This document shows positions 1-43,538 of a stretch of 43,538 nucleotides of DNA, one piece after another. The stretch lies in contig CANJOB010000005.1 of assembly GCA_947475655.1 (NCBI GenBank), forward strand, positions 1 to 43,538, written 5' to 3'. This DNA is from Caulobacterales bacterium (GTDB lineage: Bacteria; Pseudomonadota; Alphaproteobacteria; Caulobacterales; Caulobacteraceae). Both the position numbers and the translations under genes were made by a program. The notes under the pieces are model-generated. The model saw only the letters and a program-made list of their open reading frames with translations. It was not told the DNA's origin and did no database searches. Positions within the stretch are counted from its first letter, which is position 1; each line of letters opens with the position of its first letter.

Positions 1-1103
1 CGGCGGTGGCGATGATGACCCGCTCGATGCGGGCGGACCTCGGGGTGATGATCAGCGCCAGCCACAACAATTTCGAGGACAACGGCATCAAGCTGTTCGG
101 CCCCGACGGCTTCAAGCTCAGCGACGAGCAGGAACTGGGCATCGAGGCCTTCATGGACGAGGGCCTGCAGGAAGGTCTTGCGGCGCCGCGGGGCCTTGGC
201 CGGGTGGTGCGGATCGACGACGCCCAGGCCCGCTATGTCGAGATCGTCAAGGCGACCTTCCCGCGCAACTTCAGCCTGTCGGGCCTGAGGGTGGTGATCG
301 ACTGCGCCAACGGCGCCGCCTACCGCGTGGCGCCCACCGCCCTTTATGAGTTGGGCGCGGAGGTGATCGAGATCGGCGTCACCCCCAACGGTATGAACAT
401 CAACGAGGAGTGCGGCTCGACCCATCCGGGGGCCATGAGCCGGGCGGTGAAGGACTACCGCGCCGACATCGGCATCGCCCTGGACGGCGACGCCGACCGG
501 CTGGTGATCTGCGACGAGAAGGGCGAGGTCGTTGACGGCGACCAGATCATGGCCCTGATCGCCGGCGCCTGGGCCAAGGAAGGCCGCTTGCAGGCCGGCG
601 GGGTGGTGGCCACCGTGATGTCCAACCTGGGGCTGGAGCGGTTCTTGCAGCACAAGGGCCTGAGCCTGGAGCGCACCGCGGTCGGCGACCGCTATGTGAT
701 GCAGCGGATGCGCGAAGGCGGCTTCAACCTCGGCGGCGAGCAGAGCGGCCACCTGATCCTGTCCGACTTTTCCACCACGGGCGACGGCCTGATCGCCGCC
801 CTGCAGGTGCTGGCGGTGCTGATCACCGAGGACAAGCCGATGAGCGCCCTGGCCCGCCAGTTCGAGCCGGCCCCGCAGCGGCTGGAGAACGTGCGCCACA
901 GCGGCGGCAAGCCGTTGGAGAACGCCAAGGTCAAGGACGCCATCGCCACGGCGGAAGCCAAGCTGACCGGCACGGGCCGGCTGGTGGTGCGGGCCTCGGG
1001 CACCGAACCCCTGATCCGCATCATGGCCGAGGGCGACGACGAGAAGCTGGTCGAGCGCCTGGTCAAGGACATCGCCGGGGCGGTGAAGGCCGCGGCCTCC
1101 TAA
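1..1103 (+). CDS. glmM: Phosphoglucosamine mutase, 5' end missing
   Basis: Interconverts glucosamine-6-phosphate and glucosamine-1-phosphate on the cytoplasmic route to UDP-GlcNAc, which feeds peptidoglycan and lipid A. The reading frame is open from base 3, so the gene begins before the window; roughly the first 80 residues of a ~450-residue enzyme are missing. The visible part begins just before the catalytic phosphoserine motif (ISASHNN), followed by the metal loop DGDADR and the C-terminal phosphate-binding [10 protein letters not shown]. The SASHN motif and the family-typical C-terminus separate it from the AlgC-like mutase at 3428-4927. The start codon and promoter lie outside the window. 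Confidence 0.95.
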
Positions 1104-1152
1104 ATTCCGAACGGATGAGCGGAATGATTTGACTCCCTTCCGCACCCCTCGT

Positions 1153-1171
1153 TTTAAACTAAACGATTAAA
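1153..1171 (+). promoter_or_regulatory. Candidate ArsR-type operator
   Basis: An AT-rich island in otherwise GC-rich DNA carries the inverted repeat TTTAA-N9-TTAAA, 12 bp before the ATG of the ArsR-family gene. ArsR/SmtB proteins bind short imperfect palindromes overlapping their own promoters, so autoregulation is a reasonable inference. An overlapping palindrome CGTTT-N6-AAACG (1150-1165) is an alternative reading. No binding data. Confidence 0.4.
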
Positions 1172-1183
1172 TACGAGCACCCC

Positions 1184-1558
1184 ATGGCCTCCGACGCTCT
1201 CAGCAGCACCCTGTCCGCCCTGGCCGATCCGACGCGCCGAGCGATCCTGGCGCGGCTGGCGCTGGGCGAAGCCTCGGTCTCCGACCTGGCGCAACCGTTC
1301 GCGATGAGCCTGCCGGCGGTGAGCAAGCACCTGAAGGTTCTGGAGAAGGCCGGGCTGATCGCCCGCGGCCGCGAAGCGCAGTGGCGGCCGTGCCGCCTGA
1401 GCCCCGAGCCGTTGCGCGCCGTCGACACATGGCTCGAAGACTATCGCCGGCTCTGGGAGGACCGCCTCGACCGGCTCGAGGACCATATCGCCAAGATGAA
1501 GAAGGAGAGATCGTGTCGGAAACCCAGGCCGAAATGGTGGAGCGCGACATTGAACTGA
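1184..1558 (+). CDS. ArsR-family winged-helix transcriptional regulator
   Basis: A 124-residue winged-helix repressor. Residues ~8-85 form the ArsR fold, including ADPTRRAIL and the recognition helix region SLPAVSKHLKVLEKAGLI. There is no obvious Cys pair for metal sensing, so the ligand is probably not an arsenite-type metal. The gene overlaps the next one by 46 bp in another frame. The ArsR plus SRPBCC/AHSA1 pairing is very common and usually autoregulated. The last ~15 residues lie in the overlap and look non-conserved. Confidence 0.9.
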   Translation: MASDALSSTLSALADPTRRAILARLALGEASVSDLAQPFAMSLPAVSKHLKVLEKAGLIARGREAQWRPCRLSPEPLRAVDTWLEDYRRLWEDRLDRLEDHIAKMKKERSCRKPRPKWWSATLN

Positions 1559-1986
1559 AGCGCGTGATCGACGCGCCCGTGGCCCTGGTCTGGGCCGCCT
1601 GGACCGATCCGGAACACCTGATGCATTGGTGGGGCCCGCACCACTTCACCGCGCCGGAATGCACGGTCGACCTGCGCGTCGGCGGCCGCATCTACATGAT
1701 CATGAAGGGGCCGCAGGGTCCGGGCTTTCCCTGGGACGGTCACTTCATGGAGATCGTCGAGAACGAGAAGCTGGTCTTCACCAACCGGCCGCTGGGGCCG
1801 AACGGCGCGCCGCTCGCCGAGGGCCTGACCACCGTGACCTTTAAGGCCGTGGGCGCCAAGACCGAACTGACCATCCACTCGGCGGTGAAGACCAACATCA
1901 AGCCGATGATCGAGGGCATGGACGAGGGGTGGAAGCAGCAGACCGAGAAGATGGTCGCCTACATGGAGAAGGCGGGCCGCGCCTAA
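1513..1986 (+). CDS. SRPBCC (AHSA1-like) domain protein
   Basis: A 157-residue START/Bet v1-like ligand-binding fold of the AHSA1 family (ELKRVIDAPVALVWAAWTDPEHLMHWWGP near the N-terminus). Members bind hydrophobic ligands or act as accessory proteins; no enzymatic activity can be assigned. I chose the GTG at 1513 because GAAGGAGA lies just upstream and the conserved fold begins a few residues later; the frame stays open to 1381 but that part is shadow of the ArsR gene. Co-transcribed with the ArsR regulator. Its TAA overlaps the TAG of the convergent ugd gene by 3 bp. Confidence 0.85.
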   Translation: MSETQAEMVERDIELKRVIDAPVALVWAAWTDPEHLMHWWGPHHFTAPECTVDLRVGGRIYMIMKGPQGPGFPWDGHFMEIVENEKLVFTNRPLGPNGAPLAEGLTTVTFKAVGAKTELTIHSAVKTNIKPMIEGMDEGWKQQTEKMVAYMEKAGRA

Positions 1987-3317
1987 CCCTTCGAAGCGCC
2001 GCGGCCGATGCTGGAGTAGCGGAAGCCGCGGATGCGCATGTCGTCGGGCCGGTAGATGTTGCGCAGGTCGATCACCACGGGGCTGCGCATCAAGAGCTTG
2101 ATGCGGTCGAGGTCCAGCGCCCGGAACTGGTCCCACTCTGTGATGATCACCACCGCGTCGGCGTCCTGCACCGCGTCGTACGGCCCGTCCTTGAAGTCCA
2201 CGCTCTTCAGCAGGGCGCCGGCCTCCTTCATGCCTTCCGGATCGAAGGCCTGTATTTTAGCGCCCAGGGCCTGCAGCGCCGGGATGATGTCCAGGCTCGG
2301 CGCGTCGCGCATGTCGTCGGTGTTCGGCTTAAAGGTCAGGCCAAGCACGCCGATGGTCTTGCCGGAAAGCTCGCCGTCCAGCGCCTCGGACACGCGCGTC
2401 GCCATGGCCTTCTTGCGGGCGTCGTTGATCGCCACCGTGGTCTCGATCAGCCGCACCGGGCTGCCGGCGTCGGTGGCGGTGCGGACGAGGGCGATGGTGT
2501 CCTTGGGAAAGCACGACCCGCCGTAGCCGGGGCCGGCGTGCAGGAACTTGGAACCGATGCGGTTGTCCAGGCCGATGCCCTTCGACACCTGCTGCACGTC
2601 GGCGCCCAGGGCCTCGCACAGGTCGGCCATCTCGTTGATGAAGGTGATCTTCATGGCCAGGAAGGCGTTGGCCGCATATTTGATCAGCTCGCTGGTGCGG
2701 CGGCCGGTGAACAGGATCGGCGTCTCGTTCAGGTTCAGCGGCCGGTAGAGTTCGGTCATCACCTTGCGGGCGCGCTCGTCCTCCTTGCCATCGATCGGAT
2801 TGACGCCGACCACCACGCGGTCTGGCCGCTTGAAGTCGCTGATCGCCGCGCCCTCGCGCAGGAATTCCGGGTTGGAGACCACGGCGAACTCGGCTTGCGG
2901 GTTCACGCGGCGGATGATGGCCTCTATCTCGTCGCCGGCGCCCACCGGCACGGTCGACTTGGTCACCACCACCGTATAGCCGCGCATTTGCCGGGCGATC
3001 TCCTCGGCGGCGGCATAGACGTAGGAAAGATCGGCGTGGCCGTCGCCGCGGCGCGACGGGGTGCCGACGGCGATGAACACCGCGTCGGCCTCGGCCACCG
3101 CCTTGGCGGCGTCGCAGTCGAAGGAGAGGCGGCCCTCGCGGGCGTTGCGGGCGATCAGGTCGTCCAGGCCAGGCTCGTAGATCGGCGACTCGCCTGCCCG
3201 TAGCCGGTCGACCTTGGCCTGATCCTTGTCGACGCAGCAGACGACGTGGCCGAAGTCGGCGAAGCAGGCGCCGGACACCAGCCCCACATAGCCCGCCCCG
3301 ATCATGGCCACGCGCAT
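1983..3317 (-). CDS. ugd: UDP-glucose 6-dehydrogenase
   Basis: Oxidises UDP-glucose to UDP-glucuronate with two NAD+, supplying uronic acid precursors for exopolysaccharide or LPS. At 444 residues it has the usual length. The Rossmann motif GAGYVG is at residues 8-13, and the catalytic cysteine lies in GGSCFPKDT. The UDP-binding C-terminal domain is present (LGLTFKPNTDDMRDAPS). The start is supported by AAGGGA a few bases upstream. The phosphomanno/glucomutase and KdsD-type isomerase follow on the same strand further upstream, consistent with a sugar-nucleotide cluster. A GATTC (GANTC) site lies at 3321-3325 in the leader. Confidence 0.95.
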   Translation of the reverse strand: MRVAMIGAGYVGLVSGACFADFGHVVCCVDKDQAKVDRLRAGESPIYEPGLDDLIARNAREGRLSFDCDAAKAVAEADAVFIAVGTPSRRGDGHADLSYVYAAAEEIARQMRGYTVVVTKSTVPVGAGDEIEAIIRRVNPQAEFAVVSNPEFLREGAAISDFKRPDRVVVGVNPIDGKEDERARKVMTELYRPLNLNETPILFTGRRTSELIKYAANAFLAMKITFINEMADLCEALGADVQQVSKGIGLDNRIGSKFLHAGPGYGGSCFPKDTIALVRTATDAGSPVRLIETTVAINDARKKAMATRVSEALDGELSGKTIGVLGLTFKPNTDDMRDAPSLDIIPALQALGAKIQAFDPEGMKEAGALLKSVDFKDGPYDAVQDADAVVIITEWDQFRALDLDRIKLLMRSPVVIDLRNIYRPDDMRIRGFRYSSIGRGASKG

Positions 3318-3427
3318 GGCGATTCCCTTTTCTTGGTCCGTCCGGGCTTTGGCACGGGCGCGAGCCTACGCCAAGGGGCGCACAAAACCGTCACAGATCA
3401 AGAACGCGGCACCGCCGCCGGCCGCTC

Positions 3428-4927
3428 CTAAATTTCCTGGTTGTAGGCCCCGACCTCGGGGTGCCTGGCCAGCCGCGGCTTCACCTCCTTGCGGAACAGG
3501 TCGCGCATGTCGTCCTCCGACCGCATGCTCTCGACCACCACCACCATCTCCGGCTTGTTGGATGAGGCGCGGACCAGGACCCAGGAGCCGTCCTCCAGCT
3601 GCACGCGCACGCCGTTGACGGTGATGACGTCCTTGATCTTGCGGCCCAGGATCGTCCCGCCCGATTTGGCCAGGTCTTCGTATTCCTTCACGATCCTGGC
3701 GACGACGTCATACTTCACCTCATCAGCGGCGTGCGGGCTCATGGTCAGCGAGGTGTAGGCCGGCGGCAGGCTCTTTCGCAGTTCGCTGAGCTTCTTGCCG
3801 GGGTTGCGGTCCAGCATGGCCAGGATCGCCGCGGCGGCGGTGAGGGCGCAGTCGTAGCCGCGGCCAAGTTCCCCGCTGAGGAAGAAGTGGCCGCTCTTTT
3901 CGAAGCCGGCCAGCGCGTTCAGCTCGGCGGTCTTACGCTTGATGTAACTGTGGCCGGTCTTCCAGTAGACGGTGGTGCAGCCGTTCTCGGCCAGTATGGG
4001 ATCGGTGGCGTAAAGCCCCGTGGATTTCACGTCGACGATGAAGGTGGCGCCCTTGTGCAGCGGGGCCAGGTCGCGAGCCAGCATCAGGCCGATCTTGTCG
4101 GCGAAGATCTCCTCGCCGGCGTCGTCGACCACGCCGCAGCGGTCGCCGTCGCCGTCGAAACCCAGGCACAGATCAGCGCCGTGCTCGCGCACCGCCTTGG
4201 CCATGTCGACCAGCATCTCGTGGTCTTCGGGGTTGGGATTGTAGCGCGGGAAATTGTAGTCGAGGTTCGTATCCATCTCGATCACTTCGCAGCCCATCCG
4301 GCGCAGGGCCTCGGGCGCGAAGGCGCCGGCGGTGCCGTTGCCGCAGGCCGCCACAACCTTGATCGGGTGTTTGAGCTGCACACGCGCCGCCACGTCGGCG
4401 ATGTAGCGTTCGGCCACGCCCTCGACGCGGATCAGCTTGCCGCCGTCGCGCTCTTTGAAGGCGCCGTTCAGCACGATGTCCTTCAGGGCGCCCATCTCGT
4501 CAGGGCCGAAGGTGAGCGGGCGCTGGGCGCCCATCTTCACCCCGGTCCAGCCGTTCTCGTTGTGGCTGGCGGTGACCATGGCCACGCAGGGAACGTCGAG
4601 ATCGAACTGGGCGAAATAGGCCACCGGCGACAGGGCCAGGCCGATGTCGTGCACCTCGCAGCCGGCGCTGAGCAGGCCGAGCGTCAGAGCCTGTTTGATG
4701 GTCAGGGAATAGGCGCGGAAGTCGTGGCCGACGACGATGCGCGAGAGGCCCTGTTGCTGGATGTAGGTCCCCAGCCCCAGGCCGAGCGCCTGCACGCCGA
4801 GCAGGTTGATGTCGGGCCCAAACAGCCAGCGCGCGTCGTACTCGCGAAAGCCCGTGGCCTTGACCAGAGGCTCGTTTTCGTAGGCGGCGGTGTTGGGGAT
4901 CAGGTCGCTGCGGGGCTTGCCGAACAT
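3428..4927 (-). CDS. Phosphomannomutase/phosphoglucomutase
   Basis: An alpha-D-phosphohexomutase of 499 residues that interconverts hexose 6- and 1-phosphates (mannose and/or glucose), feeding GDP-mannose or UDP-glucose synthesis. Domains 1-4 are complete: phosphoserine loop TASHNENGWTGVK, metal loop DGDGDRCGV, sugar-specificity loop in FEKSGHFF, and C-terminal phosphate clamp RASSNKPE. ManB/AlgC/Pgm-type substrate preference cannot be decided from sequence. It lies 110 bp upstream of ugd on the same strand, so supply of glucose-1-phosphate for UDP-glucose is a plausible role. The Shine-Dalgarno is weak (GAGTGA). Confidence 0.92.
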   Translation of the reverse strand: MFGKPRSDLIPNTAAYENEPLVKATGFREYDARWLFGPDINLLGVQALGLGLGTYIQQQGLSRIVVGHDFRAYSLTIKQALTLGLLSAGCEVHDIGLALSPVAYFAQFDLDVPCVAMVTASHNENGWTGVKMGAQRPLTFGPDEMGALKDIVLNGAFKERDGGKLIRVEGVAERYIADVAARVQLKHPIKVVAACGNGTAGAFAPEALRRMGCEVIEMDTNLDYNFPRYNPNPEDHEMLVDMAKAVREHGADLCLGFDGDGDRCGVVDDAGEEIFADKIGLMLARDLAPLHKGATFIVDVKSTGLYATDPILAENGCTTVYWKTGHSYIKRKTAELNALAGFEKSGHFFLSGELGRGYDCALTAAAAILAMLDRNPGKKLSELRKSLPPAYTSLTMSPHAADEVKYDVVARIVKEYEDLAKSGGTILGRKIKDVITVNGVRVQLEDGSWVLVRASSNKPEMVVVVESMRSEDDMRDLFRKEVKPRLARHPEVGAYNQEI

Positions 4928-4998
4928 CTAGGTTTCACTCGTCGTTGAAGGCGGTTTGCGCGGCGGGTTAGCGCGGCCGCGTCACAAAGGTTGCAGCG

Positions 4999-5961
4999 CT
5001 AGATCACGCCCGCGCGCAGCAGGTCGTGGATGTGCAATATGCCGACCGGCTTGCTGTTCTCGACCACGAAAAGCACGGTGGTCGGCGGGGCGCGGTCGGT
5101 CATCAGCCGCAACGCCTCCGCGGCCAGCATGTCGGGGGCGACGACTTTCGGTCCACGCGTCATCACCTCGCCGGCGGTGTGGGTCAGCAGGCCGTCGATG
5201 TGGCGGCGCAGATCGCCGTCGGTGATCACGCCCTGCAGGGCGCCGGCCGCGTCGCAGACGCCGACGATGCCGAACCGCTTCTGGGTCATGGTCAGGATCG
5301 CTTCCGCCATGGGAACGCTGGGGGCGGTGAGGGGCAGCTCGCCCCCTTTGTGCATCAGCTCGCCGACGGTGCGCAGCATGGCGCCGAGCTTGCCGCCGGG
5401 ATGCAGCAGGCCGAACTCCTGCGGGGTGAAGCCGCGCCGCTCGATGAGGGCCACCGCCAGGGCGTCTCCTAAGGCCATCTGCAGGGTGGTGGAGGTGGTG
5501 GGGGCGTTCAGCACATCGGCGGCTTCGGGCACATCCGGCAGCAGCAGCAGGATGTCGGCGGCGCGGCCCAGGGCGCTGTCGGCGGCGGCGGTGATGGCGA
5601 TCAGGGGGATGCCGAAGCGCTTGGCGTAGGCGATCAGGTCGGCCAGCTCGCGCGTCTCGCCGGTCTTGGAGAGGGCCAGCACCACATCGCCGGCGCCGAT
5701 CATCCCTAAGTCCCCATGGCTGGCCTCGCCGGCATGGACAAACAGGGCCGGGGCGCCGGTGGAGGCCAGTGTGGCGGCGATCTTGCGCCCGACGTGGCCG
5801 CTCTTGCCGACCCCGGTCAGGACGATGCGCCCGGCAGCCTCGCCCATCCGCTCCACGGCCTGGCGGAACGGCTCGCCCAGGGCCTGCGCCATGCCACTCA
5901 GGGCTTGCGCCTCCTGGGCCAGCACCCGCCGGCCCACGGCCACCGCATCGAAATCGCTCAT
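4999..5961 (-). CDS. kdsD: Arabinose-5-phosphate isomerase, KpsF/GutQ family
   Basis: A 320-residue SIS-domain sugar isomerase followed by two CBS domains, converting ribulose-5-phosphate to arabinose-5-phosphate, the first step toward Kdo of LPS. The SIS domain shows GVGKSGHVGRKIAATLAS and the SKTGET loop; the CBS pair occupies the C-terminal third (LMHKGGELPL..., VMTRGPKVV...). I placed the start at ATG 5961, which overlaps the TAA of the upstream 90-residue gene (TAATG), indicating translational coupling. The frame is open further upstream to 6243, but that stretch is the antisense-frame shadow of the small gene. Family identity is firm; Kdo rather than capsule use is inferred. Confidence 0.92.
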   Translation of the reverse strand: MSDFDAVAVGRRVLAQEAQALSGMAQALGEPFRQAVERMGEAAGRIVLTGVGKSGHVGRKIAATLASTGAPALFVHAGEASHGDLGMIGAGDVVLALSKTGETRELADLIAYAKRFGIPLIAITAAADSALGRAADILLLLPDVPEAADVLNAPTTSTTLQMALGDALAVALIERRGFTPQEFGLLHPGGKLGAMLRTVGELMHKGGELPLTAPSVPMAEAILTMTQKRFGIVGVCDAAGALQGVITDGDLRRHIDGLLTHTAGEVMTRGPKVVAPDMLAAEALRLMTDRAPPTTVLFVVENSKPVGILHIHDLLRAGVI

Positions 5962-6233
5962 TACTGCAGGCCCGGGGTCGGGGTGGCGGCCGCGGCCGGA
6001 GCCACTACCGGCGCCGAGGCGCCGGCCACGGCGGCGGCGGCCTCGGCCTGGCGGCGCATGGCCTGGTCGTATTCGCGTTTCATCGCCGCCTGCATTTCCG
6101 GGGTTTGCTGGATGGGGGTGTGGCCGAACGGGCCGATCGAGCGCGCCCCGTATCCCTGAGGCCAGATCATCGCCAGGGCAATGATGGCGACGGCGGCCAG
6201 GGCGATCAGCGGAAGGGCGAAGCGGTCGAGCAT
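5961..6233 (-). CDS. Small single-pass membrane protein, Ala-rich tail
   Basis: A 90-residue protein not recognised as a named family. Residues ~5-24 form one hydrophobic helix ([18 protein letters not shown]), followed by a short polar stretch, a charged helical segment ([20 protein letters not shown]) and an Ala/Pro-rich low-complexity tail. The predicted topology is a periplasmic C-terminus. The start is supported by GAGGGG just upstream. Its stop overlaps the kdsD start as TAATG, so the two proteins are made together, which suggests but does not prove a link to envelope sugar synthesis. Confidence 0.7.
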
Positions 6234-6328
6234 GGCCCCTCATAGCAGCGCCGCCCGCCGCTGAAAACTTGACGCGTGCCGGCCTTAGGCTCTACCCGCC
6301 CGGTCTGCCCCGCCGCCGGAGACCAAGC

Positions 6329-7039
6329 ATGTCCATCCTCGTCCTGCTCCGCCATGGCCAAAGCCAATGGAACCTGGAGAACCGCTTCACCGGCTGGGTC
6401 GACGTTGACCTCACGCCCGAGGGCGAGGCCCAGGCCAGGAGCGCCGGGGAGCAGATCGCGGCGGCGGGGATCAGGTTCGACAGGGCCTACAGCTCGGTCC
6501 TGACCCGCGCCAACCGCACCGCGCAGATCGCCCTGGACGCGGCGGGCCAGGGCAGCTTGCCGCTGATCCGCGACTGGCGACTGAACGAGCGCCACTACGG
6601 CGGTCTCACCGGCCTGAACAAGGCCGAGACCGCGGCCCTGCACGGGGACGATCAGGTCAAGGTCTGGCGCCGCTCCTACGACGTGCCGCCGCCGCCCCTG
6701 GCGCCGGGGGGCGAATACGACTTCGCCGCCGACTCGCGCTACGCTGGCCAGGCCCTGCCCGACACCGAGAGCCTGAAGACCACGCTGGACCGGGTCGAGC
6801 CCTACTGGGACGCCGAGATCGCCCCGCGCCTGAAGGCCGGCGAGACCGTGCTGGTGGCGGCTCACGGCAATTCCCTGCGCGCCATCGTCAAGCTGCTGTT
6901 CGGGGTGGCGGACGACCGGATCGTCGACGTCGAGATTCCCACCGGCAACCCGCTGCTGATCGAACTGGACGCGAACCTCAAGCCGGTGGCCTCGCGCTAC
7001 CTCGATCCGGCCCGCGCCCAGCCGCTTCCCGCGCTGTAA
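6329..7039 (+). CDS. gpmA: 2,3-bisphosphoglycerate-dependent phosphoglycerate mutase
   Basis: Interconverts 3- and 2-phosphoglycerate in glycolysis and gluconeogenesis. At 236 residues it has the usual GpmA length. The catalytic phospho-histidine motif [10 protein letters not shown] is at residues 6-15, and the family signature NLENRFTGW follows. The second catalytic histidine lies in [12 protein letters not shown] chose ATG 6329 because GGAG sits upstream and the family starts at this point; the frame is open to 6269 but that extension is non-conserved. It is divergent from the small membrane protein gene, leaving about 95 bp for two promoters. Confidence 0.95.
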
Positions 7040-7113
7040 GCCCCTGGAAGGGCGGCGTTAATCCCCTGATGGCAGGGTGACAGGCTGTTATCCGCCCCTG
7101 GACCCACCCGCCC

Positions 7114-8373
7114 ATGTACGCCCTGCCCGCCGCCGGAGCTTCGCTCAAGCGCCTCAGCCAGACCGACGCCGACCTGATCTGCGCCAAGCACGACCGGCTG
7201 TGGTCGGCGCGCCAGGGCGGGGCGCGGGCGGTGTTCGCCTTCGCCGATCTGAGCGGCCTCAACCTGGCGGGCCGTGACCTGGCCGACGCCGACTTCTCCG
7301 GCGCGATCATGGAGAAGGTGATCCTGTCGGGGGCCAAGCTCGACAACGCCAACATGTTCGGGGCCGACCTGCAGAACGCCGTGCTGCGCGACGCCTCGAT
7401 GCGCCGCACCGATCTGCGCGGCGCCTGCCTGCGCGGCGCCGACCTGACCGGGGCCGATCTCTTTGAAGCCCACCTCAGGGAAGGCTCGATCGCGGCCGCC
7501 GACAAGGAAAAGGGCTTCCGGCTGCTGGAGCACGCCAACCGCAGCAACCAGGCTCAGGGCGTGATACTGGCGGGCGCCAATCTGGAGCGCTCGCGCCTGA
7601 CCGGCATCATCGCCATCAAGGCCGACTTCACCGACGCGGTGCTGAAGGACGCCAAGCTGGTGCGGGCTAACCTGAAACAGGCCACCATGACCGGCGCCAA
7701 CTTGGCCGGCGCCGACCTGTCGGGGGCCGACGTCTCCGGCGCCAACATGACCGACTGCATTCTGGTCGGGGCCAAGACCCTGCAGTGGAACGCCAGCAAC
7801 ACCAACCTCGCCGGCGCCCTGACCGACAAGGCGGCGGGCAAGGACATCAACGACCTGCCCTATGGCGACATGATCGCCGCCCACGCCCTGTGGTGTGAGA
7901 CCGGCGGGACGGAAGGCAGCCCCTCGGTGTTCGACCACGCCGACCTTCGTAACATCAAATCATTGAAATCATTGAATTTGACTGCCCTTTCCGGGCGCGG
8001 CGCGGTGTTCTACGGTCTCGACATGGAAGGCGTGCAGATGCAGGGCGCCATGCTGGAGGGGGCCGACCTTCGCGCCGCCAACCTGCGCCGGGCCGACCTG
8101 CGCGGCGCGCGCCTCAAGGGGGCCAAGCTGTCGGGCGCCGACCTGCGCGACGCCCAGCTGGGGCCGTTGCTGATCGCGCCGGAACGCACCCTGCCGTGCG
8201 ACCTGACCGGCGCGGCGCTGAAGAACGCCGACCTGGCCCGGGCCGACCTGCGCCAGGCGCGCCTGACCGGAGCCGACGTCAGCTGGGCCAACTTCACCAA
8301 CGCCTACCTCAAGGACGCCGATTTCACCGGTGCGGTCCGCGCCGGCGCGCGGGGCCTGGAAGATATCATCTAG
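7114..8373 (+). CDS. Pentapeptide-repeat protein, tandem paralogue 1
   Basis: A 419-residue protein built largely of A(D/N)LxX pentapeptides, which fold into a right-handed quadrilateral beta-helix. A short non-repeat N-terminus (LSQTDADLICAKHDRLW) precedes three repeat blocks at about residues 45-125, 150-245 and 270-415. They are separated by two non-repeat inserts: one around LREGSIAAADKEKG, and one containing MIAAHALWCETGGTEGS. No signal peptide or membrane segment is seen, so it is probably cytoplasmic. Function is unknown; some pentapeptide proteins mimic DNA and protect gyrase, but nothing here shows that. It has no good Shine-Dalgarno. It is paralogous to 8527-9792. Confidence 0.9.
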   Translation: MYALPAAGASLKRLSQTDADLICAKHDRLWSARQGGARAVFAFADLSGLNLAGRDLADADFSGAIMEKVILSGAKLDNANMFGADLQNAVLRDASMRRTDLRGACLRGADLTGADLFEAHLREGSIAAADKEKGFRLLEHANRSNQAQGVILAGANLERSRLTGIIAIKADFTDAVLKDAKLVRANLKQATMTGANLAGADLSGADVSGANMTDCILVGAKTLQWNASNTNLAGALTDKAAGKDINDLPYGDMIAAHALWCETGGTEGSPSVFDHADLRNIKSLKSLNLTALSGRGAVFYGLDMEGVQMQGAMLEGADLRAANLRRADLRGARLKGAKLSGADLRDAQLGPLLIAPERTLPCDLTGAALKNADLARADLRQARLTGADVSWANFTNAYLKDADFTGAVRAGARGLEDII

Positions 8374-8526
8374 CGGCGCCTTTAGTTACTCATATCGCGG
8401 AAAAAAGCCGGTCCCAGCGGCATGTTTGAACGCGTCTTAACCCTTCGGTTGCGGTTGGCGGCTTAGGTTCTGGCTCATCGGAGCGCCGTCACGGCGTGCG
8501 CCCGATCGGGGAATGCCAGAGCAAAG

Positions 8527-9792
8527 ATGAGCGCACTTCAATCCGCGACCGGCCGCCGCCGCCTCACCCAGTCCGAGCTGGAAATGATCCTCGGCGCGCA
8601 CGAGCGCTTCGTCACCGGCAAGCCCGGCGGCAAGCGGGCTTCGCTGCGCTTCGTCAATTTCTCCGGCCTCGACCTTTCGTTCCGCAACCTGACCGACGCC
8701 GACCTGTCGGCCTCGATCTTCGATTCCTGCCGCATGGTCCGCACCCAGCTGGTGCGCGCCAACCTGTTCGGCTGCGACCTACGCAAGGCCGACCTCAGAC
8801 AGTCGGTGCTGATCCGCGCCGACCTGCGCGGCGCCTGCCTGCGCGGCGCCAACCTTTCCCAGGCCGACCTGACCCAGGCCGATTTCCGCGAGGGTCAGAT
8901 CGCCATCCCCCATCCCAGCAAGGGGCTGGACAACCTGCGCCACGAGGCCCGCATGGGCGAGGCGGATGGGGCCAACTTCTCCGGCGCCAAGCTGGACGGC
9001 AGCCAGTTCAACGGCGTCTCCGCCTTCGCCGCCGACTTCAGCGACTGCTCGATGCGCGGGGCCAAGTTGACCGGCGCCAACCTGAAGGACGCCAACCTCG
9101 CCGGCGCCATCCTCGACGGAGCCGATGTCGGCGGCTGCAACCTCGAGGGCGCCAACATGCGCGGTGCGGTGCTGACCAACTGCGACACCTCCATCGCCCG
9201 CGTCAACGGCGCCGACATGGCCGGCGCGCTCAGGGCGCCCGACGCGGCGGCCATGGCCCGCGCCCCGTCCCTGATCGAGATGGCCAAGGCCAATCAGCAA
9301 TGGTGCACGACCGGCGGCCGTGAGGGCGCGCCCGCCGCCTTCGACGGCGCCGACCTGCGCATGCTGGGCGACGCGCTCAAGGGCTTCCGCCTCACCGCCA
9401 TGAACGCCCGGGGCGCCTGCCTGATGGGGCTGGACCTGTCAGGCGCCCAGCTGCAGGGCGCCAATCTGCAGGACGCCGACCTGCGCGCCGTCAACCTGCG
9501 CGGAGCCGACCTGCGCGGCGCCAAGCTCAACGGCGCCAACCTGACCAAGGCCGACCTGCGCCAGGCCTACCTCGGCCCGCTGCCGCTCAGCGCCGACCGC
9601 TCGAATCCCTCCAACCTGACCGGGACCGCCCTGCGCTACGCCATGTTCCAAACTTCCGATCTCAGCGAGGCTATCCTCGACAATGCCGATATGCGCGGCA
9701 TGGACCTGACCGGGGCGAAGCTCGGTAAAACCTCGGTGCGCGGCTGCAACCTGGACCAGGTTATCGGCGCCGACTTCGCCGGGCAGAATTAG
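8527..9792 (+). CDS. Pentapeptide-repeat protein, tandem paralogue 2
   Basis: A 421-residue partner of the preceding gene with the same architecture. The N-terminal non-repeat segment reads LTQSELEMILGAHERF, followed by three beta-helix blocks. The insert positions match: LTQADFREGQIAIPHPSKG, then MAKANQQWCTTGGREGAP. The shared WCxTGGxEG motif inside otherwise repeat-dominated proteins implies a conserved functional element. The 153-bp gap from paralogue 1 could hold a separate promoter; I found no convincing consensus. No secretion signal is visible. Function unknown; the pair probably arose by an old duplication because the non-motif parts have diverged. Confidence 0.9.
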   Translation: MSALQSATGRRRLTQSELEMILGAHERFVTGKPGGKRASLRFVNFSGLDLSFRNLTDADLSASIFDSCRMVRTQLVRANLFGCDLRKADLRQSVLIRADLRGACLRGANLSQADLTQADFREGQIAIPHPSKGLDNLRHEARMGEADGANFSGAKLDGSQFNGVSAFAADFSDCSMRGAKLTGANLKDANLAGAILDGADVGGCNLEGANMRGAVLTNCDTSIARVNGADMAGALRAPDAAAMARAPSLIEMAKANQQWCTTGGREGAPAAFDGADLRMLGDALKGFRLTAMNARGACLMGLDLSGAQLQGANLQDADLRAVNLRGADLRGAKLNGANLTKADLRQAYLGPLPLSADRSNPSNLTGTALRYAMFQTSDLSEAILDNADMRGMDLTGAKLGKTSVRGCNLDQVIGADFAGQN

Positions 9793-9796
9793 CAAC

Positions 9797-9824
9797 GAAA
9801 AAGGCGGCGTATCGCTACGCCGCC
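9797..9824 (-). terminator. Rho-independent terminator of hsp20
   Basis: A perfect 9-bp stem (GGCGGCGTA / TACGCCGCC, 9803-9824) with a TCGC tetraloop is followed on the minus strand by five T residues (A-tract at 9798-9802). It lies 28 bp after the hsp20 stop. On the plus strand it follows the pentapeptide gene but lacks a T-tract there, so it serves mainly the minus strand. Confidence 0.85.
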
Positions 9825-9852
9825 CCTGCCTTGTCAGCCCTTGAAATAGGGC

Positions 9853-10305
9853 CTAGGCGGCCTTCTCGCCCTCTATGGCCGGCGCGGCCTGCTGGATCGG
9901 AATCTGCCGGGGTTTGAGCGCCTCGGGCACCTCGCGCACCAGGTCGATGGAGAGCAGGCCGTCGGCGAGACGGGCGTCCTTCACCACCACATGATCGGCG
10001 AGCTGGAACTTGCGGTCGAAATTCCGCTCGGCCAGGCCGCGGTGCAGGTAGCGTTTCGCCTCGTCATTAGCGGTGTTGCGGCCCTGCACGGTCAGCAGGT
10101 TCTCGCGCGTCTCGATCGACAGTTCGTCGGGACGGAAGCCGGCCACCGCGATGTCGATGCGGTAGGCGTGCTCGTCGGTGCGCTCGATATTGTAGGGCGG
10201 ATAGCCGGCGCCGCTGTCCTGGACGGCGGCGGCGTCGAGCAGGGCGGCCAGGCGGTCGAAGCCGACGGCGGTGCGGTACAGGGGGGAGAAATCAACGGTT
10301 CGCAT
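9853..10305 (-). CDS. Small heat-shock protein, Hsp20 family
   Basis: A 150-residue alpha-crystallin-type holdase that keeps unfolding proteins soluble during heat stress. The alpha-crystallin domain spans about residues 35-125 (YPPYNIERTDEHAYRIDIAVAGF..., closing with LSIDLVREVPEALKPRQIPI), with the IxI-like tail motif at IPI. It resembles the IbpA class of alphaproteobacteria. I chose ATG 10305 with GGAAGG upstream; the frame is open to 10476 but that region is leader and promoter. Expression is probably doubly heat controlled: a sigma-32 promoter and a ROSE-like RNA thermometer precede it, and a strong terminator follows. Confidence 0.93.
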   Translation of the reverse strand: MRTVDFSPLYRTAVGFDRLAALLDAAAVQDSGAGYPPYNIERTDEHAYRIDIAVAGFRPDELSIETRENLLTVQGRNTANDEAKRYLHRGLAERNFDRKFQLADHVVVKDARLADGLLSIDLVREVPEALKPRQIPIQQAAPAIEGEKAA

Positions 10306-10410
10306 GGGAAAAATCCTTCCTGGCTTAAGCAAGGTTGCAGTCGCGGACGGGAGCGGCCCTGAGATGGCGCCGCTGGTCATCCGAAAGGCCCGGGAATCCA
10401 GCGCCTTCGC
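10306..10410 (-). promoter_or_regulatory. ROSE-type RNA thermometer leader of hsp20
   Basis: The roughly 105-nt leader ends in a hairpin (10315-10334) whose 5' arm CCUUGCU pairs with the 3' arm AGGAAGG, burying the Shine-Dalgarno; the loop is UAAGCC. The only non-Watson-Crick position is a G opposite G inside UUGCU, which is the hallmark of the conserved U(U/C)GCU anti-SD of ROSE elements. The position, immediately before an alphaproteobacterial hsp20, fits the class. Upstream GC-rich stems typical of ROSE are plausible but were not folded. Confidence 0.75.
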
Positions 10411-10416
10411 TTCAGG

Positions 10417-10444
10417 AGATAGGGTGCGTGCTTGGCGTTTCAAG
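10417..10444 (-). promoter_or_regulatory. Sigma-32 (RpoH) promoter of hsp20
   Basis: On the minus strand CTTG (10444-10441, extended as CTTGAAA) is separated by exactly 17 bases from CCTATCT (10423-10417). This is a full match to the alphaproteobacterial RpoH consensus CTTG-N17-CYTATNT. It would place the start of transcription about 105 bases before the hsp20 ATG, giving room for the thermometer leader. Confidence 0.85.
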
Positions 10445-10466
10445 CCTGGGGGGCTAAGGCTTTGGG

Positions 10467-11354
10467 GTGACCTCACATTCGCTTCCTGAGTGGTCGAGAC
10501 GCGGCGCCCTGCTGGGCGCGGCGGCGGTCCTGACCCTGGCCGGATGCGGCCGCAAGAAGGCCACGGCCAACGCGGTGCGCGGCCGGCTGACCGTCGCCGA
10601 GGCCGCCGCCGGCGAGTGGCGCCTCCCGGAGGACAAGGCGCGCGACACCTGGCGCCACCCGGCGCAGACCCTCGAATTCTGGGGCCTCAAACCGCGCATG
10701 ACCGTGGTCGAGCTGTGGCCCGGCGCTGGCTGGTACACCGACATCATCGCCCCCTACCTGGCGGCCAACGACGGGCGCCTGTACGCGGCGCAGTTCCAGG
10801 GCGACGACCCTAGCGAACCGGCCGCCCAGCGGATCGTCCAGGCTTACACCGCCAAGCTGAAAGCCAAACCGCGCCTGTACGGCAAGGTCGAGATCACCAG
10901 TTTCGGCCCGAGCAGCGGGCCGATCGCCCCGGCGGGCAGCGCCGACCTGGTGCTGTTCCTGCGCAACGTCCACAACTGGATGGCCGGCGGGGTTGCCGAA
11001 CGCGCCTTCGCCGAGGCCTTCGCGGCGCTGAAACCCGGCGGCGTGCTGGGGGTCGAGGAGCACCGCGCCGATCCGGCGGGGGTTCAGGACGTGCTGGCCG
11101 CCAGCGGCTATGTGCAGGAAGCCTATGTGCGCCAGCTGGCCATGGAGGCCGGTTTCGCCTTCGACGGGGCCAGCGAGATCAACGCCAATCCCAAGGATTC
11201 CAAGGACCATCCGTTCGGGGTCTGGACCCTGGCCCCGACCCGCCTGACCGCCCCGCGCGGCCAGCCGCCGGCCCCAGGTTTCGACCGCACCGCCTTCGAC
11301 GCCATCGGCGAGAGCGACCGCATGACTTTGCGCTTCAAGAAACCGGCGGGTTAG
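10467..11354 (+). CDS. Exported lipoprotein-like class I methyltransferase
   Basis: A 295-residue protein with a Rossmann SAM-methyltransferase fold (motif I VVELWPGAGWYT, later LKPGGVLGVEEHR). The N-terminus carries a twin-arginine-like signal (SRRGALLGAAAVLTLAGC) ending in a lipobox with Cys at ~27. It resembles the predicted-methyltransferase family COG4798, whose members often carry signal peptides. SAM is not known to be available in the periplasm, so catalysis is doubtful and the substrate is unknown. The start is GTG 10467, 23 bp from the -35 element of the divergent hsp20 promoter. A short gap leads to the SCP2 gene. Confidence 0.82.
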   Translation: MTSHSLPEWSRRGALLGAAAVLTLAGCGRKKATANAVRGRLTVAEAAAGEWRLPEDKARDTWRHPAQTLEFWGLKPRMTVVELWPGAGWYTDIIAPYLAANDGRLYAAQFQGDDPSEPAAQRIVQAYTAKLKAKPRLYGKVEITSFGPSSGPIAPAGSADLVLFLRNVHNWMAGGVAERAFAEAFAALKPGGVLGVEEHRADPAGVQDVLAASGYVQEAYVRQLAMEAGFAFDGASEINANPKDSKDHPFGVWTLAPTRLTAPRGQPPAPGFDRTAFDAIGESDRMTLRFKKPAG

Positions 11355-11390
11355 ACCATTCTCCGGCGCAATCGATAAGGGGAGACGGCC

Positions 11391-11699
11391 ATGGCCAGCC
11401 TGGAAGACATCACCAACAAGATTCGCGGCGCGGTGGGCTCGGACTCGGGCCTGGGCAAGAGCCTGAAGTTCGACCTCAAGGGCGAGGGCTTCATCCACAT
11501 CGACGGTGGGACCGTGACCAACGAGGACAAGCCCGCCGACCTGACCCTCACCCTCAGCCTGGCTGACCTGCTCGACGTGGGCGCGGGACGGCTCGACGCC
11601 ACCTCCGGGGTGATGAGCGGCCGCATCAAGCTGTCGGACATGATGCTGGCCATGAGCCTGCAGCCGAAGATGGGCGCGCTGTTCTCCAAACTGGCCTGA
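11391..11699 (+). CDS. SCP2 sterol-binding domain protein
   Basis: A 102-residue single-domain protein of the SCP2 sterol-transfer fold, recognised by KSLKFDLKGEGFIHIDGGTVTNEDKPADLTLTL split across the domain and the C-terminal GRIKLSDMMLAMSLQPKM. Such stand-alone domains bind lipids or acyl-CoA non-specifically. The start is preceded by GGGGAGA. Only 4 bp separate its stop from the TTG start of the alpha/beta hydrolase, so the two are very likely co-translated and may act together in lipid metabolism. Confidence 0.88.
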   Translation: MASLEDITNKIRGAVGSDSGLGKSLKFDLKGEGFIHIDGGTVTNEDKPADLTLTLSLADLLDVGAGRLDATSGVMSGRIKLSDMMLAMSLQPKMGALFSKLA

Positions 11700-11703
11700 C
11701 GCC

Positions 11704-12744
11704 TTGAGCGATGCGCCTCCGCCCCTGATCGCGGTGGCGGGCGCGCCGGTCCCGGCCGGGATTGTCGCCGCCTGGATCGAGGGCGCGGGCGGGGTGCGGC
11801 TGCGCACCGCCTTGCTCCCCGCGAAGGGGGCGGCGCGGGGAAGCGTGGTCGTCAGCACCGGCCGCACCGAGAGCCTGGAAAAGTATTTCGAGACCGCGCA
11901 GGAGCTGTCGGCGCGCGGTTTTGCCGTGCTGCTGCACGATTGGCGCGGCCAGGGCCTGAGCGGCCGGCTGCTGGACGATCCCCTGCGCGGCCACGCGGAG
12001 AGCTTCGACGACTTCCTGGCCGATTTCGACGTGCTGCTTTCGACCTATCAGGACCGCCTGCCGAGGCCCTGGATCATGCTCAGCCATTCGATGGGCGGCG
12101 CCCTGGGGCTGACCGCCCTGGCGCGGGGCGAAACCCGGTTTTCCGCCGCCGTGCTGCTGGCGCCGATGCTGGGCATCAACATGTCGCGGATCAACCGCGC
12201 GGCGTCGGGCCCCCTGAGCCGGCTGTTCCACGCCTTCGGGCGCGGCGGCGACTATGTGATGGGCCAGAAGACCAGCCCGTGGCAGGCCTTCGCCGTCAAC
12301 CGCCTGACCCACGACCCGGTCCGCTACAAGCGCATCTATGACCAGCTGGAGGCCGAGCCCCAGCTGAACCTCGGCGGCCCGACCTGGGGCTGGCTCAATT
12401 CGGCCCTGGGGGCCATGGCCTGGCTGCGCCGCGCGCCGGAGGTGGGCCGGATCGAAATCCCGGTGACGGTGCTCAGCGCGGCGGCGGACCGCATCGTCGA
12501 CAACATCGCCCAGGCCGCCGTGGCGGCGCGCCTGCCGCACGGCAAGCGGGTCTCGGTGGACGGCGCCTTCCACGAAATCCTGCAGGAGACGGATGAGCGC
12601 CGGGCGGTGTTCTGGCGCGAGTTCGACGCGCTGTCGGACGTGGTCGCGCCAGCCCCCAAATCCGCTAATCCCCGCGAAAGCGGGGAACCAGAGGCGGCCT
12701 CCAAGAAACCAAAAAAGCCTGTGCCCCCGCTTTCGCGGGGGTGA
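11704..12744 (+). CDS. Alpha/beta hydrolase, PldB-like lysophospholipase/lipase
   Basis: A 346-residue serine hydrolase. The nucleophile elbow is HSMGG (in ILMLSHSMGGALG), preceded by LHDWRGQGLSGR, the typical strand-loop of monoacylglycerol lipase/PldB proteins. The acid is probably in LSAAADRIVDN and the histidine in GAFHEILQE. It starts with TTG 11704, four bases after the SCP2 stop. The last ~27 codons and the stop codon lie inside a dispersed palindromic repeat (12663-12747), so the native C-terminus has been replaced or extended by repeat sequence. Lipid ester hydrolysis is the likely role; the substrate is unknown. Confidence 0.88.
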   Translation: MSDAPPPLIAVAGAPVPAGIVAAWIEGAGGVRLRTALLPAKGAARGSVVVSTGRTESLEKYFETAQELSARGFAVLLHDWRGQGLSGRLLDDPLRGHAESFDDFLADFDVLLSTYQDRLPRPWIMLSHSMGGALGLTALARGETRFSAAVLLAPMLGINMSRINRAASGPLSRLFHAFGRGGDYVMGQKTSPWQAFAVNRLTHDPVRYKRIYDQLEAEPQLNLGGPTWGWLNSALGAMAWLRRAPEVGRIEIPVTVLSAAADRIVDNIAQAAVAARLPHGKRVSVDGAFHEILQETDERRAVFWREFDALSDVVAPAPKSANPRESGEPEAASKKPKKPVPPLSRG

Positions 12745-12747
12745 GCG
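12663..12747. repeat. Dispersed palindromic repeat, family A, copy 1
   Basis: An 85-bp composite inverted repeat. The outer arms begin CGCTAATCCCCGCG and end CGCGGGGGTGAGCG, and each arm is itself a hairpin (CCCCGC-GAAA-GCGGGG and CCCCGC-TTTC-GCGGGG). A second copy lies at 36637-36721. It sits between convergent genes (alpha/beta hydrolase and inositol phosphatase) and may act as a bidirectional terminator. It also encodes the tail of the hydrolase. Confidence 0.85.
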
Positions 12748-12751
12748 GGTT

Positions 12752-13579
12752 TTAGAGAGCCGCTGGCTTCAATATTTCCACCGCCGCACCGAGTACAGCC
12801 GTGTCGCCCGCGATGATGACCTGACCGCCTTCCGATCCGACGGCCTCGCCGGGCCAGTCGGTCACTGATCCACCCGCGCCGGCGATCACCGGAATGGCGG
12901 CGTCGATGTCCCAGCATTTGAGGCCGGCCTCGACCACCAGGTCGATCGTCCCGGCCGCGACCATGGCGTAGGCGTAGGCGTCGCAACCGAAACGGGCCAG
13001 GCGGCTGGCGGTGCGCAGCTTCACCCAGGCGTCGCGTTCGGCCGGATTGAAACAGGCGTCGGCGTCGGTGGTGGCGATCACGGCGGCGGAGAGCGCCGGG
13101 CAGGGGCGGCATTTGAGCGGCGTGGAAGCGCCGTCCGGGCCGACGCGGCGCGAGCCGGCGGCGGAGCCGATGTAGATTTCGCCGAGAAAGGATTGGCCGA
13201 TCGAGCCCAGAACGGGCGTCCCGTTGTGGCGCAGGCCGATCAGGGTGGTCCACAGCGGCAGGCCGGCGACGAAGGCCCGCGTGCCGTCGACCGGGTCGAG
13301 CACCCAGACGAACTCGGCATCCTCGCGGTCGCGGCCGTATTCCTCGCCGATGACGCCGTGGGCGGGATAGCGCTGGGAGATGAGCTGGCGGATCGCCTGC
13401 TCGGCGCCGCGGTCGGCTTTAGTGACCGGATCGAAGCCCGCGTCGCCGCCCTTGTCCTCCAGCCCGTGATCGGACCGGAACAGCGGCAGGATGGCTTCGG
13501 CCGCCGCGGCATTGAGCTCAAGCAGGAAGGCGTCGAGTTCGCCCAGCAGGCTGGGGGAGTAGGGGGTAAGGCCGGTCAT
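12752..13579 (-). CDS. Inositol monophosphatase family phosphatase, HisN-like
   Basis: A 275-residue Mg-dependent phosphatase of the FIG superfamily. Visible metal ligands are Glu in GEEYG, the DPVDGTRAF motif (two Asp), and Asp in the C-terminal CWDIDAAIPVI. The best functional guess is histidinol-phosphate phosphatase (HisN type, common in alphaproteobacteria lacking HisB-N) because the substrate loop reads PLWTTLIGL rather than the SuhB type. No his genes are nearby, so inositol or other sugar phosphates are alternatives. It is convergent with the hydrolase across the family A repeat. Confidence 0.85.
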   Translation of the reverse strand: MTGLTPYSPSLLGELDAFLLELNAAAAEAILPLFRSDHGLEDKGGDAGFDPVTKADRGAEQAIRQLISQRYPAHGVIGEEYGRDREDAEFVWVLDPVDGTRAFVAGLPLWTTLIGLRHNGTPVLGSIGQSFLGEIYIGSAAGSRRVGPDGASTPLKCRPCPALSAAVIATTDADACFNPAERDAWVKLRTASRLARFGCDAYAYAMVAAGTIDLVVEAGLKCWDIDAAIPVIAGAGGSVTDWPGEAVGSEGGQVIIAGDTAVLGAAVEILKPAAL

Positions 13580-13634
13580 GGACCAGCCTTACCCCCCCAG
13601 ACGGCGCCCCCTCAAGACTAACGCTACGTAGCCG

Positions 13635-14030
13635 CTACGCCGCGTCCGTCTCACCTACGCCGCCGTGGAGCGATTTCGCCAGGTCGAGCAGGCGGCGGCG
13701 AGGCCGCTCGCTGAGCTGGTAATAGGCCCGGATCAGATCCAGCGTCTCCTTGCGGGCGAACATCTCGCCGCCGTCGGCGCCGGTCTCCGCCGGGGCGGCG
13801 CGGCGCGCGGCCTCGGAAAGCCCGTCGTAGAAGTAGCCCACCGGAACCTCCAGCGCCTCCGACAACGCCCAGAGACGGGCGGCGGAGATGCGGTTGGCGC
13901 CGCACTCGTACTTTTGGATCTGTTGAAAACGCACGCCGACAGAGCCGGCCAGTTGCTGCTGGGTCAGGCCGAGCAGACGGCGGCGGCGGCGAAGCCGCTT
14001 GCCGAGATGAACGTCGATATCGTTGCCCAT
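13635..14030 (-). CDS. XRE/Cro-CI family transcriptional regulator
   Basis: A 131-residue regulator with an N-terminal helix-turn-helix (residues ~8-65: LGKRLRRRRRLLGLTQQQLAGSVGVRFQQIQKYECGANRI) and a short helical C-terminal part ending DLIRAYYQLSERPRRRLLDLAKSL. The family is abundant in alphaproteobacteria; the target genes are unknown. It is divergent from the acyltransferase gene across 131 bp that contains an 8-bp inverted repeat, consistent with autoregulation and possible control of the neighbour. The very basic start of helix 1 (RRRRR) is notable but occurs in relatives. Confidence 0.88.
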   Translation of the reverse strand: MGNDIDVHLGKRLRRRRRLLGLTQQQLAGSVGVRFQQIQKYECGANRISAARLWALSEALEVPVGYFYDGLSEAARRAAPAETGADGGEMFARKETLDLIRAYYQLSERPRRRLLDLAKSLHGGVGETDAA

Positions 14031-14081
14031 GGGACTAAGCCCCCGATCCTTGCCATTGAAAGGCGCCGTCCCAAAACGGAA

Positions 14082-14107
14082 CGACTTGCACAGGTGGTCG
14101 CAAGTCG
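14082..14107. promoter_or_regulatory. Inverted repeat, candidate XRE operator
   Basis: A perfect 8-bp inverted repeat CGACTTGC-N10-GCAAGTCG is centred almost midway between the divergent XRE (start 14030) and acyltransferase (start 14162) genes. The size and symmetry suit a dimeric helix-turn-helix regulator. It is too widely spaced and has no T-tract for a terminator. The assignment is inferred from position only. Confidence 0.45.
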
Positions 14108-14161
14108 CGCGCCAAGCGAGGCGGTTGCGCGTCAGAGGCGTGCGGGCCTAGGTAAGCGGCG

Positions 14162-15091
14162 ATGGCGGACAAAAAAATTACAGTGGCCCAGGATATTGTC
14201 TGGCGTCTGGAGGCCCTGGGCTTCGACATCTTCACCGCCGCCATGCGCATGCTGGGGCTGGAGCGGGCCTCGGCCTTCGGCGGTTGGCTGCTGCGGACCC
14301 TGGGCCCGCTGGGCGGCACGCACCGCCTGGCGCGGCGCAATATCGAGCTGGCCTTCCCGGAGAAGGACGTCGCCTGGCGAGAGCAGGTACTGGCCGACCA
14401 GTGGGAGAACCTGGGCCGCGCCTTCGCCGAGTTTCCGCTGATGGACCAGGTGACGGTCCAGAACGGCCGCGTCGAGGTGGACGGGATCGAGCAGCTTCAG
14501 GCCATCGCCGCCGGGGGGCGGGCGGTGGTGTTCATCTCCGGACACCTGTCGAACTGGGAGGTGATGCCGATCGCCATCTTCGGGGCCGGGGTGACCTGCC
14601 AGATCACCTACCGCGCCGCCAACAACCCTTATGTCGACAAGCGCTTCAAGGAGAGCCGCCGCCGCTACGGCGTGCGGCTGTTCGCGCCGAAGGGCTCTGA
14701 CGGGTCGCGCGAACTGCTGAACGCCATGGCCAAAGGCGAGTCGGTGGCGTTGATGAACGACCAGAAGTTCAACGGCGGCGTGGCGGCGCCGTTCTTCGGC
14801 CGCCTGGCCCACACTTCGCCAGGGCCGACCCGGCTGGCGCTGCGCTTCGGCACAGTGCTGCAGCCGCTATCGGTGACTCGCCTGGACGGGGTGCGGTTCA
14901 GGATCACCGTGCACCCGCCGATCGACCCGGCGGTCAGCGGCGACCGGGGCGCGGACATCGCCGCCGGCGTCGCGGCGGTCAACGCCTTCGTTGAGGCGCG
15001 CATCCGTGAGCATCCGTCCGAATGGTTCTGGGTGCACAAGCGCTGGGCCAACGCCGTCTATGACGGGATGGAAGAAGTTTCTCTCTCTTAG
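14162..15091 (+). CDS. Lysophospholipid/lauroyl acyltransferase, LpxL/HtrB family
   Basis: A 309-residue inner-membrane-associated acyltransferase that transfers a secondary acyl chain, in most relatives onto lipid A. The catalytic HX4(D/E) motif is visible as SGHLSNWE, with the family blocks RRNIELAFPEK near the N-terminus and HPSEWFWVHKRWAN at the C-terminus. The length is typical. Together with kdsD and glmM it fits an LPS biosynthesis theme in this part of the chromosome, although it is not in an operon with them. Alternatively it may acylate another glycolipid. Its stop is flush with a small palindromic repeat. Confidence 0.88.
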   Translation: MADKKITVAQDIVWRLEALGFDIFTAAMRMLGLERASAFGGWLLRTLGPLGGTHRLARRNIELAFPEKDVAWREQVLADQWENLGRAFAEFPLMDQVTVQNGRVEVDGIEQLQAIAAGGRAVVFISGHLSNWEVMPIAIFGAGVTCQITYRAANNPYVDKRFKESRRRYGVRLFAPKGSDGSRELLNAMAKGESVALMNDQKFNGGVAAPFFGRLAHTSPGPTRLALRFGTVLQPLSVTRLDGVRFRITVHPPIDPAVSGDRGADIAAGVAAVNAFVEARIREHPSEWFWVHKRWANAVYDGMEEVSLS

Positions 15092-15139
15092 AGCCTGTCC
15101 GGGCGGCGAAACCGCCTCACACATTCGCCTGGCAGGCTC
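15091..15139. repeat. Small palindromic repeat, family B, copy 1
   Basis: A 49-bp element filling the whole spacer between convergent stop codons. The outer arms GAGCCTGTC and GGCAGGCTC form 9 pairs (one G·U), and the inner hairpin is GGCGG-CGAAA-CCGCC. A near-identical copy at 29063-29108 has compensatory changes in the stem. It probably acts as a bidirectional transcription terminator. Confidence 0.8.
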
Positions 15140-15646
15140 CTAGGCTTCCAGCAGGCGCTCGCGCGGCGCGGCGACGCCGCGGCGTTCCTCGCCCGTGTAG
15201 ACCGGGCGGTCGGTGCGCCGGCGGCAGGGGCCGAAGTAGCTCTCGCTGCGGATGAACGGGCGCGGGTGCAGCACCACCGACTCCACGCGCTCCAGCAGGG
15301 AGCGGGCGGTGATCGGCTTGGCCAGGATCTCGGTGACCCCGGCGTCGCGCGCCTCGACGATGCGGACGCGGTCGGAGAAGCCGGTCATCATGATCACCGG
15401 CAGGTAGGGTTCCTTGCCCTGGCGCACCTGGCGCACGAACTCTACCCCGTCCACCGGCGTCATCTTGAAATCGGCGATGGCGATGTCGGCCGAATAGCGG
15501 CGCAAGCTGTCCAGCCCCTCCTCGCCGTCCTGGGCTTCACGGATGGTGCGCGCGCCGGCGCTGCGCAGGATGGCGGCGACGATGGCGCGCATGTGGTGGT
15601 TGTCGTCCACCAACAGAAAACGCAGCGTATCGAAGCTGAAGCTCAT
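15140..15646 (-). CDS. CheY-like response regulator with basic C-terminal tail
   Basis: A 168-residue single receiver domain (residues ~8-125) with no DNA-binding output. The acidic pocket D14/D15, phosphoacceptor D59 (IADFKM), T88 (MMTGF) and K110 (AKPI) are all present, so it should be phosphorylatable. After the domain comes a conserved extension (HPRPFIRSESYFGPCRRR), seen in many alphaproteobacterial stand-alone receivers of unknown role. It probably works by protein-protein contact in a phosphorelay. No kinase gene is adjacent. The start is supported by GAGGA upstream. Confidence 0.88.
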   Translation of the reverse strand: MSFSFDTLRFLLVDDNHHMRAIVAAILRSAGARTIREAQDGEEGLDSLRRYSADIAIADFKMTPVDGVEFVRQVRQGKEPYLPVIMMTGFSDRVRIVEARDAGVTEILAKPITARSLLERVESVVLHPRPFIRSESYFGPCRRRTDRPVYTGEERRGVAAPRERLLEA

Positions 15647-15747
15647 GAAATCGGAGGTCCTCGGGGGCGCACGGCGCCCCCCTCTTTAGGACCCGCCAAT
15701 GACTGCCAAAGTCTTAATTTCAGCGGGTGAAAATGGCGGAAGCTGCT

Positions 15748-16602
15748 TCAGGCCGTGGGCTGGGGCGCGACGGCGCCGATCATCAGACTGGGGTCAAGAT
15801 TGCGCCCGCGCCACTTCATCCGCCAGCACAGGTGCGGACCTGTCGCGCGGCCCTCCATGCCGACGGCGCCCAGCCGCGCCCCCCGCGTCACCATCTGGCC
15901 GGCGGCGACGTCGACCTGCGACATGTGCAGGTAAAGGCTGACCAAGCCCTGGCCATGGTCGATCATCACCAGCCCGCCCTCGAAGTGCAGGCCGGTCTCC
16001 GCGAAACACACCTGCCCGGCGCCCGGGGCGGTGATCGGGGTCCCGATGGGCGCGGCGAGGTCGAGGCCGTAGTGCGGCCGGCCCGCCACCCCGTTGAGGA
16101 TGCGCTGGCCGCCGAACTGTCCGGAGACGCGGGTCGCGTGCACCGGCATGACGAAGCCGTCGCGGAAATAGTCGGCGTCGATGTCGCTGGCGAAGCCGAC
16201 CGCCTTGCGGGCCGCCTCCGCGCGGATGCGGTCCAGCAGGCCGGGGTCGGAGGGCGTCACCTGGTCCTGCGCCAGGCCATCGATGGCCTGGACGTCATAG
16301 ACACCGGGGGTGATGGCCAGGGTGTGGGTGGCGCCGCCGTCGGCGTTCTCGACGGTCAGCTGGGCGGTCGGCGCGGCGTCCCGGTCGAAGCCGGCGACGA
16401 ACAGGCCCGAGGCCGAGGCCCGGCCGACGGCCTCCCCGTCGAGCAGGATCGCGGCGCGCGGCTGCGTGGCGCCGATCAGAAAGCCGCTCTGGCGGAAACG
16501 GCCCGACAGGCTGAGGCCCGGCGGACGGGCGTGGGCGCGCGTGGAAACCAGGCCGCCAAGGCCGGCGCCCATCAGGGCCGCCAGCGCGCGGCGGCGGTTC
16601 AG
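15748..16602 (-). CDS. M23-family peptidase (LytM-like), exported
   Basis: Contains a C-terminal peptidase M23 domain with metal and catalytic motifs HYGLDLAAPIGTPI and the later LYLHMSQ and GPHLCWRM. It probably cleaves peptidoglycan cross-links or regulates amidases in the periplasm. The start is uncertain: no ATG/GTG/TTG gives a good signal peptide. A CTG at 16602, overlapping the TGA of the upstream gene (CTGA), would give a Tat-like signal NRRRALAALMGAGLGG...AHA. The first ATG (16572) would remove the arginines. The frame stays open to 16719 through the DUF2093 gene. A predicted mature domain of ~250 residues is firm; the start is not. Confidence 0.82.
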   Translation of the reverse strand: MNRRRALAALMGAGLGGLVSTRAHARPPGLSLSGRFRQSGFLIGATQPRAAILLDGEAVGRASASGLFVAGFDRDAAPTAQLTVENADGGATHTLAITPGVYDVQAIDGLAQDQVTPSDPGLLDRIRAEAARKAVGFASDIDADYFRDGFVMPVHATRVSGQFGGQRILNGVAGRPHYGLDLAAPIGTPITAPGAGQVCFAETGLHFEGGLVMIDHGQGLVSLYLHMSQVDVAAGQMVTRGARLGAVGMEGRATGPHLCWRMKWRGRNLDPSLMIGAVAPQPTA

Positions 16603-16814
16603 GGGTTGAGCTCCCGCCAGCGCTTCAGCGCCTGCTCGGGGCCGGCATAGGCCTCCTGCAGGATCGGGTTCCAGTAGCGCAGGGCCTCGACGGGGATCTT
16701 TTGGCCGGTGACGGCGCACAGCACATGCCGGCCGGGGCGCATCACGGTGTACTCCCCGTCGCCGTAGTGAAGCACGGCGATGTCGGCGCTCTGGTCGCGG
16801 TCGAAGGCGTTCAT
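16599..16814 (-). CDS. DUF2093 family small protein
   Basis: A 71-residue alphaproteobacterial protein of unknown function, recognised by GEYTVMRPGRHVLCAVTGQKIPVEALRYWN, written here in parts: VLCAVTGQKIP then LRYWNPILQEAY. No signal or membrane segment. In related genomes it is usually found next to xseA and an M23 peptidase, and the same order is seen here (xseA, DUF2093, M23). Its TGA overlaps the proposed CTG start of the peptidase. A single cysteine and no metal-binding pattern give no functional clue. Confidence 0.85.
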   Translation of the reverse strand: MNAFDRDQSADIAVLHYGDGEYTVMRPGRHVLCAVTGQKIPVEALRYWNPILQEAYAGPEQALKRWRELNP

Positions 16815-16842
16815 GGCGTCTCTTTTACCCCATGGGCCGGGT

Positions 16843-18294
16843 TCAGAACAGGTCGCCCTGGCCCGGCGGCGGCGATAGGGGCTTTTGGCGCGGCGGTTTG
16901 GCCACAGGCGCCGAGGCTGCGGGCGGGGCCGGCGCCTCGCCGTCGATCACCGCCCCCCTGTCGCCGTCGGAGAATACCAGCCGAACCGCGTCGCCCGAAC
17001 TCAAGGAAGCGGCGCCGCGCACCAGGTGGCCGTCGGGGCCGTGCACCCGGGCGAAGCCGCGCGCCAGCGGGCCATCCGGATTGTAGGAGGCGCGCAGCTT
17101 CTCTAGCGCAGCAAGATGGTCCCCCAGGCTCTTGAGCCGCCGCTGCAGCGCCGGGCGGGCGCGGGCCGCCACTTCCGAGAGGCGGCGGCGGTTCAGCTCC
17201 TGCGGTCGGAGAAGCAGTCCTTCCTTGAGCGGCGAGGCGACGCGGGCCAACTGCTGTGCGTGCACATCGACATTGCGGCGCAGACCCGCGCCCAGGCGGC
17301 TGGAGACGAAGTCGAGCCTCTGGCGGGCCGAGGCGGTCAGGTCCTCCGGCCTCGGCAGGCGGGCGCCGGACAGGCGGACGCGGCGCTCCTCGATGGCCCG
17401 CTCGCCGGCCCGCAGCATCCGGCGCTGGTAGTCGGCGACGGCGGCGCGCAGCTCGGCCAGCACGGGGGTCGCCATCTCCGCCGCCGCGGTCGGGGTCGGG
17501 GCGCGGCGGTCGGAGGCGAAGTCGATCAGGGTGGTGTCGGTCTCGTGGCCGACGGCGGATATCAGCGGAATGTTGCTGGCGGCCACGGCACGGGCCAGGC
17601 CCTCGTCGTTGAACGGCCACAGGTCCTCGACCGAGCCGCCGCCCCTGGCGACGATCAGAACGTCGGGCCTCGGGACGGCGCCCCCCACTTCCAATGCGTT
17701 GAAGCCCTTGATGGCGGCGGTGACGGCGGCGGCGGCGCTGTCGCCCTGCACTACCACCGGCCAGACCAGCACCCGACAGGGCCAGCGCTCGCGCACGCGG
17801 TGCAGGATGTCGCGGATCACCGCCCCGGTCGGGCTGGTGATGACGCCGATCACGGCGGGGCTGGCGGGGGGCGCGCGCTTGCGGGCGGGGTCGAACAGGC
17901 CTTCCTCGGTCAGGCGGGCCTTGAGCCGCTCGAGCTGGGCCAGCAGGGCGCCCACCCCCGCGGCCTCCATGCTCTCGATGACGATCTGGTAGCGCGACCC
18001 GGCAGGGTAGGTGGTGATGCGGCCGGTGACCACGACCTCAAGCCCCTGCTCGGGCCGAACGGCGAGGCCGCGCACCGAGCCTTTCCAGACCACGCCGTCG
18101 ATACAGGCCTTGTCGTCCTTGATGGACAGATAGACATGGCCGTTGGCGTGGTTCGTCACCTTCGACAGTTCGCCGCGCAGGCGCACGAAGCCGTAGGCGC
18201 TCTCCAGGGTGCGCTTGAGGGCGAAGGCCAGCTCCGAGACCGAATAGGCCTGGGCGTTGGACTCCGCATCGGCGGGAAGGGCGGTGTCTGTCAC
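16843..18294 (-). CDS. xseA: Exodeoxyribonuclease VII large subunit
   Basis: The 483-residue large subunit of the exonuclease that degrades single-stranded DNA in repair, working with XseB (not in this window). The N-terminal OB-fold (residues ~18-115: [37 protein letters not shown] in parts) is followed by the catalytic core with [31 protein letters not shown] and [14 protein letters not shown], and then a coiled-coil region. The C-terminal ~40 residues are Pro/Ala-rich. It starts at GTG 18294. It is on the same strand as gcrA with 33 bp between them, so they may share a transcript. Confidence 0.95.
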
Positions 18295-18327
18295 CGGCCT
18301 AAGGTAAGCGCCCCCCTAGGTGCTTCG

Positions 18328-18840
18328 CTAGATGTAGCGACGCAGGGAGCGGGCCAGGTCGCTGGCGCCGTTCTTCTTGCGCGCCTGCTGCGGCTGGTAG
18401 GCGATCTGGGCGTGGGTCTCGCAATAGGGGCCGTTCTCGGCGCCGATGCCCTTGCCGCAGAAGGTGAAGGCCTCGGTCGAGGGATCGCCGATCGGCCACT
18501 TGCACATGTGGGCGCCCAGGGTCAGCACCGTGGCCGAGCCCGGCGCTTCCTGGCGCATCACGGCCGGGACCGCCGGAGCCAGGGGGGCGTGGTTCTCGAC
18601 CACCCGCCGCTGGGCGGTCGGGGCCGGGGAGGGGGCCGCGACGCGCGCCGGGCGCGGGGCCTTGAAGGTCGGCCGGGTCGGCTGCGACGGCGCGGCGCGG
18701 CCCGACAGGCCCAGCCGGTGCACCTTGCCGATGACGGCGTTGCGGGTGACCCCGCCCAATTGCTTGGCGATCTGGCTGGCGGAAAGCCCGTCCAGCCAGA
18801 GCTTCTTCAAGGTCGTGACCCGTTCGTCCGTCCAGCCCAT
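18328..18840 (-). CDS. gcrA: Cell-cycle regulator GcrA
   Basis: A 170-residue homologue of the Caulobacter master regulator that binds RNA polymerase sigma-70 and activates promoters carrying CcrM-methylated GANTC sites. The N-terminal DNA-binding domain (TDERVTTLKKLWLDGLSAS, then QIAKQLGGVTRNAVIGKVH) is nearly canonical. A Pro/Ala-rich linker follows, and the C-terminal sigma-binding domain contains TVLTLGAHMCKWPIGDPS, FCGKGIG and the final ARSLRRYI. The full length matches the family. It is divergent from the ABC permease; the 164-bp spacer holds a near-match DnaA box but no GANTC site. Its presence marks the order Caulobacterales or relatives. Confidence 0.96.
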   Translation of the reverse strand: MGWTDERVTTLKKLWLDGLSASQIAKQLGGVTRNAVIGKVHRLGLSGRAAPSQPTRPTFKAPRPARVAAPSPAPTAQRRVVENHAPLAPAVPAVMRQEAPGSATVLTLGAHMCKWPIGDPSTEAFTFCGKGIGAENGPYCETHAQIAYQPQQARKKNGASDLARSLRRYI

Positions 18841-18939
18841 CGCGGCGCCCCTAGATGTTGTGGCTGGTTCCCGTCCGGACCCAACCGCCTACAACATATA
18901 GCACCCAAGGCTTCGCAGACCACAATAGGCGCCCTAGCT

Positions 18940-18948
18940 TCATCCACA
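18940..18948 (+). promoter_or_regulatory. Near-match DnaA box upstream of gcrA
   Basis: TCATCCACA differs from the DnaA box TTATCCACA at one position and lies 100 bp upstream of the gcrA start. In C. crescentus gcrA transcription is stimulated by DnaA, which gives the match some weight. A single 9-mer with one mismatch is weak evidence. Confidence 0.35.
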
Positions 18949-19004
18949 GAAACCAGGGGGTTTGCCTAGCTTGCGCTCAAGGTCGCGCTGGCGCACATCA
19001 AGGC

Positions 19005-19832
19005 ATGGACGATTTGGCTCCCCGCCGCGCCGCCATCCCGCCGGCGCCCCGCGATTTCCCCGGCTTCAACGCCCTCGGCTTCCAGACCCTGTACCTGAAG
19101 GAAGTGCGCCGGTTCTGGAAGGTCGGCACCCAGACCGTGCTGGCCCCGGTGGTCACCACCCTGCTCTACATGCTGGTGTTCGTGGTCGCGGTCGGCGGCG
19201 ACCGCCAGTCGGTGGACGGGATCACCTTCGCCCAGTTCGTCTCCCCCGGCCTGATCATGATGGGGATTCTCAACAACGCCTTCGCCAACTCCTCGTCCTC
19301 TCTCCTGCAGGCGAAGATGTTCGGCCTGACCACCGATTTCCTCACGCCGCCCCTGGCCCCGCTGGAGCAGGTGTTGGCCTTCTCGCTCGGGGCCCTGACG
19401 CGCGGCCTGATCGTCGGAACGGTGATCTGGCTGACGATCCTGTTCTTGCCGGGAACGTTCCTGACCGTCCGCCACGCCTGGGCGATCGTCTATTTCGCCG
19501 TCAACGCCTCGATGATCCTGGGCTTGCTCGGCATACTCACCGGGCTCTGGTCTGAGAAGTTCGACCACATCGCCGGGATCACCAACTTCGTGGTCATGCC
19601 GATGACCTTCCTGTCTGGCACCTTCTTCCTGGTTGACCGCCTGCCGGAGCCCTTCCGCACCATCAGCCACTTCAACCCGTTCTTCTATCTGATCGACGGC
19701 TTCCGATACGGCTTCATCGGCCACGCCGACGGCAACCTGACGGGTGGGGCGATCATGGCCGGGGCGCTCACCCTGGGCCTGTTCTGGCTCTGCTGGCGGC
19801 TGTTCAAGTCCGGCTGGCGGCTCAAGTCGTGA
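19005..19832 (+). CDS. ABC-2 type transporter permease
   Basis: A 275-residue integral membrane permease of the ABC-2 export class (NodJ/YadH-like). After a cytoplasmic N-terminus with KEVRRFWKVGTQTV there are about six hydrophobic segments (LLYMLVFVVAVGG; FVSPGLIMMGIL; LIVGTVIWLTILFL; IVYFAVNASMILGLLG; FVVMPMTFLSGTFFLV; AGALTLGLFWLCW), and the signature FNPFFYLIDGFRYGFIG. I chose ATG 19005; the frame is open to 18855 but that part is poorly composed. No ATPase partner is adjacent, so its ATP-binding subunit must be encoded elsewhere. Substrate unknown. Confidence 0.88.
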   Translation: MDDLAPRRAAIPPAPRDFPGFNALGFQTLYLKEVRRFWKVGTQTVLAPVVTTLLYMLVFVVAVGGDRQSVDGITFAQFVSPGLIMMGILNNAFANSSSSLLQAKMFGLTTDFLTPPLAPLEQVLAFSLGALTRGLIVGTVIWLTILFLPGTFLTVRHAWAIVYFAVNASMILGLLGILTGLWSEKFDHIAGITNFVVMPMTFLSGTFFLVDRLPEPFRTISHFNPFFYLIDGFRYGFIGHADGNLTGGAIMAGALTLGLFWLCWRLFKSGWRLKS

Positions 19833-19888
19833 TTAAGCTTCATTTGACAAGTTTCCGCTGAACGCAGAAAACGCTCAGCCTTCCTTTT

Positions 19889-19914
19889 CCCCCGCCGCTG
19901 CGGGGGATTTTGCT
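19889..19914 (+). terminator. Hairpin between permease and argD
   Basis: A 7-bp GC stem CCCCCGC-CGCT-GCGGGGG (19889-19906) is followed by ATTTTGC. It probably ends the permease transcript. It lies 11 bp before the argD Shine-Dalgarno, so a role in the argD leader cannot be excluded. The T-run is short. Confidence 0.5.
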
Positions 19915-19929
19915 TTGGAGGGTAAAGCC

Positions 19930-21138
19930 TTGTCCGCCCCGACCTCAACCATGCCGCATGTCATGGCCGTCTACGGCCGTACGCCGCTGGCGTTCGAGCG
20001 CGGCGAGGGCGTGCGCCTGTATTCGACGGACGGCGAGGCCTATCTCGACTGCGTGGCCGGCATCGCCACCAATGGCCTGGGCCATGCCAACCCTGTGCTG
20101 GTCGAGGCCCTGACCAAGCAGGCGCAGAAGCTGTGGCACGTCTCCAACATCTACCGGATTCCCGAACAGGAAGCACTGGCCACGCGGCTGACCGAGACCA
20201 GCTTCGCCGACGTGGTGTTCTTCGGCAATTCCGGGGCCGAGGCGGTGGAATGCGCGCTCAAGACCGCGCGCAAGTATCACGCCGCCAGCGGTAATCCTGA
20301 GCGCAGCGAGATCATCGGCTTCGAGGGCGCCTTCCACGGGCGGACCTACGCCACCATCAACGCCGCCGGCAACGACAGCTACATCGACGGCTTCGGCCCG
20401 CGTCTGCCCGGCTATGTGCAGGCCAGGTTCGGCGACTGGGACGACGTCCGCGCCAAGATCGGGCCGAACACGGCGGCGGTGATCATCGAGCCGGTGCAGG
20501 GCGAGGGCGGCGCTCGCTCGCTCACCCCGGCGCAGCTGGTCGAACTGCGGACCATCTGCTCGGATGCCGGCATCCTGCTGATCTACGACGAAATCCAGTG
20601 CGGCATGGGCCGGACCGGCAAGCTCTACGCCTATGAGTGGGCGGCGGGGTCCGAGCCCGACATCATGTGCATCGCCAAGGCGCTGGGCGGCGGCTTCCCG
20701 ATCGGCGCCTGCCTTTCCACCCACGAGGCGGCCAAAGGCATGGTGGTCGGCGCGCACGGCTCGACCTTCGGTGGCAACCCCCTGGCCATGGCCGTGGGGA
20801 TGGCGGCGTTCGACGAGATCGCCAAGCCGGCCCTGCTCGACAATGTCACCAAGGTCAGCGGCTACCTGCGCCAGCAGCTTGAGGGCCTCAAAGACCGCTA
20901 CCCGGACGTGGTGCTCGACATCCGCGGCAAGGGCCTGCTGGTCGGCATCAAGATGGGCCCCAACAACCGTGACTTCATGGCCCTGGCGCGCGAGCAGAAA
21001 CTGCTGATCGCCGGTGGCGGCGACAACTGCGTGCGGCTGCTGCCGCCGCTGAACATCACCGTCGAGGAAGCCCAGGAAGCGGTCGAGAAGTTCGAGGCGG
21101 CCTGCAAGGCGGCCCAGGCCAAGGCTGCCGTATCATGA
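19930..21138 (+). CDS. argD: Acetylornithine aminotransferase
   Basis: A PLP-dependent class III transaminase that converts N-acetylglutamate semialdehyde to N-acetylornithine in arginine synthesis and may also serve lysine synthesis. It has 402 residues. The PLP lysine lies in [14 protein letters not shown]; other family blocks are [18 protein letters not shown] and EPVQGEGG. I chose TTG 19930 because GGAGG is nine bases upstream; the frame also opens at 19915. It overlaps argF by 4 bp (ATGA), so the two enzymes of adjacent pathway steps are translationally coupled. Confidence 0.94.
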
Positions 21139-22061
21139 GTGCGCCGAGGCACTTCATCGACCTGTGGCGGATGCAACCGGCGACACTGCGGCTGATCCTC
21201 GACGACGCGCACCGGCGCAAGGCGGCCCGCAAGGGCTGGCCCAAGGCGAAGGTCGATGCCGACGCGCCCGGCCGCGACCGCACCCTGGCCATGGTGTTCG
21301 AAAAGAACTCCACCCGCACACGCTTCTCGTTCGACGCGGCGATCCGCCAGCTGGGCGGGGCCGGGGTGATCGCCACGGCGGCCGACATGCAGTTGGGCCG
21401 GGGAGAACCGGTGGAGGACACCGCCAAGGTGCTGTCGCGCATGGTCGACGCGGTGATGATCCGCGCCAATCGGCACGACGACGTCGAGCGGTTCGCGGCC
21501 GTGAGCAGCGTGCCGGTGATCAACGGCCTGACGGACGCCAGCCACCCGTGCCAGATCATGGCCGACCTGCTGACTATTGAGGAGCATCGCGGCCCGGTGA
21601 CGGGCAAGACGATCGCCTGGGTCGGCGACGGCAACAACGTCTGCGCCAGCTTTCTGCACGCGGCCGCGTTGCTCGGCTTCAAACTGGCCATCGCCTGCCC
21701 GGACGCCTACCGCCCGGCCAAGGCCGACCTCGAGCGGGCCGGAGCGTCAGCGACAATCAGCGCCGACCCGCGCGGCGCCGTGGCCGGGGCCGACGTGGTG
21801 GTCACCGACACCTGGGTTTCCATGGGCGATAAGGATAAGGACGCGCGCATGGCCGCCTTCGACGCTTTCCAGGTCGACGACGCCCTGATGAACCGTGCGG
21901 CCCAGGAAGCGGTGTTCCTGCACTGCCTGCCGGCCCACCGTGGCGAGGAGGTGTCGGAAGCCGTGCTGGACGGCCCGCGATCCTTGATCTGGGACGAGGC
22001 GGAAAACCGTATCCACGCCCAGAAGTCGGTGCTGGCCTGGTGCTTCGGGGCGATCGGCTGA
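21135..22061 (+). CDS. argF: Ornithine carbamoyltransferase
   Basis: Converts ornithine and carbamoyl phosphate to citrulline, the sixth step of arginine synthesis. At 308 residues it has the usual length. The carbamoyl-phosphate motif is STRTR (in [12 protein letters not shown]), [15 protein letters not shown] is the shared ATCase/OTCase block, and [11 protein letters not shown] carries the catalytic Cys. It overlaps argD by ATGA and overlaps the next gene by one base (TGATG), so the three genes form one translation-coupled unit. Confidence 0.96.
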
Positions 22062-23449
22062 TGGCGCTCGGCGCGGGTATCCTCGAGAGCCTGCGCCAAG
22101 CGCTCGGGGACGACGTCGTCCTCGATCCGGCGACCAACGACATCACCGCGCGACGCCGCGACTTCAGCTTCGAGGGCACGGCGCCCGTGCTGGCGGTGGT
22201 GCTGCCGCGCGACACCGATCAGGTCTCGAAGGCCATGCGCCTGTGTCACGAGGCGGGCGTAGCGGTGACGCCGCAGGGGGGCTTGAGCGGCCTGGCCGGT
22301 GGCGCCGTGCCGGTGGCCGAATCCGTTCTGATCTCCACCGAGCGGATGCGCGCCGTCGAGGAGCTCGATCCCGCCGCCCAGACCCTGACCGTGCAGGCTG
22401 GCGTCGTGCTGGAGACGATCCAGAACACGGCGGCCGACGCCGGCTTCTTCTTTCCGGTCGATCTGGGCGGACGCGGCTCGGCCCAGGCCGGGGGCCTTGC
22501 CTCGACCAACGCCGGCGGCAACTGCGTGCTCCGCTACGGCATGATGCGCGAGGTCATCCTGGGGATGGAGGTGGTGCTGCCGGACGGCACGGTGATCACG
22601 TCTCTGAACAAGATGATCAAGAACAACGCCGGCTATGATCTCAAGCAGATGTTCATCGGCGCCGAGGGCACGCTGGGGGTGATCACGCGGCTGGTGCTGC
22701 GGCTGTATCCGGCGCCGCAAGCCACCTGCACCGGCCTGGTGGCCTGCGCTGCCTATGACGACGTGCTCAAACTGCTCGACCGCTGCCGCCGCGGATTCGG
22801 TTCCGGGCTCACCGCCTTCGAGTGCATGTGGGCCGACTTCTATCGCCTCGGCACGGACGCCTACGGCCGGCCTGCGCCGCTACCGCACGGGCACGGCTTC
22901 TACGTGATCGTCGAAACGCAGGGCGCCGACCAGGACGCCGACAACACGCGATTCGAAACCGTGATCGGCGAGGCGATGGAGGACGGCGCAGCGCTGGATG
23001 CCGTCATCGCCCGTTCCTCTCGCGAGACCACCGCGCTTTGGGCCATCCGCGACACGCCGGGCGACTATTCGAAGGTGCTGAACCCTGCGATCAATTTCGA
23101 CGTCAGCCTGTCGGTCGGCCGCATCGGCGAGTTCGCCGCCGAGTGCCACGTGAAGCTGGCAGCGCGATGGGGCGACATCCACGACGTCTATTTCGGCCAT
23201 ATCGCCGACTCCAACCTGCACATCTCTGCAAGGCTTGTGCCCGGTCACATCGAGCCCAAGGCGGTGAAGGACATCGTCTATGGCTGCGTCGGGGCATTCG
23301 GCGGCTCGATCAGCGCCGAGCACGGCATCGGCATCGACAAGCGCGACTATCTGCATCATTCGCGCTCGCCGGAAGAGATCGCCCTGATGCGCAGGGTCAA
23401 GGCAGCGCTGGACCCGGCGGGCCTGATCAATCCGGGCAAGGTTTTCTAA
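22061..23449 (+). CDS. FAD-linked oxidase, GlcD/D-2-hydroxyacid dehydrogenase type
   Basis: A 462-residue flavoprotein of the FAD_binding_4/FAD-oxidase_C class (glycolate oxidase GlcD, D-lactate or D-2-hydroxyglutarate dehydrogenase). The FAD site is VTPQGGLSGLAGGAVP with GGLASTNAGGN and FIGAEGTLGVIT; the C-terminus ends AEHGIGIDKRDYL...GLINPGKVF, the D-lactate/D-2HG dehydrogenase signature. The substrate cannot be set from sequence. I chose ATG 22061 because it overlaps the argF stop (TGATG); the open frame extends to 22040 inside argF. Its presence between argF and hslO is unusual compared with the common alphaproteobacterial order argD-argF-hslO. Confidence 0.92.
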   Translation: MALGAGILESLRQALGDDVVLDPATNDITARRRDFSFEGTAPVLAVVLPRDTDQVSKAMRLCHEAGVAVTPQGGLSGLAGGAVPVAESVLISTERMRAVEELDPAAQTLTVQAGVVLETIQNTAADAGFFFPVDLGGRGSAQAGGLASTNAGGNCVLRYGMMREVILGMEVVLPDGTVITSLNKMIKNNAGYDLKQMFIGAEGTLGVITRLVLRLYPAPQATCTGLVACAAYDDVLKLLDRCRRGFGSGLTAFECMWADFYRLGTDAYGRPAPLPHGHGFYVIVETQGADQDADNTRFETVIGEAMEDGAALDAVIARSSRETTALWAIRDTPGDYSKVLNPAINFDVSLSVGRIGEFAAECHVKLAARWGDIHDVYFGHIADSNLHISARLVPGHIEPKAVKDIVYGCVGAFGGSISAEHGIGIDKRDYLHHSRSPEEIALMRRVKAALDPAGLINPGKVF

Positions 23450-23467
23450 CCTGACCTGCCTCCCTAT

Positions 23468-24394
23468 ATGGCGTCGATGAGCACCGACCTGAACATCGAC
23501 CTCGGCGACAACCTCGTCGTTCCCTTCGCCATCGAGGGCGCCCCCGTGCGCGGCCGCCTGGCCCGGCTGGGCGCGGCCGTCGACGAGATCCTGACCCGCC
23601 ACGACTATCCCGACGCCGTCGCCAACCTGCTGGGGGAAGCCTGCACCCTGGCGGCCCTGGTCGGCTCCAACCTGAAGTTCGAGGGCCGGCTGATCGTCCA
23701 GGCCCAGGGCGACGGGCCGGTGGCCTATGTGGTGGCCGATTATGACAGCGGCGGCGGCCTGCGCGGCTACTGTCGTTACGACGCCGAGCGCGTCGCCGCC
23801 GTGAGCCAGGGCTTCGCTCGCCCCGGCGCCAGGACCCTGCTCGGCGAGGGCGTCTTCATCATGACCCTCGACCAGGGCCCGGACACCGAGCGCCACCAGG
23901 GCGTGACCCCGATCGAGGGCGAGACCTTCGCCCTCTGCGCCGAGACCTATTTCGCCCAGTCCGAACAGACGCCGACCCGCGTGCGGCTGGCGGTCGGCCA
24001 GGCGGACGGCTCGGGCATGCGCTGGCGCGCCGGCGGCATGCTGATTCAGGCGGTGGCGTCCGATCAGGCCCGCGGTGACACCGAGGAAGCCTGGACCAGC
24101 GCCCAGGCCTTTTTCGAGACCCTGGGCGAGGACGAGCTGCTCGACCCTTCGCTGAGTGCGCCTCAGCTGCTGTTCCGCATGTTCCACGAGGATGGAGTGC
24201 GGGCCTTCGACCCGATGTCGCTGGCCGCCTTCTGCCGCTGTTCGCAGGACCGGATCAGCGCCCTGCTGGGCCAATTCCCGGCCGACGAGCGGGCCGAGAT
24301 GGTGGAGTCCGACGGCAAGATCCGCGTCACCTGCGAGTACTGCGCCCGCGTCTATGCGGTGGCGCCGGACGAGGTTGACGTCGCGCCAGGCTGA
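23468..24394 (+). CDS. hslO: Redox-regulated chaperone Hsp33
   Basis: A 308-residue cytoplasmic holdase that is activated by oxidants such as hypochlorite and peroxide together with unfolding. The C-terminal zinc switch is intact: CRC (in FCRCSQDRIS) and CEYC (in VTCEYCARVY), four zinc cysteines. The N-terminal substrate domain contains ACTLAALVGSNLKFEGRL and YVVADYDSGG. The spacing of 18 bp from the preceding gene suggests the same transcript as argDF. A MASM start gives two closely spaced possible ATGs. Confidence 0.95.
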   Translation: MASMSTDLNIDLGDNLVVPFAIEGAPVRGRLARLGAAVDEILTRHDYPDAVANLLGEACTLAALVGSNLKFEGRLIVQAQGDGPVAYVVADYDSGGGLRGYCRYDAERVAAVSQGFARPGARTLLGEGVFIMTLDQGPDTERHQGVTPIEGETFALCAETYFAQSEQTPTRVRLAVGQADGSGMRWRAGGMLIQAVASDQARGDTEEAWTSAQAFFETLGEDELLDPSLSAPQLLFRMFHEDGVRAFDPMSLAAFCRCSQDRISALLGQFPADERAEMVESDGKIRVTCEYCARVYAVAPDEVDVAPG

Positions 24395-24496
24395 TCCCGG
24401 AGGGCTCGCTGCTTTTCGCTGCTATATAATTTCAGCTACACTGTAGGGGCGGAGCCTCGCGCCGCGTAAAGGCGGGGTGAGGAGAACCGTCCAGCC

Positions 24497-25255
24497 ATGC
24501 TGCAAGGGAAGTCACGGTGGAAGACCGTCGCCGTCGGCGCCGCCGTCGCGGTGGTGGCCGTGCTCGGCTGGCTGGTCTACCGGCACGGACGGGACGCTGC
24601 CATGCTGCGGCTGGCGCCTGACAGCCTGCCTGAGAACGCGTCGCTCTACGCCTTCGCCGTTTCCGGGGGGAAGGGCGTGTTCGCCCGGAACTGCGCCGGC
24701 TGCCACGGCGCCGACATGAAGGGCGACCGCAAGACCGGCGTGCCCGACCTGACCGACGTGGACTGGCAGTTCGGCGAGGGCCGGGTGGCCGAAATCGAGC
24801 AGATCGCCCTCTACGGCATCCGCGCCGCCGACCACCGCACCAAGAACCAGGCCGACATGCCCGCCTTCGGGCGCGAGCAGCCCTATGCCCGCTATTCGAT
24901 CCCGACCCTCACCCCGCAGGAGATGGACGACATCGCCACCTATATCGGCGTCACCCAGGGCCGGGAGGCCGAGCCGGAGGCGCTGAAGCGCGGCATCGCC
25001 TTGTTCGACACCAAGGGTCAGTGCTTCGACTGCCATGGCAACGACATGGGCGGCGACACCTTCATCGGCGCCCCCAACCTGGCTGACAAGGTCTGGGTCA
25101 ACGGCGACGGCTCCAAGAAGGCCATCATCGACATCATCGCCCAAGGCCGCGTGGGCGTCTCGCCGATGTTCAAGAACACCCTGAGCCCGGCGCAGATCCG
25201 CGCCGTCGCCGCCTACATCCATTCCAAAGCAATCCCGCCGCCGCCCGCGGCCTGA
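24497..25255 (+). CDS. Membrane-anchored dihaem cytochrome c
   Basis: A 252-residue c-type cytochrome with an N-terminal signal anchor (residues ~9-28, VAVGAAVAVVAVLGWLVY) and two haem-binding motifs, CAGCH (66-70) and CFDCH (176-180). Candidate Met ligands lie in QADMPAF and VSPMFK. The domain pair resembles the CcoP/FixP soluble part, but no oxidase subunit genes are near. It probably passes electrons in the periplasm. It starts a tight three-gene run with a parvulin (18 bp gap) and a HupE-like protein. A TATAAT lies at 24425-24430 upstream without a clear -35. Confidence 0.9.
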   Translation: MLQGKSRWKTVAVGAAVAVVAVLGWLVYRHGRDAAMLRLAPDSLPENASLYAFAVSGGKGVFARNCAGCHGADMKGDRKTGVPDLTDVDWQFGEGRVAEIEQIALYGIRAADHRTKNQADMPAFGREQPYARYSIPTLTPQEMDDIATYIGVTQGREAEPEALKRGIALFDTKGQCFDCHGNDMGGDTFIGAPNLADKVWVNGDGSKKAIIDIIAQGRVGVSPMFKNTLSPAQIRAVAAYIHSKAIPPPPAA

Positions 25256-25273
25256 CCTTAGACGGAACCTCGC

Positions 25274-26227
25274 ATGGCGAAGTCGCCCTCCAGCACCCCG
25301 GCCAAACCCGCGGGGACGCCCCCCGCAAAGACGGTGAAGGACCTGTTCGCCTGGTCCGAACATCCGCACCGGACACTGATCATCGGCGCGATCGGCGCCA
25401 TTGTCGGCCTGGGCATGGCGGGGTTCGGTCTGTTCACCGCCGAAGGCACCCGGGTGCGCTCCGTGCCGCCGGAGGCCGTGGCTGTCGTCAACGGCCGCCC
25501 CGTGCTGATCAGCGACTTCGTGGCCCAGGTCGAGGCCGAGATGGGGGTCAAGTATAGCGAGGCCAATGCCGCCCAGCGCAAGATGGTGCTGGAGGAGATG
25601 ATCTCCGAGGAGCTGTTCGTCCAGCGCGGGCTGGAGATCGACGAGCCGTCCGTCGACCCGGACGTGCGCTCGGCCCTGGTCAGCGCCGTGCAAACCCAGG
25701 TGGCGGTCGACGCCATCACCAAATCGCCCACCGACGATGAGCTGCGCACCTTCTATGAGGCGCACAAGGCCAGCTATTCCTCCATGGGCCTGATGACGGT
25801 GAAGGATCTGGTCGCACCGCGCGGGACCGACCCAACCACGGCCATGAACAACGCCCGCGCCGCCGCGGCCGCCCTGCGAGCCGGTCAAGCCGTGGAGGCG
25901 GTCGGCGCCCGCTACAACATGAAGGACAGCGGCAAGGTGATGGGTGAGGAGCTGTACTTCGCCGCCCAGATCCACCTGGGCGACGCCCTGTTCGCCCAGG
26001 CGGTGAAGCTCAAGCCGGGCGAGGTCTCCGACCCCGTCCTGCAAGCCGACGGGCCGCACGTGCTGGTAACCGTGACCAACACCACCCCTCAGGCGCGCAC
26101 CTTCGAGGATGCCCGCATCGCGGTGATGACCGATTTCAAACAGGCGCTGCAGAACCAGATGCAGGTCAACGAGGACAAGTTCCTGCGCGTGCGGGCTGAC
26201 ATCCTGATCGCGAAGGCCTTCCAGTGA
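25274..26227 (+). CDS. Membrane-anchored peptidyl-prolyl isomerase, parvulin/SurA type
   Basis: A 317-residue protein with a cytoplasmic Pro-rich N-terminus, one membrane helix (~35-56, LIIGAIGAIVGLGMAGFGLF), a SurA-like chaperone helix region (VAVVNGRPVLISDFVAQVEAE) and a degenerate PpiC domain (VGARYNMKDSGKVMGEELYF..., LKPGEVSDPVLQADGPHVL). Periplasmic folding of an exported partner is the likely role. Its stop overlaps the GTG start of the HupE-like gene by 4 bp (GTGA), so partner and chaperone are probably made together. Whether isomerase activity remains cannot be judged. Confidence 0.88.
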   Translation: MAKSPSSTPAKPAGTPPAKTVKDLFAWSEHPHRTLIIGAIGAIVGLGMAGFGLFTAEGTRVRSVPPEAVAVVNGRPVLISDFVAQVEAEMGVKYSEANAAQRKMVLEEMISEELFVQRGLEIDEPSVDPDVRSALVSAVQTQVAVDAITKSPTDDELRTFYEAHKASYSSMGLMTVKDLVAPRGTDPTTAMNNARAAAAALRAGQAVEAVGARYNMKDSGKVMGEELYFAAQIHLGDALFAQAVKLKPGEVSDPVLQADGPHVLVTVTNTTPQARTFEDARIAVMTDFKQALQNQMQVNEDKFLRVRADILIAKAFQ

Positions 26228-27429
26228 GCCGCCTCCTGATCCGCGTCCTGGCGCTGCTGGCCCTGCTGGGGGCGGCGTTTCCCGCCCTGGCCCACACCCG
26301 CAGCGAGACCCATTCCAGCTGGCAGATCGAGGGCGGCAGCGTGCGGATGTCGTTCACCGCCCCGGACCTGGAAACCGCCCGCCTGGTCCCGCAGGGCGCG
26401 CCGCCGCCGTCGGGCCAGGTGGTGGCCGACTACCTTGCCAAGCACATCAGCGTCGAGACCGGGGGCAAGGCCTGCCCGATGGACCATCCGGTGCGCCCGG
26501 TGCAGGCGGTGGGCAACGTCAGCCGCTACGAGTTCGCCTGGACCTGCCCGACCGCCGAAGGCATCAAGCTCGACAACACCGCCTTCTTCGAACTGGTGCC
26601 GACCCACACCAACCTGGTGCAGATTCAGTACGGCGACGAATTCGCCGAGCAGCTGTTCACCAAAGACGAGACCCAGCTCGAGGTCGGGGGCGCCGAATCC
26701 GCCAGCGCTCTGAAGAACGCCAGCTTCTTCAAATACATAGAGATGGGTATCATGCACATCTTCACGGGGGTCGACCACCAGTCGTTCCTGCTCGGCCTGG
26801 TGCTGCTGTCGCGGCGGCTGCGCGACCTCACCTTCGTCATCACCGGCTTCACGCTTGGCCACAGTGCCACCCTGGCCCTGGCGGTGACCGGCGTGCTGCG
26901 CCCGCACGCCGAATACATCGACGCCTTGGTCGGCCTGACCATCGCCCTAGTGGGGGCGGAGGCCCTGGCGGTCAATTCGGCGCGGCCGGGGACCGTGGCC
27001 CTGGCCACGGGCGGGCTGCTGTTGCTGATGGGGCTGGGCAAGCTGATCGGCCTTGGCGGCCTGCCGGTGCTACTGCTGATCGGCGGCGGGCTGTTCTCCG
27101 CCAACTACCTGATGGTCTCGGGCCACCTGCGCGACGCGGCGCGGATGCGGCTGGTGGTGACTCTGGTGTTCGGACTGATTCACGGTTTTGGTTTCGCCGC
27201 CAACCTGCTCGAGATGCGGCTGCCGAAGGAAAGGCTGTTCGAACTGCTGCTCGGCTTCAACCTCGGGGTGGAAATCGGCCAGCTGAGCCTGGTGCTTGCG
27301 GTGCTCGGAATCGTCGCCTTGCTGGTCAAGCTTGGCTTGAAGTTGCCGCGGCTAATGGTCACGGACTTCGCCGCCTCATTCCTGGTCGGGCTGGGCCTGT
27401 TCTGGTTCGTGGCCCGCAGCTACGTCTGA
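26224..27429 (+). CDS. HupE/UreJ-like membrane protein with periplasmic N-domain
   Basis: A 401-residue protein. The signal peptide ends about AALA-H (LLALLGAAFPALAHTRSE) and is followed by a ~150-residue periplasmic domain of unknown fold. About six membrane helices come next, carrying the HupE/UreJ signature GIMHIFTGVDHQSF and a second motif LIHGFGFAANLLEMRL. HupE/UreJ proteins are linked to nickel or other metal entry for hydrogenase and urease, but no such enzymes are in the window, so the metal and role are unknown. It starts with GTG overlapping the parvulin stop. Confidence 0.85.
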   Translation: MSRLLIRVLALLALLGAAFPALAHTRSETHSSWQIEGGSVRMSFTAPDLETARLVPQGAPPPSGQVVADYLAKHISVETGGKACPMDHPVRPVQAVGNVSRYEFAWTCPTAEGIKLDNTAFFELVPTHTNLVQIQYGDEFAEQLFTKDETQLEVGGAESASALKNASFFKYIEMGIMHIFTGVDHQSFLLGLVLLSRRLRDLTFVITGFTLGHSATLALAVTGVLRPHAEYIDALVGLTIALVGAEALAVNSARPGTVALATGGLLLLMGLGKLIGLGGLPVLLLIGGGLFSANYLMVSGHLRDAARMRLVVTLVFGLIHGFGFAANLLEMRLPKERLFELLLGFNLGVEIGQLSLVLAVLGIVALLVKLGLKLPRLMVTDFAASFLVGLGLFWFVARSYV

Positions 27430-27469
27430 CCCGCCCCGTTAGGGACGGGCCAGCCGGTTTGGATGAAAA

Positions 27470-27649
27470 CTAGCGCGAGGCGCGGTCGGCCACGACGCCG
27501 GCGGCGCCGCCGACGACGGCGCCCACTGGGCCGGCGATCACCGCGCCGGTGACCGCGCCGGTGGCGGCGCGCTGTTCAGTGTTGTGGCCGCATGCCGCCA
27601 GGCTGAGGGCGGCGAGGACAATAGCGATGGGGGCGAGACGGGCGGTCAT
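27470..27649 (-). CDS. Small glycine-zipper lipoprotein
   Basis: A 59-residue envelope lipoprotein. The signal peptide MTARLAPIAIVLAALSLAAC has a good lipobox (LAAC, Cys at 20). The mature part has a short polar start (GHNTEQRAATG) and a glycine-zipper-like segment (GAVTGAVIAGPVGAVVGGAAG) typical of small outer-membrane lipoproteins that oligomerise. I chose the internal ATG 27649, preceded by TGGAG; the frame is open to 27682. It is convergent with the HupE-like gene over a 40-bp gap with a weak CCCGT/ACGGG hairpin. Confidence 0.78.
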   Translation of the reverse strand: MTARLAPIAIVLAALSLAACGHNTEQRAATGAVTGAVIAGPVGAVVGGAAGVVADRASR

Positions 27650-27966
27650 GGGGTTCAGCTCCAGGCTTTCGGAAAGCCCCACAGAGCCGCGCTGGCGCGG
27701 GGGCGTCGGCTACCTAACGGAGGGCCACGGCGCAGGTTCCCCGCTGCGGCAAATGCGCTCTTTTCCACAGGTTTCCATGCTGCACCGCAACAAAAGCTTG
27801 CGAATCAGCCCCATTGGCGCCACAAACACCGCTATAATGACCGTCCTCGACCATACGTGAACCGGTCGAACCTTGGCTTTGGCGACCGGCTACAGGACTT
27901 GAGGCCCGTCAAGAGAGCGTCGTTGTCGGGGGGCGTTTCGCCCTCGCCGCACAGGACACGAAATCT
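27650..27966. other. 317-bp gap with candidate promoter for the SleB-like gene
   Basis: No gene is supported here; short frames on the plus strand have poor composition. A perfect TATAAT lies at 27833-27838 on the plus strand, with GAATC (a GANTC site) at 27802-27806, about 27 bases upstream. The hexamer 17 bases before TATAAT is not TTGACA-like. The rest, up to the TTG at 27967, would be a ~120-base leader. Nothing else was seen. Confidence 0.4.
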
Positions 27967-29049
27967 TTGTTATTCCCCCAGCAGACGCGTGCGAATGCAC
28001 GCGCCCTTGCCATAGCTGTCACCCTGGGCCTAGCCATCGGGGGCGCTCTTGGAGGCGCTTACCTGCTTGGCGGCATGGGGAAGGCGGCCGATCAGCATGC
28101 CCGCTTCTCGCGTCTGGCCGACACCGCCGTCGACGGATTTTCCGAAACCGCCCTGACCAAGACCGCCGCCGATGATGGCATCCTCGCCGTCGCCCGCCGC
28201 CTCGATCGAGCCGCGGTGCCGGCGCCGGACAGCATCGAATACGACCGCCAGGTCGCGGCGCTGAATGAGCGCCTGCAGAAGCGGCTGGACCGCAAGGGCG
28301 CGCTGATGCTGCGCGCCAGCCTGGGCGGCTCCTACAACCCCGCCGTCTCGCCGTTCAAATACCCCGGCGCCTTGGAAGGCTCGCGCGAACTCGATTGCCT
28401 CACGCAAGCGGTCTATTACGAAGCTCGGGGCGAGACCCCCAGCGGCCAAGCGGCCGTGGCCCAGGTGGTGATCAACCGGGCCCGCAACCCCCGTTTCCCC
28501 AAATCGATCTGCGGCGTGGTGTTCCAGCGCGCCGCCGCCACCCGCGGCTGCCAGTTCAGCTTCGCCTGCGACGGCTCCACCCTGCGCAACCGTGAGCCGG
28601 GCGCCTGGCGCCGGGCGCAAAAGATCGCCTCCCGCGCCCTCGACGGCTTCGTGATGGCCGAGGTCGGCGCCGCCACCCACTTCCATACCCTGAACGTCGC
28701 GCCGATCTGGGGCCCGCACCTGCTGCGCGTTGCCCAGGTGGGGATGCACGTGTTCTACCGCTTCGGCGGCCGCGCCGGGGCGCCTAGCGCCTTCACCTCG
28801 GAAGTCGAGATCGCCGGCGTCGAGACCATTGACGGCGCGACCCCGACCCTGATCGCCGCCGCTGCCTTAAGCCCCGCTCCGGCGCTCGTCGAAGGCGGCG
28901 TTGGCGGACCGGCCACGGTCCCGGTGGAGCCGGCCTCCGCGGCCCCCGCCACGGCCCCGGCGTCCGCGCCGGTCGCCGCCAAGCCGGTCTCGGCCCCCGC
29001 GACCGAGAAGGCGGAGGCCAAGCCGACCACCGCCTCCAGCCCGGCGTAG
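27967..29049 (+). CDS. SleB-like cell wall hydrolase, membrane-anchored
   Basis: A 360-residue exported hydrolase. An N-terminal membrane helix (residues ~13-36, LAIAVTLGLAIGGALGGAYLLG) precedes a helical region. The hydrolase_2 (SleB) domain at ~140-260 has the catalytic-type glutamates in LTQAVYYEARGETPSG, then QVVINRARNPRFP and ATHFHTLNVAPIW. The Pro/Ala-rich C-terminal tail is low complexity. It should cleave peptidoglycan as a muramidase or lytic transglycosylase. The start is TTG with a weak AGGA upstream, so the first ATG downstream is an alternative. It ends before a family B repeat. Confidence 0.85.
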   Translation: MLFPQQTRANARALAIAVTLGLAIGGALGGAYLLGGMGKAADQHARFSRLADTAVDGFSETALTKTAADDGILAVARRLDRAAVPAPDSIEYDRQVAALNERLQKRLDRKGALMLRASLGGSYNPAVSPFKYPGALEGSRELDCLTQAVYYEARGETPSGQAAVAQVVINRARNPRFPKSICGVVFQRAAATRGCQFSFACDGSTLRNREPGAWRRAQKIASRALDGFVMAEVGAATHFHTLNVAPIWGPHLLRVAQVGMHVFYRFGGRAGAPSAFTSEVEIAGVETIDGATPTLIAAAALSPAPALVEGGVGGPATVPVEPASAAPATAPASAPVAAKPVSAPATEKAEAKPTTASSPA

Positions 29050-29062
29050 ATTCAATAATTTA

Positions 29063-29108
29063 GAGCATGTTCGGGCGGCGAACCGCCCACACTTCGCCTA
29101 ACATGCTC
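29063..29108. repeat. Small palindromic repeat, family B, copy 2
   Basis: A 46-bp element with perfect 9-bp arms GAGCATGTT / AACATGCTC around the inner hairpin GGGCGG-CGAA-CCGCCC. Compared with copy 1 the arms differ at two pairs, both compensated (C-G to A-T, U·G to U-A). It lies between convergent genes and its last base forms part of the downstream gene's stop codon. Confidence 0.8.
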
Positions 29109-30859
29109 TAGGCGTAGGCGGCCATCGCCTGCGGGTCGCTGAGCGGGCCGGCGCCTTGCCGCGCCTGTACGGCCAGGGCTCCGGCGTGGCTGAGGCGGGA
29201 CAGCGCGAAGTGCCGCGCCAGCACCGCCATGTCGGCCGGCGCGCCCGGGGCCCCGTTCAGGCCCGCCAAGGCGCCCTTCACCAGCAGCCCGCCCCCAACC
29301 ACGTATGAGAACAGGGTCAGGTAGGGATAGGCTGCCGCCAGCCGCTCCGGCTCGCTCGCCCCCAGCAGCCAGTCGGTGACCTCCGAAAGGGCCGAGACAG
29401 CCTCGGCTAGCAGGCCGCCCGCCGGGCCGAGCTTTCCCTCCGCCGCCTTGGCGACAGCGGCGATCTCGCCGATCAGTTCCTTGGCCGCCGCCCCGCCGTC
29501 GCGCACCACCTTGCGGCTGACCAGGTCGATGGCCTGAATGCCGTTAGTGCCCTCGTAGATCGGCACGATGCGGGCGTCGCGCATCTGCTGCGCCGCGCCG
29601 GTCTCCTCGATATAGCCCATGCCGCCGTGCACCTGGACGCCCAGGGACGAGACCTCGACCCCGACGTCGGAGCCGAACGCCTTGGCCAGGGGGGTGAGCA
29701 GCGCCTCGCGCGCGGAAGCCGCCGCGCGGCGGGCGGGGTCCTGTTCGCGCCGGGCCCGGTCGGTGGCCACGGCGGTCGAGAAGGCGATGGCGCGCGAGGC
29801 GAAGGTCAGGCTGCGCATGTCCAGCAGCATGCGGGCCACGTCCGGATGGGCGATGATCGGCGCCGTCGCCTCGGTCCCGGCGCGGCCCTGCCGCCGCTCG
29901 CGGGCGTAGGCATAGGCGCGCTGGGTGGAAAGCTCGGCCACCCCAACCCCCTGCAGGCCGGTGGAGAGTCGCGCGCGGTTCATCATGGTGAACATGCAGG
30001 CCAGACCCTCATTCTCGCGCCCGACCAGCCAGGCGACGGCCCCGCCGTCGTCGCCGTAGGACATGACGCAGGTCGGGCTGGCGTGGATGCCCATCTTGTG
30101 TTCGAGGCCGGTGGCGCGGAAATCATTGCGGCGGCCAAGGCTCCCGTCGGTCTCGGGAATGAATTTGGGCGCCAGGAAAAGGGAAATGCCCTTAGTCCCC
30201 GCCGGGGCGCCGGGCAGGCGGGCCAACACCAGATGGATGATGTTGGCGGCCATGTCGTGGTCGCCGTAGGTGATGAAGATCTTGGTCCCGAACAGCTTGT
30301 AGGACCCGTCGCCCACTGGCTCGGCCCGCGTGCGCAGCACCGACAGGTCCGATCCCGCCGACGGCTCGGTCAGGGCCATGGCGCCGGTCCATTCGCCGCT
30401 GACCATCTTTTCCAGATACCGGGCTTTCAGATCGTCGCTGCCGTGCAGGGCCAGGGCGTCCGCCGCGCCCTGGGTCAGCACCGGGCAGAGGGCGAAGGCC
30501 ATGTTGGCGCTGTTCCACATCTCCAGGGTGGCGATACAGGCGGCGACCGGCAGGCCCATGCCGCCGTATTCCGGCTCGGCGTCGACGCCGTTCCAGCCGC
30601 CTTCGCACCAGGCCTTGTAGGCGGCGGGAAAGCCGGGCGTGGTGACGACGCCCTGGCCGCTCAAGGTGGCGCCGGCCTTGTCGCCGGCGACGTTGAGAGG
30701 CGCGAGAAGGCCCTGGGCGGTCTTGCCGGCCTCGGTCAGCAGGGCGGAGAGCAGATCGTCGTCGAGGTCGTCGGCCAGTCCGTCGGCGCGCAGATCGTCC
30801 AGCCCCGCCATGGAGCCGAGGACGAAGCGGATCTCGTCGACCGGCGCTGTGTAGTCCAT
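29108..30859 (-). CDS. Acyl-CoA dehydrogenase, long C-terminal form
   Basis: A 583-residue FAD acyl-CoA dehydrogenase of the longer DmdC/FadE-like class with an extra C-terminal helical domain. Visible blocks are GGMGLPVAACIATLE, the FAD/substrate loop ALTEPSAGSDLS, GTKIFITYGDHD, LGVQVHGGMGYIEETG and YEGTNGIQAIDL with the catalytic Glu. It oxidises an acyl-CoA at the alpha-beta bond; 3-methylmercaptopropionyl-CoA or a branched or fatty acyl-CoA are candidates and cannot be separated here. It stands alone, with no other beta-oxidation genes nearby. Confidence 0.93.
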   Translation of the reverse strand: MDYTAPVDEIRFVLGSMAGLDDLRADGLADDLDDDLLSALLTEAGKTAQGLLAPLNVAGDKAGATLSGQGVVTTPGFPAAYKAWCEGGWNGVDAEPEYGGMGLPVAACIATLEMWNSANMAFALCPVLTQGAADALALHGSDDLKARYLEKMVSGEWTGAMALTEPSAGSDLSVLRTRAEPVGDGSYKLFGTKIFITYGDHDMAANIIHLVLARLPGAPAGTKGISLFLAPKFIPETDGSLGRRNDFRATGLEHKMGIHASPTCVMSYGDDGGAVAWLVGRENEGLACMFTMMNRARLSTGLQGVGVAELSTQRAYAYARERRQGRAGTEATAPIIAHPDVARMLLDMRSLTFASRAIAFSTAVATDRARREQDPARRAAASAREALLTPLAKAFGSDVGVEVSSLGVQVHGGMGYIEETGAAQQMRDARIVPIYEGTNGIQAIDLVSRKVVRDGGAAAKELIGEIAAVAKAAEGKLGPAGGLLAEAVSALSEVTDWLLGASEPERLAAAYPYLTLFSYVVGGGLLVKGALAGLNGAPGAPADMAVLARHFALSRLSHAGALAVQARQGAGPLSDPQAMAAYA

Positions 30860-30924
30860 GGCGTTCTCCCCAAAGCAGGGGGCGACGATATAAGACTAAC
30901 CGGGTGGCGCAAGGCCGTGTGGCG

Positions 30925-31707
30925 CTAGATGCCAGCGTACCAGTTGTAGCCGTAGTCTTCCCAGAAACCGCCCTTGCCCTTGCCGAACCGCGCCAGGCTG
31001 TCGGTGACCTCGATCCGGCTGACGAACTTGGCGTGCTTGTAGCCGAGCTGGCGCTCGATGCGCATCCGCACCGGCGCGCCGTGTGCGACTTCCAGAGGCT
31101 TGCCGTTCATCTCATGCGCCAGGATGGTCTGGGGGTGGAAGGCGTCCACCAGGTCGACGCTCTCGTAGTAGCGCTTTGTCAGATCGCCGCGCTGCTCGGG
31201 GTCGTCGAAGCAGTGGAACACCACGAAGCGGGCGCTGGGCGCCAGGCCCGCCGCCTTCAAGATCACACTGAGAGGAACGCCCTTCCATTGGCCGATGGCG
31301 CTCCAGCCCTCGACGCAGTCGTGGCGCGTGATCTGGGTCCGTTGCGGCAGGGCCTTGAGTTCGTCCAGCGACAGGCTCATGGGCCGCGCCACCATGCCGT
31401 CCAGGGTCAGGCGATAGTCGGCGAAACCCTTCTCCAGCAGGGTCAGGTATTGCGGGTTGTCGTTGGCGTCGCTGCTGCCGTTGGCGCGAAAGACCGGCGA
31501 CATCTGCTCGGGGCGGAACTCGCGCGCCAGTTGGCCACCCGAGAGCAGGAAGCGCTGGGTCCTCATGTTGAGGCCTTCGGCGTCGCCGAGGAAGTCGATG
31601 AACTTAGGCGAGGCGGAGAGCCGGTCGCAGCCGGCCAGCATCAGGGTGGAGAAGGTGGCGGCGCCGCCGATCAGCAGCGACCGGCGCGAGGGCGGCTGCG
31701 TGCTCAT
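30925..31707 (-). CDS. Tat-exported molybdopterin oxidoreductase, YedY1/MsrP-like
   Basis: A 260-residue sulfite-oxidase-fold enzyme with a Tat signal (PSRRSLLIGGAATFSTLMLAGC), which also ends in a lipobox-like LAGC. The molybdenum-ligand cysteine is in ITRHDCVEGWSAIGQW, followed by FHCFDD and GAPVRMRIERQLGYKHAKFV. In Azospira the homologous YedY1 reduces methionine sulfoxide in a Met-rich peptide. Here it overlaps the membrane cytochrome b by 4 bp (ATGA) and is third in an operon headed by a Met-rich exported peptide and driven by a SigF promoter. Methionine sulfoxide repair is inferred from that context. Confidence 0.9.
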   Translation of the reverse strand: MSTQPPSRRSLLIGGAATFSTLMLAGCDRLSASPKFIDFLGDAEGLNMRTQRFLLSGGQLAREFRPEQMSPVFRANGSSDANDNPQYLTLLEKGFADYRLTLDGMVARPMSLSLDELKALPQRTQITRHDCVEGWSAIGQWKGVPLSVILKAAGLAPSARFVVFHCFDDPEQRGDLTKRYYESVDLVDAFHPQTILAHEMNGKPLEVAHGAPVRMRIERQLGYKHAKFVSRIEVTDSLARFGKGKGGFWEDYGYNWYAGI

Positions 31708-32444
31708 GCCTCGTCCTCCGGCTTGATCTCGTAGCGGCCGGTGATCATCGACCGGATTTCGTTGATCGGCCCGGCCAGGACCACCATCGCCAAGTGCACG
31801 ATCACGAACAGCACGATCAGCATGAAGAAGATGAAGTGCAGGCTGCGCCCGCCCTGGCGGCCGCCGAACAGGTCAAGCAGCCACGGCGCGGCCGCGTTCA
31901 TGGCGGGCGACATGGTCAGGCCGGTCAGCAGCATCAGCGGCAGCAGGCAGATGACGCCCAGATAGGCCAGCTTCTGCAGGATGTTGTAGCGCTGGGCCGC
32001 CTCGCCCTTGGGAAATTTTAGCCGCAGGTGGTCGCGGATGTCCTGGAGGATATTGCGGGGCCTCAGTTCGTCGGCCGTCGGCGCGAGGTCGCGCTTGATG
32101 TGGCCGTTGATCGCCCCGCCGACCAGGTAGGCCAGGCCGTTGATGACGAACACCCAGGCGAAGAAGAAGTGCCAGTAGCGGCCGGTGCTGAGATCTTGAT
32201 AGCTCGGAATGGTCAGCCAGGCGGGGATATTGGCGAACTCGATCCAGGGCGTGTCGAAATTGGCGCCGAACTGGCCCCAGTACAGCGCCGGGTGCGCGCG
32301 CAGAATCTGCAACCCGCTCATGGCCAGGAACAGCAGGGCGACGACATTGGTCCAGTGGGTGACCCGCGTCAGCAGCCTGTGGCGATAGAACAGCTCGCGC
32401 TTGCGCTTGGGCGCGGCGGTGGACGGCAATGCGGCGTCGCTCAT
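31704..32444 (-). CDS. Membrane cytochrome b, YedZ1-like
   Basis: A 246-residue di-haem cytochrome b561/formate dehydrogenase gamma-like protein with about four or five membrane helices. Candidate haem histidines lie in RHRLLTRVTHWTN, GRYWHFFFAWVFVIN, SLHFIFFMLIVLFVIVHLAMV. It should take electrons from the quinol pool and hand them to the exported molybdopterin enzyme encoded just downstream with a 4-bp overlap. The Shine-Dalgarno GGAGG sits five bases before the ATG. The unusually wide loop (residues ~60-85) contains no motif I recognise. Confidence 0.9.
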   Translation of the reverse strand: MSDAALPSTAAPKRKRELFYRHRLLTRVTHWTNVVALLFLAMSGLQILRAHPALYWGQFGANFDTPWIEFANIPAWLTIPSYQDLSTGRYWHFFFAWVFVINGLAYLVGGAINGHIKRDLAPTADELRPRNILQDIRDHLRLKFPKGEAAQRYNILQKLAYLGVICLLPLMLLTGLTMSPAMNAAAPWLLDLFGGRQGGRSLHFIFFMLIVLFVIVHLAMVVLAGPINEIRSMITGRYEIKPEDEA

Positions 32445-32520
32445 CTGGCCTCCTGTCCGCTCCGATCAAGCGCCGCCCCGGCCACAGAGGCAAGGGCGGC
32501 GCGAGATTTAGGTCTTGGGC

Positions 32521-32778
32521 TTACTTCTTGGCCGGCATGCCCGGGGTCATCGCGCCCTTGGGGGCCATGGCGCCGGTCGACTTCATCATATCGGGGTGCA
32601 TCTTCATCATCTCCATGCACTTGGCGTCCTTCTTCATCATGTCCATGGTCATGGCCTTGCAGGCGGTCATCTTGTCCATGTCCATCTTCGACATCGGGGC
32701 GGTGGCCGCGAAAGTCGCGCTGCCCGCGGCGAGGCTGGACAGCAGGGCGCAGGCGGCGAGGGTGAGGCGAACGTTCAT
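32521..32778 (-). CDS. Methionine-rich exported peptide, MrpX-like
   Basis: An 85-residue precursor with a signal peptide (MNVRLTLAACALLSSLAAGSATFA). The mature ~60 residues contain 17 methionines, several Lys and Asp, two Cys, one His and no aromatic residues (for example MSKMDMDKMTACKAMTMDMM). It resembles MXKDX-type Met-rich peptides and MrpX of Azospira, which is oxidised by hypochlorite as a sacrificial sink and repaired by YedY1. Copper binding is an alternative, since Met and Cys clusters also bind Cu(I). It is first in the operon, 50 bases downstream of a SigF promoter. Confidence 0.85.
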   Translation of the reverse strand: MNVRLTLAACALLSSLAAGSATFAATAPMSKMDMDKMTACKAMTMDMMKKDAKCMEMMKMHPDMMKSTGAMAPKGAMTPGMPAKK

Positions 32779-32828
32779 GGGAGTTTCCTTCGGCTGTCAC
32801 CCGCTGAAACGCGGGCGCTGTTAGGAAG

Positions 32829-32854
32829 TTCGGCCCGGCGCCGTGATCGGTTAC
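32829..32854 (-). promoter_or_regulatory. SigF promoter of the mrpX-yedZ1-yedY1-like operon
   Basis: On the minus strand GTAACC (32854-32849), exactly 16 bases, then CGAA (32832-32829). This equals the SigF consensus GTAACC-N16-CGAA reported for Caulobacter. It would give a leader of about 45 bases before the Met-rich peptide gene. Confidence 0.88.
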
Positions 32855-32906
32855 AGCGCAATGGAAATTCTCTGTCGCTTTTGACGTGCGCCGCGGCGCG
32901 GTGCGT

Positions 32907-32932
32907 GTAACCGATGAAGGGTGCGCGGCGAA
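32907..32932 (+). promoter_or_regulatory. SigF promoter of sigF-nrsF
   Basis: GTAACC (32907-32912), 16 bases, CGAA (32929-32932): the same exact consensus facing the sigma gene, indicating autoregulation. The -10 element is only 10 bases before the ATG at 32943, so the transcript would be nearly leaderless. Confidence 0.88.
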
Positions 32933-32942
32933 TAGATGAGGG

Positions 32943-33506
32943 ATGGCCCCGCTGGGCGACCTGGAACCTCGTTTGAAAGACCTGATGCTCGCCGGTCTCG
33001 CCGGCGACAACGCCGCGCATACGAAGCTGCTGCGCGAACTGGCCGCGGCGCTGCGCCGCTATTATGCCCGGCGCCTGGGCGGGGGTGCGGCCGACGTGGA
33101 GGATCTGGTGCAGGATACCTTGATCGCCGTCCACACCCGGCGCGGCACCTACCAGAGCGACATGCCCTTCACCGCCTGGGCCTACGCTATCGCGCACTAT
33201 AAGCTGGTCGACCTCTACCGCCGCCAGGGTCGGCGCCCGACTGTGCCGCTGGAAAGCGCCGGCGCGCTGTTCGCGCCGGATGACCATGAGGCCTGGACCG
33301 CAGCCGGCGACCTCGACCATGTTCTGGCCACGCTTGAGCCCAAGGCCGCCGCCGTGATCCGCCACACCCACATCGAAGGCCTGTCGACGAAGGAGACCGC
33401 CGCCCTGACCGGCCAATCGGAATCGGCGGTGAAGGTAGGGGTGCACCGGGGCCTGAAGAAGCTGATCGCCAGGTTCGGGGGAAGGAGCGACCATGCCGAC
33501 CGATAA
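32943..33506 (+). CDS. sigF: ECF sigma factor SigF
   Basis: A 187-residue extracytoplasmic-function sigma factor. Region 2 (residues ~25-90: LLRELAAALRRYYARRL, DVEDLVQDTLIAVHTRR, PFTAWAYAIAHYKLVDLYRR) and region 4 (~125-180: THIEGLSTKETAALTGQSESAVKVGVHRGLKKL in parts) are complete. The adjoining DUF1109 anti-sigma gene and flanking GTAACC/CGAA promoters identify it as SigF-type, a responder to oxidants and heavy metals. An ATG at 32985 is an alternative start. It overlaps nrsF by 14 bp. Confidence 0.92.
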   Translation: MAPLGDLEPRLKDLMLAGLAGDNAAHTKLLRELAAALRRYYARRLGGGAADVEDLVQDTLIAVHTRRGTYQSDMPFTAWAYAIAHYKLVDLYRRQGRRPTVPLESAGALFAPDDHEAWTAAGDLDHVLATLEPKAAAVIRHTHIEGLSTKETAALTGQSESAVKVGVHRGLKKLIARFGGRSDHADR

Positions 33507-34134
33507 CCTGATCGAACGCCTGGGCTCGGAGGTCCGCGCGGTGCCGCGCGGCCTGGCGGCGCGCCGCCTGATCCTGGGCGCCGGGGCAGGCGTGGTCGTG
33601 GCCGCGGTTCTCATGCCGCTGTGGATCGGCGTGCGGCCGGATCTCGCCCAAGCGGTGGGCACGGCGGCCTTCTGGATCAAGCTCGCCTACACCCTCGGTA
33701 TCGCAGCGGCGACGTTCTGGCTGTTGGAGCGCCTGGCCCGGCCGGGCGCGCGGACATTGAACCAAGTGATTGTCGGCCTGGCGCCGCCCGTCGCCGTGCT
33801 GGTGCTGGCCGCCGCGGAACTGGCTGGCGCGGAGGCGGCGGAGCGCCCGCATCTGATCATGGGCGCGTCGTCCCACCTCTGCCCTTGGCGCATCGTGGCC
33901 CTGGCCTTGCCGGTGTTGATCGGGGCCCTCTGGGCGTTGCGCGGCCTGGCGCCGACACGGCCGACCCTGACCGGCGCCGTGGCGGGGCTGTGCGCCGGCG
34001 GCGCGGGCGCCTTCGTCTATGCCTTCCATTGTGACGAGCGGGCCATGCCGTTCCTGGCCCTCTGGTACAGCGGCGGCATCGTCATTAGCGGCGTGATCGG
34101 CGCGGTCGCCGGGCGGCGCTTACTGCGGTGGTAA
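33493..34134 (+). CDS. nrsF: Anti-sigma factor NrsF (DUF1109)
   Basis: A 213-residue inner-membrane protein with about six helices that holds SigF inactive. The two cysteines that matter in Caulobacter NrsF (C131, C181) are present as C130 (SSHLCPWR) and C180 (YAFHCDERAMPF), so thiol or metal sensing is probably intact; C167 is an extra one within a helix. The gene overlaps sigF by 14 bp, keeping sigma and anti-sigma levels matched. Because sigF and nrsF share the SigF promoter, a negative-feedback loop is expected. Confidence 0.92.
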   Translation: MPTDNLIERLGSEVRAVPRGLAARRLILGAGAGVVVAAVLMPLWIGVRPDLAQAVGTAAFWIKLAYTLGIAAATFWLLERLARPGARTLNQVIVGLAPPVAVLVLAAAELAGAEAAERPHLIMGASSHLCPWRIVALALPVLIGALWALRGLAPTRPTLTGAVAGLCAGGAGAFVYAFHCDERAMPFLALWYSGGIVISGVIGAVAGRRLLRW

Positions 34135-34197
34135 GGCTGCGTCCAGAACTGACGTAGAGCAGCGTCACAGATAACGGGCCGCCAAAAGGAGCCCGCC

Positions 34198-34428
34198 ATG
34201 ACCCAGTTCACCTACGCGCCCCAGACCGTGATCCTGCCCAACAGGCGCGTTTCCGAAGCGATCCGCTATGGCGGGGTGCTGATGATCTGGCTCGGTTTGA
34301 CCGCCGTGCGGCCAAAGCTCGGCATGGAAATCTACCGTTGTCGGCGGCCCGACTCTCCGCTGCGGCGCCGTAATGACCGAAGAATCCCCAGCCAAATCGC
34401 AAAAACCTCGGTTGTGCCGGGCTTTTAG
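34198..34428 (+). CDS. Small hypothetical protein
   Basis: A possible 76-residue protein not recognised. AAAAGGAG lies a few bases before the ATG, which is the main support. The first ~45 residues are plausible protein with a short hydrophobic stretch (YGGVLMIWLGLTAV); the rest is Arg-rich and low quality (RCRRPDSPLRRRNDRR), as if the frame ran on after a lost stop or a frameshift. It lies between nrsF and the HU gene with no overlap. It could be a small real gene, a decayed gene, or chance. Confidence 0.45.
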   Translation: MTQFTYAPQTVILPNRRVSEAIRYGGVLMIWLGLTAVRPKLGMEIYRCRRPDSPLRRRNDRRIPSQIAKTSVVPGF

Positions 34429-34506
34429 GACCGAAAGGCCCGTGACAGCGGGTCATTCGCTGGGCAGGGTTCGCTAGCGATTCTTTTTGAACGGGAGAAA
34501 CCCTCG

Positions 34507-34788
34507 ATGAACACCACTGACCTGGCGTCCCAAGTCGCCGACCAAGACGGCAAGATCACCAAGACCCAAGCCAAGGCTCTGGTCGACGCGGTGTTCGCGT
34601 CCATCACCGCCGCCGCCAAGAAGGGCGAGGAAGTCTCCCTGCCGGGCTTCGGCAAGTTCAAGGTTCAGAACAAGCCCGCCCGCACCGGCCGCAACCCCTC
34701 GACCGGCGCGACGATCCAGATCGCCGCCTCGAAGAAGCTGGTGTTCCAGCCGGCGAAGGCCCTGAAGGACACCCTGGCCTCGAAATAA
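34507..34788 (+). CDS. hup: HU-family DNA-binding protein
   Basis: A 93-residue nucleoid protein that bends DNA and compacts the chromosome. The body and arm are typical: KAKALVDAVFASI-type helix, GEEVSLPGFGKFKV, the DNA-intercalating arm RTGRNPSTGATIQI, and the C-terminal KKLVFQPAKALKD. The Pro of the arm tip motif (RNPSTG) is present. A GATTC (GANTC) site lies at 34479-34483, 24 bases upstream of the ATG. Only 3 bp separate its stop from the GTG of recQ, so both are probably on one transcript. Confidence 0.95.
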   Translation: MNTTDLASQVADQDGKITKTQAKALVDAVFASITAAAKKGEEVSLPGFGKFKVQNKPARTGRNPSTGATIQIAASKKLVFQPAKALKDTLASK

Positions 34789-34791
34789 GCT

Positions 34792-36627
<1,836 letters not shown>

Positions 36628-36636
36628 CGCCTCTTC

Positions 36637-36721
36637 CGCTCATCCCCGCGAAGCGGGAATCCAGACCAGGATCAACCGTCGCGGCCAAGGGTCTGGACCC
36701 CCGCCTTCGCGGGGGTGAGCG
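36637..36721. repeat. Dispersed palindromic repeat, family A, copy 2
   Basis: An 85-bp inverted repeat with arms CGCTCATCCCCGCG ... CGCGGGGGTGAGCG, longer inner complementarity than copy 1 (arms also share CCAGACC / GGTCTGG), and each arm a hairpin around GAAG or CTTC. It lies between the convergent recQ and gltX genes, only nine bases after the recQ stop. It is the same family as 12663-12747 and likely a bidirectional terminator. Confidence 0.85.
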
Positions 36722-36725
36722 GATT

Positions 36726-38111
36726 TTAAGGTTTCACCGCGAACGCCAACCGCGCCAGCGCTTCGTCCTTGCCGAAGGTGACCAGGGTGCTGGCCAAATC
36801 CGGGGCCGGTGAGCCCTTGCCCAGTGACCCGCGCAGGGCCGGGCCGAACTTGCCGATGCCGACCTGCTCGGCGGCGGCGAAGTCGCGGATCAAAGCTTCC
36901 AGGGCCGGAACGCTCCAGTCATCGGTCGCCGCCAGCGTGTCCCGCAGGCGGCCCAGGCGCGCCTTGGTCTCGTCGGTCAGCAGGCCGGCGGTCTTGGCGT
37001 CCAGCGGGGCGTCGGTGGCCGTGAGGGCGAAGGCGACGAGGTTGGCCAGTTCGACCAGCGTCGCGGCGCCGTCCTTGACCAGGCCGATCACCGCGATCAG
37101 GCGGCTGGTCTGCAAGGCGTCGAAGCCGAGCAGGCGCGGGATGATCAGGTCGGCGAGGCGGCGGTCGTCGGCCAAGCGGATGTAGTGGCGGTTGATGTGG
37201 GCCAGCTTGTCCCAGTCGAGCCGGGCGGGGGACGACACCACGTCCTTGATGTCGAACCACGCAATCGCCTGTTCGTCGCTGAACAGCTCGTCGTCGCCGT
37301 GGCCCCAGCCGAGGCGGGCCAGGTAGTTGCGCGTGGCTTCGGGCAGGTAGCCCATCTCGGCGAACTCGCCGACGGCTTGCGCGCCATGACGTTTCGAGAG
37401 CTTGGCGCCGTCCGGGCCGTGAATCAGCGGGATGTGAGCGAACACCGGCAGGTCCCAGCCGAGCGCCTGGTAGATCAGGCTCTGGCGCGCGCCGTTGCTG
37501 ACGTGGTCGTCGCCGCGGATCACGTGGGTGACGCCCATGTCGTGGTCGTCGGCCACCACGGCCAGGTTGTAGGTCGGGGCCCCGTCCGAGCGCAGCAGGA
37601 TCAGGTCGTCGAGCTGGCTGTTCTCGAACACGATGTCGCCCTTGACCACGTCGTGCAGCACGGTCTGGCCCTCGCGGGGCGCTTTCAGGCGCACCACGAA
37701 CGGCGCGTCGGGAGGGGGCAGGGTAGAGTCGCGCCAGGGCGAGCGGACGGCCCGGCCCTCGGCGCGGGCGACCGTGCGCTCGGCCTCCAGCTCCTCGACC
37801 GTCATCCAGCAGCGGTAGGCCCCGCCCCGTTGCAGCATTTCGTCCACCACCGCGCGGTGGCGGTCGGCGCGGGTGTGCTGGAACACCGGCTCCTCGTCCG
37901 CGGCCAGGCCGAGCCAGGCCATGCCCTCGAAGATCGCGTCCACCGCGCCCTGGGTCGAGCGCTCGCGGTCGGTGTCCTCGACCCGGATCAGGAATTTGCC
38001 GCCGAAGCGCCTGGCGTACAGGTAGTTGAACAGCGCCGTGCGGGCGGTGCCGATGTGCATGTAGCCCGTGGGGGAGGGCGCGATGCGGGTGACGACGGTC
38101 TGGGCGGACAC
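36726..38111 (-). CDS. gltX: Glutamyl-tRNA synthetase
   Basis: Charges tRNA with glutamate. A 461-residue class I synthetase with the HIGH-type motif PSPTGYMHIGTARTALFN and KMSKS-type KLSKRHGA. The Rossmann core and stem-contact fold come before the all-helical anticodon-binding C-domain (ending GKFGPALRGSLGKGSPAP). Many alphaproteobacteria carry two gltX paralogues, and which one this is cannot be said. The start is ATG 38111. It is convergent with recQ across the repeat and divergent from the small gene at 38232. Confidence 0.95.
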   Translation of the reverse strand: MSAQTVVTRIAPSPTGYMHIGTARTALFNYLYARRFGGKFLIRVEDTDRERSTQGAVDAIFEGMAWLGLAADEEPVFQHTRADRHRAVVDEMLQRGGAYRCWMTVEELEAERTVARAEGRAVRSPWRDSTLPPPDAPFVVRLKAPREGQTVLHDVVKGDIVFENSQLDDLILLRSDGAPTYNLAVVADDHDMGVTHVIRGDDHVSNGARQSLIYQALGWDLPVFAHIPLIHGPDGAKLSKRHGAQAVGEFAEMGYLPEATRNYLARLGWGHGDDELFSDEQAIAWFDIKDVVSSPARLDWDKLAHINRHYIRLADDRRLADLIIPRLLGFDALQTSRLIAVIGLVKDGAATLVELANLVAFALTATDAPLDAKTAGLLTDETKARLGRLRDTLAATDDWSVPALEALIRDFAAAEQVGIGKFGPALRGSLGKGSPAPDLASTLVTFGKDEALARLAFAVKP

Positions 38112-38231
38112 TGCGGATAAACCTCGTATGAGGCCGCGCCTCTAGCACCTGCGGAGCTTATCCGCCAACAGCGGCTCTTTCAGATTCTGGTCTTAGGATT
38201 TCGGTTACCGACACAGTTTGTAACTGCCTGG

Positions 38232-38483
38232 ATGAAAACGGCTCGGTCCCCCTCCTTCGACCACGGCGCGGCCCTGCGCGTGCCGCCGGCGCACGATCAC
38301 AGGCATTGGACCCAGCTGCGCCGCTGGCTGGGCGAGGACGGGCAGATCGTCGAACCGCTCGGCCATGTGCGGGTCTTCACCCCCAACGGCTGGACCATGG
38401 CCCGGCCGGGGGACTGGATCGTGCTGTCGGTGACGGGCGAGTTCCACGTCGCCCACACGGGCATCCGGGGCCTGAACGCCTAG
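38232..38483 (+). CDS. Small orphan protein with PGDW motif
   Basis: An 83-residue protein not assigned to a family. Composition and codon use look genuine; the C-terminal half (GHVRVFTPNGWTMARPGDWIVLSV, then TGEFHVAHTGI) resembles small beta-barrel-like phage or mobile-element proteins that carry an ARPGDWI-type motif, but the resemblance is by eye only. It stands alone between gltX (divergent) and DUF3325 (convergent, 4-bp overlap of ends). No clear Shine-Dalgarno; no promoter recognised. Confidence 0.6.
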   Translation: MKTARSPSFDHGAALRVPPAHDHRHWTQLRRWLGEDGQIVEPLGHVRVFTPNGWTMARPGDWIVLSVTGEFHVAHTGIRGLNA

Positions 38484-38791
38484 GGCCTCGGGACCGGGAC
38501 AAGCGCCAGGCGCGCCGCGGCGCGCGGGGCGAATGCCAGCAGCGCCACCAGGGCGACGGCGACGCAGGGCAGGGCGTACCAGAGCCAGGTGGTGAAGCCG
38601 ACGCCGAAGCCCGATTCGATGATCCAGGGGATCGGCGAGACAACGAGCAGCACGCCGCCGGCGATCCGCATGCGCCGGGCGCGCGCCTTGGACGGGGGCC
38701 GGCCGAAGGCGGCGCGGTGATGCCGGGCATAGGCGAGCGCCAGCTGGCCGCACGCCAGATAGGTCATCAGCAGGCTGGCGGCGACAAGCAT
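38480..38791 (-). CDS. DUF3325 membrane protein
   Basis: A 103-residue integral membrane protein with about three helices (MLVAASLLMTYLACGQLALA, RIAGGVLLVVSPIPWIIE, WLWYALPCVAVALVALLAF). DUF3325 proteins occur at the end of TonB-siderophore loci with PepSY and DUF3649 partners, as here. I chose ATG 38791, which overlaps the PepSY gene by 25 bp in another frame. The open frame extends far upstream inside the PepSY gene, but only this part has membrane-protein composition. The exact role in metal uptake is unknown. Confidence 0.85.
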   Translation of the reverse strand: MLVAASLLMTYLACGQLALAYARHHRAAFGRPPSKARARRMRIAGGVLLVVSPIPWIIESGFGVGFTTWLWYALPCVAVALVALLAFAPRAAARLALVPVPRP

Positions 38792-40335
38792 CGTAAGGCT
38801 TCCACCGCGTCTTCCACTTCGGCGGCCTCCGGCTGGCATGGCCCGGCCCTCGCGCGGCGGTGCAGAATCCACACCCCGGCGAGGCAGAGCAGGCCCGTGC
38901 CGATCAGGGTCGCGTCCATGCCCATCCGCACCCCGTCGAGGGCGGCCAGATGGCGCCAGCCTTGCCCGCCGAGCAGGGGCGCGCCCAGGCACAGCAGGCC
39001 GGCCAGGACGAACTGCTCGCCCCACGCCTTGCGCGGCGGCCGGAGCGCGGCGTGCAGGGCCATGGCGGCCCAGGTCCAGTAGAAGGCCAGGACCGGGATT
39101 TGCGCCCGCTCGGGGAATACGGGGGTCAGGCGCTCGGCCCACAGCAGGGCGACGCAGGCGACGCTGATCCCGGCCACAGCCGCGACGTTGATTTTGTCGA
39201 CCCAGGTCAGCCAGGCGGCGTCGCCGCCGGCCTTGCGCCGGCGCTTCTCGGTGAACACCACCAGGCCGGCGGCCACCATCCCCGTGCTGGCCATGCCGGC
39301 CAGACCGTAGGCCCAGCGCACCGCCGCGCCGCCCCACTCCACGAAGTGCAGGGCGGCGATGTAGGACTGCACCCGGCTGATCGCCGAGTCGTCGCGGATG
39401 CGCAGCACCGCGCCGGTGACGCCGTCGAGGGCCACCTGCTCGACCTGCTGGGTGACGCGGTCGTCGCGGTCCCGGTAGGCGTCGAACACCGCGTTGCCGC
39501 GGTTGGGGTCGCGCACATAGATGTAGGCGGTCTTGTCCGCGCCCATGCTGGTCTCGGCGGCGCGCATCAGCTGCGGCAGCGGCAGCATCGCCGCCGGTTC
39601 GCCGGCGGGGGCCTTCAGGCCGCGGTATTCGAGGGCGATGGCCTCGGCGCGGAACGGAACCGAGTCGCCGGCGTAAAGCGTCTGCACCGCCGCCGGTATG
39701 TAGATCCAGTAGAGGATGACGATGCCGGTGTAGGCCATCATCAGGTGGAACGGCAGCGGCAGCACCCCCAGCACATTGTGCATGTCCAGCCAGGCCCGCT
39801 GGCCCGAGGCGTTTGGACGGAACAGAAATAGGTCCTTGAAGATGCGTTTGTGGATGACGATGCCGCTGACGCAGGCCGCGATCATAAAGATGCCCGACAG
39901 CCCGACGATCATGAAACCGGCGAGGTTCTCGTTGCGGTCGATGCCGAGCATGTAGTGGTAGGCGAGATAAAAGGCGCCGGCCTGGGTCTTGCGCTCGATC
40001 ACCCCGCCGCTGACCGGGTCGAGGGTGTGGCTGGTCGTTTTTCCCTGCGGCGTGGTCCAGGCGACGATCAGCTGCGGGTCGCGGTCGCGCGGCAGGTCGA
40101 TACGCCACATCCTGGCGTCCGGCGCCTGGGCGTTGAGATGGTCGACGCCGAGCTGCAGGGTCGTGGCGCGGTCAGGGTTCAGGCCGGTGCGGATCTCCGG
40201 CACGGCCCACAGGTTGATCTCGTCCTGGAACACGGCGATCGAGCCGGTCAGAAGCACGCCGAACAGCAGCCAGCCCATCACCAGCCCGCCCCAGGTGTGC
40301 AGGAAGGTCATGCTGAGGGTGAAGGTCTTCTTCAT
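38767..40335 (-). CDS. PepSY-associated membrane protein, iron-uptake type
   Basis: A 522-residue PepSY_TM protein with four or five membrane helices separated by periplasmic loops. The N-terminal helix motif FLHTWGGLVMGWLLFGVLLTGS and the later WLDMHNVLGVLPLPFHLMMAYTG carry the family histidines; FVEWGGAAVRWAYGL follows. Family members in siderophore loci probably act as ferric reductases in the inner membrane. It starts 4 bp inside the DUF3649 stop (ATGA) and overlaps DUF3325 by 25 bp, so translation is coupled. Reductase activity is inferred from the family. Confidence 0.9.
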   Translation of the reverse strand: MKKTFTLSMTFLHTWGGLVMGWLLFGVLLTGSIAVFQDEINLWAVPEIRTGLNPDRATTLQLGVDHLNAQAPDARMWRIDLPRDRDPQLIVAWTTPQGKTTSHTLDPVSGGVIERKTQAGAFYLAYHYMLGIDRNENLAGFMIVGLSGIFMIAACVSGIVIHKRIFKDLFLFRPNASGQRAWLDMHNVLGVLPLPFHLMMAYTGIVILYWIYIPAAVQTLYAGDSVPFRAEAIALEYRGLKAPAGEPAAMLPLPQLMRAAETSMGADKTAYIYVRDPNRGNAVFDAYRDRDDRVTQQVEQVALDGVTGAVLRIRDDSAISRVQSYIAALHFVEWGGAAVRWAYGLAGMASTGMVAAGLVVFTEKRRRKAGGDAAWLTWVDKINVAAVAGISVACVALLWAERLTPVFPERAQIPVLAFYWTWAAMALHAALRPPRKAWGEQFVLAGLLCLGAPLLGGQGWRHLAALDGVRMGMDATLIGTGLLCLAGVWILHRRARAGPCQPEAAEVEDAVEALRCLSPPAC

Positions 40336-40634
40336 CGCGGCAGCAGCCAGGCGACCAGGCCAAGCCCCGCCGTGGCGGCGATCAGGGCGGCGAGCACGAA
40401 CCAGCCGCGCCGGGCGGCGAAGGCCCAGATCATCACTGCCGGGTAGATGAGGATCGCCAGGTTGGTCGAGACCAGGGCGGAATCGACCCTGTCCAGTCCG
40501 CCTCGATGCAGCAGCACCGAGGCGGCGGCGGTGAGAGCGTAGGTCAGGGCGTAGCCACCGAAGATCGAGGCGACCACGCGCAGGCCGATGTCGACCGCCT
40601 CTTCGACCGCCGCTGACCTGGAGGCGGCGTCCAT
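40332..40634 (-). CDS. DUF3649 membrane protein
   Basis: A 100-residue membrane protein with about three helices (VVASIFGGYALTYALTAAASVLL, ALVSTNLAILIYPAVMIWAFAA, FVLAALIAATAGLGLVAWLL). DUF3649 is a known companion of PepSY_TM and DUF3325 in TonB-dependent uptake loci. The start is ATG 40634, overlapping the previous stop as TGATG. The frame is open upstream to 41117 inside the exported-protein gene, but that part has no sensible protein composition. It probably forms a complex with the two downstream membrane proteins. Confidence 0.85.
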   Translation of the reverse strand: MDAASRSAAVEEAVDIGLRVVASIFGGYALTYALTAAASVLLHRGGLDRVDSALVSTNLAILIYPAVMIWAFAARRGWFVLAALIAATAGLGLVAWLLPR

Positions 40635-41368
40635 CAGCGGTCCAGGATCACCGAGCCGATGCGGCCGGCGTCGTCGACGAAGTTGCGCTGGTTCTCCAGG
40701 CAGACGTATTCGCGAATCCGGATGTCCGGTTGCCGCGCGAAGGTGCGGGTCACCGTCCACGGGGCGGTGAGGACCTGCGGGTCGTTCATGGTGATGGTGA
40801 CCTTCATCAGGTCGCTGTCGAGCAGATGATAGCGTTCGACGATGCGCAGGTCCTCGCTGTGAGGCGCCCTGGCGAACATCAGGGTCGGGGTGCGGACGCC
40901 GACGGTCTCGACCACCAGGTCGTCGCCGTCCCAGCGGCCGACCGAATCGCCGAAGAAGGTGAACTCCAGTTCGTCCGGCGGCGGATGGCGGCCGTCGACG
41001 TAGATGTGCCGGACCTGGGTGTTGAACTCGAACACCTGCACGATCTTGCCGCCCACGGGCAGGAACTCGACCGGCAGCGACGTCTCCATCACGAACGGCA
41101 TGCCGTCGGGCAGGCACTGCGCCTTGTCGGTGGGGATGGGCTCGCCGGCCGCCTCGGCCGTCTGGCGGACCTTCTCGTCGGCGTCGTAGCGGCTGGCGTA
41201 GGGCTCCTTCAGCGGCGGACGGCCGATGGGCGGGTTGAGCCAGCGCGGATAGTTTCCGCCCTTCTGCGACGGCCGCATCCAGACCCCGGCGAAGTCCGCC
41301 GGAGCCGCGGCGGCGGCGCCCGCCAGAAGGGACAGGGCGAGCGCCAGGCGGAGGCCGCGCGGGTTCAT
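40634..41368 (-). CDS. Exported protein of an uncharacterised family
   Basis: A 244-residue secreted protein with signal peptide LALALSLLAGAAAAAPA. The mature sequence has DFAGVW near the start, then RHIYVDGRHPPPDE, SVGRWDGDDLVVETVG, VERYHLL and TVTRTF blocks, and EYVCLENQRN at the end. The SxGRWxGDxLVVxT / TxP WTVTR pattern belongs to a widespread family without a known function. It often sits beside DUF6152, as here (4-bp overlap ATGA), and near TonB receptors. Two cysteines may form a disulfide. Enzymatic activity unknown. Confidence 0.82.
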   Translation of the reverse strand: MNPRGLRLALALSLLAGAAAAAPADFAGVWMRPSQKGGNYPRWLNPPIGRPPLKEPYASRYDADEKVRQTAEAAGEPIPTDKAQCLPDGMPFVMETSLPVEFLPVGGKIVQVFEFNTQVRHIYVDGRHPPPDELEFTFFGDSVGRWDGDDLVVETVGVRTPTLMFARAPHSEDLRIVERYHLLDSDLMKVTITMNDPQVLTAPWTVTRTFARQPDIRIREYVCLENQRNFVDDAGRIGSVILDR

Positions 41369-41745
41369 GGCGCGGGGTCGTAGGCCATGACGCGGCCGTC
41401 CGGCAGGGTGGCCGAGACGATCAGCCCGCCACGGGAGCCGTTACGCATCGGGTTCATCGCCACAGTCACCTTGTCGCCGGCCTTGAGGCTGCGCACCTTC
41501 CAGCCGAGCTTCATCATGGTGCGGATCGGGCCGGCCTCGACGCTGTAGTGGACGCGCGCGCCGTTCTCGAGCGAATCTATCTCGATATAGACGTGCGGAT
41601 TGGTCCACTGGAACTCGCTGACGACGCCGGTCACGGTCACCTCGCGCGACTTGTCGTACATCGCCGAGGAGTGATGGGCGATGCTGGGCCCCGCCGTGGC
41701 CAGGGCCACGGCGACGGTCAGGGCGATAGCGATGACGCGGTTCAT
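41365..41745 (-). CDS. DUF6152 family periplasmic protein
   Basis: A 126-residue secreted protein. A signal peptide (IAIALTVAVALATAGPSIA) precedes HHSSAMYDKSREVTVTGVV, EFQWTNPHVYIEID and the C-terminal NGSRGGLIVSATLPDGR, the DUF6152 signature. The mature N-terminal HH pair and conserved NPH motif suggest metal binding, but the function is unknown. AAGGAG upstream supports the ATG. It heads the coupled run DUF6152-unknown-DUF3649-PepSY-DUF3325 and lies 72 bp from the TonB receptor stop. Confidence 0.85.
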   Translation of the reverse strand: MNRVIAIALTVAVALATAGPSIAHHSSAMYDKSREVTVTGVVSEFQWTNPHVYIEIDSLENGARVHYSVEAGPIRTMMKLGWKVRSLKAGDKVTVAMNPMRNGSRGGLIVSATLPDGRVMAYDPAP

Positions 41746-41817
41746 GGCGGTCTCCTTACCCCGGCACTACAGCGCTCGCCATCTGAACACGGTTTGAACG
41801 CCGTCCGGCCCCGCGGT

Positions 41818-43356
41818 TCAGAAACGCGCCGCCAGCCGCAGCACGAACTCGCGTCCCGGCGCCGAGGTGCCGTTGCCGCCGTTCTGGAAGCGCGGATCGG
41901 CCAGGCGCGGGTCCTTGTCTTCGGCGATGAACAGCGCGTGGTAGTTCTTGTCGAACAGGTTGCTGACCGTGGCCGAGAGCGTGAACTGCTCGTTGATCGC
42001 GTATTCGCCGCGCAGGTTGAAGACCCAGAACGGCGACTTGCGATGCACATAGGTGCCCACCGGCTCGCCCTGCGGGATCAGCAGGTTTTCCTCGGTGTCG
42101 TAGAACACCGGACCGCGCAGGATGCCGATCGCCTCCAGGGCCCACTTGTCGCGGGCGAGGCGGTTATTGAACGACGCCTCGTAGCGGTACATGCGCTGGA
42201 TGTTGTTGGTGCGCGCAGTGGCCGGGGCGCCCTTGTCGGCCATGTCGAAGTTGTAATAGCCGCCGGCGCGCAGGCTCCAGCCCCAGGCGCTCGCCGGGTT
42301 CATCAGGCCCATCAGATTGGTGTTGGTCTGCAGTTCGACGCCGCGGATGAACAGATCGGCCGGGTTGTTGATGTAGTCGCTGGTGTTGAGCGATGCCGGA
42401 GCGCGCGCCAGGGTGGTGATGCGGTTGGTGATGGTGTTCTGGAACAGGGCCAGGTCGGCGTCGAAGTTGGCCTGGGCGTAGATGGCGCCGACTTCGTACT
42501 GCTTGCTGGTCTCGGGTTTCAGGTTCGGATTGCCGAAGATGCGGCCGCCGCCCAGGGCGGTGAAGTCGGCGCCCAGCTGGGTCGCCGAGGGCACGCGGAA
42601 GCCGTTGGAGGCGCCGGCGCGGAAGGCCCACCCTTCCACCGGGCGGAAGGTGCCGCCGATTGACCAGGTGGTGGCGTCGTAGTCGACCGTCTTCTCCAGT
42701 TGCAGCGCCAGGTACTGCGTCGGGTCGAAGGCCAGTTCGCCCTCGGTGCGGCGCACGCCGCCGCGGATAGTGACCTTGTCGTCGAACAGGTTCTGGCTGT
42801 CCTCGATGTAGAAGGCGTAGTTGGTGTCGGTCTGGTTGTTATCCTGGGCGACGATCTGCGCGATCACCGGCTGACCGGCGACGGCCTGACGGAATCGCTT
42901 GCTGCGCAGCACCGAACGCTCGCCGTCAAAACCGCCGGCCAGGGTGTTGCCCTCGAACAGCTTGGCGGTCGGACGAATCTGGAAGCCGTTGATCCACTGG
43001 TGACGCACATTGTGGTCGGCGGCCGTGCCGGGGCCCGGGACCGCTCCGTTGCGCACGATTGGGGAGGCCTGCCACAGCTCGTCCACATCGGCGACGACAT
43101 AGCCGTGGGCCGACAGGGTGAAGCGGCCGTCGCTGGTCTTGGTGTCGAAGCGCAGGTCGGCCGAGCGGTTGTCGCGGTCGTCCTTGGCGATGGTGTTCGA
43201 GCCCGAGCCGCGGAAGCCGGCGTTGTAGACGCCGTCGCTGCGGCCTTCGAGGGAGATGCGGGTGTTCTCGCTCAGGTCCCAGCCGAGGCCGATGGTGGCG
43301 CCGTGGCGGGTGAAGGCGGTGTTCTTCATGACCGAGCTGTCCGCCGTCAGCACCAG
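41818..43356 (-). pseudogene. TonB-dependent receptor, 5' part cut off by IS element
   Basis: About 510 residues of a receptor beta-barrel are visible (SGSNTIAKDDRDNRSADLRF, the FRVPSATQLGADF barrel motif, NPNLKPETSKQYEVG, and the outer-membrane C-terminus REFVLRLAARF). The N-terminal signal, TonB box and plug domain are absent: the frame runs into IS sequence at about 43357 and begins only at an ATG formed by IS DNA (43401). The receptor is therefore probably non-functional unless the plug lies intact beyond the element and it excises. The downstream uptake genes may have lost their promoter too. Substrate unknown. Confidence 0.82.
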
Positions 43357-43538
43357 TGAGACAGATTCAGGGTTCCAGCTAACGGAGGGTTTTGGTCTCA
43401 TCGCAGTGACGTAGGAACGAAGATGAGATCAAAACCCTTGCCCTTGAAGACGACCCCCGGTGAGCGGGTGGTGAAGGATATCCGGCGCGCGACGCGGCGG
43501 CATTTCTCGGCGGAAGACAAGATCAGGATCGTGCTGGA
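43357..43538 (+). mobile_element. IS3-family insertion sequence, left end
   Basis: The element probably begins with TG at 43357 (TGAGACAGATTC), where homology to the receptor stops, and runs off the window. It contains the first codons of a transposase OrfA. The exact end and any target-site duplication cannot be fixed because the other end is outside. An imperfect 15-bp inverted repeat (43387-43401 and 43423-43437) spans the region before and over the OrfA start. Confidence 0.75.
43423..43538 (+). CDS. IS3-type transposase OrfA, partial
   Basis: The first 38 codons are visible. After a short lead (MRSKPLPLKTTPGER) comes VVKDIRRATRRHFSAEDK and then IRIVL, the typical beginning of the helix-turn-helix OrfA of one IS3 group. 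OrfA binds the IS ends and supports the OrfB integrase. The 3' part and OrfB lie beyond the window. Confidence 0.82.
   Translation, partial: MRSKPLPLKTTPGERVVKDIRRATRRHFSAEDKIRIVL

Follow-up and report, generated by a model that had tools for sequence, protein, structure and literature searches.

A Probable SigF/NrsF-Type Envelope-Oxidation Module with a Methionine-Rich Peptide in a Caulobacterales Genome

The window, a 43,538-nucleotide stretch of contig CANJOB010000005.1 (Caulobacterales assembly GCA_947475655.1), quite probably encodes an ECF16-type (SigF/NrsF) response to envelope oxidation that comprises a peptide repair module. The genes, their order, the promoter sites, the family matches, and the recurrence of the same order in named relatives were all observed directly. 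The module spans positions 30925 to 34134 and consists of the following features.

30925..31707, minus strand: MsrP/YedY1-like molybdopterin enzyme (Pfam Oxidored_molyb PF00174, E 9.9e-38, 129.8 bits)
31704..32444, minus strand: membrane cytochrome b561, YedZ1-like, predicted electron-delivering partner (Pfam Ni_hydr_CYTB PF01292, E 3.5e-27, 95.8 bits)
32521..32778, minus strand: Met-rich exported peptide, MrpX-like, 85 aa (residue counts, signal-peptide-like start)
32829..32854, minus strand (read from 32854 to 32829): peptide-operon promoter, ECF16/SigF-type, GTAACC-N16-CGAA (exact pattern match)
32907..32932, plus strand: sigF-nrsF promoter, ECF16/SigF-type, GTAACC-N16-CGAA (exact pattern match)
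32943..33506, plus strand: sigF, ECF sigma factor, 187 aa (Pfam sigma-70 regions 2 and 4)
33493..34134, plus strand: nrsF, membrane anti-sigma factor, 213 aa (Pfam NrsF PF06532, E 9.7e-67)

The sigma/anti-sigma pair and the mirrored promoters

A sequence-only reading of this DNA had placed a complete module at 32521 to 34134. All its genes are present, but that range covers the peptide, sigF, and nrsF only, the cytochrome and molybdoenzyme genes lying outside it. The Pfam matches and open reading frame coordinates bore out its claim that peptide, cytochrome b, and molybdopterin enzyme genes diverge from sigF-nrsF, and a pattern search with coordinates reproduced the exact GTAACC-N16-CGAA promoter on both sides, the -35 elements standing 52 bases apart. 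The two sites point away from each other and share 19 of their 26 bases. sigF and nrsF overlap by 14 bases, and the cytochrome and molybdoenzyme genes by 4.

A promoter search of the window allowing one mismatch gave 3 matches against a mean of 1.24 in shuffled sequence, with at least 3 in 15 of 100 shuffles, so that the count alone is unremarkable; the only exact matches in the window are the mirrored pair. A chance origin of the mirrored promoters was set aside because of where they lie and because distant loci share the arrangement, their number having no part in this. Nor are mirrored promoters special to this locus. The gap between -35 elements was 52 to 55 bases in six of eight divergent peptide loci (four of the six being close kin), the pattern finding no promoter pair in the other two (L185 and L192). 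Twelve further sigF loci of the order have gaps of 34 to 85 bases, and Brucella has one of 38 bases, as computed from the coordinates in Table 1 of PMC8315932, against 52 in the window; a conserved gap of 52 to 55 bases was not retained as a signature.

NrsF matched PF06532 (NrsF, DUF1109) over residues 11 to 213 with 225.2 bits (cut-off, 26.8) and the NCBIfam model NF042994 (anti-sigma-F factor NrsF) with 155.9 bits, below its cut-off of 300. As expected of an ECF16 pair, an NrsF-family gene follows the sigma gene and GTAACC-N16-CGAA precedes it; a single-threshold hydropathy scan gave about four membrane stretches, versus the six helices expected of ECF16 anti-sigma factors. NrsF has three cysteines (Cys130, Cys167, and Cys180), and by position, without alignment, Cys130 and Cys180 lie near the published pairs 131/181 of Caulobacter and 129/179 of Bradyrhizobium.

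In phylogenetic trees the window SigF grouped with that encoded on a plasmid of Microvirga ossetica (97/84), outside a cluster of eight SigF proteins of the genus, and the window NrsF likewise grouped with the Microvirga NrsF (94/83, under the starred level). The Microvirga proteins (L185, BB934_RS42140-42110) are thus the closest to those of the window in both trees; the identities are 55% for SigF, 47% for NrsF, and 61% for the MsrP-like enzyme. The trees did not demonstrate a single origin of the peptide-type SigF, giving three changes on the SigF tree and two on the NrsF tree. The grouping with Microvirga, together with the patchy spread described below, suggests that the module may have moved as a block.

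Published systems and spread among relatives

The window shares its gene set, an exported Met-rich peptide, a cytochrome, and a YedY-like enzyme adjoining sigF-nrsF, with sigF-nrsF/mrpX-yedY1Z1 of Azospira suillum, where, in the passages cited, deletion of nrsF brings resistance to reactive chlorine and SigF activates mrpX and yedY1 (PMC5748585; also PMC4623255). The likeness, already drawn in the sequence-only reading, is one of gene content: a Met-rich peptide and a reductase of the YedYZ type, both under a sigma/anti-sigma pair. It is right for the gene set and gains strength from the order on five plasmids and from a Brucella operon, but it is limited by the family models, the peptide being unmatched by TIGR02953 and the enzyme and NrsF scoring under the NCBIfam cut-offs. 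Compared by description, bcrS-abcS/bcrXQP of Brucella melitensis also has the gene set of the window; the cited passages of PMC8315932 report both operons as HOCl induced from mirrored GTAAC...CGAA promoters and call the peptide an MXKDX repeat protein, whereas the NCBIfam model for MXKDX peptides does not match the one in the window.

Two further systems share the regulator. Caulobacter crescentus SigF, which answers to chromate and cadmium, has the same sigma/anti-sigma pair, GTAACC-N16-CGAA promoter, and NrsF cysteine pair as the window, but its neighboring operon is DUF2282-DUF692-DUF2063-DoxX instead of a Met-rich peptide and reductase; a YedY gene elsewhere in that genome is partly SigF dependent (PMC3511200, in the passages cited). 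EcfF-OsrA of Bradyrhizobium, a group 16 ECF pair with a promoter similar to that of the window, controls three methionine sulfoxide reductases and is induced by H2O2; the passages of PMC3420878 consulted do not mention a Met-rich peptide. The components, the mirrored promoters, and the link to HOCl are thus all present in published systems, and the window is a somewhat diverged new example. What is added here is a peptide outside the MXKDX model, promoter sites elsewhere in the genome before msrA and an AhpC/TSA gene (against two sites for a control pattern), and an enzyme with the look of a Tat lipoprotein.

The same divergent order, nrsF-sigF facing peptide-cytochrome-molybdoenzyme, was found on plasmids of Rhizobium etli CIAT 652, R. 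acidisoli, Rhizobium sp. T1473, Agrobacterium larrymoorei, and Microvirga ossetica, the last with msrA and msrB after the enzyme gene; in the window genome, by contrast, an msrA gene preceded by an exact promoter site is on another contig. In Kaistia and Cypionkella the peptide accompanies the enzyme pair, with no sigF or nrsF match within the stretch. Across the class, a cytochrome match at E 1e-20 was present in 21 of 385 genomes (the window's own included), and each of 20 stretches taken from 18 of the other 20 genomes held a cytochrome-MsrP pair. The window cytochrome is 32 to 57% identical to cytochromes adjoining MsrP-like genes elsewhere.

These pairs bear on the alternative that cytochrome and MsrP serve general periplasmic protein repair, with the peptide a minor reporter or decoy. 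A Met-rich reading frame was taken as a gene in just one of the 20 class stretches (L165; the other filtered frames look spurious), and in some pairs (L156, L160, and L161) a SigF-like site stands shortly before the cytochrome gene, both of which favor it. We nevertheless consider it unlikely, given that the peptide is the first gene opposite sigF-nrsF in the divergent loci, that is, on the five plasmids and in L194 of the same genus.

Within the genus, the enzyme was matched at E 1e-40 in 7 of 75 genomes, again counting the window's own. G616 combines the same order with a peptide free of Cys, and in G629 the module parts are rearranged and the peptide has two Cys; G637 and G621 hold the cytochrome-enzyme pair with no sigF match within the stretch, the contig of G625 ends inside the cytochrome gene, and G135 gave a weak enzyme match (42%). 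NrsF itself was found in 69 of 200 genomes of the order, the window's own included. The 38 other nrsF loci analyzed in the order (one per genome, for 38 of 68 genomes) showed no match to the peptide, the cytochrome, or MsrP within the stretch taken; in the genus, 10 other nrsF loci examined were without the module and two further genomes had it.

For 13 of these 38 order loci we listed the genes behind the divergent promoter and scanned five of the neighbors with Pfam, which gave four DUF2282 proteins and one DUF1223 protein. DUF2282 proteins are bufferins. Seven loci (L045, L046, L048 to L050, L060, and L064) have sigF-nrsF, divergent promoters, and, where the window has its Met-rich peptide, one of the four-Cys DUF2282 type, assigned by Pfam in L046, L049, L060, and L064 and by eye in L045, L048, and L050. 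Among eight genomes of the genus, DUF2282 was present in G625, G637, and G006 and absent from G000, G616, G629, G621, and G015; the three genomes with the peptide module gave no DUF2282 match, G000 being 83% and G616 78% complete.

Some further arrangements were observed. A DUF1223 protein adjoins the cytochrome-MsrP pair on plasmids of Sphingomonas and Rhizobium rhizogenes (L166 and L168), thioredoxin and CcdA also being encoded there on the Sphingomonas plasmid, and a DUF1223 protein lies opposite sigF in one family member (L057). In G006 (C155:53587-54144), an NrsF match in two gapped pieces, on a contig with a DUF2282 match, may be a broken or misread nrsF.

The peptide and its predicted reductase

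The mature peptide has 17 Met, two Cys, and one His in 59 to 61 residues at three trial cleavage points, the cleavage point being our reading of the signal-peptide-like start; these counts agree with the roughly 60 mature residues and the composition first read from the sequence. At E up to 1 it was matched by no model of Pfam or NCBIfam, TIGR02953 (pentapeptide MXKDX repeat protein; cut-off, 41 bits) included. The latter model scored 6 of 10 other Met-rich peptides above the cut-off and 2 below it and left 2 unmatched. Its closest relative is the same-genus peptide of L183, an equally high score being reached by 1 of 2,000 shuffles of the mature part, as compared with 9 of 2,000 against a profile of nine two-Cys peptides, 84 of 2,000 against the R. 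etli peptide, and 247 of 2,000 against that of Microvirga. By these scores the window peptide is related to its genus neighbor, while its resemblance to the peptide of R. etli or of Microvirga, taken singly, is hardly above an effect of composition, and the tie to the rhizobial peptides rests mainly on gene order. A direct peptide search of 61 genomes (the window's own included) gave nine matches outside the window (E 9e-4 to 9e-3, 27 to 32% identical), which were counted as spurious because they are weak and each runs through two TAG codons.

The two cysteines of the window peptide, Cys40 and Cys54, have 13 residues between them (x13). By our reading, 13 Met-rich peptides stand beside cytochromes about 43% or more identical to that of the window (those of the window, L085, L086, L167, L168, L185, L188 to L192, L194, and L197; short Met-rich frames that overlapped genes or had no signal-like start were removed by eye after filtering). 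Eleven of them have two cysteines in the mature part, a count inflated by near-kin rhizobia, with the spacing x19 in seven (among them Microvirga, in contrast to x13 in the window), x12 in L197, x57 in L086, and x45 in L168. A Cys pair was rejected as a family-defining trait, since L188 and L194 have no mature-part Cys, L194 being of the same genus and gene order as the window. Three peptides beside more distant enzymes (L165/L202, L199, and L203) have no mature-part Cys as read. In L199 and L203, whose cytochrome-MsrP pair is of a second type, distant at about 33% identity, the Cys-free MXKDX peptide lies just behind a GTAACC...CGAA site. The peptide beside the same enzyme pair on a Methylobacterium radiotolerans plasmid (L188:3262-3537) is rich in Met and Arg/Lys, unlike the MXKDX type.

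The composition of the window peptide, two Cys and a His alongside 17 Met, would also suit a periplasmic trap for soft metals (copper, cadmium, and chromium), with the MsrP-like pair keeping Met reduced for binding and the whole module responding to metals. The chromate and cadmium response of Caulobacter SigF (PMC3511200, as cited above) agrees with such a role, as do the DUF2282 gene beside the same switch in four order relatives, the statement that bufferins chelate copper in the abstract of a paper that also mentions DUF2282 (PMC12452194), and a Paraburkholderia fungorum plasmid (L187) on which a cytochrome-MsrP pair adjoins a copper-efflux operon (cueR, P-type ATPase). We judge a metal trap rather improbable all the same: the nearest published systems are tied to HOCl in the passages cited (PMC8315932 and PMC5748585), Cys number and spacing vary down to the Cys-free peptide of L194 in the same gene order, and msrA and msrB follow in Microvirga.

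The cytochrome scored above the cut-off only for Ni_hydr_CYTB in Pfam and for no NCBIfam model; the MsrQ (YedZ, E. coli) model was not among the matches listed for window proteins in Pfam and NCBIfam. The best NCBIfam match of the molybdoenzyme was NF003767 (E. coli-type MsrP), with 94.5 bits, below the cut-off of 207. Sub-cut-off profile matches to SorA (65.2 bits), SoxC, and SorT raise the question of a sulfite dehydrogenase-like enzyme, in which case the module would respond to sulfite or a different sulfur oxyanion and the peptide would be a bystander or a protectant against sulfite stress. All 12 solved relatives listed are named for sulfite, including the best one, 1xdq (E 1.1e-16), tabulated as Bacterial Sulfite Oxidase. 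That structure we take to be E. coli YedY/MsrP, however, and Cys131 of the window enzyme (the Cys of HDCVEGWS) aligns to its Cys that is presumably the Mo ligand. With MsrP scoring above SorA and the enzyme gene being followed by msrA and msrB in Microvirga, a sulfite enzyme is very improbable, and we retain the MsrP-like assignment. The N terminus of the enzyme has a twin-arginine stretch and a lipobox, LAGC (Cys27), a succession seen in 35 of the 44 MsrP-like N termini compared, that of the window enzyme among them; the pattern used was a plain expression instead of a trained predictor, and the sample holds many rhizobial kin. The MsrP-like enzyme is thus probably exported by the Tat route and lipid anchored.

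Candidate SigF targets and the proposed response

The exact GTAACC-N16-CGAA pattern occurs four times in the 2.88-Mb assembly (83% complete), against two for a reversed-pattern control. Two of the four sites are the window pair, and the others precede msrA and an exported AhpC/TSA gene. A looser search (GTAACN, spacer 15 to 17, CGWA) was discarded, and since it gave no signal (16 sites versus 34 for the reversed control), exact sites alone were used. The msrA site starts 132 bases before the gene (L084:3591-4358, contig C197), between a tRNA-Ser gene and the start codon, and the other begins about 106 bases upstream of the AhpC/TSA gene (L083:3007-3700, contig C17). Either extra target could be due to chance, since the control gives two sites here and three genomes of the genus have no excess (1, 3, and 2 exact sites versus 3, 4, and 3 in the control).

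Among the 30 best msrA loci of the genus, the motif lies within about 300 bases upstream in two, the window genome's own included. The other is L118 of G015, at 131 bases instead of 132 and with a different spacer; G015 (70% complete) has no further exact site, against three for the control, and gave no NrsF or MsrP match. At E 1e-20 the 74 other genomes of the genus hold no relative of the AhpC/TSA gene, leaving its site without a counterpart for comparison. These sites are suggestive of a regulon that may include msrA and the exported AhpC/TSA protein.

We propose that NrsF, as a membrane anti-sigma factor, would hold SigF until its Cys pair, or a bound metal, is oxidized, whereupon freed SigF would fire both mirrored promoters. 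One would raise sigF-nrsF, and the other would yield the peptide, the cytochrome b561, and the MsrP-like enzyme, with msrA and the exported AhpC/TSA gene as possible further members. Strong oxidants in the periplasm, such as HOCl, would be taken up by the peptide Met residues as methionine sulfoxide, and the MsrP-like enzyme would reduce the peptide back, drawing on quinone-pool electrons delivered by the cytochrome. The electron path, like the lipid anchor and the two extra targets, we infer. We also infer HOCl as signal and substrate; it is not derivable from sequence, because relatives of SigF answer to chromate and cadmium (PMC3511200), H2O2 (PMC3420878), and HOCl (PMC8315932), according to the passages cited.

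Tentatively, SigF/NrsF may be a common chassis with exchangeable sacrificial exported peptides, four-Cys DUF2282 peptides in several relatives within the order and, in the window, a Met-rich one carrying a Cys pair, this two-Cys form being a mixed thiol/thioether redox buffer with a two-tier repair regulon. If this were true, repair would be shared among a lipid-anchored MsrP-like enzyme for Met, an exported AhpC/TSA-type protein for thiols, and MsrA inside the cell. The module extends defense by a Met-rich peptide into a genus in which 10 other nrsF loci examined lack it and two further genomes have it. It offers testable SigF targets in msrA and the exported AhpC/TSA gene and testable structural predictions in the peptide Cys pair and the enzyme lipid anchor, all of which would help to tell whether reactive chlorine, metals, or both are what the module buffers.
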